Part shown: positions 1 through 43,900 of the stretch, in pieces
Layout: each line of letters begins with the position of its first letter
How positions within the stretch are numbered: the stretch's first letter is position 1
Assembly: GCA_026983955.1 (NCBI GenBank)
Contig: JALSTB010000120.1
Span: 1 to 43,900 of the forward strand
From: Melioribacteraceae bacterium
Lineage (GTDB): Bacteria; Bacteroidota; Ignavibacteria; Ignavibacteriales; Melioribacteraceae
Length of the DNA stretch: 43,900 nucleotides
Reading direction: 5' to 3'
Program-made: the position numbers and the translations under genes
Notes under the pieces: generated by a model
The model's database searches: none
The model's input: only the letters and a program-made list of their open reading frames with translations
What the model was told of the DNA's origin: nothing

Positions 1-482
1 TCACAAATAGCACTAATGGCACTATTGCTGTTGCGCGACAAGATGATAGGATAGTCGTAAATTTGTTCATCCTCAATATTGAACCAATCGCTCAAACTGG
101 CGATATCATACTTTTCGAAAGTTCCTTTTTTTCTGTTAAACTTATTGAGAACACCCTGTACGGTTCCCACCCAAATAATTCCGTTTCCGTCTTCTATAAC
201 CGTATTTATACCGTTATCGGAAAGTGAATTTGAATCCAAAGGATTATGGACAAATACGGAAAATGAATACCCGTCGTATTTATTCAAGCCGTTGGATGTT
301 CCGAACCACATATATCCTTTGCTGTCTTGCAGAATACAAATAACCGAACTTTGGGATAAACCTTCGTTATAGTTTATATGTCTGAAAAAATACCTGTCCT
401 GTTGTGAAGCGAAGTTGTTTCCCCATGAAAAAACAAACAAGCTGAAAACCGGAATAAATATGTTACGGAGTAAAAATTTCAT
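1..482 (-). CDS. Two-component regulator propeller sensor protein, N-terminal part (cut by window edge)
   Basis: The reading frame opens at the ATG at 482 and is still open at base 1, giving the first 160 residues. Residues 1-26 form a signal peptide (hydrophobic core RNIFIPVFSLFVFS, then FASQQ). The mature protein begins RYFFRHINYNEGLSQSSV and continues with DSKGYMWFGTSNGLNKYDG at about residues 53-71 and GNGIIWVGTVQGVLNKF at about 99-115. These are the first blades of the periplasmic Reg_prop seven-bladed propeller, found in hybrid sensor kinases and in propeller-linked diguanylate cyclases or LytTR regulators of the FCB group. The propeller normally binds an extracellular ligand and signals through a following membrane segment. 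The output domain lies outside the window, so the type of signalling protein is unknown. It is transcribed away from thioredoxin. Confidence 0.85.
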   Translation of the reverse strand, partial: MKFLLRNIFIPVFSLFVFSWGNNFASQQDRYFFRHINYNEGLSQSSVICILQDSKGYMWFGTSNGLNKYDGYSFSVFVHNPLDSNSLSDNGINTVIEDGNGIIWVGTVQGVLNKFNRKKGTFEKYDIASLSDWFNIEDEQIYDYPIILSRNSNSAISAIC

Positions 483-591
483 ACTTAAAATCTAAATTTT
501 CGCTATTGATATAAATATATAAAACATTTGTATAGCTAAAAAGCCAAAAAACAAACGACAAAATGTAAAATAAAGAGACCCCGATAATATT

Positions 592-621
592 ATGTAATTA
601 AAATTATATTTAGTATTTTTG
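592..621 (+). promoter_or_regulatory. Possible FCB-type promoter of thioredoxin
   Basis: TATTTTTG at 614-621 matches the TAnnTTTG -7 element. It lies 19 bases after ATG (592-594), a one-mismatch version of the TTG -33 element. The predicted start of transcription is near 628, about 60 bases before the gene. The region is very AT-rich, so a chance match is possible. Confidence 0.3.
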
Positions 622-690
622 AATCTTATTTTCAATTCCGGCATCTAACTTGAAAATTTTTTTAACAAATTAGTAAATAAGGAAATCATA

Positions 691-1062
691 ATGGAACATT
701 TAACAAAAGAAACTTTTTTACAAAAAGTCTTTGATTATGAAAACAATAAAGAATGGAAATTTCAAGGAGACTTACCGTGCATAATCGATTTTTATGCGGA
801 TTGGTGTCAACCTTGCAAATTAGTAGCTCCGATAATGGAGGAACTGGCGCAGGAATATGCCGGCAAAATCAATTTTTATAAAGTTGATACCGAATCCGAA
901 CAAGAATTGGCGGCGGTTTTCGGCATCAGAAGCATTCCTTCCATTCTTTTCTGCCCGAAAGACGATAAACCGCAAATGGCAGTAGGCGCACTTCCGAAAG
1001 AATCATTCAAGCAAGCAATTGCGGATGTTTTCAAAATAACGCAAGGCAATATTATATCTTAA
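691..1062 (+). CDS. trxA: Thioredoxin
   Basis: This 123-residue protein is a single thioredoxin domain with no signal peptide, so it is probably a cytoplasmic dithiol-disulfide oxidoreductase. The active site is FYADWCQPCKLVAP at about residues 33-46. The cis-proline stretch GIRSIPSILF follows at about 90-99. The family normally has WCGPCK; here Gln replaces Gly between the cysteines, which may shift the redox potential. A short N-terminal extension before the core (KETFLQKVFDYENNKEWKF) is seen in Bacteroidetes-type thioredoxins. An AAGGAAA ribosome-binding site lies just upstream of the ATG. The gene is monocistronic, with a terminator immediately downstream. Confidence 0.93.
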   Translation: MEHLTKETFLQKVFDYENNKEWKFQGDLPCIIDFYADWCQPCKLVAPIMEELAQEYAGKINFYKVDTESEQELAAVFGIRSIPSILFCPKDDKPQMAVGALPKESFKQAIADVFKITQGNIIS

Positions 1063-1068
1063 TAAACG

Positions 1069-1094
1069 AGGGCTGTTTTTACAGCCCTTTTTTT
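1069..1094 (+). terminator. Rho-independent terminator of thioredoxin
   Basis: AGGGCTGT and ACAGCCCT flank a loop of four T, giving an 8 bp stem at 1069-1088, followed by a run of T. It starts seven bases after the thioredoxin stop codon. It also overlaps the end of the convergent PEGA gene. Confidence 0.85.
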
Positions 1095-2568
1095 ATTGTA
1101 CATTTATAAATTCCACAATTCTGAATCCGTCTTGCCTTCCGCGCTCTTTGTTACCGTAAAATATGAAAGTCCAATTTCCCACAATCTTCTCCGGAAATGC
1201 AATTTCTACCGGTATTCCTTCCAAAACCAGTTGATGAAAATAATTCAATGAAATTGCATTAGGATTTCCGGGCTGCCTTACAACAAGACTATCGAACCTG
1301 ACATCTTGGTTAAAAGAAAAACTGAAAATTATTTGACCGTCAGTTTTCACATCGTACGCACCGGTTATTTGGACGGCAGAAGTTGTATCTCTTAAAACTA
1401 CAAATTCCTCGGTTGTTAGATTCTCCAAAATGTTAACGGAAATTGTTGTATCGGCAAAGTCTTGCAATTTCAATGTAACGGAATGATCACCGGTAACCAA
1501 TTGATTTATTACTGCCGGAGTTTGTTGCCCACTGAAAACGTTATCGATGTAAACATCCGCACCCTCGGGATCCGATTGAATTTTCAAACTTCCCATAGGC
1601 GGAACCGGAGTCATCTCGATAAATACATCCGTATTCCGGTCTCTCAACACTTGCACGGTGAATGTAGTATCGTAATAGCCGGTAAGCGTAAGCGTCAAGT
1701 TGTAATTCCCTTCCAGAAGATTTGCAATGGTATATGGTGTTTGCACTCCAAGCGGTTCACCGTCGATAATAATTCCGGCACCTTGCGGATTAGAATCGAT
1801 AGTTATACTTCCCCGGGGAACGTATTGCCTCAATTGTACCGAAACGTTTGTCACTTCACCGGCAACCACATTAACGGTTAAAGTTGTATCGGCATAACCG
1901 TTCCGTTTAAGTGTAAGTTGGTGTGAGCCTTTCGGTATGTTTACAAGTGTATCCGGAGTAATTTTGTTTGTGGCAACTCCATCCAAATAAATTCCGGCAC
2001 TGTCGGGTTGTGATGTAACGAAAATACTTCCTTCCGTAAGCGATTTTTTCATTTGAACAAACTTCACGATTCTTTGATTTTTCCCCAACACAACTGAAAA
2101 AGTGGTGTCCTCATAATTTGCCAAGCGAAAAGTGAAAGTGTACGTGCCGGGCTTAAGGTTAATCAAACTGTCGGGTGTTGTTTTGCCCAGACTTGAATCG
2201 CCAGAGAAAATTTCCGCGCCGGCGGGTTCGCTTTCGAAAACAATAACTCCGTGATACAGAATTTTTTTCATTTCAACAAATGCGGAAGTTGTTTTCCCGC
2301 TGTAAACTTGAACGGAAAAAGTCGTATCAACAAAATTTTCTTTTTTCAAAGAAATTTCATATTCACCTGTTTCCAGTCCGGTCAAACTATCCGGTGTAAC
2401 TTTACCGGTTTCAGTGCCAAGTAAAAATATCGAGGCACTGTCCGGATCGGAATCGATAAAGACCGTACCGTTTTTTTCCGGTTTCGGTTCTATTAACTCG
2501 TATTTGTCCACACATGAATTAATCAAAAAAAGTGATATGGCTGCAGTTATAAAAATTAATTTTTTCAT
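1093..2568 (-). CDS. PEGA-repeat lipoprotein
   Basis: This 491-residue protein has an N-terminal lipoprotein signal (MKKLIFITAAISLFLINSC) with a cysteine at residue 19. Five tandem PEGA-type repeats of about 72 residues follow, starting near residues 35, 107, 179, 251 and 325. Each carries a version of G-S-[IV]-x-[IV]-x-S-x-P-x-G-A, then TPDSL and a DTTFSV strand. The last 95 residues form a different domain of unknown type. PEGA domains are beta-sandwiches found in cell-surface proteins, often carbohydrate- or wall-associated. The start codon overlaps the stop of the OmpA-like gene by ATGA, so the two are translationally coupled; together with the cohesin/InlB protein they form one operon. 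Lipidation is inferred from the signal. A surface structural role is likely but unproven. Confidence 0.85.
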   Translation of the reverse strand: MKKLIFITAAISLFLINSCVDKYELIEPKPEKNGTVFIDSDPDSASIFLLGTETGKVTPDSLTGLETGEYEISLKKENFVDTTFSVQVYSGKTTSAFVEMKKILYHGVIVFESEPAGAEIFSGDSSLGKTTPDSLINLKPGTYTFTFRLANYEDTTFSVVLGKNQRIVKFVQMKKSLTEGSIFVTSQPDSAGIYLDGVATNKITPDTLVNIPKGSHQLTLKRNGYADTTLTVNVVAGEVTNVSVQLRQYVPRGSITIDSNPQGAGIIIDGEPLGVQTPYTIANLLEGNYNLTLTLTGYYDTTFTVQVLRDRNTDVFIEMTPVPPMGSLKIQSDPEGADVYIDNVFSGQQTPAVINQLVTGDHSVTLKLQDFADTTISVNILENLTTEEFVVLRDTTSAVQITGAYDVKTDGQIIFSFSFNQDVRFDSLVVRQPGNPNAISLNYFHQLVLEGIPVEIAFPEKIVGNWTFIFYGNKERGRQDGFRIVEFINVQ

Positions 2569-4022
2569 TTTATTCTTACTATTTTAATTCGTCGATTTTT
2601 TAACCTTCCGTATGCCAATTTATTCGAAGCAACCGGCACCGAATCCCCCATTCCGATAGCAATGAAGTTTTTTCGCGGAAGCCCTTTCGAAACCAAATAT
2701 AACATTACCGCTTCGGCTTGACGCTGGGTAATTTTAATTGCTTCAAGTTGATTTTCCCTGCTGTCTATATGACCTTCAATCCTCCACTTGGAACCCGGAT
2801 ATTGTTTAATCAAATTAGCAATTTTATTTAATTTCGACATTGCCGTTTTTTTAATTATTCCGGTTTCACCTTCAAATGTTGTTTCACTGTGCAAAACGAA
2901 AACATTGGGCAATGCTTCGCGTTTAGCTTTGGATTTACTTGCTTCCTCTCGTGATTTTCTGATAATTTTCTCAATGGGAACCGTATCCGGACAACCGTCA
3001 TCATCTTTGTAATTATTTAATGTTTCGGCGGCATTAGGGCATTGATCAAGTGAATCGGGAATTGAATCGCCGTCATTGTCATAATCGGGGCAACCGTCGT
3101 GATCCTCAAAACCGTCAAAATCTTCCGCTAAACCGGGGCATTTATCCTCCGCGTCAAGAATTCCATCGTTATCGTTATCAAGTTCCGGACAACCGTCGTC
3201 ATCTTCAAAATTATCAAAATCTTCTTTTGTGAACGGACATTTATCTTCTTTATCGGGTATTCCGTCGTTGTCGTTATCGTAATCCGGACAACCGTCAAAA
3301 TCTTCGAATCCGTCTTTATCTTCCGGCAAATCTATACACCCGTCTTCGGAATCGATTATTCCATCGTTGTCAAAATCGGAATTTGAAAACAAAGTAAATG
3401 AAATGCCTGCCTTGCCGCTGATAAAGAAATCGTTATGATTGCCGAACTTTACCGCATCGAAATTGTCGTTTGTTACAAAATGAACGCCGGCGGAAAATTG
3501 CAGCCCCACAACACTCCCGAGTTTAACAATCAACTGCGGTTCAATATCAAATACAACGGATTTTTTTAACTTATCCGAAGAAATGTTGATTAATTTACTT
3601 ACAGTAGCAGGATTGCTGAATTCCAACCAATAATAAGAAATTCCGGCATTTAATACCGGCAAAATATTGTTATTTATCGCATAGGAAACAGAGAGCCCGG
3701 CACCAAATTTATTCGACTTTGTTTTGAAACTTTCAGGAAACCCCAAGTAATTCAGTTCACCCATAAATTTTTCTTTTGAACCGGCAGCATATAAACCGTA
3801 GGCAAATCTGGTATGCGAGGGCAAAAAATAAGATAAATTTAAATTATATGAATCACCAGACCGCGGATTGTTATAATCGGAAAACAAATATGTAGAACCT
3901 CCGTTAAGCGAAAGGACTACCGAACTGTTCAACGGATTAGAATATACTATCTTTGAGTTTTGCGCATAAAACGAACTCAAATTAAAAATTACCGGTAAAA
4001 GTATATATAATATTTTTCTCAT
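2565..4022 (-). CDS. OmpA-like outer-membrane protein with thrombospondin type 3 repeats
   Basis: The protein has 485 residues and starts with a signal peptide (MRKILYILLPVIFNLSSFYAQ). The N-terminal ~190 residues look like an outer-membrane beta-barrel (alternating strands, ending KAGISFTLF). A Ca-binding TSP3 region follows at about residues 215-345, with repeated DxDxDGIxD...DxCP units such as DNDNDGIPDKEDKCP. The C-terminal ~110 residues are an OmpA/MotB peptidoglycan-binding domain (WRIEGHIDS, then NQLEAIKITQRQAEAVMLYL and NRRIKIVRIK). The usual arrangement anchors the outer membrane to the wall, with the TSP3 linker as a rigid spacer. The gene lies 9 bases after the cohesin/InlB gene and overlaps the PEGA gene by four bases. 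Confidence 0.9.
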   Translation of the reverse strand: MRKILYILLPVIFNLSSFYAQNSKIVYSNPLNSSVVLSLNGGSTYLFSDYNNPRSGDSYNLNLSYFLPSHTRFAYGLYAAGSKEKFMGELNYLGFPESFKTKSNKFGAGLSVSYAINNNILPVLNAGISYYWLEFSNPATVSKLINISSDKLKKSVVFDIEPQLIVKLGSVVGLQFSAGVHFVTNDNFDAVKFGNHNDFFISGKAGISFTLFSNSDFDNDGIIDSEDGCIDLPEDKDGFEDFDGCPDYDNDNDGIPDKEDKCPFTKEDFDNFEDDDGCPELDNDNDGILDAEDKCPGLAEDFDGFEDHDGCPDYDNDGDSIPDSLDQCPNAAETLNNYKDDDGCPDTVPIEKIIRKSREEASKSKAKREALPNVFVLHSETTFEGETGIIKKTAMSKLNKIANLIKQYPGSKWRIEGHIDSRENQLEAIKITQRQAEAVMLYLVSKGLPRKNFIAIGMGDSVPVASNKLAYGRLKNRRIKIVRIK

Positions 4023-4031
4023 GGGTTCCGA

Positions 4032-6362
4032 TTATTTAAGCAAAATCATCTTCCTTGTTTCAATGAAACTATTCTTATTCATTCCGGAAAATGCAACAAC
4101 ACGGTAAAAATAAATTCCACTTGGCAAATCATCTGCTACGAAATTGAATTTATAAACACCTGCCGGAAGTTGTTCCGAATCCAATACTTTACGGATCAAT
4201 CTGCCGGTAACATCGAAAATGCTCAAACTGACCGTTGAGGTTGCGGGCAAACCGAATTTAATAATTGTTGAGGGATTAAACGGATTCGGATAATTATTAT
4301 CGATAAAATATTGTTTTGGAATTCCGCTCTCATAATTTAAGTTTTCTATTCCGGTTAATGTTGAAAAGTTAGCGATTAATTCTTCTTCACCTTCAATTAT
4401 ATAAACAAATGCGGAATCGACCGAAACCGTATCCCCAGTAGAATCCGACCAATAATCGAATTTCCAATTATTATTCGGAATTGCTTTTAAGTGCGCCGAT
4501 TGTCCGTATTTAAAAATACCGCAACCCGATGTAAATCCTGCATCCGGTGGATTTGCTTTGCAAGTTAACGTATAAAGCTCTTCATCAAAATTTGCAGTAA
4601 CGGTTAAGTTTTGAGTGACCGTTAAATTAAATTCATTCTGATTGGAAAGAACTGTTCCGTCGGATGCAGTCCAATTAACAAACTTCCAACCGGGGTTTGC
4701 ATAAGCTTTCAGGTTTGCACTTTGCATATATTTGAAAATGCCGCATCCGGAAGTAACTCCACCGTCAGTAGGAAGTGCGGCACAGCTAAGTGTAAAATTC
4801 CGTTCGGTAAATACCGCATCGAAAGTACGGTTGCTTTGGACGGTAAAACTTAAAACCGTATCGGTGGAAACCGGATTTCCGTTTTCCCTCCATTCCACAA
4901 ACTTGAATCCGTAAGCGGCTTTGGCTTTAAGCACGGCGGTTTCGCCGTACTTGTAATTGCCCGTTCCTTCCACTGTACCGCTGTTTGCCGGAATCACATT
5001 GGCGGCAACTCTGAATGCCTTGATTTCAAAATTTGCAACCAAATTTCTGTTGCTTTCGATCGTAAATGTGTATTGAGGAGAAGTGGAAACGATAATGTTA
5101 TTCTCAGTCCAATTTTTAAAGACGAAACGGAAATTTGGTGTTGCCGTAACCGTTACGGTTTCACCTTGAAAATACTGACCGTCGCCGCTTGTGCTACCAC
5201 CGTTTTGCGGATTCGGCTCGGTATGCACAGTGTATTTAATACGTCTGAAATTCGCAACAAGGTTTCTGTTACCGTTTATTGTAAAAATAAATTGCCTGGA
5301 AGTAGAAACGACAATATTGTTTTCCGTCCAATTTAAAAATTCATATCCGTTATTCGGAGTTGCAACAACCGTAACGTTTTCGCCGTAAAAATATTCACCG
5401 TCACCCGATGTTGTTCCCCCTTGAGCAGGATTTGCTGAAGTTACAACAGTGTATTTTAATTTTTCAAAATTCGCTACAAGATTACGGTTGCTCGTTACAA
5501 CAAAAGAATATTGTTGTGTTGTTGAAACCACCGCATTGTTTTCCGTCCAATTAACAAATTTGTATCCTTCGTTTGGTGTGGCGTTCACCGTAACTTGGGT
5601 TCCGTATTTATACACACCGTCACCCGTGGTAGTACCACCTTCCGTTGGGTTACCGGATGTGGAGACGGTAAATTGCTTCAGGGCAAAGTTAGCAGTTATC
5701 GATTTGTCCGCATCCATTATCACGTTAACCGGATTCGCAGTGGTTTGAATGTCACCCGTCCACCCGGTAAAATCGCTCGAATCGTCCGGATCCGCGAAAA
5801 GTTCAACGGTTTCGCCAAATGCAAATTGAGCGGAGTAAGGAATATTTACTCCGGTACCGTTCACATAAACTTTGCCGTCTCCATCCCCGGCTTTATTTAA
5901 TGTTAAAGTTACATCAACCTTGAATGAACCGTCGGTTGTATTTGCTACCGGGATTCCGTTGTTGAATGTAAAATTATCAAATGTTAAAGCAGTTTGACCG
6001 TTTTGGGCGATGACATCGAAAGTGAGATAAACCAAAACTCCTTTTCCGCTTAGTGCAAAAATTCCATCCGCCGATACTTTAATCGAATTATCATCGGTCA
6101 GGTCGGGCGTTACTGTCCATGAAATTTTATCGCTCAGCGTTCCGGTTACGTCAACACCTTTAGCTTCAAGGATGGCACCGTCGAATTTCACTTTAAATTT
6201 ATATGCGGTTACGTTCTGTCCGGTTAAATCCGAAGTATAGACGGGAATATTTATCGTGGTCAAATATTTGCCGCTTGTATCGGGAAGACTAACATTTACT
6301 TGCGCAAATGTTGCAAAACCGAATCCTATCAGCAATAAGAATGCTTTTATTAAAACTTTCAT
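4032..6362 (-). CDS. Secreted cohesin-like / InlB B-repeat protein with type IX sorting domain
   Basis: The 776-residue protein has a signal peptide (MKVLIKAFLLLIGFGFATFAQ). Residues ~22-150 resemble a cohesin fold (TSGKYLTTINIPVYTSDL, then a long beta-sandwich). About seven divergent InlB B-repeats of ~75 residues follow (residues ~150-680), each with a core such as NPxxGGTTxGDGxYxYG, then VxVxATPNxGYxFxNWTEN and NLVANF. The last two repeats each add a cysteine pair (TLSC...GCG and TLTC...GCG), suggesting disulfides. The C-terminus is a type A sorting domain (NNYPNPFNPSTIIKFGLP through to ETRKMILLK) that would direct type IX secretion and surface attachment. It is first in the operon with the OmpA-like and PEGA genes. 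An adhesin or matrix role is inference. Confidence 0.88.
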   Translation of the reverse strand: MKVLIKAFLLLIGFGFATFAQVNVSLPDTSGKYLTTINIPVYTSDLTGQNVTAYKFKVKFDGAILEAKGVDVTGTLSDKISWTVTPDLTDDNSIKVSADGIFALSGKGVLVYLTFDVIAQNGQTALTFDNFTFNNGIPVANTTDGSFKVDVTLTLNKAGDGDGKVYVNGTGVNIPYSAQFAFGETVELFADPDDSSDFTGWTGDIQTTANPVNVIMDADKSITANFALKQFTVSTSGNPTEGGTTTGDGVYKYGTQVTVNATPNEGYKFVNWTENNAVVSTTQQYSFVVTSNRNLVANFEKLKYTVVTSANPAQGGTTSGDGEYFYGENVTVVATPNNGYEFLNWTENNIVVSTSRQFIFTINGNRNLVANFRRIKYTVHTEPNPQNGGSTSGDGQYFQGETVTVTATPNFRFVFKNWTENNIIVSTSPQYTFTIESNRNLVANFEIKAFRVAANVIPANSGTVEGTGNYKYGETAVLKAKAAYGFKFVEWRENGNPVSTDTVLSFTVQSNRTFDAVFTERNFTLSCAALPTDGGVTSGCGIFKYMQSANLKAYANPGWKFVNWTASDGTVLSNQNEFNLTVTQNLTVTANFDEELYTLTCKANPPDAGFTSGCGIFKYGQSAHLKAIPNNNWKFDYWSDSTGDTVSVDSAFVYIIEGEEELIANFSTLTGIENLNYESGIPKQYFIDNNYPNPFNPSTIIKFGLPATSTVSLSIFDVTGRLIRKVLDSEQLPAGVYKFNFVADDLPSGIYFYRVVAFSGMNKNSFIETRKMILLK

Positions 6363-6582
6363 GGTTATTTCGAATAATTACGTGATTGGCAAAAAACAGA
6401 ACGATTATGTTATCGTGAATTTATTTCAATAACAAAATAATTGTAATTTACAATAAATTATTCCGAATTTTTGTAACATAAATCACAAAAATGAAGTACA
6501 TGGATTATTATGAGAAAACCAGAAGAACGTCCGTAGATTTAACAACAAGTGTGAAAAAAAGTGCCCTCCGGAACAAAGGAAA

Positions 6583-6618
6583 ATAAAAAACCCCGATGCT
6601 CTTGAGAACACCGGGGTT
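6583..6618 (-). terminator. Rho-independent terminator of the FN3/sorting-domain gene
   Basis: AACCCCG at 6589-6595 pairs with CGGGGTT at 6612-6618. On the minus strand the stem is followed by a run of T (GGGGTTTTTTATTTT). It lies 18 bases beyond the stop codon at 6636. The rest of 6363-6635 shows only AT-rich upstream sequence of the cohesin/InlB operon. Confidence 0.85.
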
Positions 6619-6635
6619 GATTATGGGGCATCAAG

Positions 6636-8537
6636 TTACTTCATTAAGATCATTTTACGTGTTTGAGTAAATTCATTGGTTTTTAATTCATAGAAATAAA
6701 TTCCGCTTGTCAAGTTGGAAGCGTTAAAATTAACTGAATAACGCCCTGCATTTTGTTTACCGTTAACTAACGTTGCCACTTCTTTGCCTAAAACATTATA
6801 TACTTTTAGTGTAACATCCGTAGGTTTTGCCAGAGTATAGCTTATAACCGTAGTCGGGTTAAACGGATTAGGATAATTTTGTTTAAGTGAAAATTCTTTC
6901 GGAATTCCGTTTTCATCGCCTACGGAAGTCGGTGCATCCGGTTGCATTGTTAAATTAACTTGCTGTGCGGAATTGTAATCCGCCGTAACATTGTCTTGCT
7001 CGGCTGAACGATATCCGAAGTTATCGGATACGATTTTATATTGTCCGGCAGGAAGGTTTTCAATTTCGAATTTACCTTGCGGACCGGTAACCGAGTAAGC
7101 CAAAACGTTGTTGTTTTGGTCCATTACATAAACATTTGCACCGGGCACAGGATTGTTTTGCGGATCGTTAACGAAACCGTTAATTACAGCAAAGCCGTCT
7201 GCAGGCAATTCCGGCATAGGTTCGCAGTAGAAGTTTATTCCGCTTAATACTGTTGTTTCACCAACATCCAGCACATCCGCATCTTTCCAGAACATTGTTT
7301 GTGAGCCGTCGGATTTGTAGAATGTCGGTAAATATAGATCGCCGGGAACTGTAAGCAGAACATATTGCCCGGGCAACATACTTTCGAAAGAATAATTTCC
7401 GTTTTCATCCGTTACGGTTTCATAACGGTCAACGGGGAAAAGAACGTCGGGATGCAGAATAAATGCAACCACCATTGCTCCTTCAATCGGTTCATTTCCG
7501 GAACTCATCACGGTTCCCGAAATACCGTTTTCGTAAACGGGTACTTGTTGTAACATAAAATCGATTCCCGTTACATCGGCACCGTTTACTTCAATTCTGT
7601 CAGCTTCACTGAATGATTGTTTGTCATTATAATATTCAGGCAAATATTGGTCGGAAACCGGAACGCAAAGCAGAACATATTCGCCACCATCCCTAACATT
7701 AATCGAGTAATTTCCGTCGGCATCCGTCATACCTTTCAATTGATGTATATAGTGGAAATTCGGTGCAACTTTAAATACGTGAACCTCTGCTTCAACGGGA
7801 TTTCCGTTTTCGTCGGTAACTTTTCCGCTTATCGAATAAATATCCGGCAATGACATAGGTGTAAGAGCGGCATCAAAACCGGTAAGTTCATCACCTTCAT
7901 TCAATAGAATGTTGGTTCCGTCCCAAAAATGTCTCGCATTGTCGTAGAATTCGGGCCAATAATCTTGCACTGCCCTGAAATACAATTTGTATTCACCAGG
8001 TGCACCAACAACGGTGTAATTTCCGTTTGCATCGGTTTGTGAAACGTAAGCTACAAAATCGGTTACGGAAATCAAACTGACATAAACACCTTCCAGCGGA
8101 TCACCGGTAGATTCATCTGTAACCGTTCCGGAAATTTTACCGCCGTTTTCCGGATTCGGTACGTCGCCAACCGTAACTTCAACCATGTTTGAGGGACCGC
8201 TTTCATTTCCGTTAAAATCTTCTGCGGTAACGTAGTAGGAATAAGTATGATTTTGCTCTACCATTCCGTCAACATATCGATGATACTCATTTGGTGAGCC
8301 TAAACGCCCGGAGTGAATCATCACGAAATCACCGGGGTCTGCCAAAGCCGCATCTTTACGGTAAATATTGTACTTAAAAGCATCATCGGAGCCTTTCCAT
8401 TGCAATGTAACTCCCGGGTACATATCAATTTGGCCTACGGTAGCCGTCAATTCGGTCGGAGCACTCGGCTGCGCGAATAAACTTTGGACGGCAAAAAATG
8501 CTACCGTAAAAATTAGCAAAAGTTGTTTAAGTTTCAT
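6636..8537 (-). CDS. Secreted FN3 / carboxypeptidase-regulatory-like repeat protein with type IX sorting domain
   Basis: The ATG at 8537 is chosen because it is preceded by a strong GGAGG site and begins a clean signal peptide (MKLKQLLLIFTVAFFAVQSLFAQ); an in-frame start 69 bases upstream would bury that signal. The mature protein has a fibronectin type III domain (about residues 26-120). Four carboxypeptidase regulatory-like domains follow, marked by ISGTVTDESTGDPLEGVYV, ISGKVTDENGNPVEAEVHV, ISGTVMSSGNEPIEGAMVV and INGFVNDPQNNPVPGANVYV. The end is a sorting domain (QNYPNPFNPTTVISYTLA to TQTRKMILMK). No catalytic domain is visible. It is probably a surface or extracellular structural protein exported by type IX secretion. 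It is monocistronic, with its own terminator and a long upstream region. Confidence 0.87.
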   Translation of the reverse strand: MKLKQLLLIFTVAFFAVQSLFAQPSAPTELTATVGQIDMYPGVTLQWKGSDDAFKYNIYRKDAALADPGDFVMIHSGRLGSPNEYHRYVDGMVEQNHTYSYYVTAEDFNGNESGPSNMVEVTVGDVPNPENGGKISGTVTDESTGDPLEGVYVSLISVTDFVAYVSQTDANGNYTVVGAPGEYKLYFRAVQDYWPEFYDNARHFWDGTNILLNEGDELTGFDAALTPMSLPDIYSISGKVTDENGNPVEAEVHVFKVAPNFHYIHQLKGMTDADGNYSINVRDGGEYVLLCVPVSDQYLPEYYNDKQSFSEADRIEVNGADVTGIDFMLQQVPVYENGISGTVMSSGNEPIEGAMVVAFILHPDVLFPVDRYETVTDENGNYSFESMLPGQYVLLTVPGDLYLPTFYKSDGSQTMFWKDADVLDVGETTVLSGINFYCEPMPELPADGFAVINGFVNDPQNNPVPGANVYVMDQNNNVLAYSVTGPQGKFEIENLPAGQYKIVSDNFGYRSAEQDNVTADYNSAQQVNLTMQPDAPTSVGDENGIPKEFSLKQNYPNPFNPTTVISYTLAKPTDVTLKVYNVLGKEVATLVNGKQNAGRYSVNFNASNLTSGIYFYELKTNEFTQTRKMILMK

Positions 8538-8653
8538 TTTATCCTCCGGATTATTGAATTTTAATTTCCAATCTTCGTTTTGTTTATGAAAATAATGTGC
8601 CAACAAAAAAAATGTTAATTTTGACGGAAATCACAATTTTTAACCAAAGCAAA

Positions 8654-8698
8654 TGCCTGAATTCCGGTTAATTATGCCTGAACTACTACTTTCAGGCA
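8654..8698. repeat. TGCCTGAA direct and inverted repeats
   Basis: TGCCTGAA occurs at 8654-8661 and 8675-8682, and its reverse complement TTCAGGCA at 8691-8698. The last two form a perfect 8 bp stem with an 8-base loop. They lie 118-161 bases upstream of the FN3 protein start and could be a regulator-binding site or a small hairpin. Confidence 0.5.
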
Positions 8699-8827
8699 AT
8701 AATATTAATCATTTTACTAATTTAAGCCGTTTCCGGTTTCAGATTGTTGCGTATAGGAAAATTTAAAGTGGTTATCGAACTTTAGGAAATTCGGGTTCAT
8801 AAGGTATCCGCGCTTTTGGCGGTGTCT

Positions 8828-9024
8828 GTTCGAAAAAATTCGAACCGATTTCGCCCAAAACCGACCCGCCTGCGGAACGGGCAGGTAAAACTCGCGGGGC
8901 GGGCGGCATTCCCCCCAGACCCCCCTTCCGCCCGCCCCGCGGAAGGCGACCTTTTCGGATTGGACGATTTCAAGTTTTTCTAATCCGCCAAGGGCGGATT
9001 GCTCGGCTTCGCCGAGCTTGGCGG
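8828..9024. repeat. Cluster of GC-rich hairpins
   Basis: Stems read directly: 8828-8834 with 8839-8845 (7 bp, loop AAAA); 8869-8873 with 8881-8885; 8893-8906 with 8928-8941 (14 bp, all G/C, loop of 21 bases rich in C); 8982-8989 with 8993-9000 (8 bp, 3-base loop); 9001-9007 with 9011-9017 (7 bp, loop TTC). An alternative stem pairs CCGCCAAG at 8985-8992 with CTTGGCGG at 9017-9024 and excludes the last two hairpins. The cluster lies downstream of the TrlF-like gene and could end its transcript, although no clear T-run follows. It could also be an interspersed repeat or an island boundary. Confidence 0.65.
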
Positions 9025-9066
9025 CAAATTCTTTTTATATTCTAATTGTAATAAACATTTACCAAA

Positions 9067-11910
9067 TTATGAGTTAAAACTATATTTCCGTTCACGCTTC
9101 TGAAAGGCTTCTTTTCCGCCCTCCAATATTTCACAAACATGCTGACGTATACCTTTTCTGAATAATATAGCTTCTTCTTTGACTTCTGATAATTCGAAAG
9201 TATTTTCTAAAGCACCAGAAACATATTCAAATTTAAATTTTTTATTATCTCTTCCTTTTTCTTGCCCTTCTTGATTCGCAACAATAACTTGCTCAGCATC
9301 TGCACCAACAACCAAATTAGGATTGTGTGTCACTATGATTATTTGTCGTTTCTTTTTCTTGTTTTTCACAAACGAAACAAGATCATCATAAACAGATCTG
9401 TTGTCTAAGTCATCTTCCGGTTGATCCAAGAGTATAGGCCATTCTTCATTACTCAAATCAATTAGAAGACGCAGAAGCACAAGTCCTTTCTTGCCGGGTG
9501 ACATCTTGTCCAAAGGATCGTTCTTGTAGGCAATTTTAAAATCTAAATCAAAATAATTCTCTAAAATTTTTACGATAGCATCTTTCGCTGCTCTTCCTTT
9601 AATTGTTCTTATTTTACCATCAAAAACGCCATTAAGAAGGTTATTAATAAAATTTAAGTGACGGCTTGGATCAAATTGATATTCGTATTCATCTTTCCAA
9701 GCTACATCAGTATTGCGTTTTATATCCGGCTTATTTAGAAAATTATTTATGACTTCTTCATTAAATTGTTGTTCATTAAACCCGACTGAGACATTCAAAG
9801 ATATGTCTTCAAATTTATTTTCATATTTCTTGAATTCATTTCCTAGCATATCGTAGGTACTAAAAATTTCCTTGTATGTATTAATAAGATTTTTCTTTTC
9901 TTTATCATAAAGGTTCTTTTTTGATTCAAGACTTTTCTTTTCAAGGGTAATTTTATCAAGTTTCTTTTGTTCGTTTCGTATTGCATCGTTCTTTTTTCTC
10001 AACTCGTCTTGCAACTTAATTTTTGCCATAAACGGTACAAGATCCTTCTTAATTTTTTCTAGCTCTTTTTTGTTAACTTTAATTTTTTCATCGACCGAAG
10101 CAATTATTTTGTCAACAGATATCAGTAGATTTTTCTTTATTTGATCAATCCCAGCAAACTCTTTTATAAAATCTATCTTGATCTCTTCATTGCCAAGATA
10201 AGAAGATTGCTCATCGCGCAATCTTTCCAAATCTTCCAATTGTTTGACCAAATTTTGCCTAAAAGCAATGAGGGTCTTTTTATCCTCAAATAAAATAGCA
10301 ATGTTTGTTGTAGTATTTTTTTCTTTTTCTATTAGCGTCTCGTAGTCTTTAATTTCTTGGGCAGAAAGTCCAGATTTATTTTTTATATGGTCAGCTTCCT
10401 TTTGTAACTGAGCAATGTATTTTTTAATCCCGCTTTCCTTGCCGAGTTGTTTTATATTTTCTTCTAATTCCTCAATTTCTTGTTTAATTTGAAAAATGTT
10501 AGCAACAATTGCCGGAATTGATTTTGACAATCTTTTAATTTTTTCTAGATTGTTTTCATAATTTTCTCGTATTACATCGTCTTGTAATAAGACATCTTTA
10601 ACAAATTTATTTAGTGTCTCACGGCTTTTAACATTTTTCTCGGAAAGCTTATTGAGATAATTTTGTGGTATATATAATATCTTCCTTTCCTCAGAATTAT
10701 TATTACCCTCAACATTTTTAAGATAAGTGCTTTCACCATCCGCCCATACTACTTCAAAATTAAAATTTGGAGAATCATCAAAGTTGTATTGAGTAGAAAC
10801 GGGATAATCAGCAAATCTAGTTTCTACTTCTTTTCTGTCAATAGTTTTGGCTATGTAATACAATAGTAATGATTTCCCAGTTGACTTTCCGCCGATTATA
10901 GTAGTTAGATTTTTATTGATTTCAATAGAATCCGAGAGGAAGTTGTCTTGCCCAGTATTATCAATAAATCGTACTTTATCAATGATGTAATAAGATTTTT
11001 TCGGTTCTGGCTCCTCATAACCAAAAGCAACTCTATCAATCGGTTCGAAAATAATTTGCCTTAATCCTTCAAAAGTCGTATCTGCTTTTATCCAACTAAA
11101 ACCATATCTTTCAAGATCATTGCCTTTTTGGTCTCTAACTACAAATTTTTTGCCTAATTTTCTTTCGCAATCATCAAAAGTATGACAGTCAGAAGTAGAG
11201 ATTACAGGTTTTGCTTTGGCTATTTTCTCTTTGTTTTCATATCTATCCTTTTTCAAGAAATATTTTCTATTTCCTTCGTGTCCAAAGAATAAATCACAGA
11301 AATCATCAAAAATATCCGATAATTCTTTTTTGATATTACTGTTAGCATCGGCTCTATTACTTCCCATACCACTAGCAACACCAGCTATTAAAAATGGGCG
11401 CTCATTGCCAAATGAATCTTTAAGAGATTTTTCTAATTTCTCTTTGGTTATGCTCACCCTATCATAGCCGCCACAAGCCATAATATCGTCATGTGTACAA
11501 TAAGCTACTGCACCATTAGATTTTTTATTTTTTAACGGAAGATGAATAAGGAAATTTTTTATTTTATTTATGTCGTATTCACTATCAAAAATAAGATGAC
11601 ATTGTAGCTGTTCTGAATCTTGATTAACACTTACATCTAACCTAAACTCAACACAAGGGAAAAAAGTTTTATTCTTTAACTCTGGGATATCTTTTATTTT
11701 TCTCTGAAATATTTCATAACTTTCAATAGAAAAGTAATCAGTTATACCAAAAACAGCGACATCTGAATTTTTGATATAATCAATAAATTTTTCCCATACA
11801 TCAACTCCGTCTTCTGTCTGGTATTGATCAGCGTGTTTTGCTCCAGGGACATGAATTTGTAAATCCCACTTTCGCCAAATTGATCCTTTAGAAAAACTAT
11901 TGTATTTCAT
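9067..11910 (-). CDS. TrlF-like PHP-domain / SMC-type ATPase
   Basis: The 947-residue protein has an N-terminal PHP (polymerase and histidinol phosphatase) domain. Its recognisable elements are WDLQIHVPGAKHAD (residues 15-28), FGITDYFS (54-61), PCVEFR (85-90) and STSDCH (238-243). The TrlF-family phrase TFEGLRQIIFEP follows at about 279-290. An ABC/SMC-type ATPase comes next: Walker A GGKSTGKS at 340-347, a long coiled coil (~430-690, rich in K, E and L), signature SPGKKG, Walker B ILLDQPEDDLD at 826-836, and H-loop VTHNPN with His at 862. The family is known from defence contexts; PHP plus ATPase proteins such as Ppl have been reported as antiphage. In the PHP site, Gln18 replaces the first metal His and Tyr59 follows Asp58 where His is usual. 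It is last of four genes, 6 bases after the nuclease gene. A nuclease or phosphoesterase effector role is inference. Confidence 0.82.
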   Translation of the reverse strand: MKYNSFSKGSIWRKWDLQIHVPGAKHADQYQTEDGVDVWEKFIDYIKNSDVAVFGITDYFSIESYEIFQRKIKDIPELKNKTFFPCVEFRLDVSVNQDSEQLQCHLIFDSEYDINKIKNFLIHLPLKNKKSNGAVAYCTHDDIMACGGYDRVSITKEKLEKSLKDSFGNERPFLIAGVASGMGSNRADANSNIKKELSDIFDDFCDLFFGHEGNRKYFLKKDRYENKEKIAKAKPVISTSDCHTFDDCERKLGKKFVVRDQKGNDLERYGFSWIKADTTFEGLRQIIFEPIDRVAFGYEEPEPKKSYYIIDKVRFIDNTGQDNFLSDSIEINKNLTTIIGGKSTGKSLLLYYIAKTIDRKEVETRFADYPVSTQYNFDDSPNFNFEVVWADGESTYLKNVEGNNNSEERKILYIPQNYLNKLSEKNVKSRETLNKFVKDVLLQDDVIRENYENNLEKIKRLSKSIPAIVANIFQIKQEIEELEENIKQLGKESGIKKYIAQLQKEADHIKNKSGLSAQEIKDYETLIEKEKNTTTNIAILFEDKKTLIAFRQNLVKQLEDLERLRDEQSSYLGNEEIKIDFIKEFAGIDQIKKNLLISVDKIIASVDEKIKVNKKELEKIKKDLVPFMAKIKLQDELRKKNDAIRNEQKKLDKITLEKKSLESKKNLYDKEKKNLINTYKEIFSTYDMLGNEFKKYENKFEDISLNVSVGFNEQQFNEEVINNFLNKPDIKRNTDVAWKDEYEYQFDPSRHLNFINNLLNGVFDGKIRTIKGRAAKDAIVKILENYFDLDFKIAYKNDPLDKMSPGKKGLVLLRLLIDLSNEEWPILLDQPEDDLDNRSVYDDLVSFVKNKKKKRQIIIVTHNPNLVVGADAEQVIVANQEGQEKGRDNKKFKFEYVSGALENTFELSEVKEEAILFRKGIRQHVCEILEGGKEAFQKRERKYSFNS

Positions 11911-11916
11911 AATTAA

Positions 11917-12831
11917 CTAAAAAATTTGCTTAAATATATTTTCTAATTCTTCCTCGGTAAATCCAGTTATATTTCTGTGTGGTATTTCTAAATTATCTAA
12001 TACCGTTGCAAAGCGTAAATATCCATTTGAAGACCTTAATTCAACCCATTCAACGCCTAAATGATCAAGTTGATTTTTATTAGTTTGCGATAATTTATCC
12101 GCCACAAAAACCTTACTATCTCTAGCTATCACTGCATCCGCACTTTCTGGATTCCCCTTACCCATAAGTTTAACTTCGCATTTATATTCTTCATCTCCTT
12201 TTACCAAATAAAAATCAATTTCTCTTTCAAAGCTTAAATCATTATCAGTATTTTTACTTTTGATTCTGTAATTACTCCTATCTACTCCGAATAGCAAACA
12301 AAGAGTTTCCATTAATGGCTTTTCTACTCTTTTGCCCGCTGTACTCCATAAACCGCCTCTTAAAGCTGCTCTTTTTACCGCAAGTGTGTTAATAACAATA
12401 AGGCTCTCGCTTATATTTAAATCAACACTTACTCCTTTCAACTTTATAGTTAGGGTTATGTTTAAATCACCATCATCCTCAATTAATTTTTGAATTGAAT
12501 TATATAGGGTTTCGTAATGTTCAAAAGCTGCTTCAATGACAATTTCTTTTCTGGCTGAATTGTACATATTAGCAATTGTTTTTTTATTAAGTCCAGAATT
12601 GATAGCTATTTCATCGGATGACAAGTTCTCATTCAAAAATTCTTTCTTATACCAATCTGCTGTGATATTCTCGTTTTTTAATTTTGCGTGAACAATTTTT
12701 TTAAAAAATTCTATTGCGTATTGTAGAAATTCAGCATTAATAAGAGTAACTACTTCAATACGATAGTCTTCACCTCTTAATAATTTTTTAATAATGTTTT
12801 TTGTAACTTCTGATGATAATGTAATGCTCAT
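11917..12831 (-). CDS. Type II restriction endonuclease, PD-(D/E)XK fold (CfrBI-like)
   Basis: This 304-residue protein lies one base beyond the methyltransferase stop, so the pair is a restriction-modification unit. A PD-(D/E)XK core is visible at about residues 202-221: EREID, then an 11-residue strand-turn, then YKCEVK, giving Asp206, Glu219 and Lys221 as likely metal and catalytic residues. Glu170 could complete the site. The N-terminal ~115 residues are helical, with a helix-turn-helix-like stretch (SSDEIAINSGLNKKTIANMY, residues 71-90) that may help DNA recognition. The overall pattern recalls the CfrBI nuclease family, and the beta-type methyltransferase partner agrees, but the CfrBI assignment is from memory and the target site cannot be read from sequence. 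Confidence 0.72.
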   Translation of the reverse strand: MSITLSSEVTKNIIKKLLRGEDYRIEVVTLINAEFLQYAIEFFKKIVHAKLKNENITADWYKKEFLNENLSSDEIAINSGLNKKTIANMYNSARKEIVIEAAFEHYETLYNSIQKLIEDDGDLNITLTIKLKGVSVDLNISESLIVINTLAVKRAALRGGLWSTAGKRVEKPLMETLCLLFGVDRSNYRIKSKNTDNDLSFEREIDFYLVKGDEEYKCEVKLMGKGNPESADAVIARDSKVFVADKLSQTNKNQLDHLGVEWVELRSSNGYLRFATVLDNLEIPHRNITGFTEEELENIFKQIF

Positions 12832-12832
12832 A

Positions 12833-14209
12833 TTATTGTAATTTTTTAGAATTATTAAAAATGCTATAAGTTACGTCTATAAAACCAAGATTTTCTTTAA
12901 TTCTTTCAAAGTACTTTGGATCGATTTCTGTTAAGAAAAAATGTCTACCTAAAATTTGAGCAGCTTTCCCTAAAGTCCCACTTCCAGCAAAAGGATCAAA
13001 AACTAAATCTCCTTTGAAAGAATAAAACCTTATTACTCTTTTACAAAGTTCTAGTGGGAAAACCGCACTATGTGTTTTGTCAAACACAGGATCGATTTCC
13101 CATACATTTGAAGTTTCGTATTCTCCAATTACCTTGCTTTCTTCAACTGTCTTTCGGTCGTATTGTTTTATATTCCAATCTATTAGTTTATCTGTTTTTT
13201 TTCTGTATACCATGACCATCTCTGTTCTTGCATTAGGTTTATAAGCAAGTGGTTTTCGATGTTGTAAAAATCCAGCATTGCGATTTTTTACACTTGCTTC
13301 CGGTTTTACCCAAACAATATCATCTATAAACTCCCACCCCATCTTTACAAGTAATGGATGAATATCATAAGGAATAGGATACCGCCTACTAGCATGTTGT
13401 CTGCTAACGCGAGGTATGATAATAGGCGAAGTATTTAAAATAAAGAAACGACCTTCTTTTGTAATTCTATGAACTTCCTTAAAAACTCTTTCCAAAAATT
13501 TCAAGTATTGTTCATAGCTTTGATAGATTGAATAATCTCTAGCATTATAGTAAGGTGGTGATGTAAAAGTAAGATGAACTGATTCATCCGGTACATATTT
13601 AATTATTTCCTGCACATCGCCAAGAACTACCTTGTTTCTAAGAAAGTCAGGAAATTCTGCATGTTTAAAGGAATTCTTTTTGGGGACTTTCGGAAAAAAT
13701 TCCTTTTTAATAACATCTTGAATTATTTCGTTGGGATGATCTTTTAGTTTCTTTAATTCTTTTGCGACTAACTGGTTGTTCTTAAAAACAAGAAGCCCCC
13801 TAATAGCTTGCATAACTACTTCGGGATCAGGGTCTTTTAATAATTCAGTAAGGAAAGGAATAGCTTTTGAGTTACGTAATCGACCTATAGCAGAAGTCGC
13901 TTCTCTTCTTACATCCGCGCTTGGATCATTAGCAATAACTTTTTTAAATACAGGAAATAACGAAAATTTTCCTAGTTTAGCCAAATTTTTAATAGCTAAA
14001 TATCTAATCTTTGCATCTTTATGATCTATTAAATACAAAAGTGGAGTGTCGTCAAAATCATTTGGTAATTTACCTAATTTATTTAATACAAAAAACAATC
14101 TGCCATTATTTTCTGTCTTCACGAATGAATATAACTTTTTCGTGTCAGATTTTAATTCTTCAATATATTCTTTTTTTAAAGTCGTATTATTCATATTTAC
14201 TAAATTCAT
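12833..14209 (-). CDS. DNA methyltransferase with N-terminal HEAT repeats
   Basis: The protein has 458 residues. Residues ~50-170 are HEAT/PBS-like repeats (AKIRYLAIKNLAKLG, ADVRREATSAIGRL, PEVVMQAIRGLL). The C-terminal ~280 residues are an amino-methyltransferase of the beta class: catalytic motif IV FTSPPYYNARDYS at about 215-227 precedes the S-adenosylmethionine motif I DPFAGSGTLG at 405-414, and LTEIDPKYFERI follows. The SPPY form suggests N4-cytosine methylation, although N6-adenine cannot be excluded. The ATG at 14209 abuts the stop of the regulator gene, and a second ATG 15 bases later is possible. The next gene is the nuclease, one base away. The HEAT fusion is not part of a typical methyltransferase and could serve protein contacts or DNA binding. 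Confidence 0.88.
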   Translation of the reverse strand: MNLVNMNNTTLKKEYIEELKSDTKKLYSFVKTENNGRLFFVLNKLGKLPNDFDDTPLLYLIDHKDAKIRYLAIKNLAKLGKFSLFPVFKKVIANDPSADVRREATSAIGRLRNSKAIPFLTELLKDPDPEVVMQAIRGLLVFKNNQLVAKELKKLKDHPNEIIQDVIKKEFFPKVPKKNSFKHAEFPDFLRNKVVLGDVQEIIKYVPDESVHLTFTSPPYYNARDYSIYQSYEQYLKFLERVFKEVHRITKEGRFFILNTSPIIIPRVSRQHASRRYPIPYDIHPLLVKMGWEFIDDIVWVKPEASVKNRNAGFLQHRKPLAYKPNARTEMVMVYRKKTDKLIDWNIKQYDRKTVEESKVIGEYETSNVWEIDPVFDKTHSAVFPLELCKRVIRFYSFKGDLVFDPFAGSGTLGKAAQILGRHFFLTEIDPKYFERIKENLGFIDVTYSIFNNSKKLQ

Positions 14210-14419
14210 TTATATTAATTCCTCGATTGAAATATTCAACGCCTTCGCAATTTTCGCCACCACATATACCGAAGGCTTTTTAATAACGCCTGTCTCAATC
14301 TTGGTTAAAGTCGTATAAGGCACATCGGCTTTACGGGCAAGCTCGTCTTGAGACAAACCAAGACCAGTTCTTAACTTTTTGATTTTCTTTCCTAATTTAT
14401 TGCCTTGATTATTCTCCAT
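14210..14419 (-). CDS. XRE-family helix-turn-helix regulator (control-protein-like)
   Basis: This 69-residue protein is a single Cro/C1-type helix-turn-helix: GKKIKKLRTGLGLSQDELAR, then VPYTTLTKIETG, then VYVVAKIAKALNISIEELI. It is first in the operon and ends exactly where the methyltransferase begins. In many type II systems a small protein of this size controls the timing of nuclease expression. A matching pair of TTGATAT sites lies just upstream of its own start, so autoregulation is likely. The identity as a helix-turn-helix protein is secure; the control function is inferred from context. Confidence 0.9.
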   Translation of the reverse strand: MENNQGNKLGKKIKKLRTGLGLSQDELARKADVPYTTLTKIETGVIKKPSVYVVAKIAKALNISIEELI

Positions 14420-14422
14420 ATT

Positions 14423-14446
14423 TTGATATCATAAAATTGTTGATAT
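14423..14446. promoter_or_regulatory. Candidate operator of the defence operon
   Basis: TTGATAT occurs at 14423-14429 and again at 14440-14446, 17 bases apart. Within the same span ATATCA (14426-14431) and TGATAT (14441-14446) form an inverted repeat with a 9-base spacer. The site sits 4-27 bases before the regulator start codon, a position where a bound XRE protein would block transcription or translation. Confidence 0.45.
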
Positions 14447-14460
14447 TTTCTTCTTTCATT

Positions 14461-14502
14461 ATTATACTAACAAATATAATGAAAGCAAGCAAATTTTTAC
14501 AA
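14461..14502 (-). promoter_or_regulatory. Candidate promoter of the defence operon
   Basis: On the minus strand TATATTTG (14471-14478) fits the FCB -7 box, with TTG at 14500-14502 21 bases upstream. A sigma-70-type reading is also possible: TTGCTT (14483-14488), 16 bases, TATAAT (14461-14466). Both place the transcript start 30-45 bases before the regulator gene. Which one works cannot be told from sequence. Confidence 0.4.
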
Positions 14503-14533
14503 GTCAAAGATGAGAAAAAGCCCGCTTTTGGCC

Positions 14534-14550
14534 TGCGTGCTTCGCACGCA
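14534..14550. terminator. Hairpin downstream of tRNA-Ser(GGA)
   Basis: TGCGTGC and GCACGCA form a perfect 7 bp stem with a 3-base loop (TTC). On the minus strand it lies about 70 bases beyond the tRNA 3' end and is followed 15 bases later by GGGCTTTTT. It could end the tRNA transcript before the defence operon promoter. Assignment as a terminator is tentative. Confidence 0.4.
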
Positions 14551-14617
14551 AAGGTAAAAAATATTTGAAGGGAAAATCGGCTGGCGTGCCCTTTTAAATT
14601 CCTCCCAGAATACCAAT

Positions 14618-14707
<90 letters not shown>

Positions 14708-14719
14708 AAAATTGAAAAA

Positions 14720-14748
14720 CAAATATACGATATTGTCTAATATTTCAA
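14720..14748 (-). promoter_or_regulatory. FCB-type promoter of tRNA-Ser(GGA)
   Basis: On the minus strand TTG (14746-14748) is followed after 18 bases by TATATTTG (14720-14727), which fits the Bacteroidetes TTG-N(18-20)-TAnnTTTG promoter. The predicted start of transcription is about 6 bases before the tRNA 5' end. Confidence 0.55.
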
Positions 14749-14801
14749 AACAAAATTTCTTGTAGATTGTAATATTTTAGGAAAAGATTCCAGATTTTTT
14801 A

Positions 14802-14809
14802 TAGATTTG
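14802..14809 (+). promoter_or_regulatory. FCB-type -7 box of tRNA-Ser(CGA)
   Basis: TAGATTTG matches TAnnTTTG and lies 13 bases before the tRNA 5' end, nearly the same distance as for the divergent tRNA. No clear TTG -33 element is seen at the expected distance. Confidence 0.4.
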
Positions 14810-14822
14810 CAATTCCAAAACA

Positions 14823-14910
14823 GGAAGGGTGCCGGAGTGGTTGAACGGGGCGGTCTCGAAAACCGTTGAACACATTATGTGTTCCGAGGGTTCGAATCCC
14901 TCCCCTTCCG
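14823..14910 (+). tRNA. tRNA-Ser (anticodon CGA)
   Basis: Acceptor GGAAGGG (14823-14829) pairs with CCCTTCC (14903-14909). The anticodon stem GCGGT/ACCGT holds the loop CTCGAAA, giving CGA. The long variable arm (GAACACA TTA TGTGTTC) and T arm GAGGGTTCGAATCCCTC mark a class II serine tRNA. The discriminator is G; CCA is not encoded, unlike the neighbouring tRNA-Ser. Confidence 0.95.
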
Positions 14911-14948
14911 CATTTAACTTTCCAGCCGAAAGGGATATTAATCTTTAG

Positions 14949-15707
14949 CTATTCCAAAATTTTTTTCACGTAATCCAATCCGCCCAACTTTTGCATTTGC
15001 TTTAGTATCCATTTTTGCCTTTCCCTTAAATACGCAGAAGGTTTATGTACCGAAAATCTAACCGGCGAAGGCAAAACAGCGCTGAGCATTGCCGCTTCAT
15101 ATTTATTTAACCCGTGTGCCGGTTTATGATAAAATTTTTGTGCTGCGTTTTCTATTCCGTAAATTCCCCTGCCGAATTCCGCTATGTTAAGATAAACTTC
15201 GATAATTCTATGCTTACCCCAAATCAACTCGATTGCCAAAGTGTAGTACGACTCAAGAATTTTTCTGATAAAATCCTTACCCGGCCAAAGAAACAAATTT
15301 TTTGCAACTTGTTGCGAAATTGTACTTGCCCCGCGCAGTCTCTTGCCTTTTATTTTTTCTTTAATGGCTTTTTCTATTTCAACAACATCGAAACCGAAAT
15401 GCTCCGGAAATTTCTGATCTTCCGAAGCAATTACGGCCAAAACCATATACTTCGATATATTTTTCAACGGAACCCACCGTATTCTTTTGATTTCTGTTGA
15501 CCATATACTTGAAATTTCCGTGTTGTACGTCCGTTGAATAAAAGCGGTCGTGGGCGGATTTATCCATTTGAATAAAGCCACAATAAAAAACGAATAGAGG
15601 ACAAAAACCGGAATTACGGAAAAAACAAATCCCAGTAGTTTTTTTGTTATTGAATATTCCCTGAGCTTATTTTTACCGGCATTTTTTTGCTTGTTCTTGT
15701 CCTTCAT
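14949..15707 (-). CDS. mtgA: Monofunctional peptidoglycan glycosyltransferase
   Basis: The protein has 252 residues with one membrane segment (about 24-46) followed by a GT51 transglycosylase domain. Motif 1 is ASEDQKFPEHFGFD with the catalytic Glu96. RGASTISQQVAKNLFL, the ELIWGKHRIIEVYLNIAEFG stretch and AAMLSAVLPSPVRFSV follow in the family order. There is no transpeptidase domain, and the length matches MtgA. It polymerises lipid II into glycan strands on the outer face of the inner membrane. The start overlaps the stop of the M14 peptidase gene by ATGA, so the two are coupled. Confidence 0.94.
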   Translation of the reverse strand: MKDKNKQKNAGKNKLREYSITKKLLGFVFSVIPVFVLYSFFIVALFKWINPPTTAFIQRTYNTEISSIWSTEIKRIRWVPLKNISKYMVLAVIASEDQKFPEHFGFDVVEIEKAIKEKIKGKRLRGASTISQQVAKNLFLWPGKDFIRKILESYYTLAIELIWGKHRIIEVYLNIAEFGRGIYGIENAAQKFYHKPAHGLNKYEAAMLSAVLPSPVRFSVHKPSAYLRERQKWILKQMQKLGGLDYVKKILE

Positions 15708-17470
15708 TCGAAAGGTACTCTCATTACAGGGTAAATATTATGTTTTTTATCGTAGTACGGTGACCGTTCGTAAAAGAAATTCAGCCTTTGCCAAGCATTG
15801 TTTCTAAAATTTTCGTCTTCTTGTAGTTTTTTGAGAAACTCTTCTTTTAATTTTTCGTTGTGTTCCAGCATTTCCTTTGCGATCGGTTCCATGGAATACA
15901 TCTCGAAATATTCTTTCCGCTCAAAAATTATGTTGAAAAATCCCCATTTCAAAAACGAATCCCTTGACGCAGGTTCGAGCAAGTGCGCAATAAGACCCGC
16001 ATTCCTTTGATTTGTACTAACGACAAATGTTCCCGCCGGAATCGTTATTTTTTTCTTCAAAACATCGTATTGAAAAGCGGGTGAAAACCTGCCCTCATAA
16101 GGAAATTCGGGAAACTTAACTTTTTTAAATTTATAAATTTCAACATTAACCGGCATGGTTTTCCGCATTGTATCCACTTTGATTCCGTGCAATTCGATTA
16201 TGGGAACAATAGCGCTCCATTCTTCAGGAATCAGATAAAACTCCGGTAAGAATACAGAATCTTTAACAACGGGTCTGTTATAAAATTTAGTAACAAAATT
16301 TTCCTTTTCATGGGAATACTTAATGACCGGTTTGCCCGCAATCCAACTTGAATCGTAATATGCTTTATATCCTTTAAATTCAAAATTTGAAAACTTATTC
16401 ATATCAATTTCAAAAGATATCGGATAAGCGTTTCTTTGTTTAACATATCGTTGTTTTGTAAATTCATCTGCCAAAATATTTAATTCCCTTAATGTTTTGG
16501 ATTGGTTTGAAACCAATTCCAAAACCGCTTTGAGTAAGGAATATGTTGCAAACACTCTGTCTTTGTAAGGCTTGAGCATGTGAGTTTCAACCAGCAGTCC
16601 CCGTCTGTTTTGCACCGCTGCATAACCTTGTGAAAATCTTGGACCGGCCACCCAAGAGCGAAGTCCTTCTTTTGGATTTCCGTTAACGAATCCGACGTAA
16701 GGACCAATTAAAAACCCGTCTGTTTGCACTTTGCTTTCGATAAACGGTTTGAATTTTTGCTCAATCCATTTCCTGCTTTCCGGTGAAACAAACGGAGCAT
16801 CAACAATATCGTAAGTTATTGTGTATTGATAATCAGCACCATCCGTTGTGTGAGTATCTATATAAAAATCGGGTAGCCAGTCACTGAAAAGTTTCAACAT
16901 GGCTTTCATTTCCGGTGCATCGGCTTTGGTATAGTCCCTGTTCAAATTCAGATTTTGCGCAGTTACACGCCATCCCATTTCCGCCGGTCCGTTTTGATTT
17001 ATTCTGTTATACTTACTTCGCCGTTCGTGACCGTCAACATTAAAAATCGGAACAACCAGTAAGATAACATCGTTTAACCAATCGACATGCTTATTTTCAA
17101 CCAAAATTTCACGCAACAAAATCATGCTAGCGTCTTTGCCTTCAATTTCACCGGAGTGAATTCCGTTTTGAATTAATACAATTGCTTTTCCGCTGCTCTT
17201 TGCTTTCAAAGGGTTGAATTCACCCCCGGAAGCAACAATAAGAACATTTAATGCCCGTCCTTGCGGTGATATTCCGAACGATTTAAATTTTGCGTATGGA
17301 GAATGTTCTGCCAACCGTTCGAAATATTTCATAGTTTCGTCATAAGTTCCGGTTTCCAGATAACCGGAAAGTTCAAAACGTGTTTTCCAATTTAATTTTT
17401 CACCATTCTGTGCCGTACTGTTCATGGAAAACATCCACATAAAAGTTACAACTAAAATTAAAAGTCTCAT
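15704..17470 (-). CDS. M14-family zinc carboxypeptidase, secreted
   Basis: The ATG at 17470 is preferred because GGGAG lies just upstream and it starts a signal peptide (MRLLILVVTFMWMFSMNSTAQ); a frame-start 39 bases earlier has no such support. The 588-residue protein has an M14 metallopeptidase domain with zinc ligands in NGIHSGEIEGKD (His105, Glu108), VPIFNVDGHERR, YIDTHTTDGADY, and the probable catalytic Glu in GLLVETHML. A long C-terminal region of ~250 residues has no recognised catalytic motif. The likely site is the periplasm or cell surface. Coupling to mtgA suggests a wall or peptide-recycling role, but the substrate is unknown. Confidence 0.88.
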   Translation of the reverse strand: MRLLILVVTFMWMFSMNSTAQNGEKLNWKTRFELSGYLETGTYDETMKYFERLAEHSPYAKFKSFGISPQGRALNVLIVASGGEFNPLKAKSSGKAIVLIQNGIHSGEIEGKDASMILLREILVENKHVDWLNDVILLVVPIFNVDGHERRSKYNRINQNGPAEMGWRVTAQNLNLNRDYTKADAPEMKAMLKLFSDWLPDFYIDTHTTDGADYQYTITYDIVDAPFVSPESRKWIEQKFKPFIESKVQTDGFLIGPYVGFVNGNPKEGLRSWVAGPRFSQGYAAVQNRRGLLVETHMLKPYKDRVFATYSLLKAVLELVSNQSKTLRELNILADEFTKQRYVKQRNAYPISFEIDMNKFSNFEFKGYKAYYDSSWIAGKPVIKYSHEKENFVTKFYNRPVVKDSVFLPEFYLIPEEWSAIVPIIELHGIKVDTMRKTMPVNVEIYKFKKVKFPEFPYEGRFSPAFQYDVLKKKITIPAGTFVVSTNQRNAGLIAHLLEPASRDSFLKWGFFNIIFERKEYFEMYSMEPIAKEMLEHNEKLKEEFLKKLQEDENFRNNAWQRLNFFYERSPYYDKKHNIYPVMRVPFE

Positions 17471-17600
17471 TTTATCTCCCTGGCTTTCCCTGTGCAAATT
17501 AACTTTCAAGTTATAAATAGCTTAAGAAAATTAAAAGATTTTTTTATATTGCAATTCAATATCGGTATTACAATAAATCTCTAACAAATTAAATGTGAAT

Positions 17601-19085
17601 ATGGAACATTACGGCTTTTGGTCTCTCTTCCCTCCGCTAATTGCAATAGTTTTGGCCATTAAAACCCGTCAAGTATTTGTTTCGTTACTCTTCGGTATTT
17701 GGTTGGGATGGATTATTTTGAAAGGCGGGAACTTGATAGACGGAACCGTTTCAACAATTGAAGCGCTTGTGAATGTTTTCAAAAGTCCGGGAAACACAAG
17801 AACAATTATGTTCAGCAGTCTTGTGGGCGCGTTGATTGCATTTGTCCAACGTTCTGGTGGAGTTGAAGGTTTTGTAAACAGGGTTAATAATTTTCTTCAC
17901 CGGTTGGAAGAAAAGAAAATCGGGCAAAGCAGGGTAATTGTTCAGTTAATGGCTTGGATGGTGGGCACGGCAATTTTTGTAGAATCGAGCATCAATGCAT
18001 TAACGGTTGGCACAACATTCCGTCCGATTTTCGACAGATTAAAAATACCGAGGGAAAAATTAGCATACATTGCCGATTCGATTTCTGCGCCGACATGCAT
18101 TTTGATACCGTTAAACGCTTGGGGGGCTTACATTATGGGCTTAATCGCCGCACAGGGCTTCGAAAACCCTTTGGGTATAATGGTTTCGGCGTTTCCACTT
18201 AATTTTTATCCTATGTTGGCAATGATACTGGTGGTAACAATCATTATCACACAAAAAGATTTCGGTCCGATGAAAAAAGCCGAGGAACGCGCTCGCAAAG
18301 AAGGGAAAGTATTGAGGGATGGCGCCGTACCGATGATTTCGACCGAAGTAATAGCAATGGAACCGAAGAACGGCGTACGGCCCAAAGCCCGGAATATGAT
18401 TATCCCAATTGCCACAATGGTTGTGATGATGCCGTTTATGTTGGTGTTTACAGGCTGGAACAATGTTGAAAATATTGAACAATATCCGTTATGGGAAAAA
18501 ATATTTTTTGCAATCGGTCAAGGTTCCGGTTCGGCGTCTGTTTTATATTCCGTATTGATTTCAATTTTCGTAGCCGGAATTTTATATAAAACACAAAAGA
18601 TTTTTTCATTTAAAGAAACCATGGATTTGCTTTTCAAAGGCGTGGGCGGTTTAATTCCCCTTGCTTTATTAATGATGCTTGCATTTGCCATCGGTACGGT
18701 TTGCCGCGAACTGGGAACCGGTCATTATGCCGCCGAACTTTCAAAGCAATGGCTTTCCCCTCATTTTGTGCCGTTCATAATTTTTCTCGTTTCCAGTTTT
18801 ATTGCATTTTCAACGGGCACATCTTGGGGTACATTCGCAATAATGATTGCCATTGCGGTTCCCATGGCACAAGCGATGGATGTAAATTTACCTCTCTCAA
18901 TTGCCGCTGTTTTAGGTGGCGGGGTTTTCGGCGACCACAGTTCGCCCATTTCCGATACAACAATAATATCTTCAATGGCTTCGGCAAGCGATCATATAGA
19001 TCACGTTAAAACACAATTGCCCTATGCATTGACAGCCGGAGTAATTGCAGCAATCCTTTACTTGGCACTTGGCTTTATTTTTTGA
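17601..19085 (+). CDS. NhaC-family Na+/H+ antiporter
   Basis: This integral membrane protein of ~494 residues has about 11-12 hydrophobic segments, starting FPPLIAIVLAIKTRQVFVSL. Family-typical phrases are AIFVESSINALTVGTTFRPI, SAPTCILIPLNAWGAYI, SFIAFSTGTSWGTFAIMIAI and GGGVFGDHSSPISDTTIISS, the last being the hallmark of NhaC antiporters. It exchanges sodium for protons across the inner membrane, although some relatives carry organic substrates. The ATG at 17601 is chosen; a GTG two codons upstream (17595) is equally open and neither has a good ribosome-binding site. It is divergent from the M14 gene and convergent with the amidase. Confidence 0.9.
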   Translation: MEHYGFWSLFPPLIAIVLAIKTRQVFVSLLFGIWLGWIILKGGNLIDGTVSTIEALVNVFKSPGNTRTIMFSSLVGALIAFVQRSGGVEGFVNRVNNFLHRLEEKKIGQSRVIVQLMAWMVGTAIFVESSINALTVGTTFRPIFDRLKIPREKLAYIADSISAPTCILIPLNAWGAYIMGLIAAQGFENPLGIMVSAFPLNFYPMLAMILVVTIIITQKDFGPMKKAEERARKEGKVLRDGAVPMISTEVIAMEPKNGVRPKARNMIIPIATMVVMMPFMLVFTGWNNVENIEQYPLWEKIFFAIGQGSGSASVLYSVLISIFVAGILYKTQKIFSFKETMDLLFKGVGGLIPLALLMMLAFAIGTVCRELGTGHYAAELSKQWLSPHFVPFIIFLVSSFIAFSTGTSWGTFAIMIAIAVPMAQAMDVNLPLSIAAVLGGGVFGDHSSPISDTTIISSMASASDHIDHVKTQLPYALTAGVIAAILYLALGFIF

Positions 19086-19100
19086 TTATTATAATTCAAT

Positions 19101-21491
19101 TTATTTAACTAACAACATTTTATGAGTTTGAACAAAATCCCCCGCTTTTAATTTATAGAAATAAACTCCGCTCGGTAATCCGCCCTTAACGATTTCCGGA
19201 CTAAAAATTACTTGATATGTGCCCGCACTTTGTTGTTTATCAACCAGTGTGGCAACTTCCCTTCCCAGAACGTCATATACTTTTAATTGAACCCGCAAAG
19301 CCTTTGATTCCGCTTTTTGTGCGACCGGTATAGCATACTTAATTATTGTGGACGGATTAAAAGGATTCGGATAGTTTTGATAAAGTTTAAATTTTTCGGG
19401 TAATTGTATTTCGCCTTTTACGGGCACCACATCAGTCTGTAAATCATCGAAATAAAGTTCGCCTTCTTCAGAACCGTCAGGGGATTTTTTAATTACGATG
19501 CTATGAAATTTTTTGTTCCCCGCAATTCCCAAATCACCTAACGATATGGTTTTCAATTTCCAACCAGTCCAGTTTAACGTATCGACAAAATACGGATAAT
19601 TCGTTCCATGCGAATCTCTGAACCAATACTCGAGCACATTGTGGCTAAAATCACCGAAAATCCACAACCCGAACAAACTATTGTCGTTATTACCCAAATC
19701 CGGTTCTGCAGGATTATACAACCTGCAAATTCCGTTTTCGGCCGTAAACTTATATGTCAGCTTTCCCGATTTCGCGCCATTGTATTTTTTCCCGGTTGTC
19801 AGTTCAAATCCTGTTACTGAAGCATCAATTCCGGTTGTACTGCCGCTTTGTCCGGGCTGCCACCAAAGCCCCTCCGTTTCGAAACTATCGATTATACTGC
19901 CGTTTACATAACGGTCTTTTTCCGTCGTAAAATTAATCTCGTAATCTTCTTCTAGTGTTAAACCGTCTGTGTCGCCTATTCCGGATTTTAATATAACCTT
20001 GTAGTTGGAGTTGTATTCCAAAGGATAAACCGGCCAAAAGATTATTTGCCCTTTGGCAAATGCGGATTGATCGGCGGCTAACGACACGCTGTTGCCACCG
20101 GCGTCTTTGAAAAAAATATTGTTCCCCAATGTGTTCACGCTAACCGGTGCATCAAAAGTGAGAATAATTTTGACTGTGGTACTGATATCGGCTGAATTGT
20201 CCGCCGGATAATACGAAACAAGATTCAATTTTTTCCGTGTATGAAACGAAAACGAGTACGGTGCAGCCAATGCAACATTAAAGATGGTATGCGCTGTTGT
20301 ATCTATTGTAACTGTGTATTCCGTATCCTTGCTAAATTTGTTCGATGGAATAAACTCGAGCAATTTATCGTTATCCGACCATTGAAAAGTGCCCTGAACG
20401 TCCGGCGAAATTACAAATGCAGATTCCACACTGTTTTTATCCATTGGGATATCGAATTGAATCGATATTTTGGAAGACAACCGCACATCAGCAGAACCGC
20501 TTGCAGGAATAGTAGAAATTATTTGCGGAATGTTATAATTTTCAACAAGCGTAAGCCATTTGTCGGCGAATGAAGTTTTATTCGCTTGCACCGTTACATC
20601 GAGCGTATCGGTTGAATAATCTTCGGCGGTTACAATTACTTGATAATTTCCTGGTGCAAGACTGTCGAACAAATAAAAACCGTTGTTGTACGTATCCCCG
20701 TTGTAAGTTTTATTGTCAGGCAAAAGCGTTACCGAAACATTGTTCAACGGTTTTTTCCCATCGGTTGTGGATGGGATATAATAGTAATCCACCAATTTAT
20801 CATGGTCGCGCAAAATACCCGCAATTTCACCTACTTGTAAAGTTTGCAATCCGTAATAATCGATAAATGCTTTGGCAATTGCCCATGCTTCGTGTTTGAG
20901 ATAAGCATCATTCCTCAATCTCCACGATTCGGGAATGTAATCGTGAAAAGACCCTTCCGATAAAGTACCGGGCATTGTAAGATTTCTCAGTACGCCCAAA
21001 TTAAATCCTAAAAACGAATAGTCGCCGCGTGTATATTTTGTAGTAGTTCTGTGCGCTTCGTAAATTTTCAGAGCCATTATATCGCACATTTGTTTTGCTT
21101 GGGGAAATGCAGGCGAACCGTTAACTTCTTTGTAAAGCAGTAAGGTGTAATTGGTTTGCCCGTTATACGCATTGCTGTGAATTGAATGAAAAAAATCCGC
21201 ATCAAAATTATTTGCATCTTCGGAAATTTGCGAGAGCGGCAAATCATCCGATGAATTGTTTGTTACACGGCTCATTCTAACGTTTGCGTTGAAGCTGACA
21301 AGCAAATCTCGCAAATATAACCCTTTTGCCAAATTGCCTTCCGATTCCCAAAATCCCGTCTCCGGGATGTAGCGGTCGTTACTGTCGTGACCGCCGTGAC
21401 CGGGATTAATGTAAATTTTTAAATTATTAAAGTCTTGGGCAAAAATAACATTAATCGCCAGAACCGTTAAAACCAATATTTTTTTCAACAT
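19101..21491 (-). CDS. Secreted N-acetylmuramoyl-L-alanine amidase with Big_5 domains and type IX sorting domain
   Basis: The 796-residue protein has a signal peptide (MLKKILVLTVLAINVIFAQ). Residues ~22-215 form an Amidase_3 zinc hydrolase: YINPGHGGHDS with His32, a Glu near 49, FHSIHSNAYNG near 111, and the catalytic Glu in GTLSEGSFHDY. A carboxypeptidase regulatory-like domain (PLNNVSVTLLPDNKTYNGDT) and two Ig-like Big_5 domains (IPQIISTIPASGSADVRLSS and LNLVSYYPADNSADISTTVK) follow. A jelly-roll-like region and a C-terminal sorting domain (QNYPNPFNPSTIIKYAIP) complete it. It would cleave the amide between muramic acid and the stem peptide, outside the cell or on the surface. It is last of the five-gene wall operon, 36 bases after the TolB-like gene. 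Confidence 0.9.
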   Translation of the reverse strand: MLKKILVLTVLAINVIFAQDFNNLKIYINPGHGGHDSNDRYIPETGFWESEGNLAKGLYLRDLLVSFNANVRMSRVTNNSSDDLPLSQISEDANNFDADFFHSIHSNAYNGQTNYTLLLYKEVNGSPAFPQAKQMCDIMALKIYEAHRTTTKYTRGDYSFLGFNLGVLRNLTMPGTLSEGSFHDYIPESWRLRNDAYLKHEAWAIAKAFIDYYGLQTLQVGEIAGILRDHDKLVDYYYIPSTTDGKKPLNNVSVTLLPDNKTYNGDTYNNGFYLFDSLAPGNYQVIVTAEDYSTDTLDVTVQANKTSFADKWLTLVENYNIPQIISTIPASGSADVRLSSKISIQFDIPMDKNSVESAFVISPDVQGTFQWSDNDKLLEFIPSNKFSKDTEYTVTIDTTAHTIFNVALAAPYSFSFHTRKKLNLVSYYPADNSADISTTVKIILTFDAPVSVNTLGNNIFFKDAGGNSVSLAADQSAFAKGQIIFWPVYPLEYNSNYKVILKSGIGDTDGLTLEEDYEINFTTEKDRYVNGSIIDSFETEGLWWQPGQSGSTTGIDASVTGFELTTGKKYNGAKSGKLTYKFTAENGICRLYNPAEPDLGNNDNSLFGLWIFGDFSHNVLEYWFRDSHGTNYPYFVDTLNWTGWKLKTISLGDLGIAGNKKFHSIVIKKSPDGSEEGELYFDDLQTDVVPVKGEIQLPEKFKLYQNYPNPFNPSTIIKYAIPVAQKAESKALRVQLKVYDVLGREVATLVDKQQSAGTYQVIFSPEIVKGGLPSGVYFYKLKAGDFVQTHKMLLVK

Positions 21492-21527
21492 GATATTTTG
21501 ATAAATTTATTATTATTCAAGTTTATA

Positions 21528-22442
21528 TTAATTGTATTGCAACTTAATTAAACGGATTTCCCCGTTGTTTGTATGGTAAACGATTTCCGTTCCGTCAGGC
21601 GACCATTCACCGTACATTTCAATTTCGTTTGCCGTGTCGGTCAACTGCACTTCGGTTTTTCCATCCTCACTTTTTACATACAAATCGGATGCGGTATAAT
21701 TGTAACCGTCATCTTTATCTTTCATAAATAAAATCCATTTGCCGTCAGGCGACCATTTGGGATAATTGGCATAGCCCAACTCAACCAAAATATTTCCATT
21801 CAAATCACAGATGAATGTTCCCTTGCCTCCCGCGGTAAATAAAATTTTATCGCCAGCCGGTGAAAGCGAGGGCCACAAATAAATTCCTTTGCCCAATGGA
21901 TTTAATTTTTTCCTTTCACCATTGATGCTAAGGAAGAGATTTCTGTCCTCAATAAAAACCGAAACGGATTGATTGTTTGTTTTTAGTAATTTAGCGGAAG
22001 CGGTTTTCATCACACCTTGCGCAATATAAAATACATTTCCATCCATATTAATTTGAGGCGGTGATAAATTCCTAACACTCTCTTCCAACACGTTTTCTTT
22101 TTTATTAATCAAATCATATTCAAATAGCGAATGGAATTTCCTTTTGTTTTTAAAATTAGTTGTGCGGTATATTAATTTGTTTCCATCCGCGGTAAATTGG
22201 AATTTATATCCTATTCCCGGCTTGCTGGAAATTTGCTCTAGACTTCCGGATTCGAGCGACAATTTCCATAAACCGTTGTAATTTTCAGATGTAAAAAAAA
22301 CAGCTTCACCAGCGGGAGAAAATTTGGGAAAGAAAAATTTACCCTGCGATAAATCCGTTAATTTCCGGTCTTGCAAAACCCTGATATTTCCGGCTGTCAA
22401 CACCGCTGCCGTTAAAAACCAAAGTAAAAATATCCGTTTCAT
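21528..22442 (-). CDS. TolB-like PD40 beta-propeller protein, copy 2
   Basis: This 304-residue protein has a signal peptide (MKRIFLLWFLTAAVLTAG). Propeller blades are marked by FFPKFSPAGEAVFFTSENYN, YLWPSLSPAGDKILFTAGG, YPKWSPDGKWILFMKD and YGEWSPDGTEIVYHTN, all versions of the PD40/WD40-like motif W-S-P-D-G-x-x-[IL]. It resembles the C-terminal propeller of TolB without the N-terminal domain. It is paralogous to the gene directly upstream, and the two overlap by four bases. It is likely periplasmic. The ligand is unknown. Confidence 0.83.
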   Translation of the reverse strand: MKRIFLLWFLTAAVLTAGNIRVLQDRKLTDLSQGKFFFPKFSPAGEAVFFTSENYNGLWKLSLESGSLEQISSKPGIGYKFQFTADGNKLIYRTTNFKNKRKFHSLFEYDLINKKENVLEESVRNLSPPQINMDGNVFYIAQGVMKTASAKLLKTNNQSVSVFIEDRNLFLSINGERKKLNPLGKGIYLWPSLSPAGDKILFTAGGKGTFICDLNGNILVELGYANYPKWSPDGKWILFMKDKDDGYNYTASDLYVKSEDGKTEVQLTDTANEIEMYGEWSPDGTEIVYHTNNGEIRLIKLQYN

Positions 22443-23422
22443 TTTACCTCTTTGTATGTAACCTTGATTTCTTGCTTTATTATTTTACCGTCTGCATCGG
22501 AATAAATTATATGCTTGCCATCCGGCATCCAAACCGGATTTTCGCCTTCAATTTCCGTCTGTATAATTTTCAACGGATTTATGATTGCAAACTGTATTTC
22601 ATTTGCAATTATTCTCATTCCATCCGATTTTTCTTTCGTGAAGACAATTATTTTTCCATCCGGCGACCACCGCGGATTCCGACCCTTCACAATAAACTTT
22701 TCGTTTCCCTTTTCGTCTTCAATAAAAATTCCTTTGCCCCTAACTTCATATACAATCCGTCCGTCAACAGGCGACTTGAATGCTTCAAGAATATTTTTAT
22801 CAACGGAACGCCAAACATAAAAAGTATCGGGAGTAATTTTATAAACAATTCCGCCGTAATTAACAAGCGTAAATGAATTCAGTTCGTTCGAAGCATTAAC
22901 GGATTTATTAATTTTCTTCCGGTGCAATTTATCTCCAACAAAGTAAACAATTTGATTATTCAGCAATGCCGGCGGAGATATTCTTCTTTCGGACGATTCA
23001 AAAATTTCAATTCTACCGCTGCCGGCATTTTGCATCAATAGCGTGAATTGGGTCCTTTGTTTCTTCGAACCTCTAACCCGTAAGCGGTAAATTACTTCTT
23101 TACCGTCATCACTAATCGCAAATCTAAAACCGGCGCCATTTCCCATCGTAAGGTTTTTAAGTCCGTTTTTCTTTAAATTTTTCACCCACAAACCTTTATA
23201 ATTTCCGGTTGTCAAGTATAAGTATTCACCGTTTTTTGAAATTCGGGGGTGATAAAATTTCCCTTCGGAAACACCGGTTAAAATAATTGCACCGGAAACC
23301 TTTATATCTAACGGAATTCCATTTTCTATTGTGTCCTTCACAACAGCGGCTTTTTCCTCTTTTTTACTCCGGCAGGAAAAAATGAATATTACAATCAATA
23401 TCAAAAATATCTTTAATTTCAT
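22439..23422 (-). CDS. TolB-like PD40 beta-propeller lipoprotein, copy 1
   Basis: The protein has 327 residues with a lipoprotein signal (MKLKIFLILIVIFIFSC, Cys17). Blades match those of the next gene in order and spacing: EGKFYHPRISKNGEYLYLTT against QGKFFFPKFSPAGEAVFFTS, and NPRWSPDGKIIVFTKEKSDG against YPKWSPDGKWILFMKDKDDG. This points to tandem duplication, with copy 1 lipid-anchored and copy 2 apparently soluble. Spacing of 11 bases from the small lipoprotein and the overlap with copy 2 support one transcript. A TolB-type role as a binding scaffold at the wall is inference. Confidence 0.83.
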   Translation of the reverse strand: MKLKIFLILIVIFIFSCRSKKEEKAAVVKDTIENGIPLDIKVSGAIILTGVSEGKFYHPRISKNGEYLYLTTGNYKGLWVKNLKKNGLKNLTMGNGAGFRFAISDDGKEVIYRLRVRGSKKQRTQFTLLMQNAGSGRIEIFESSERRISPPALLNNQIVYFVGDKLHRKKINKSVNASNELNSFTLVNYGGIVYKITPDTFYVWRSVDKNILEAFKSPVDGRIVYEVRGKGIFIEDEKGNEKFIVKGRNPRWSPDGKIIVFTKEKSDGMRIIANEIQFAIINPLKIIQTEIEGENPVWMPDGKHIIYSDADGKIIKQEIKVTYKEVK

Positions 23423-23433
23423 ATAATTTTAAT

Positions 23434-23649
23434 TTAATTTTTCTTTCTTGTATTTTTATTTTCCGCTTTAAGCGTATCTTTGCCGTACTTTTCCAAATCG
23501 CGTTGGTGGATTGATTTATATCCTTTAGGTTCCGGTTGGTTTTCCATTTTTACGGGTTTATTACTTTTAACTGTTCCGGTCTTTTCCCCGTTTCCATTGC
23601 AAGCACTCACAAGCATTATAATTAATGAAGCTGCAATTATTTTTTTCAT
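23434..23649 (-). CDS. Small lipoprotein sharing a motif with the upstream GH18 protein
   Basis: The 71-residue protein has a classical lipobox (LVSAC, Cys17) after MKKIIAASLIIM. The mature 54 residues are hydrophilic and rich in Lys and Asn. Residues 46-58, SIHQRDLEKYGKD, match residues 25-37 of the neighbouring GH18 protein (SIHKEDWQRFGKN) in register. No known domain is recognised. It lies 11 bases after the GH18 gene and 11 bases before the PD40 lipoprotein gene. The shared segment may be a common docking or processing element; this is inference. Confidence 0.75.
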   Translation of the reverse strand: MKKIIAASLIIMLVSACNGNGEKTGTVKSNKPVKMENQPEPKGYKSIHQRDLEKYGKDTLKAENKNTRKKN

Positions 23650-23660
23650 ATCGTCCCCTT

Positions 23661-26135
23661 TTATTTTAACAATGTCATTTTACCCGATTTACGCAATACC
23701 TTGCCCGTATTACTTTTAAAGGTAACAGTATAAATATAATTGCCCGAGCTGACTTTTTCACCGTAATTATTTATGCCGTTCCATTCAGTCTTGTATAAAC
23801 CGGCTCCGGCTTCAATTGTTTCCGTGTAAATTGTTTGTCCGAGCGAATTATAAATTTTCAAAGTTACATTACCGCTGGAAGGCAAATTAAAACTAATGAC
23901 CGTTGAAGGATTAAAAGGGTTCGGGTAATTCGGGTAGAGTGTGAATTTGTTCGTGATTGCCAATCCACCGTTATCAACCGAAACGGGCTGTTCGAAAAAT
24001 TCAATTATTTTCTGCATCAAACTTATTCTTGAATTTTCAGGATAAACGGTTTCGAATGGCACAGCAAGGTAAACCAACTTTCCGGGGGAGCTGCCGCCCG
24101 GGAAAATGCCTTCGAAAGAAATTCCCGCATAACCGTTGGCAGTGGAGACATTGACGTATTTGAAAATATTTTCCGCCCCGTTAATTGCTTCAATTGCATC
24201 GGGCCAATCCACATCGAAAGTTCCGTGGGTTCCGTTATCGAAAGTCATTGCCTGAAGAGTTGAAAACAATGAATTGCCTACCGGTTCAAAGGAATAGTAA
24301 GTGGCTTTTTGTCCGTTCGGTGCATCAGCAATGTAATTTGCCTTCAAATATTGATGATAAAACACGACATCGGCCGAACCGCCTTTCGCTTCCAAATCCC
24401 AACCAATTTCCGCACCGCTTACAAAAAACTTACCTCCGTGCTTGAGGTAATTTTCAACCGTGTCTTGTTCAATAGCGTTGAACGTTTCATCCGCAGTACT
24501 TTCGTCGCCGAGAATCCAAATAACAATAGAATAATTACTCAATGAAATTTTACCTCTGAAAACCGCTTCGTTTGAAGCCGAGGCAAATGAATGCCCGCTT
24601 TGCAATAACGGCAGACCGTATTTGTTAATATAATTTCTGGTATTGTAAACAGTTCCCGCATTCCGGTCGAATCCGTTAACAATAAGAATATCCGTGCCGG
24701 CTGATGGCAATGCACCCAAGGTTTCGGTTTCTTCCGAGTCACCGGAAACGTTATATGCTTTAACTTTAAAATAATAAACAGTATCCGGACTCAATCCGTT
24801 CACATAAATGTCCGTTCCCGTAACGTATAGCGGTGAATTAAAATTCACACCGTCCGTACTCTTAAAAATTTTGTACCCTGCCGCTCCTTGTACCGCCGAA
24901 TACTGCACTCTAACCGTATTTGCACTCTGAACAATAATGCGTAAATCTTGCGGAACACCGGGCGGAGGCAGTGCACCGCTTCCGAATCTGTAATCGATCA
25001 AATTCCACAGTTCCGTTCTGTTTCCGTCGTAATTCAATGCCCACATTCCAACACCTTTCAAGTCGTACGCTATCGCAAGATCGTATTTCAAACTCAGACT
25101 AGAATCGTTATCGTACCACAATTGATGCCACTGCCCGTCGTTCCAACGGGTCCACGGGGTTTTGTAATTGGTTGACCACAATTCACCGTAAGTAGCGGCA
25201 GTTTGGATATAAGAGCGGTAGCGCGGACTTTCCACAAAATCCGTAACCGGTGCACCTTCTGCGGAACTTGAAGTTTTAAAATGAGTGCCGAAATAAGGAA
25301 CACCCAAAATTAATTTTTGCGGATTGCTTTGCCTGACCGAAGCATATTGCGAAACCACCGTATTGGTTACGTTGTAATTGCCTCCGGTCAAAGGTGAAGT
25401 TGGTCCGGCATTTGAACTCCAGCTACCGAAAAAATCGTACGCCATTATGAAAATATAATCGCAACTGGCGGCAAGCCCGTCCAAATTCCAATAACCGCCC
25501 CAATTGACTGCAGGTCCGGCAAACGAAACCTCTTTTCCAGGAAAAGCGGCATGCACGGAATCGGTTAGAGCCTTCATAAAACTATTAATTCGTGAACCCC
25601 TGTCTTCTGCGTAAAGTCCTTCAAAATCGACGTTAACACCATCCAAATTATATGAGGAAATTTTGGCTTTAACATTGTTAATAAAGTTTTGTTTATACGA
25701 TTCGTTTGTGAGCAAGCCCCTTATTTCATCTTTATCGAAATTGACGGCAACCATAATTATCTTCACACCGTTGGAATGTGCGGAATTAATTACATCCGTC
25801 CACGGCCAACCGGCGGGATTGCTGATTGTCCCATTAGCCGAAACGGAAAAATCGAATGCGGCGATGTGCGTGAGTAAATCATATCTTAAATTGTTGTGTG
25901 CACCGTTCAAATATTCCCAATCCGGTAAATAGCCGAATACGGTTTTGGACAAGCCTGCAACTTTTGTTTCGTCAAGCGGGAGAATTTTTTCTTTTGTTAA
26001 ATTTGTTTTATTTAGAATTTTAATATTCTTCCCGAATCTCTGCCAATCTTCTTTATGAATACTGTGGAACTCTTGTGCAGTTATAAAATTTAAGTTTATC
26101 AGAAAAGCGAAAAGAAGAAATATTTTGGTTGACAT
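23661..26135 (-). CDS. Secreted GH18 glycosidase (SleL/YaaH-like) with FN3 and type IX sorting domain
   Basis: The ATG at 26135 is used; the only earlier frame-start is a TTG two codons upstream. The signal peptide is STKIFLLFAFLINLNFITAQ. The ~824-residue protein has a GH18 TIM barrel at residues ~65-395: VFGYLPDWEYLNG, LLTHIAAFDFSV, then the catalytic stretch LDGVNVDFEG with Glu172, FIMAYDFFGSW, LILGVPYFGTHF and GVGMWALNYDG. Asn in place of the middle Asp is usual for the SleL/YaaH branch, which cleaves peptidoglycan N-acetylglucosamine links. An FN3 domain (PPGVPQDLRIIVQSANTVRV), a ~200-residue glutamine-amidotransferase-like or hydrolase-like region (IVNGFDRNAG...YSIVIWILGDES) and a sorting domain (PNYPNPFNPSTVISFNLP) follow. 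It heads the five-gene wall operon. Confidence 0.88.
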   Translation of the reverse strand: MSTKIFLLFAFLINLNFITAQEFHSIHKEDWQRFGKNIKILNKTNLTKEKILPLDETKVAGLSKTVFGYLPDWEYLNGAHNNLRYDLLTHIAAFDFSVSANGTISNPAGWPWTDVINSAHSNGVKIIMVAVNFDKDEIRGLLTNESYKQNFINNVKAKISSYNLDGVNVDFEGLYAEDRGSRINSFMKALTDSVHAAFPGKEVSFAGPAVNWGGYWNLDGLAASCDYIFIMAYDFFGSWSSNAGPTSPLTGGNYNVTNTVVSQYASVRQSNPQKLILGVPYFGTHFKTSSSAEGAPVTDFVESPRYRSYIQTAATYGELWSTNYKTPWTRWNDGQWHQLWYDNDSSLSLKYDLAIAYDLKGVGMWALNYDGNRTELWNLIDYRFGSGALPPPGVPQDLRIIVQSANTVRVQYSAVQGAAGYKIFKSTDGVNFNSPLYVTGTDIYVNGLSPDTVYYFKVKAYNVSGDSEETETLGALPSAGTDILIVNGFDRNAGTVYNTRNYINKYGLPLLQSGHSFASASNEAVFRGKISLSNYSIVIWILGDESTADETFNAIEQDTVENYLKHGGKFFVSGAEIGWDLEAKGGSADVVFYHQYLKANYIADAPNGQKATYYSFEPVGNSLFSTLQAMTFDNGTHGTFDVDWPDAIEAINGAENIFKYVNVSTANGYAGISFEGIFPGGSSPGKLVYLAVPFETVYPENSRISLMQKIIEFFEQPVSVDNGGLAITNKFTLYPNYPNPFNPSTVISFNLPSSGNVTLKIYNSLGQTIYTETIEAGAGLYKTEWNGINNYGEKVSSGNYIYTVTFKSNTGKVLRKSGKMTLLK

Positions 26136-26266
26136 AATCAAATCCGGAAAATTAGTTAAAATATATTATCGGGAACACAATATAAAAATTAATCCCCGAT
26201 TTATTTGGATAAAAAAGCAATAATGAATATTTTATCCGGCGATAAAACTAAAATAAAGGAGAAACC

Positions 26267-26782
26267 ATGATTTCGCAAAAGATGGAAGAAGAATTAAACA
26301 AACAACTGAACGAAGAACTGTTTTCATCTTATCTCTATCTTTCCATGCGCGCATATTTCGAAGATAAAAACTTAGCGGGTATGGCTCAATGGATGAAGTT
26401 GCAAACCGAAGAAGAAAATTTACATGCCATGAAATTTTTTGATTATATTGTGCGTGTGGGCGGAAGGGTAAAACTTGAAGCGATTAAAAAACCGAAGTTC
26501 ACATGGAAATCCCCTCGGGCGGCTTTTGAGGATGCACTTAAACATGAAAAATATATTACCGGAAGAATTAATTTTTTAGTCGATTTGGCTTACAAAGAAA
26601 AAGACCACGCGACGGCAACATTTCTGAATTGGTTTGTTGACGAACAAGTTGAGGAAGAAGATACGGTTTCGAAAATTGTGGATAGTTTCAAACTTATCGG
26701 AAACGACCCGAGCGGTCTGTTTTTACTTGACCGTGAACTTTCACAGAGGAACACAGCCGGTGCCGGTGAACCGGAAAATTAA
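26267..26782 (+). CDS. ftnA: Ferritin
   Basis: This 171-residue four-helix-bundle protein has the usual length for bacterial ferritin. Ferroxidase ligands appear in LNEELFSSYLYLSM (Glu18 region), QTEEENLHAMKFFDY (Glu50 and His53 region), DALKHEKYI (Glu94 region) and FVDEQVEEEDTV (Glu127 region, Gln130). It oxidises and stores iron in the cytoplasm. An AAAGGAG ribosome-binding site sits seven bases before the ATG. It stands alone, divergent from the GH18 operon. Confidence 0.94.
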   Translation: MISQKMEEELNKQLNEELFSSYLYLSMRAYFEDKNLAGMAQWMKLQTEEENLHAMKFFDYIVRVGGRVKLEAIKKPKFTWKSPRAAFEDALKHEKYITGRINFLVDLAYKEKDHATATFLNWFVDEQVEEEDTVSKIVDSFKLIGNDPSGLFLLDRELSQRNTAGAGEPEN

Positions 26783-26849
26783 TTTGTCTTTTTAAAATAT
26801 TTTTTTGTAAAATTAAGTTTCAAAAATAATTTTTTTGGAGATTAACAGA

Positions 26850-27089
26850 ATGTCGCGTAGATGTGAAGTAACAGGAAAAAGACCAATAAGCGGAAGTAAT
26901 ATTTCGCATGCCCATAACGTAACCAAAAGAAGATTTTTACCGAATCTTCAAAAGAAAAGAATTTGGGTTAAAGAGCTTAATAGATTCGTTACCGTTAAAT
27001 TAAGTACAAGTGCATTGAGAACAATTGCCAAAAACGGTACCGGCGAATTGGCAAAATTAATCAGAGAGAAAAAAATTAAAGTGAGATAA
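26850..27089 (+). CDS. rpmB: 50S ribosomal protein L28
   Basis: This 79-residue protein matches L28 throughout: [23 protein letters not shown], then [15 protein letters not shown] and [15 protein letters not shown]. The ATG at 26850 is chosen because it gives the conserved start and has GGAG nine bases upstream; an in-frame TTG at 26835 overlaps that ribosome-binding site. It is part of the large ribosomal subunit, with its own terminator downstream. Confidence 0.96.
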
Positions 27090-27116
27090 ACATCTTTATA
27101 GCCTCCTTTTTTTGTG

Positions 27117-27139
27117 CCCGGAATTTTTCCGGGTTTTTT
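27117..27139 (+). terminator. Rho-independent terminator of rpmB
   Basis: CCCGGAA and TTCCGGG form a 7 bp stem with a 3-base loop at 27117-27133, followed by six T. It lies 28 bases after the L28 stop. Confidence 0.88.
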
Positions 27140-27246
27140 ATTTTAAATCCGTATTCCCGCAAAATCTTAAATTTCCCATCACTTCAATCATTAGCCTGAG
27201 TTTATTATCTTTAATGTTAATTTTTCAGTTAAAAGGAGTAACAGCG

Positions 27247-28623
27247 TTGAAAAAATTTATCTTTCCGGTTCTGGTATTCTTTACAACCGTTTTGTTTTCA
27301 CAAACACCATTAATAAACGATAGCAAAAGTGAAGAAGTTGTAAAAAAAATAGTGAGCACCTCTCTTGAAAATTGGACAAGCTACAAATGGTTGGGCGAAC
27401 TTTGCAAAATCGGTCCGAGACTAAGCGGATCGGATAACTCCGTAAAAGCGATAAAATGGGCAAAAGCCAAGATGGAAAGCATGGAACTCGATTCCGTTTG
27501 GCTGCAACCGTGCAAAGTACCGCACTGGATCCGTGGCGAGGAAAGGGCGCTTTTAATCAGCGACAAATTGAATTTATACAAGGAATTGAAAATCACCGCG
27601 CTCGGCGGAAGTGTTGGAACGGAAGGCGAAAAACTGATTGCACAAGTTATCGAGGTACGGAATTTCGATGAATTGAAAAAATACGGGGACAAAATTAAAG
27701 ATAAATTCGTTTTTTACAATGTACCTTTCGCAGATACTTTGATAAACACATTTGCCGCTTACGGCAGAGGTGTAAGATACAGGGTTTACGGCGCTATTGA
27801 AGCGGCAAAATACGGAGCAGCCGGAGTAATAGTCCGTTCCGTAACTTCCAAATACGATAGCATTCCGCACACCGGCGTAATGCTTTATGCCGATTCGTTA
27901 AGAAAAATACCCGGCGTTGCAATCAGTCAACAAGACGCCGACTTTTTGAGCGACATTATTCATTTGGATAACTCATTGCAAGTCGGGTTGAAACTCGGTT
28001 GTAAAAACCTACCGGAAAGTACATCTTACAATATCATTGGAGAGATAAGAGGCAGTGAACATCCCGAAGAGATTATTTTGGTCGGTGCGCATCACGATAG
28101 TTGGGATGTTGGTCAAGGCGCTCACGATGACGGAGCGGGTGTTGTGCATTCCCTCGGTGTTTTGTCTTTATTTAAAAAATTGAACATTAAACCTAAGCGT
28201 ACAATCCGCTGCGTGCTTTTTGCAAATGAAGAAAACGGCTCGCGCGGTGCAAAAGCGTATGCGGAATTTGTTCAGAACTCGAACGGGAAACATATTGCCG
28301 CAATTGAATCGGACAGAGGCGGATTTACACCGCGGGGTTTTCATGTCACTACCGATTCACTCACATTAAAAAAGTTACAAGAATGGTCACCGCTTTTATC
28401 CTCTGCGTTAATCGATTGGATAAGACCCGGGGGCAGCGGTGCGGATGTTTCAAAGTTAAAAAATGTAAAAGCCCTATTCGGATTCGTACCGGATGGTCAA
28501 CGGTATTTCGATTTGCACCACTCGGCTCACGATACATTCGATAAAGTTCATCCGAGGGAATTGGAATTGGGAACAGCAGCAATTGCTTCTTTAGTTTACC
28601 TAATTGCGGAAAAGGGATTGTGA
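27247..28623 (+). CDS. M28-family zinc aminopeptidase, secreted
   Basis: The TTG at 27247 is the likely start: it has AGGAG upstream and opens a signal peptide (KKFIFPVLVFFTTVLFSQ). Longer in-frame starts would begin inside the L28 terminator. The 458-residue protein has a PA-type insert (VFYNVPFADTLINTFAAYG...AAGVIVRSVTS) and an M28 catalytic domain: VGAHHDSWDVGQGAHDDGAG (zinc His and bridging Asp), FANEENGSRGAKAYAE (catalytic and zinc Glu), IESDRGGF (zinc Asp) and FDLHHSAHDTFD (zinc His). It resembles PSMA/plasma glutamate carboxypeptidase relatives and probably removes N-terminal residues from peptides in the periplasm. Confidence 0.9.
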   Translation: MKKFIFPVLVFFTTVLFSQTPLINDSKSEEVVKKIVSTSLENWTSYKWLGELCKIGPRLSGSDNSVKAIKWAKAKMESMELDSVWLQPCKVPHWIRGEERALLISDKLNLYKELKITALGGSVGTEGEKLIAQVIEVRNFDELKKYGDKIKDKFVFYNVPFADTLINTFAAYGRGVRYRVYGAIEAAKYGAAGVIVRSVTSKYDSIPHTGVMLYADSLRKIPGVAISQQDADFLSDIIHLDNSLQVGLKLGCKNLPESTSYNIIGEIRGSEHPEEIILVGAHHDSWDVGQGAHDDGAGVVHSLGVLSLFKKLNIKPKRTIRCVLFANEENGSRGAKAYAEFVQNSNGKHIAAIESDRGGFTPRGFHVTTDSLTLKKLQEWSPLLSSALIDWIRPGGSGADVSKLKNVKALFGFVPDGQRYFDLHHSAHDTFDKVHPRELELGTAAIASLVYLIAEKGL

Positions 28624-28676
28624 ATAATGCCCCTTGCAATCCGGGAGGCAAGGATTGCAAAGGGCTGCGGTATTCA
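28621..28676. terminator. Extended imperfect palindrome between convergent genes
   Basis: TTGCAATCC (28634-28642) pairs with GGATTGCAA (28652-28660), and outside one mismatch GCCC (28629-28632) pairs with GGGC (28662-28665). TGAATA (28621-28626) pairs with TATTCA (28671-28676). The structure fills the 58-base gap between converging genes and includes the M28 stop codon. There is no T-run, so it may act as a transcript-end stabiliser or bidirectional block rather than a standard terminator. Confidence 0.6.
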
Positions 28677-28681
28677 GTCAC

Positions 28682-29887
28682 TTAACGCAATGCGGAGCGT
28701 CCGGTTTTTGTTTTTTCCTTTTTCCTTACAATCCCTTTTTTCTTTTTAACCTTTTCATATAAATTTGTTCTTGTCCTAAAAGTTTTACCGTAGTTTTTTC
28801 GAACGGTTTTTCCCGGTTCACGACTTTCAATAACCTCCCTTCTTTCTTTTAACCGGAAGTTATCCTTCTTCACCTTGCGTGAAGGTCTTCTTTCAATTCC
28901 TTTACTTTCGTAACGGCTTAATTCACCTACGGATTTTTTTACTCTTTTATTTTTGTTAACGAAAACCGGAGCGGATTTTTTGTTACTTCTTTTGCTTATA
29001 ATTTCTTTCTTTACTGTTCCCGGATTTCTATCGCGTTTTACTTTAAAGCCTAATTTACCGGTTCGCAAGGAAGTTTTACGTGTGGATTTTTTGATTTTAA
29101 TTTCACCTTTGCGCTTGAAGGATTCCACTTCCCTTTCCGATGGTCTGAATACCCTGATCTCACCCGGGCGCTTTATTTCCCGTTTTGCAAAGTGAGAGCG
29201 TGAAGAAACGGTTCGTAATTTGGTTTCGCGCACTCTGAAATTTCCTCTCCGTTCAACAATCCGTCTGTCAATACCGTAATTAATAATCCTGCCGTTCCTT
29301 GCATAATAATTTGTTCTGTATTTCGTTCGCGAGTATATCCGGTAGTTGTTGTTTTCAATGTAGATATTTACGTTTGGTCTGCAAAAATTATTATATCTTA
29401 CAAAATGCCAATACGTGTATGGGGTTCTCCATCTAACGGAAAAACGTATACCGGCATTTACGTCGAATCTTGCATAAGGCGGCAGCGGAGCCCAACCGAT
29501 GTAGAAATCGTTATATCGCCATTCAACCCAAGCCGGCGCCCATTCGTAACCGGGTAACCATAACCAGCCGTAGTAATCGTCGTAAAACCATCTTCCGTAA
29601 TGGTAAGTTGCCCATCCAAACGGTTCGTACGATTCCCAATACCAACCGTATTCCGTCCAAGCCCATCTGCCGATAGTATAAGGTCGCCAATTATACGGCA
29701 CATCGTAAGGATGCCAAGCATAAACATTGTAATCAATCTCTATCCATTCGCCGTAAGGTTCAAGCGAAAAGTAAAAATAATCGAAATCAATGCCGTAACG
29801 GTAGCGGTTGTAATTATGCGCTTCGCCAGTTTTAACTGTGGCGAAGGAAATTAATATTAAAGTTATAATAAAAATTGTCTTTTTCAT
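28682..29887 (-). CDS. Secreted Trp/Tyr-rich protein with basic C-terminal tail (DUF6600-like)
   Basis: The 401-residue protein has a signal peptide (MKKTIFIITLILISFATVKTGEA). Residues ~40-165 are extraordinarily rich in Trp and Tyr, with repeated phrases such as EPYGEWIEIDYNVYAWHP, GRWAWTEYGWYWESYEPFGW, YGRWFYDDYYGWLWLPG and APAWVEWRYNDFYIGWAPL. This pattern is that of the DUF6600 group of FecR-associated secreted proteins. The C-terminal ~200 residues are strongly basic (many Arg and Lys) and of low complexity, possibly binding polyanions such as lipopolysaccharide, polysaccharide or nucleic acid. Function is unknown. The family name is from memory. Confidence 0.72.
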   Translation of the reverse strand: MKKTIFIITLILISFATVKTGEAHNYNRYRYGIDFDYFYFSLEPYGEWIEIDYNVYAWHPYDVPYNWRPYTIGRWAWTEYGWYWESYEPFGWATYHYGRWFYDDYYGWLWLPGYEWAPAWVEWRYNDFYIGWAPLPPYARFDVNAGIRFSVRWRTPYTYWHFVRYNNFCRPNVNIYIENNNYRIYSRTKYRTNYYARNGRIINYGIDRRIVERRGNFRVRETKLRTVSSRSHFAKREIKRPGEIRVFRPSEREVESFKRKGEIKIKKSTRKTSLRTGKLGFKVKRDRNPGTVKKEIISKRSNKKSAPVFVNKNKRVKKSVGELSRYESKGIERRPSRKVKKDNFRLKERREVIESREPGKTVRKNYGKTFRTRTNLYEKVKKKKGIVRKKEKTKTGRSALR

Positions 29888-30100
29888 TTTACACCTCGCG
29901 GTTGTTTCAACACTTGAATTGCAATGACCGTACCAACCAAATAAATTCCGGTTTTCGAACGAAAAGAACTTCGCGCATAAAGCTGATTGTACAATTTTGT
30001 AAACATTTCATTTTTTTTGAATACAACTCATACCGCATTGATACGTAACCATAATTTTTGGTATCTTTCAAACGCAGTCAATAATTTTAAGGGTAAAACA

Positions 30101-31771
30101 ATGAAAATATTTGTCAACTCAGCTTTCATTTTAATATTGTTGTTCACGGTTTCCTGCACAAAACAGGAGAATAAAATGTTACCTAACGAAGAAGCGAAAT
30201 TAAAAGCAAAGATAGAGCAATTCGCACCGGTAAAAATCACTTACGATCATTCTTTATTAAATGAACGTCAAAAAGAAGTAGTAAAACGGTTGCACGCCGC
30301 CGCTCAATTGATAGATTCAATTTTTCTGCGGCAAGTCTATTCCAAAAATTTCGAAATAAAAAAACGTTTGGAAAATTCGAACGATCCGCTTGATAAATTA
30401 CGGCTGGAATATTTTAAAATTATGTTCGGACCTTTCGACCGTCTCGATCATAATAAACCGTTTATCGGCAACGAAAAGAAACCGCTCGGTGCAAACTTTT
30501 ATCCGGAAGATATGACAAAAGAAGAGTTTGAAAAGTGGGTTAAAGAACATCCTGAAGATGAAGAAAGTTTTACATCCGAATTTACGGTAATCCGCCGGAA
30601 AGACGGAAAGTTAATTGCCGTTCCCTACACTGTCGAGTATCAACCCGAACTTGAACGGATTGCATCACTGTTGGACGAAGCGGCGGAATTTGCCGACAAT
30701 CCATCATTAAAAAAATATCTTACTTTACGAGCCAAGTCGTTCCGGACAAACGATTACTTCGAAAGTGATATGGCTTGGATGGATTTGAAGGATCACACTA
30801 TTGAAGTAGTAATTGGACCTTACGAAGTTTACGAAGACGAACTTTTTAATTACAAAGCTTCTTACGAAACATTTTTAACAATTGTAGATCCGGCCGAAAC
30901 CCGGAAGTTGAAAAAATTTGCCAGCTACCTCAATGAAATGGAAAAGAATTTACCCATTCCGGACGAGCATAAAAATTTCGGAAGGGGTTCCGAATCACCA
31001 ATAGTGGTTGTGCAGGAAATTTATTGTGCCGGCGATGCAAAAGCCGGCGTACAAACTTTGGCCTTTAATTTACCCAATGATGAACGCGTGCGTAAAGCCA
31101 AAGGTTCGAAAAAGGTAATGCTTAAAAATATTCACGAAGCAAAATTTGAAAAATTGCTCAAACCGATTGCGGAAATTGTTTTGGTCCCTGAGCAATTGAA
31201 ATTCGTTACGTTCGATGGATTCTTCAATCACACTTTAATGCACGAAATGTCCCACGGAATCGGTCCGGGTTTTATCACGGTTAACGGCAGAAAAACCGAA
31301 GTTAAAAAAGAATTGAAGGATACATATTCGAAACTTGAAGAATGCAAAGCGGATATTTTAGGAATGTATAACAATATTTTCATGATTAAGCAAGGTGTCT
31401 TCCCTCCCGAATTTGAAAAAGACATTTGGGTTACTTTCCTTGCCGGGACGTTCCGCTCGGTTCGTTTCGGAGTTTCGGAAGCACACGGTGGCGGAAATGC
31501 AATAATATTCAATTACCTGTTGGAAAATGGGGCTTACCAATTCGATGAAAAAACAGAAAAGGTGAAAGTTAATTTCGATAAGATTTACAAAGTGTTAACA
31601 GACTTGGCAAACAAAGTGTTAATGATTCAAGCAACAGGTGATTACGAAGGTGCAAAAAAACTAATTGCCCGTTACGGAATTGTCACTCCCGTTATGAAAC
31701 GGCTTGTTAACAAACTGAAAAATCTGCCGGTTGATATTAAACCTGAATTTGAGATTGACGGGAACAAATAA
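30101..31771 (+). CDS. M49-like (dipeptidyl-peptidase III family) zinc peptidase lipoprotein
   Basis: The ATG at 30101 is chosen because it gives a lipoprotein signal (MKIFVNSAFILILLFTVSC, Cys19) and follows AAGGG; a longer open stretch upstream lacks support. The 556-residue protein has a gluzincin site, HTLMHEMSHGIGPG, and downstream LEECKADILGMYN, matching the HExxH / EECxAD pair of the dipeptidyl-peptidase-3-like group. True DPP III has HExxxH, so this belongs to the HExxH branch. It is probably anchored in the periplasm and trims dipeptides from peptides. It is divergent from the Trp/Tyr-rich protein. Confidence 0.85.
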   Translation: MKIFVNSAFILILLFTVSCTKQENKMLPNEEAKLKAKIEQFAPVKITYDHSLLNERQKEVVKRLHAAAQLIDSIFLRQVYSKNFEIKKRLENSNDPLDKLRLEYFKIMFGPFDRLDHNKPFIGNEKKPLGANFYPEDMTKEEFEKWVKEHPEDEESFTSEFTVIRRKDGKLIAVPYTVEYQPELERIASLLDEAAEFADNPSLKKYLTLRAKSFRTNDYFESDMAWMDLKDHTIEVVIGPYEVYEDELFNYKASYETFLTIVDPAETRKLKKFASYLNEMEKNLPIPDEHKNFGRGSESPIVVVQEIYCAGDAKAGVQTLAFNLPNDERVRKAKGSKKVMLKNIHEAKFEKLLKPIAEIVLVPEQLKFVTFDGFFNHTLMHEMSHGIGPGFITVNGRKTEVKKELKDTYSKLEECKADILGMYNNIFMIKQGVFPPEFEKDIWVTFLAGTFRSVRFGVSEAHGGGNAIIFNYLLENGAYQFDEKTEKVKVNFDKIYKVLTDLANKVLMIQATGDYEGAKKLIARYGIVTPVMKRLVNKLKNLPVDIKPEFEIDGNK

Positions 31772-31772
31772 A

Positions 31773-31881
31773 TTACTCAAGTTGACCATTTATTAATTCG
31801 GTTATTTTTCGGTTTTGCCTTCGACCTCACGACTTAAGGCGTGGGTTAACGCTTATAAAATTCAGCGGTCAACTTGAGTAA
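31773..31881. repeat. Perfect 15 bp inverted repeat in a convergent gap
   Basis: TTACTCAAGTTGACC (31773-31787) and GGTCAACTTGAGTAA (31867-31881) are exact reverse complements separated by 79 bases with no gene. The interior contains a smaller imperfect stem (CTCACG/CGTGGG, near 31825-31848). It starts directly after the M49-like stop codon. It could be a folded transcript end or a small mobile repeat. Confidence 0.6.
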
Positions 31882-32043
31882 GTTAATTTTGTTAAAATTA
31901 AAACCGGTTTTGGATGATTATTTATTTCTTATATGAATAAATTTGGTAAATTAAATAATTTACTTGTTTTTTACCGGATCAAAATACCGTTTACTTTTTT
32001 GCGGAAGGGACTAAAAACCGCCATTGTGTTCCTTTTTTTTTAA

Positions 32044-32691
32044 TTATTTAAGTTTAAAAGTAACCGGTACCACAATTCTAACGTTAACTGCCTTGCCACG
32101 TTGTTTGCCGGGTTTGAATTTTGTGGTTAGAACGGCACGAACAGCAGATGAATCGCAACCCATACCGATACCTTTAATCACATTAGCCTTCTCCACTATT
32201 CCGCTTTTATTAATAAATGCTTCCACGAATACTTTTCCTTGAATGCCTGTGCGTTTTGCAAGCTCCGGATAAATTATTTTCTTTTGTATTGCTTGAAGAC
32301 CGCCAAGCGGTTCGGGTTGTTCTTCCACCGGTTTGAAAATAAAAACCGGCTCTTTGTCTTCCGTTTCTTCCGGAGGCGCGGGCGGTTGTGCAGGTACGGA
32401 TGGTAACAATTCATTACTTTCAATTGGAATGTCCTCCAAAATTTCATCTGCCGGAGCTTCAACAGGCACCGGAGGTTCAGGCGGTGGCGGCGGTTCTTTA
32501 ATAGATGTGTTTATTACATCTTCCGCTGTTATAATTTCCGGTGGCTCCGGAGGTGCAACAGGCTTTTTGGCTTTAACATTAAAAACTTGAAAGGCGGTTA
32601 TCACAAGACCAATCGAAATTGCCAAGCTGATTTCAAACATACGTTTGTATTTTAATTTTAAATCGGATTTGGGATTTTTAGAAAGGGACAT
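32044..32691 (-). CDS. TonB-family energy transducer
   Basis: The protein has 215 residues, one N-terminal membrane segment (about 24-40, ISLAISIGLVITAFQVF), a Pro/Glu-rich periplasmic linker (PPPPPEPPVPVEAP), and a C-terminal TonB_C domain (GGLQAIQKKIIYPELAKRTG, then GKVFVEAFINKSGIVEKANV and VVPVTFKLK). It passes proton-motive energy from ExbB/ExbD to outer-membrane receptors. GGAGG lies upstream of the ATG. No ExbB/ExbD genes are in the window. It resembles the TonB_C domains of the MORN protein nearby. Confidence 0.9.
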   Translation of the reverse strand: MSLSKNPKSDLKLKYKRMFEISLAISIGLVITAFQVFNVKAKKPVAPPEPPEIITAEDVINTSIKEPPPPPEPPVPVEAPADEILEDIPIESNELLPSVPAQPPAPPEETEDKEPVFIFKPVEEQPEPLGGLQAIQKKIIYPELAKRTGIQGKVFVEAFINKSGIVEKANVIKGIGMGCDSSAVRAVLTTKFKPGKQRGKAVNVRIVVPVTFKLK

Positions 32692-32843
32692 AAAGCCTCC
32701 GCTTGTTTATTGGACAAACTTTAATTGTAACTGATTAAGTTATTAAGTTGAGGAAAGTACAATAATAATTATTAAACTACTCTGTATCCGGTTTGTTCCA
32801 TTGAAATGTCAATTTCAGAAAATATTTTATCAATACCGTTTTT

Positions 32844-34628
32844 TTATTCATTCAAATTGTCTTTCTTTACGCTTCGTAGAAAATCCTTAATTCCCAATAC
32901 GATTTTTTGTGCTATTTTTTTCTGAAATGTTTTGTTGACCAACTTCATTTCATCGAGGGGATTTGAGATAAATGCGGTTTCTACCAAAACATTCGGAATT
33001 CCGGTAGGCGAATTCAATGTAAAATTGAAACTTCCGATGTTACCGAATTGCTTTAACCCTAATTCCAGCATCCGTTTGTAAATTGCTTGAGACAACGGAC
33101 GGAAACAAATATGCTTGTAATATGTGCTTGTGCCACTTGCCCTGACCGGATTTGTTGCCATACCAACCGAATTGGCGTGAATGCTTATCAGAATATCGGC
33201 ACCGGATTTTGCAATTTTATCCAACCGTTCCGTGTTCTTTGTGTAAACATCGGAAGACCGCGTGAGTGAAACTTTTGCACCGTTTTTTTCCAAAAGCAAT
33301 TTCAATTTTTTTGCAATCGATAATGTGACTTCCTTTTCCTGAACTCCTGTTGCACCAAGAGCACCTTTGTTTTTTCCGCCGTGTCCGGCATCTATTATAA
33401 ATTTAAAATTTGAAATAGCAAACTTTTTAGGATGTTTTTTGATTCTTATAACCAAACTTTTTCCTTTATATCCTATTTTGTAGCCCCAAATTTGCTTATG
33501 CTTTGGAATTATTGTAATGCGGAATAAGCCGTCTTCAACTTGTTCGTAATAAACATTTTTTATTTCGTTTGTGTTCAGATGCTGTGTAATCCAATTGGTG
33601 TTGGAGACTGCACCGTATAAATCAACTATAATTTTTGTTGGATTTACTTCCTGCCGTGTTGAGTAAGGAATTTTTTCGTTTAAGTTTACGACAACGTAAT
33701 CATATTTTTTATCACCGTACACATTCCACGAGTCTGTTAATGTTACGGGCATAAACGAACCCGGTGGCAACAGTTTTACTTGTTCAACCGGAATCCATGC
33801 ATTCAGATTGCCGGTTAATTTCACACGGTACTGTTCTCCGGTTTTGCCGTTAATTATAAGTTTTATTCCGGGTTCAAGAAAACTTAACTTTGCGCCACCC
33901 AACCGGTTTGTGCCCAAACCGTAATTAAGATAAACCCTTTCGCCCGTTGTTATGCCTACTCTCGGTAATCCGGAAGGAATAATGGAAATCCTCGCCTGAG
34001 ATTTTTTCTCTACAAATTCACCGGCTGCATTTTCGAGTTTGAAAGTTATTTTTTTCTGCCAAATATTATCTTCCGGCTTTACTTTGTATGTACCGGTGTA
34101 AATTCCCTTTAATCCTCCTGTTTCCTCCGGCGGAAGTTCATACATTAATTTTCCGTTCATAAAAGTAGCAATACAATTTGGAGTACCTTTAATTCTGACT
34201 TGCAAAATATCCCCTTCTTCTAGCCACAGTTCTTTATCCGGTAACATCATTTCATCTTCAATGCGCAAAGTGTCTTCAGGTGTGGACTCAAGTTTTTTAT
34301 CTTCACGGATAAAAATCAATTTTTTTGTAGCTCTACCCCTTTTGTTCCGGGAAACAATGGTAAATTTATTTTCGCCGGTATCCAATTTGAATAAGTAAAC
34401 AAACACGCCGTTTTTATAAACCTTTACCGGTTTGCCGTTAATAGTTACTTTGCTCGAGGGTAAGGTATTTGCCGCCAATCTGTATCTTGGTAACTCCGTT
34501 TTAACCGTATCGGATTCAGGAATAACAATCTGAATATAGTTTCTTCCGCTTCTCCCATTCGTTTGCGCATTTTGATTTATTGAAATTAAAATGCTTATTA
34601 CTATGAATATTATAATTTTAACTTTCAT
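32844..34628 (-). CDS. N-acetylmuramoyl-L-alanine amidase (AmiC/AMIN type)
   Basis: The 594-residue protein has a signal peptide (MKVKIIIFIVISILISINQNAQ). Early beta-rich regions are followed by an AMIN-like domain (YDYVVVNLNEKIPYSTRQEV, PTKIIVDLYGAVSN, then VYYEQVEDGLFRITI). The Amidase_3 domain starts near residue 408: FIIDAGHGGKNKGALG, VQEKEVTLSIAKKLKLLLE, ILISIHANS, and VLVETAFISNP with the catalytic Glu. It cleaves stem peptides from glycan during cell separation, in the periplasm. It lies 9 bases after the MORN/TonB_C gene, so the two form an operon. Confidence 0.9.
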   Translation of the reverse strand: MKVKIIIFIVISILISINQNAQTNGRSGRNYIQIVIPESDTVKTELPRYRLAANTLPSSKVTINGKPVKVYKNGVFVYLFKLDTGENKFTIVSRNKRGRATKKLIFIREDKKLESTPEDTLRIEDEMMLPDKELWLEEGDILQVRIKGTPNCIATFMNGKLMYELPPEETGGLKGIYTGTYKVKPEDNIWQKKITFKLENAAGEFVEKKSQARISIIPSGLPRVGITTGERVYLNYGLGTNRLGGAKLSFLEPGIKLIINGKTGEQYRVKLTGNLNAWIPVEQVKLLPPGSFMPVTLTDSWNVYGDKKYDYVVVNLNEKIPYSTRQEVNPTKIIVDLYGAVSNTNWITQHLNTNEIKNVYYEQVEDGLFRITIIPKHKQIWGYKIGYKGKSLVIRIKKHPKKFAISNFKFIIDAGHGGKNKGALGATGVQEKEVTLSIAKKLKLLLEKNGAKVSLTRSSDVYTKNTERLDKIAKSGADILISIHANSVGMATNPVRASGTSTYYKHICFRPLSQAIYKRMLELGLKQFGNIGSFNFTLNSPTGIPNVLVETAFISNPLDEMKLVNKTFQKKIAQKIVLGIKDFLRSVKKDNLNE

Positions 34629-34637
34629 ATTTACTCT

Positions 34638-35837
34638 TTACTTTTTTGTTTCCGGAAGGATAAAAGGAACGGAAATTTTAATTTTTGTCCGGACGGATTT
34701 TCCGTTGTTTTCGCCCGGTACAAATCCGGTTTTAAGAACAGCTAGTTCCGCAGCTTCGCCACAGCCGTAACCAGGTTCTTCCAAAATTTTTGTGTCGAGC
34801 ACAAAACCGAATTCGTCGATCTCAGCTTCTATAACTGCTTTTCCCTCAATTTTTAAACGCTTGGCAAGCAAGGGATATTTTAAATTTTTTAAAATTGCGT
34901 CGAGACCACCTTTGGGTTGCGGACATTTTTCAACTTCGCAAGAGATATAAGTTAATTTCTTATTCTCCTTTACTTCACTCTCAATTGTTTTGGGAGTATC
35001 GTTTTTAGCTTTGGATGTAAGATATTTTTTTAAATCTTCTCCTCCTGTTTTCTTTATTACAGGTGTGGAATGTGACACTAGTTGCGATTTGTCTTGCAAT
35101 CTGAATTTTACCTTAAAAGCAACTTCCGCCGGAATGATCTTCCCATTGTTTTGTGCGGGGATAAACTTTGTTGAGAGAACGGCTTTTTTCGCTGCTTCAT
35201 CACATCCGAGCCCGATACCTTTTGCAATTTTAACACCGGTAACATTTCCTTTTTCATCAATTTTTGCAACTACCAGCACATCGCCTTCCAAGCCGTATAA
35301 TTTCGCATGCTCGGGGTAAACCAGTTTTTCTTCTATGGCTTTCATTCCGCCGACGGGTTCCGGACAAATATCCGCATCGCACAGAAACTCACTTTCATAT
35401 TTATTCTTCTCTTCTTTTTCAACAACACTTTGTACTTTTAAATCTACTTGGTAAGTCGAATCGTATTCAACGGTGTGCCGGTCAATTAAAATCCCGTCCT
35501 TGTAATTTCTTGTTTCTTTCAGACCACCATTTTCATAATAAAAATTGGATAGTCCGTTCAACACTCCGTTTTCAACATGATGTTCTTCCTTAATGATTCC
35601 GGTTTCGTAATAATACCGCAGCCATCCGTTCAGTTTACCTTGACTGAATTCCTTTTCCGCTTTCAAATTTCCGTTGGGATAAAACCATTGGGATTTCCCT
35701 TCATAAATTCCATCGACAAATGATTCGCGGGAATAAACTTTTCCATCCGGGTAATACGATTTACGTATTTTGAGCTGACCGTTCGTTATTCCGTAAGCCG
35801 AAAATAAAAGAAGAATTAAAAGAAAAGATTTGTTCAT
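34638..35837 (-). CDS. MORN-repeat protein with two TonB_C domains
   Basis: The 399-residue protein has a signal peptide (MNKSFLLILLLFSAYGITNG). Residues ~25-125 contain MORN_2-type repeats (YYPDGKVYSRESFVDGIYEG, WFYPNGNLKAEKEFSQGKLN, FYYENGGLKETRNYKDGIL). Two TonB C-terminal-like domains follow, at about 165-255 (GGMKAIEEKLVYPEHAKLYG) and 310-397 (GGLDAILKNLKYPLLAKRLK). There is no membrane anchor, so it is not a standard TonB energy transducer. Each TonB_C domain is preceded by a Cys pair (CDADICPEP, CEVEKCPQP). It may bind periplasmic partners or wall; its function is unknown. It is first of the operon with the amidase. Confidence 0.85.
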   Translation of the reverse strand: MNKSFLLILLLFSAYGITNGQLKIRKSYYPDGKVYSRESFVDGIYEGKSQWFYPNGNLKAEKEFSQGKLNGWLRYYYETGIIKEEHHVENGVLNGLSNFYYENGGLKETRNYKDGILIDRHTVEYDSTYQVDLKVQSVVEKEEKNKYESEFLCDADICPEPVGGMKAIEEKLVYPEHAKLYGLEGDVLVVAKIDEKGNVTGVKIAKGIGLGCDEAAKKAVLSTKFIPAQNNGKIIPAEVAFKVKFRLQDKSQLVSHSTPVIKKTGGEDLKKYLTSKAKNDTPKTIESEVKENKKLTYISCEVEKCPQPKGGLDAILKNLKYPLLAKRLKIEGKAVIEAEIDEFGFVLDTKILEEPGYGCGEAAELAVLKTGFVPGENNGKSVRTKIKISVPFILPETKK

Positions 35838-35965
35838 GTCATTTTTTTATTTTTGTGTGCAAAGTTAATTCATAATTACGAAAAAAGATAACACAAAATT
35901 TCTTGCACCGAACAGTTTATTATTGGGAAAATTCTTTATTATCTTATCTCTAAAAAATCCGTTTA

Positions 35966-37270
35966 ATGATGATAAAATTCTACAAGATACTTTCTCTGCT
36001 TTTATTTTCCATGATTGTAACGGTTTCCGGACAAAGAAAAATAGACATAAACAAGCTTCATTCTGATTACGTAAAAACCGGTAACAAGATAAAACGCCTT
36101 AGAGAATTAAATGGAAACTTAAAATCTTTTGCCGTCAAACACCCTTCCAAATATGATTATAAAAATTGGATAAAAATTCTTTATCAAATCGAATCGCTCT
36201 ACATTGATAACCCGGAAGCGGAAAAAATTGTAGGCGATGTTCTGAAAAATCACGAACACATTCCCGTAAAATTGTTATACGTTGGAATTGAAACAGCAAC
36301 TGCGGTATTTCCGGATAAATTCCACAAAATCATAAGCAAAATTTTCGAAACAACCCGGAACGCCAGTGTTTTTGTTATTTCAGCAACTTATTTAATTAGA
36401 AATAACTTTAAACTAAGAAATAACGAATTTTATCTGTTAAATATTGAAAAGAGATTCAAAAATTGGGAAAATATTCCCGAGTTATTTTTGTTTCATGAAT
36501 ATTTGCTAAAACCCGAAAAAAAGCGGTTGAAAGAAATACCCGATTTGGCGGAATTGTTTTCACATAAGTATTCAGCGGGCAAAACGATTATCTTTTCCCT
36601 ATTCAGAAAGGATAGGAATTATCCCGGGATTACAATAATACGTAAACCTGACGGCAAATTTTTAAGAGATAAAGACGGCAAACTTTTTTATGTAAAACAG
36701 CTCGGTTTGTCTTATGCTAATCTCCCGGGTTATTTACCGGACGGAAACACACCGGAAGGAATTTTTTCAATAGTAGGTTGGTACATCACACCTACCGGAT
36801 CTATTGGTCCCACACCCAATGTACTTACCCGTTTACCTTTTGAAATTGGTGTGCCGGAATTTTTTCATCAACAGGTTAGTGAAAAAAAATGGACTAAAGA
36901 AATTTACGGAAAATTACTTCCTCCGAGCTGGAGTAATTACCTGCCGGTTTATGAAACTTACTATGCAGGAAGAGCGGGCAGAAAGTTATTGATAATGCAC
37001 GGTTCTACAGACGATTTGGAATATTACAAAGACAAACCGTATTTCCCTTTAACTCCGACGCGCGGTTGCCTTTCAGCAAAGGAAATTTGGAACGAAACAA
37101 CGGGCAAGTGCATTGAAAGCGATCAAGCTAAACTAATGAATGCCTTTTTCTCAACCGGAACATTAAAAGGTTTTTTAATAGTTGTGAATATCGATGATCA
37201 AAAATCTCCCGTTACTCCTGAGGATGTTATTGAGAAAGTTTTGAAAGCCGAGGCGATGCAACGAAAATAA
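35966..37270 (+). CDS. L,D-transpeptidase-like (YkuD) protein
   Basis: The 434-residue protein has a signal peptide (MIKFYKILSLLLFSMIVTVSGQ); ATG at 35966 and 35969 are both possible. The C-terminal domain carries the YkuD pattern: IMHGS (His345), then PTRGCLSA (Cys368 as likely nucleophile), 23 residues apart. Upstream are substrate-side strands (GYLPDGNTPEGIFSIVGW). The family normally has SHGC or SRGC; TRGC is a mild variant. The N-terminal ~200 residues are helical and unrecognised. It would form 3-3 crosslinks or attach proteins to peptidoglycan. Confidence 0.75.
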   Translation: MMIKFYKILSLLLFSMIVTVSGQRKIDINKLHSDYVKTGNKIKRLRELNGNLKSFAVKHPSKYDYKNWIKILYQIESLYIDNPEAEKIVGDVLKNHEHIPVKLLYVGIETATAVFPDKFHKIISKIFETTRNASVFVISATYLIRNNFKLRNNEFYLLNIEKRFKNWENIPELFLFHEYLLKPEKKRLKEIPDLAELFSHKYSAGKTIIFSLFRKDRNYPGITIIRKPDGKFLRDKDGKLFYVKQLGLSYANLPGYLPDGNTPEGIFSIVGWYITPTGSIGPTPNVLTRLPFEIGVPEFFHQQVSEKKWTKEIYGKLLPPSWSNYLPVYETYYAGRAGRKLLIMHGSTDDLEYYKDKPYFPLTPTRGCLSAKEIWNETTGKCIESDQAKLMNAFFSTGTLKGFLIVVNIDDQKSPVTPEDVIEKVLKAEAMQRK

Positions 37271-37360
37271 GGTAATTTTTCAATTCCATTAAATTAATAA
37301 CAATTCTTATTTAAATGAATTAATTACAAAGTCATTTTCGCGTAATTTTTAAAATAACAA

Positions 37361-37395
37361 ACCCTTATAAGCAGATTCTCTCCACTCATAAGGGT
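37361..37395. repeat. Inverted repeat in a convergent gap
   Basis: ACCCTTAT (37361-37368) and ATAAGGGT (37388-37395) form an 8 bp stem with a 19-base loop. It lies between the L,D-transpeptidase-like gene and the small membrane protein genes and may end transcription from one or both sides. No strong T-run follows. Confidence 0.4.
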
Positions 37396-37438
37396 CATTA
37401 GGGCTGAGGTAGGGACTTTTAATTAAATTTTTATATTT

Positions 37439-37543
37439 TTAAATTAACATTATTATCATTACTGCCACTAAAAAAACAATAGATATGGCAGCGATTAATG
37501 ACAATACCTCTTCCCTTTTGTTTGCTTTTCTGTAGTATAACAT
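37439..37543 (-). CDS. 34-residue membrane protein
   Basis: A 34-codon frame starts at ATG 37543 with a GGAAGG site five bases upstream. The product is MLYYRKANKREEVLSL followed by a hydrophobic segment of about 20 residues (IAAISIVFLVAVMIIMLI) that reaches the C-terminus. The charged N-terminus and single membrane helix suggest a small inner-membrane protein, perhaps a partner of the 79-residue protein encoded 17 bases upstream. No family is recognised. The frame, ribosome-binding site and hydrophobic pattern support a real gene, although shortness limits certainty. Confidence 0.6.
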   Translation of the reverse strand: MLYYRKANKREEVLSLIAAISIVFLVAVMIIMLI

Positions 37544-37560
37544 AGTAACCTTCCAATCAA

Positions 37561-37800
37561 TTAATTTTTGTTTTGAAAATGATGATTTCTCGCCGCGTTA
37601 TAATCTTCTATTGTTTTAACAAATATGAGGTAGAAAAAACCGAGTAACGAAAGAAACAAATCTTTTGACTCGAGGAATATTTTATCTCCCCCGAAAATCA
37701 GATGATTCAAGAATTTCGCTATCAAAATAATTGACAAAAAAACCACAAATCCTGCAATACCATGTTTGACTACGGATAGAATTTTTTGTTTTGTGAACAT
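37561..37800 (-). CDS. 79-residue membrane protein
   Basis: AAGGAGAG lies seven bases before the ATG. The product has two hydrophobic segments, HGIAGFVVFLSIILIAKFL (about 13-31) and LFLSLLGFFYLIFV (about 48-61), and a polar C-terminal tail (EDYNAARNHHFQNKN). No known family is recognised. It is followed 17 bases later by the 34-residue membrane protein gene, so the two probably share a transcript. Confidence 0.7.
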   Translation of the reverse strand: MFTKQKILSVVKHGIAGFVVFLSIILIAKFLNHLIFGGDKIFLESKDLFLSLLGFFYLIFVKTIEDYNAARNHHFQNKN

Positions 37801-38003
37801 AACAACTCTCCTTAATTAGCGAAAATTTCCTTTGCCAACCATGCTCACTTACTTACCTTCTAATTGTGTAAGTAGAGCAAAAACGGAATTTTTTAAAAAT
37901 AATTTCAAATTTTTTGCACAACATTTTTCCTTCCCAAAATTTATTCGTCGACCCGCACTTGAATTTCTGGACAATACCCGGATTACGTGCGGGTCATTTG
38001 ATA

Positions 38004-39125
38004 TTATTTCAGTAAAACCATCTTCTTAATTTCACTGTACTTTCCGGCTTGAAGACGGTAAAAGTAAATTCCGTTTTTTAATCCGTTTGCGTTAAAATCA
38101 ATTTCGTGGGTACCGGCATCAAAACTTTTGTTAGTAAGTGTTAATACCTTCTCGCCGATAACATTATATATTGAAATTTTAACTTTTTCTTTTCTCATTA
38201 GTGAAAATTTTATTTTTGTACCCGGATTGAACGGATTGGGATAATTTTGAAATAATTTGAATTGTGCAGGCACCATTTTAATTATTACTTCACCGAAATA
38301 ACTAAACGAACCGTCAATATCAATTTGTTTAAGGCGGTATATAAAACTGTTCCCTCCCGTAACATTCTTATCGGTAAAAGTGTATGATTTAGGTGAATTA
38401 CTACTCCCGCTCCCTTCAACAAACCCGATTCGCAGCCATTCTTCATTATCTCCGTTTAACGTTGCTCTCTCTATTTCGAAGCCGTAATTATTAACTTCCG
38501 TTGCGGTTTTCCATTTCAACATTACCGAATTCTCTTGAGTCACCTTACCGCTGAAGCTGACCAATTCAACCGGCAACGGTACTTGACTTAATTCGGCTGG
38601 TATATCCTCTCTTACGCCGGTAATGTCATTTAAGTCCTCATCCTTAACCCGATAACCATGCATTAAATTATCAACCGGACCGTAATTCCACTTCACAGCA
38701 GCATTTACATCTGCAAGTCTATATACTAACGTTATCCTGACTATTTTTTGCCATGAACCGGTTAATGTTTTTCTTGTTGTTATACTGAATTTTGCGGAAT
38801 AAACAAAACTTAAAACTCCCGTGGTTTCGTTATATTCCATCGGACCGTAATTATAATTTTCTTCGTCGAAATAATGATCCGAATACTGCCAATCCCTCAA
38901 ATTGTCTCTGAAATCATCATCGAGCTTAACGGAATTTCCGTAGACATTAATCGATACATCTCCACTGTCGGAGAGAGCCTCCACATCGAAAACCAATGTG
39001 CCCTTGCCGACTTCCGGGGAATTGTAAGTGTTGCTCACATAAACCAAACGGCTGTTTACTTGAGCGATTAAAATCAACGAATTCATAATAAGGAAAATGA
39101 ACGCGGGCAGTAAAGTTTTCTTCAT
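38004..39125 (-). CDS. Secreted protein with type IX sorting domain
   Basis: The ATG at 39125 is chosen, with GGGAG upstream; the frame can also open at a TTG two codons earlier. The ~373-residue protein has a signal peptide (KKTLLPAFIFLIMNSLILIAQ). The first half (~20-190) is a beta-rich domain of unknown family. A second, FN3-like domain (PLPVELVSFSGKVTQENSVM, then KTATEVNNYGFEIER) is common in FCB secreted proteins. The end is a sorting domain (QNYPNPFNPGTKIKFSLM to SEIKKMVLLK). Surface or extracellular localisation by type IX secretion is expected; function is unknown. Confidence 0.85.
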   Translation of the reverse strand: MKKTLLPAFIFLIMNSLILIAQVNSRLVYVSNTYNSPEVGKGTLVFDVEALSDSGDVSINVYGNSVKLDDDFRDNLRDWQYSDHYFDEENYNYGPMEYNETTGVLSFVYSAKFSITTRKTLTGSWQKIVRITLVYRLADVNAAVKWNYGPVDNLMHGYRVKDEDLNDITGVREDIPAELSQVPLPVELVSFSGKVTQENSVMLKWKTATEVNNYGFEIERATLNGDNEEWLRIGFVEGSGSSNSPKSYTFTDKNVTGGNSFIYRLKQIDIDGSFSYFGEVIIKMVPAQFKLFQNYPNPFNPGTKIKFSLMRKEKVKISIYNVIGEKVLTLTNKSFDAGTHEIDFNANGLKNGIYFYRLQAGKYSEIKKMVLLK

Positions 39126-39383
39126 ATTCAACTCCCATTCTTTTGTTTAGTTGTTCATTTCCCCACCTCAATTTCACTTGTTTGAGTAGGTGAATTTTTT
39201 GCTTTTTTAAATTTGAAAAGCTGATATTTAGATAAGCGATATGGAATCATCGATTAAAGCAATTATTAATATGAAAAGCAACTTCCTCAAAAAAGTTTTT
39301 CTCAATTTTTTTTATTTAATTTTTAATTTATACTATATTTATTCTACTAATTATATTATCTAATTTATTCTTTTTATTAGAGT

Positions 39384-41486
39384 GTGGAATTACAAAAGTT
39401 AGAAATAAGATACCGCAATTTAATTTCCATTCTGAGGGATGAAAGATCCCCCCGCACTTCCCTTCTTTATTTAAATGATTTCCTCGGGATTCTTCTTTCT
39501 TTGGATGACGGTTTGATACTCGAAAGCTACTTCGTTGAATTTGTTCCGGAATTTATTAAACTCCTAAAACAATTCAATCTGACGGGGATATCACCGGAAC
39601 GGTTACAATCAATACTTTCCAATGCAAAAAGGATGCTTAAAATCGATTGCTTTGACGCCTACAAGTATGATTTGGCAGAAGCAATAAATGAATTCGAGCG
39701 CAAATATTTGATCATGAACAGAATACTTGACGGTGAAGAAGACCTCTATTTTACGGATGGTAGAACCGGAATATCATTTCCTGTTATCGAAAAACACCCG
39801 TTTAACGCAGAACAATTCGGCACAATCGAGTATGTTAACGTTCATATTCAGAAAGGAAATAAACTGAACAGCGATAATTTTCTGGTTATCCCGAGTCAAG
39901 AAAAACTTGAAAAGAAAATTCACAGCCAAATATTGACATCTTGGAAAATAGCCAAAGAATTTTGTTCAAAACGAATCAAAAAACTCGCTCCTTTTCACGA
40001 AATTATAATCAGCTTCTCGGAAAAATATGGTAACTATGTCGGCGAATCACTCGGCGTTGCGCTAACCCTTGGGTTCATTCAACAATTACACAATTTGTAT
40101 AATTTAACCATTACGGTTTCCATAAATAATGCAGTTTGTTTCACCGGGGGCTTGGATGAAAACGGCAATGTGAAACCGGTTTCTTCAAAAATTGCAGCAC
40201 AAAAAGTTGAAACCGTCTTTTATTCATGTAAAACGATTTTTGCCATTCCAAAAAAAGATGAAATAACCGCACGGGAAAAATTGGAGCGTTTGAAGAAAAA
40301 GCATCCACGGAGAAAACTTAAGTTAATAGCTATTGATGATTTGGACGATATTTTAAACAGACGAAATCTTATCAACTTGGATAAACAAAGTCTGGTTAAG
40401 CGTTCGGTAAAAGCATTACAAAGCCGGAAAATTACCGCAATTTTATCACTAATTCTTTTAAGTATAATTTTTTACAATGCACTAAGGTATTTTGATAACA
40501 ACCCCGTGATGTTTAACAGAAATGGAAATCTCCTTAATGTCGAAAATAAATACGGTAAAGTTTTGTTTACTAAAAAACTTAGCTTTTCAACACCAAGTTC
40601 ACATCAAAACCGGAAATTATTTGATATTAATAATGACGGTATTAATGAGGTAATATTGTGCGTTGAAAAATTGAAAGAAACATCTGAAGCTAACAAAAAC
40701 GGACGAATCGCTTGCTTTGATAATTCCGGAGATTTAATATGGGAATATATTTTAACAACTAAACTTTCCACACAGAAAGAAAATTTTCCAGAACAATATG
40801 TTATCAGATTAATTTTGGATATCGTAAAAGAGGATAATTTAAATGTTATTTACGCGGCGGCTCAAAACATAGTATATTACCCTAACATAATTTTCAGACT
40901 TGATGCCCGCACAGGTAAACGTTTGCCGGGTACGTTTCTTCATTCCGGAAGTATAGAAAGGGGCATTATCGGTGACTTTAACAAAGACGGTAAAAAAGAA
41001 CTCGTAGCGGCTGGCATAAACAATGGTTACGAAAGAGCAATTATGTTCTCAATTAATCTTGAAGAATTAAAAAAAGAGAGCCAAGGGTTGTCTACTCCTA
41101 ATTATTCATTCAAGAATTTTAATATCGCTTCTTTTAACGGATATTTACTCCTTCCTAAAACGGATTACAATAAATATCAAAGATTAAGATTTAACAATAT
41201 TCTCTACATAGCTTTAAATCCCAGAGATAGTAACATATATTTCTCTACTATCGAGGGTGCATATCCAACTGACAGTGTGGGTGTCAGTTATTCAATCGAC
41301 AGAAGTTTTACTTCACCCAAAGTAATTATTGGTGATGATTTTCAGGTAAAAAGGGATTCGCTTGTTGCGCAAGGCAATCTTAATCTTCCTTTCACAAATA
41401 CAAAGGAATACGAAAAAATACTGCTTAATCAGTTCGAGAAGTGGGAACCGGTTGCGAAAAAGTTCGTCAAAATAACCGGAAATTAA
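39384..41486 (+). CDS. Membrane-spanning Lon-like (S16) protease with FG-GAP-type outer domain
   Basis: The frame opens with GTG at 39384. The 700-residue protein has a helical N-terminal region (1-150), then an S16 Lon-protease-like domain at about 180-325: FHEIIISFSEKYGNYVGESLGVALTLG in two adjacent pieces, CFTGGLDENGNVKPV and SSKIAAQKV, then TIFAIPKKDE. Ser222 in GESLG and Lys269 in SSKIAA could be the catalytic Ser-Lys dyad, 47 apart (43 in E. coli Lon). No AAA+ ATPase domain is present. A membrane segment follows at ~349-366 (KITAILSLILLSIIFY). The outer ~330 residues include two FG-GAP/VCBS-like calcium loops (FDINNDGINEV near 413 and GDFNKDGKKELV near 530). No signal peptide is present, so the protease would be cytoplasmic and the propeller periplasmic. 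The lysine alignment is off by one residue, so activity is unproven. Confidence 0.7.
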   Translation: MELQKLEIRYRNLISILRDERSPRTSLLYLNDFLGILLSLDDGLILESYFVEFVPEFIKLLKQFNLTGISPERLQSILSNAKRMLKIDCFDAYKYDLAEAINEFERKYLIMNRILDGEEDLYFTDGRTGISFPVIEKHPFNAEQFGTIEYVNVHIQKGNKLNSDNFLVIPSQEKLEKKIHSQILTSWKIAKEFCSKRIKKLAPFHEIIISFSEKYGNYVGESLGVALTLGFIQQLHNLYNLTITVSINNAVCFTGGLDENGNVKPVSSKIAAQKVETVFYSCKTIFAIPKKDEITAREKLERLKKKHPRRKLKLIAIDDLDDILNRRNLINLDKQSLVKRSVKALQSRKITAILSLILLSIIFYNALRYFDNNPVMFNRNGNLLNVENKYGKVLFTKKLSFSTPSSHQNRKLFDINNDGINEVILCVEKLKETSEANKNGRIACFDNSGDLIWEYILTTKLSTQKENFPEQYVIRLILDIVKEDNLNVIYAAAQNIVYYPNIIFRLDARTGKRLPGTFLHSGSIERGIIGDFNKDGKKELVAAGINNGYERAIMFSINLEELKKESQGLSTPNYSFKNFNIASFNGYLLLPKTDYNKYQRLRFNNILYIALNPRDSNIYFSTIEGAYPTDSVGVSYSIDRSFTSPKVIIGDDFQVKRDSLVAQGNLNLPFTNTKEYEKILLNQFEKWEPVAKKFVKITGN

Positions 41487-41742
41487 TTTTATTATTTGCC
41501 ATCCCGCCTATTAAAATTAGATCGGACTTTTCTTCCATACTCCGCTCATTTTTCCCACAATATTATTTCATTACCGGCAACCCGATAGTAAATTATTTGA
41601 TTTTTTCTTGTTTTTTTGATTGTTATCACACTCATTTATTTGAAATTCACCATTTTGTAAATCGAATATAAAAAAATATTTTAAGAGTGAAATTTTCAGC
41701 CGGTTTTATGCTTTTTGAAAAATCTTTTGTTAAATTTTCGTA

Positions 41743-42732
41743 ATGAATATGGGTAATGACACCAAACAAAATCTGGAATTACTTACTTCCAACCCGAAGG
41801 ACAGGAAAGCCCTGAACCGTTTAATAAGTACATGCTTTTCCATAGCTCGGACTTATTTAAATATTAAATATTTTTCAAAAAACGATTCAAAATTAAAGTG
41901 GGTTGAAAGTATCGATGATTTGGCGATGGATTCGATTGTTCCCCTTTTTATTGTGAACGGGAACGGTAAACTTGGTATATTGTCGGCACTGGATAATTGG
42001 AACTCCTCCCTCGAAGATGAAGCCGATACTTTATTTTTTCTAAACCGCGTAGTTTGGAAAAGAGTTGAACAAACCGTCGTTAAATTAATAAAAACAAAAG
42101 ACCCTATTTTCGGTAAAATACATAAAAATATTTCCACTTGTGTTGCAACAAATCCGTTCAAGAAAATCAACTATCTGGGAAAAACACTAATTGTACGCGA
42201 TGATTTTATTGAAGTTACCGGTTTGATTATTACGGAGAGGGAATTTGAAAATCTGCCGGCTCACTTGTTTTCCAAGAAACAATTTAAATTATGCGACGGA
42301 ATTCTGAATTACATCGAAACCGAAACAGATTATTTTCCCGCTATCCCGATGAATGCTTTGGTCAGAAGGATTAAGTCACTTTATTTCGCTTCAAAAATTC
42401 AACAAAATCCCGAAAAATCCATTGACACGGTTCCCAATTATATTGACGATATTTTTAATATCTCAATGGATAAAATTAAAGATAAACTTTTCAAACATTA
42501 TCTCGGTTCGAAAAAATTAAACGAAGATGAATGCAACCTGATTTTGAAAACATTCGCAACAATTTCCGAAGAAATGAAAAACGGCGGATTAAATAACAGC
42601 TTATACGAATATATGCATTTAAATGCACCTTCTTTAACAAAAAAGGAATTTTACGATAATTATCACGGAATAGTTAATTATTTGTTAGGTGAATTGAAAA
42701 GACAAATTTATTTATTAATTGAAGAAAAATAA
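41743..42732 (+). CDS. Divergent sigma-70-like protein
   Basis: This 329-residue protein has no close family that can be named with confidence. Residues ~20-115 resemble sigma region 2: DRKALNRLISTCFSIARTYL, then SIDDLAMDSIVPLF, then FLNRVVWKRVEQTV, parallel to the ECF pattern of a helix, a DLVQE-type helix, and a melting helix. The helical region ~245-325 (KLNEDECNLILKTFATISEE) could hold a region 4-like fold. There is no signal peptide or membrane segment. It is 257 bases after the S16-like gene and 53 bases before the next gene, in the same direction. The sigma role is inference. Confidence 0.45.
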   Translation: MNMGNDTKQNLELLTSNPKDRKALNRLISTCFSIARTYLNIKYFSKNDSKLKWVESIDDLAMDSIVPLFIVNGNGKLGILSALDNWNSSLEDEADTLFFLNRVVWKRVEQTVVKLIKTKDPIFGKIHKNISTCVATNPFKKINYLGKTLIVRDDFIEVTGLIITEREFENLPAHLFSKKQFKLCDGILNYIETETDYFPAIPMNALVRRIKSLYFASKIQQNPEKSIDTVPNYIDDIFNISMDKIKDKLFKHYLGSKKLNEDECNLILKTFATISEEMKNGGLNNSLYEYMHLNAPSLTKKEFYDNYHGIVNYLLGELKRQIYLLIEEK

Positions 42733-42785
42733 TTTTTAAAAACCGGAGTTTTTGCTCTATTTAAGATGTGAAGAAAGGATTAACA

Positions 42786-43319
42786 ATGAACATTTCGGAA
42801 AAAGACATATTTAATTTTGTGTTTAGCCCCGGAAAACTGAGCAACGAGGTTAAAACTTATATAAATAATAATATTCAAGATTTTGAAGAAGAAATACATC
42901 TGTTTGAAAATATTCAATCCGATTTGAACCGGCCCGTACCGGATGAAATTATTTCGCAAATAGAAGACCGGATTTCAAATATTAACGGTAATAAGGTCAT
43001 CGAACTTTATAAAACCCCAACTCCGGCAAAAACGGAAAACAGACACCTTACTTTGGCTGCAGAAAGCGAACCCGGTTACAATCCGAACAACATATCGGTG
43101 GATACTTTTTGGGATAAAAACTCCAACTATATGGTAAAAGTAATAAACGCGGCTGAAGAGAAAAAATTAATAATTTTCGAAAATGGTAATTCCTTCATTG
43201 AAGATTTCACTATAAAAATCTATCCTTCCACCAAAACTTTTGAACATATAAGCAACGAGGAACCGGTGATCTTGGATAAAAATGAAAAAATTGAAAAGAT
43301 TGTGATAACAATTCACTGA
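42786..43319 (+). CDS. Small soluble protein, possible sigma antagonist
   Basis: The ATG at 42786 is chosen, with AAAGGA upstream; a GTG 18 bases earlier is in frame but lacks support. The 177-residue protein has a helical N-terminal part (ISEKDIFNFVFSPGKLSNEV, then YINNNIQDFEEEIHLFENIQ), which resembles the short helical domain of anti-sigma factors but has no zinc HxxxCxxC motif. The C-terminal ~70 residues look beta-rich (NYMVKVINAAEEKKLIIFEN). No membrane segment is present. Its position directly after the sigma-like gene suggests partnership. Function is unproven. Confidence 0.45.
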   Translation: MNISEKDIFNFVFSPGKLSNEVKTYINNNIQDFEEEIHLFENIQSDLNRPVPDEIISQIEDRISNINGNKVIELYKTPTPAKTENRHLTLAAESEPGYNPNNISVDTFWDKNSNYMVKVINAAEEKKLIIFENGNSFIEDFTIKIYPSTKTFEHISNEEPVILDKNEKIEKIVITIH

Positions 43320-43481
43320 TCCGAATTTTCAATTATCCATTTCCTGTCAGCCGTTTCGAATAAATTCGATATAATAATTTCATACTCATTTATTATTTCC
43401 CTTGTTGTTAAAATCGCTTCTTCACAATGTGGTTATGGTTTACCAGAGTAAAACTTGTTTCATGAGCACTACTATTAAAGT

Positions 43482-43695
43482 TTGTCATGCTGAACTTGAT
43501 TCAATATCTCTTACTTGTCATGCTGAACTTGTTTCAGCATCTGAATCTGCCTTTTTATTTCCCCCTTTCGCTGAATAACTCGGAACGTAAATCCGTTCTT
43601 TTTAGATCCCGAATCAAGTCCGGGATGACAGTACAAAAAACGTCACGAAAAGACTTGTCATGCTGAACTTGTTTCAGCATCTGAATCTGCCTTTT
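43482..43695. repeat. Cluster of TGTCATGCTGAA-type hairpin repeats
   Basis: A 43-base sequence starting ACTTGTCATGCTGAACTTG is present identically at 43513-43555 and 43653-43695; each has the stem TGCTGAA/TTCAGCA with a 5-base loop. A degenerate copy begins at 43482 (TGTCATGCTGAACTTGATTC). A related unit in opposite orientation has ATCCCG (43606-43611) pairing with CGGGAT (43621-43626), then GACA. Repeats of this style occur between genes throughout many bacterial genomes (REP-like). Confidence 0.8.
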
Positions 43696-43818
43696 ATTGT
43701 TCCGGCTTTTACGGGAATGATAAGCATTACTCATGTTGAGGACCGCTCACCGGCAGAATTAACTCATATTCCACTGTAAATATGATTCGTTTTTAATTTT
43801 CTTTAATTTCTCAAAAGA

Positions 43819-43849
43819 ATATATTATTTTTACAGTGTAAATAATATAT
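43819..43849. promoter_or_regulatory. AT-rich palindrome near window edge
   Basis: ATATATTATTT (43819-43829) and AAATAATATAT (43839-43849) are exact reverse complements around a 9-base loop. A T-rich run follows, so it could be a weak terminator or an operator for a gene past the right edge. Confidence 0.35.
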
Positions 43850-43900
43850 TTTTGTCTTTTGTTCCGCTTTTAAGTTCTTTCTTTATTTAAAATCAATGTG

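Follow-up and report, generated by a model that had tools for sequence, protein, structure and literature searches.

Does this locus encode a receptor that is itself a protease, and does it set a sigma factor free by cutting the inhibitor of that factor? In the known membrane-based forms of anti-sigma proteolysis, sensor and anti-sigma factor are found together in the membrane and cutting is left to separate proteases. In the module described here, sensing and cutting appear to be tasks of one and the same protein. The three genes of the module, here called P1, P2 and P3, lie in the window, i.e. the whole stretch of 43,900 nucleotides of Melioribacteraceae DNA that was analysed. The contig ends at position 43900, so that anything downstream of the module remains unseen.

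Gene order and conservation of the module

The scan for open reading frames returned three frames of 700, 329 and 183 amino acids, all in the same direction on the + strand. This confirms the co-directional trio observed in the original prediction (39384-41486, 41743-42732 and 42768-43319).

39384..41486, + strand: P1, putative membrane receptor-protease (700 aa) with N-terminal helical part, S16 domain, transmembrane helix and outer FG-GAP-like domain
41743..42732, + strand: P2, sigma-like protein (329 aa), from the predicted fold
42786..43319, + strand: P3, soluble anti-sigma-like protein, from the probable ATG at 42786; the longest frame starts at GTG 42768 (42768-43319, 183 aa)

The sequence makes ATG 42786 the more likely start of P3 than GTG 42768, because many aligned relatives start there (MNISERDIF, MDITEKDIF) and AAAGGA is located just upstream. 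A gap after the first gene had been noted at 257 bases; the gap is real and its size is corrected here to 256 bp. A terminator scan found no terminator-like site within it. No kinase gene was seen beside the window module. Searches for a promoter-like dyad shared upstream of the P2 genes or of the P1 genes were negative: the best candidates were all T-rich and reached 12 of 36 for P2, where shuffles gave up to 11, and 6 of 21 for P1, where shuffles gave 6.

The prediction would have been refuted if the three genes were not neighbours in related genomes. Among 116 such genomes, we detected P1 in 40, P2 in 41, P3 in 34 and all three in 29, with 32 genomes containing P1 and P2, 31 P2 and P3, and 30 P1 and P3. 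The genes are thus neighbours or co-occur, and a chance cluster was dropped on the basis of this co-occurrence. The count for P1 includes 8 genomes whose matches miss the S16 catalytic region. Restricted to matches that contain it, P1 is present in 32 genomes, 28 of which also have P2, 27 P3 and 26 both. Fisher tests of co-occurrence ignore the shared ancestry of the genomes and count the 8 genomes without the catalytic region as P1.

P1 is linked more loosely to the P2-P3 pair than P2 and P3 are to each other. P3 is found within the next two open reading frames after P2, with a gap of no more than 214 bp, at 40 of 50 loci; P1 lies on the same strand within about three genes of P2 at only 20 of the 50 P2 loci. 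In distant genomes (L167, L172-L176), the order is P2, a small anti-sigma-type gene and P1. In genome G076, only a fragment of P1 was seen, at a contig edge. We do not favour a role in anti-phage defence, although it is not excluded: 8 proteins gave no PADLOC match and the neighbouring genes are mixed.

P1 combines a divergent S16 domain with an outer sensor-like domain

39831..40373, + strand: S16 (Lon-type) domain of P1, about residues 150-330, from the family profile against the LonB structure 1z0e (profile positions 175-322)
40047..40049, + strand: codon of S222, presumed catalytic serine (GESLG)
40203..40205, + strand: codon of K274, presumed catalytic lysine, aligned with the Lys of LonB
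40428..40484, + strand: predicted membrane helix of P1, residues 349-367
40500..41477, + strand: putative outer (extracytoplasmic) FG-GAP-like sensor domain, about residues 373-698, from weak FG-GAP Pfam matches

Judged by sequence comparison, the S16 domain of P1 is divergent. P1 alone gave no significant S16 match in Pfam or NCBIfam, and phmmer against the PDB returned nothing. The profile of the 21-row P1 family matches structures of the A. fulgidus LonB protease (1z0e) at E 4.5e-7, with the Ser and Lys columns of the motif aligned to those of LonB. S222 and K274 are invariant in 21/21 rows of this alignment, and the Ser/Lys pair is retained in all 53 rows that cover both positions (51/51 distinct proteins). 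P1 shares this homology and the Ser/Lys pair with ATP-dependent Lon (LonA/LonB), but carries a single transmembrane helix and an outer sensor domain. No ATPase family was found among its Pfam matches at E values up to 1, and a classical ATP-dependent Lon was dropped for lack of an AAA+ domain. Nor did Pfam, NCBIfam or PADLOC match a SAVED domain.

Residues 349-367 form the single strong hydrophobic segment of P1 (hydropathy maximum 1.94). Five K/R residues precede this segment and two follow it, and the S16 side is therefore predicted to be cytoplasmic. FG-GAP matches are weak in P1 itself and above the cut-off in some relatives. There is also a tentative lead from the module to cargo of type IX secretion. 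Profile match, hydropathy and FG-GAP matches agree with the predicted architecture, in which a cytoplasmic Lon-like domain is joined through one membrane helix to an outer domain of FG-GAP type.

P2 resembles part of a sigma factor in its predicted fold

41749..42102, + strand: sigma region-2-like domain of P2, residues 3-120, from VIA-align rows of the predicted fold

P2 had been described as a divergent sigma-like protein, and the prediction of the module would have been refuted had this protein folded unlike any sigma factor. The predicted structure (pLDDT 89.5) resembles part of one. Structural alignment with VIA-align placed residues 3-120 on 8vjl_B (Z 8.1, 3.3 Å over 94 residues) and 5ipl_F (Z 7.3, 2.9 Å over 90), and 32 of the first 35 rows are titled as sigma factors or sigma-containing complexes. 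Ten rows stay within about residues 3-148 and superpose at 2.7-3.9 Å. We conclude that P2 contains a sigma-70 region 2 fold, in prediction only, and most of the Z values are below the caution level of the tool for helical folds. Rows spanning the whole protein have an rmsd of about 14-20 Å, and no sigma region 4 was identified.

All attempts to prove P2 a sigma factor by sequence, across Pfam, NCBIfam, PADLOC, hhalign and hmmsearch, failed. Sigma Pfam families (PF04542 and others) are matched neither by the window P2 nor by 9 other P2 proteins, NCBIfam and PADLOC gave no sigma match for P2, and hmmsearch against the PDB returned no sigma factor. With hhalign, P2 alignments of 34 and 58 rows were not significantly similar to 31 sigma sequences from 13 genomes (E 0.32 and 0.23); for the former value, 20 shuffles reached E values as low as 0.092. 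The N-terminal domain alone gave a non-significant E of 0.12 against the same set, slightly below the lowest value that 30 shuffles produced (0.16). Comparisons with 6 ECF sequences were likewise not significant (E 0.055, 0.076 and 0.047) and had no shuffle control; they align short stretches, of only 22 and 18 columns at E 0.055 and 0.047. Foldseek on its own returned nothing for either P2 or P3 at E ≤ 0.001. The sigma assignment of P2 is thus the part of our reading with the least support.

P3, a putative anti-sigma protein, carries a conserved linker motif

42786..42989, + strand: predicted anti-sigma-type four-helix domain of P3, from the model, a ChrR row and HxxxCxxC in some relatives
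43053..43067, + strand: LAAES linker motif, candidate S16 cleavage site, conserved and in a low-pLDDT linker
43083..43316, + strand: C-terminal beta domain of P3, possible protease-docking domain, from VIA row 8b0u_C

The model of P3 contains helices at residues 11-19, 26-34, 36-53 and 59-72, followed by a loose linker and a beta domain. The model shows no helix beyond these four and the window P3 is not transmembrane, in line with the small soluble protein that had been proposed, whose helical N-terminus was described as anti-sigma-like. ChrR (2z2s_F) aligns with residues 4-74 at Z 5.6, with an rmsd of 10.6 over 69 residues. The zinc ligands HxxxCxxC are absent from the window P3 and present in P3-position genes of L129, L167, L174 (two) and L176. 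The beta domain has CalpT10 of the CalpL/T10 complex as its top VIA row (8b0u_C, Z 6.1, 3.5 Å over 68 of 76 residues); unrelated beta sandwiches score equally well, the value is below the caution level of the tool, and sequence searches from P3 found no match to CalpT.

The linker carries the conserved motif LAA-x-S/T. Within it, position A98 holds an alanine in 30 of 33 sequences (Ser in 2, deleted in 1) and is the sole invariant residue among 12 distant P3-type proteins. In a second line of evidence, the transmembrane helix and outer domain of P1 are joined in other proteins to an HxxxCxxC zinc anti-sigma domain. We found 11 distinct fusions of this kind (12 of the 23 rows without S16), and 11/11 are encoded directly after P2. 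These fusions and the linker motif, with its loss at two kinase-linked loci, are the strongest evidence for our reading. Neither of the two refuting conditions was fulfilled, and the fusions, the linker motif and the zinc motifs in P3 relatives point the same way. The original interpretation is supported overall, with proteolysis, binding and transcription remaining inferences.

Proposed mechanism and its alternatives

We think it probable that P1 cuts P3 and thereby frees P2, as a membrane counterpart of CalpL-CalpT-CalpS. In this model, P1 would be a single-pass receptor-protease whose outer FG-GAP-like domain senses an unidentified signal from beyond the inner membrane. Transmitted through the membrane helix, this signal would activate the S16 Ser/Lys domain in the cytoplasm, perhaps via oligomerisation. 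The S16 domain would then make a single cut in soluble P3, within the linker that joins the anti-sigma domain to the beta domain, at or beside LAA-x-S/T, with the beta domain probably docking P3 on the protease. The anti-sigma fragment would subsequently be removed or loosen its grip, and the freed P2 could bind RNA polymerase and activate its genes. The original prediction had the S16 domain degrade the small partner; S16 action on P3 is still favoured, but a single cut within the linker is a better fit than degradation. That P1 senses a signal and cuts P3, the position of the cut, the binding of P2 to P3 and the sigma activity of P2 are all inferred, without biochemical, binding or transcription data.

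Could P2 be a mimic of a sigma factor rather than a working one? P2 and a true sigma factor encoded elsewhere would then compete for P3, as in PhyR-NepR, and proteolysis of P3 or phosphorylation of response-regulator-P2 fusions would shift the balance. The missing sigma sequence signatures of P2 are compatible with this, as are three P2 homologues (L097, L213, L214) that have an N-terminal response-regulator domain, each with a HisKA_2 histidine kinase just upstream, and that resemble PhyR and its kinases. In PhyR, however, the domain order is opposite. A sigma gene directly before its anti-sigma gene is the usual order, and P2 directly before a zinc anti-sigma protein follows it. Moreover, the scanned loci contain no further sigma gene next to the module: their 1301 open reading frames gave 3 sigma matches, the nearest 3.0 kb from P2. 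We regard a mimic as unlikely.

Somewhat less likely still, P3 may not be cut by P1 at all. The S16 domain could act on other proteins or serve as a scaffold, P3 being inactivated otherwise and the LAA motif being a binding site. The loose linkage of P1 would agree with this, as would genomes in which P1 outnumbers P2 severalfold (in G005, four full-length P1 genes stand against a single P2 match) and a motif that persists in G004, G103 (as LSAKT) and G110, where no S16-type P1 was detected. Against it, the catalytic pair is retained in every distinct protein that covers both positions and S16-type P1 is present in 27 of the 34 P3 genomes. In L097 and L214, a histidine kinase and response-regulator-P2 fusion replace the motif-bearing arrangement, and both of these kinase-linked P3 proteins keep a C-domain and lack LAA-x-S/T. 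Cleavage of P3 by P1 remains our preferred reading.

Relation to known systems

We found no published receptor-protease of this layout for sigma factors in the open PMC literature; the closest systems are CRISPR Calp and CASP. CalpL, a SAVED-Lon protein of type III CRISPR, cuts the anti-sigma protein CalpT into the fragments CalpT10 and CalpT23, the latter of which remains with the sigma factor (PMC11417357, PMC12751052). This precedent corrects the premise of the original prediction that S16 proteases do not take part in anti-sigma proteolysis. CalpL-CalpT-CalpS and the module share an S16-type protease, a separate anti-sigma protein and a sigma factor (ECF in Calp, both of the latter putative in the module). 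CalpT10 is the top, though tied, structural row for the P3 C-domain. The two systems differ in their input, which is SAVED binding cA4 in Calp and an extracytoplasmic FG-GAP-like domain acting via a transmembrane helix in P1, and the sequence of P2 does not match ECF sigma factors significantly. In the Csx29-Csx30-CASP-sigma system (Craspase/CASP, type III-E CRISPR), a dedicated protease likewise acts by cutting a protein that inhibits a sigma factor (PMC10028731); this is a CHAT protease activated by RNA, and the domains are unrelated to P1-P3.

Systems of the RseA/RsiW type, with site-1/site-2 proteolysis, share with the module a sigma-like gene beside an anti-sigma-type gene, an external signal and proposed proteolytic release. 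The fused anti-sigma-TM-outer-domain proteins even share their layout, a transmembrane anti-sigma factor, whereas the window module has its sensor on the protease and a soluble anti-sigma protein. The likeness to the PhyR-NepR-EcfG general stress response is confined to the three variant loci.

It is conceivable, if slightly short of an even chance, that the module stands for a new class of outside-in signalling. Here, a one-protein receptor-protease of the inner membrane would cut a soluble anti-sigma protein by its S16 domain, with several receptors per sigma/anti-sigma pair in some genomes; the outer domain would have moved between anti-sigma, protease and DNA-binding domain; Calp would be a relative in which SAVED replaces the outer sensor; and P2 would belong to a sigma family not recognised by sequence. 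If the sensor is indeed the protease, bacterial signalling would gain a receptor type and the CRISPR Calp system a likely housekeeping relative; P2 might represent a sigma family so far unrecognised, and the linker motif would be a cut site open to testing. The outer domain of P1 recurs elsewhere on anti-sigma and HTH-like domains, and its exchange among these and the protease would be a natural record of circuit rewiring.

A conserved three-gene signalling module

P1, P2 and P3 form a real, conserved signalling module; open PMC papers yielded no description of it, nor of any receptor-protease with the layout of P1. The three genes are the final three long plus-strand ORFs of the window, which is the entire 43,900-base contig.

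39384-41486, plus strand: P1, predicted membrane receptor-protease (ORF, 700 aa)
41743-42732, plus strand: P2, sigma-like protein (ORF, 329 aa)
42768-43319, plus strand: P3, anti-sigma-like protein (ORF, 183 aa)
38004-39131, minus strand: protein with type IX secretion C-terminal signal, adjoining P1 (domain match)

Judging from the aligned relatives, many of which share it, the start of P3 is probably the ATG at 42786.

The S16 identity of P1 is firm. Alone, P1 gave weak Pfam FG-GAP matches and a weak LonB match (E 0.051); a profile of 21 relatives (A1) reached E 4.5e-7 against the A. fulgidus LonB protease domain (profile positions 175-322). In this alignment, S222 and K274 fall onto the LonB motif serine and lysine, which we take to be the catalytic residues. 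Both are invariant in the profile (21/21), and serine and lysine are found in 53/53 rows spanning both positions (51 distinct proteins), a count that leaves out five more rows that are truncated, split or partly aligned. Pfam detected no ATPase domain in P1. A hydrophobic segment at ~349-367, richer in K/R before than after, is the strongest in 20 of the 21 relatives; in L098 it ranks second behind an N-terminal one, which may be an artefact of a wrong start. Based on this segment and its K/R bias, the S16 domain is predicted to lie inside and the last ~330 residues outside. Named P1 relatives (at least 18 loci) belong to Ignavibacteriales and other Bacteroidota; more distant, often partial ones among the matches listed come from Zixiibacteriota, Aminicenantes, Acidobacteria, Gemmatimonadetes and others.

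P2 and P3 as a probable sigma/anti-sigma pair

P2 is a probable sigma factor according to its model (pLDDT 89.5). When it was aligned to 983 chains, 32 of the 35 leading rows bore sigma-factor titles, the matched chain being inferred to be the sigma subunit from chain and length; three abbreviations in these titles presumably denote sigma-D, -B and -H of B. subtilis. Ten sigma rows are limited to about the first 150 residues (2.7-3.9 Å), among them pro-sigmaK (8vjl_B, Z 8.1, 3.3 Å over 94), sigmaS (5ipl_F, Z 7.3, 2.9 Å over 90) and the SigE N-domain (8b3z_A, Z 6.7, 2.7 Å over 78). Unrelated rows (3les, 3lmd) reach Z ~5 over the same range, and residues ~137-329 lack a clear match. Because sequence comparison with sigma factors gave no significant support, this reading rests on predicted fold and partner only.

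The evidence for P3 as an anti-sigma factor is good. Its model (pLDDT 88.8) has helices at 11-19, 26-34, 36-53 and 59-72, then a strand, a low-confidence linker (61 and 71 for blocks 91-100 and 101-110) and a beta domain. Among 995 PDB chains, row 1 is CalpT10 of the CalpL/T10 complex (8b0u_C, P3 residues 106-183, Z 6.1, 3.5 Å, 68/76), the link to Calp having been proposed ahead of this comparison; the anti-sigma factor ChrR comes fourth (2z2s_F, P3 residues 4-74, Z 5.6), though at an rmsd of 10.6 over 69. These Z values are too low for proof, and adjoining rows (Siah1, SPOP) are tied. Better evidence comes from relatives: HxxxCxxC, the zinc anti-sigma signature, is present in the matching helix of P3-position genes (L129, L167, L176 and two at L174). 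Pfam zf-HC2 scores no higher than sub-threshold.

Co-occurrence and gene order

Among 116 related genomes, 40 have P1, 41 have P2, 34 have P3 and 29 have the full set (P1-P2 32, P2-P3 31, P1-P3 30; Fisher p < 3e-13, shared ancestry ignored). Matches in 8 of the 40 P1 genomes lie outside the S16 catalytic region; of the other 32, 28 also carry P2, 27 carry P3 and 26 carry the pair. P3 follows P2 within 214 bp at 40/50 loci, and P1 lies on the strand of P2, about three genes away or closer, at 20/50; some of these loci border a contig end. Loci from other families in the phylum (L167, L172-L176) have the order P2, P3-position gene, P1, the middle gene of L174 and L176 not being matched by the P3 profile. 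Phylum-wide, S16-type and fused P1 relatives together occur in 48/395 genomes, and P2 in 38/296.

Some genomes have several P1 genes per P2. G005 carries four full-length P1 paralogues in a single region (L094, L095 on C24), interspersed with an IS200-like transposase gene and lying near one P2-P3 pair; multiple sensors may feed one sigma-like factor. At L110, L119, L126 and L132, stops or frameshifts split P1 or P2 copies, which suggests that certain lineages are losing the genes, or assembly errors.

A movable, presumed sensor domain

The strongest argument for a single pathway is that the P1 outer domain stands beside P2 in two layouts. It occurs with its TM helix but without S16 in 23 rows. 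Twelve (11 distinct proteins) carry an HxxxCxxC N-terminus, each directly after a P2 (incomplete at L245), and four, from Aminicenantes and Acidobacteria, have an HTH-like one (at L243, HTH_17 matches at E 1.1e-4; in L236 and the single L242 copy scanned, MerR stays below threshold); the remainder are fragments or other. Its presence on S16, HxxxCxxC and HTH-like N-termini marks the outer domain as a mobile unit, presumably a sensor. Beside P2, it would thus work via a fused anti-sigma domain, or via a protease and a separate anti-sigma protein; the HTH-like proteins are possible membrane one-component regulators.

L236:5878-7179, L242:5677-8325, L243:5851-7197: outer domain with N-terminal HTH-like stretch (Aminicenantes, Acidobacteria)
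L097:8848-13041, L213:5270-8737, L214:3463-7733: P2 homologues with N-terminal response-regulator domain, HisKA_2 histidine kinase just upstream

The latter loci, where P3 partners are short or altered, are a PhyR-like variant of the P2-P3 pair.

Proposed mechanism and cut site

P1 would sense a signal outside the cell, whereupon its S16 domain would become active inside and make one cut in P3, releasing P2. Cutting of P3 by P1 is inferred. The layout is a membrane counterpart of CalpL-CalpT-CalpS, in which CalpL cuts CalpT once cA4 is bound (PMC11417357, PMC12751052); Csx29 cuts Csx30 (PMC10028731). A regulated-proteolysis review places Lon among the ATP-dependent S16 proteases and describes site-1/site-2 cascades acting on anti-sigma factors (PMC7593790).

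The P3 linker (~83-112) is variable save for L-A-A-x-S/T: of 33 P3s, 30 have L, F or Y at position 96, 26 have Ala at 97, 30 have Ala at 98 (Ser in two, deleted in one) and 29 have Ser or Thr at 100. In a set of 12 distant P3-position proteins, which share 15-30% identity with the first, the second Ala of the motif is the sole invariant residue; six of them are matched by the P3 profile and six were assigned by position. A preference for Ala ahead of the cleavage point is common in Ser/Lys proteases. We consider this motif the probable site of the inferred cut. The deletion is at L097, with its kinase and response-regulator-P2 fusion as neighbours; P3 also lacks the motif at L214, and consists of the helical domain only at L213. 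G004, G103 (as LSAKT) and G110 speak against a strict motif/protease rule: they have the motif, yet no S16-type P1 was detected in them.

Genomic surroundings

Type IX secretion tails are found in 17/88 genes adjoining the module vs 18/288 genes at least three away (odds ratio 3.6, p 6e-4), and in 6/71 second neighbours. Since the test was unplanned and the loci are related, type IX cargo as a possible output is a lead only.

At 35966-37270 (plus strand), the window encodes a protein of 434 aa that has a signal-like N-terminus and is unmatched in Pfam; we find its HG...TRGC stretch reminiscent of an L,D-transpeptidase active site. A 43-nt intergenic repeat unit lies near the contig end (43480-43695; two identical copies plus a third at 65%), where it may mark a break point.
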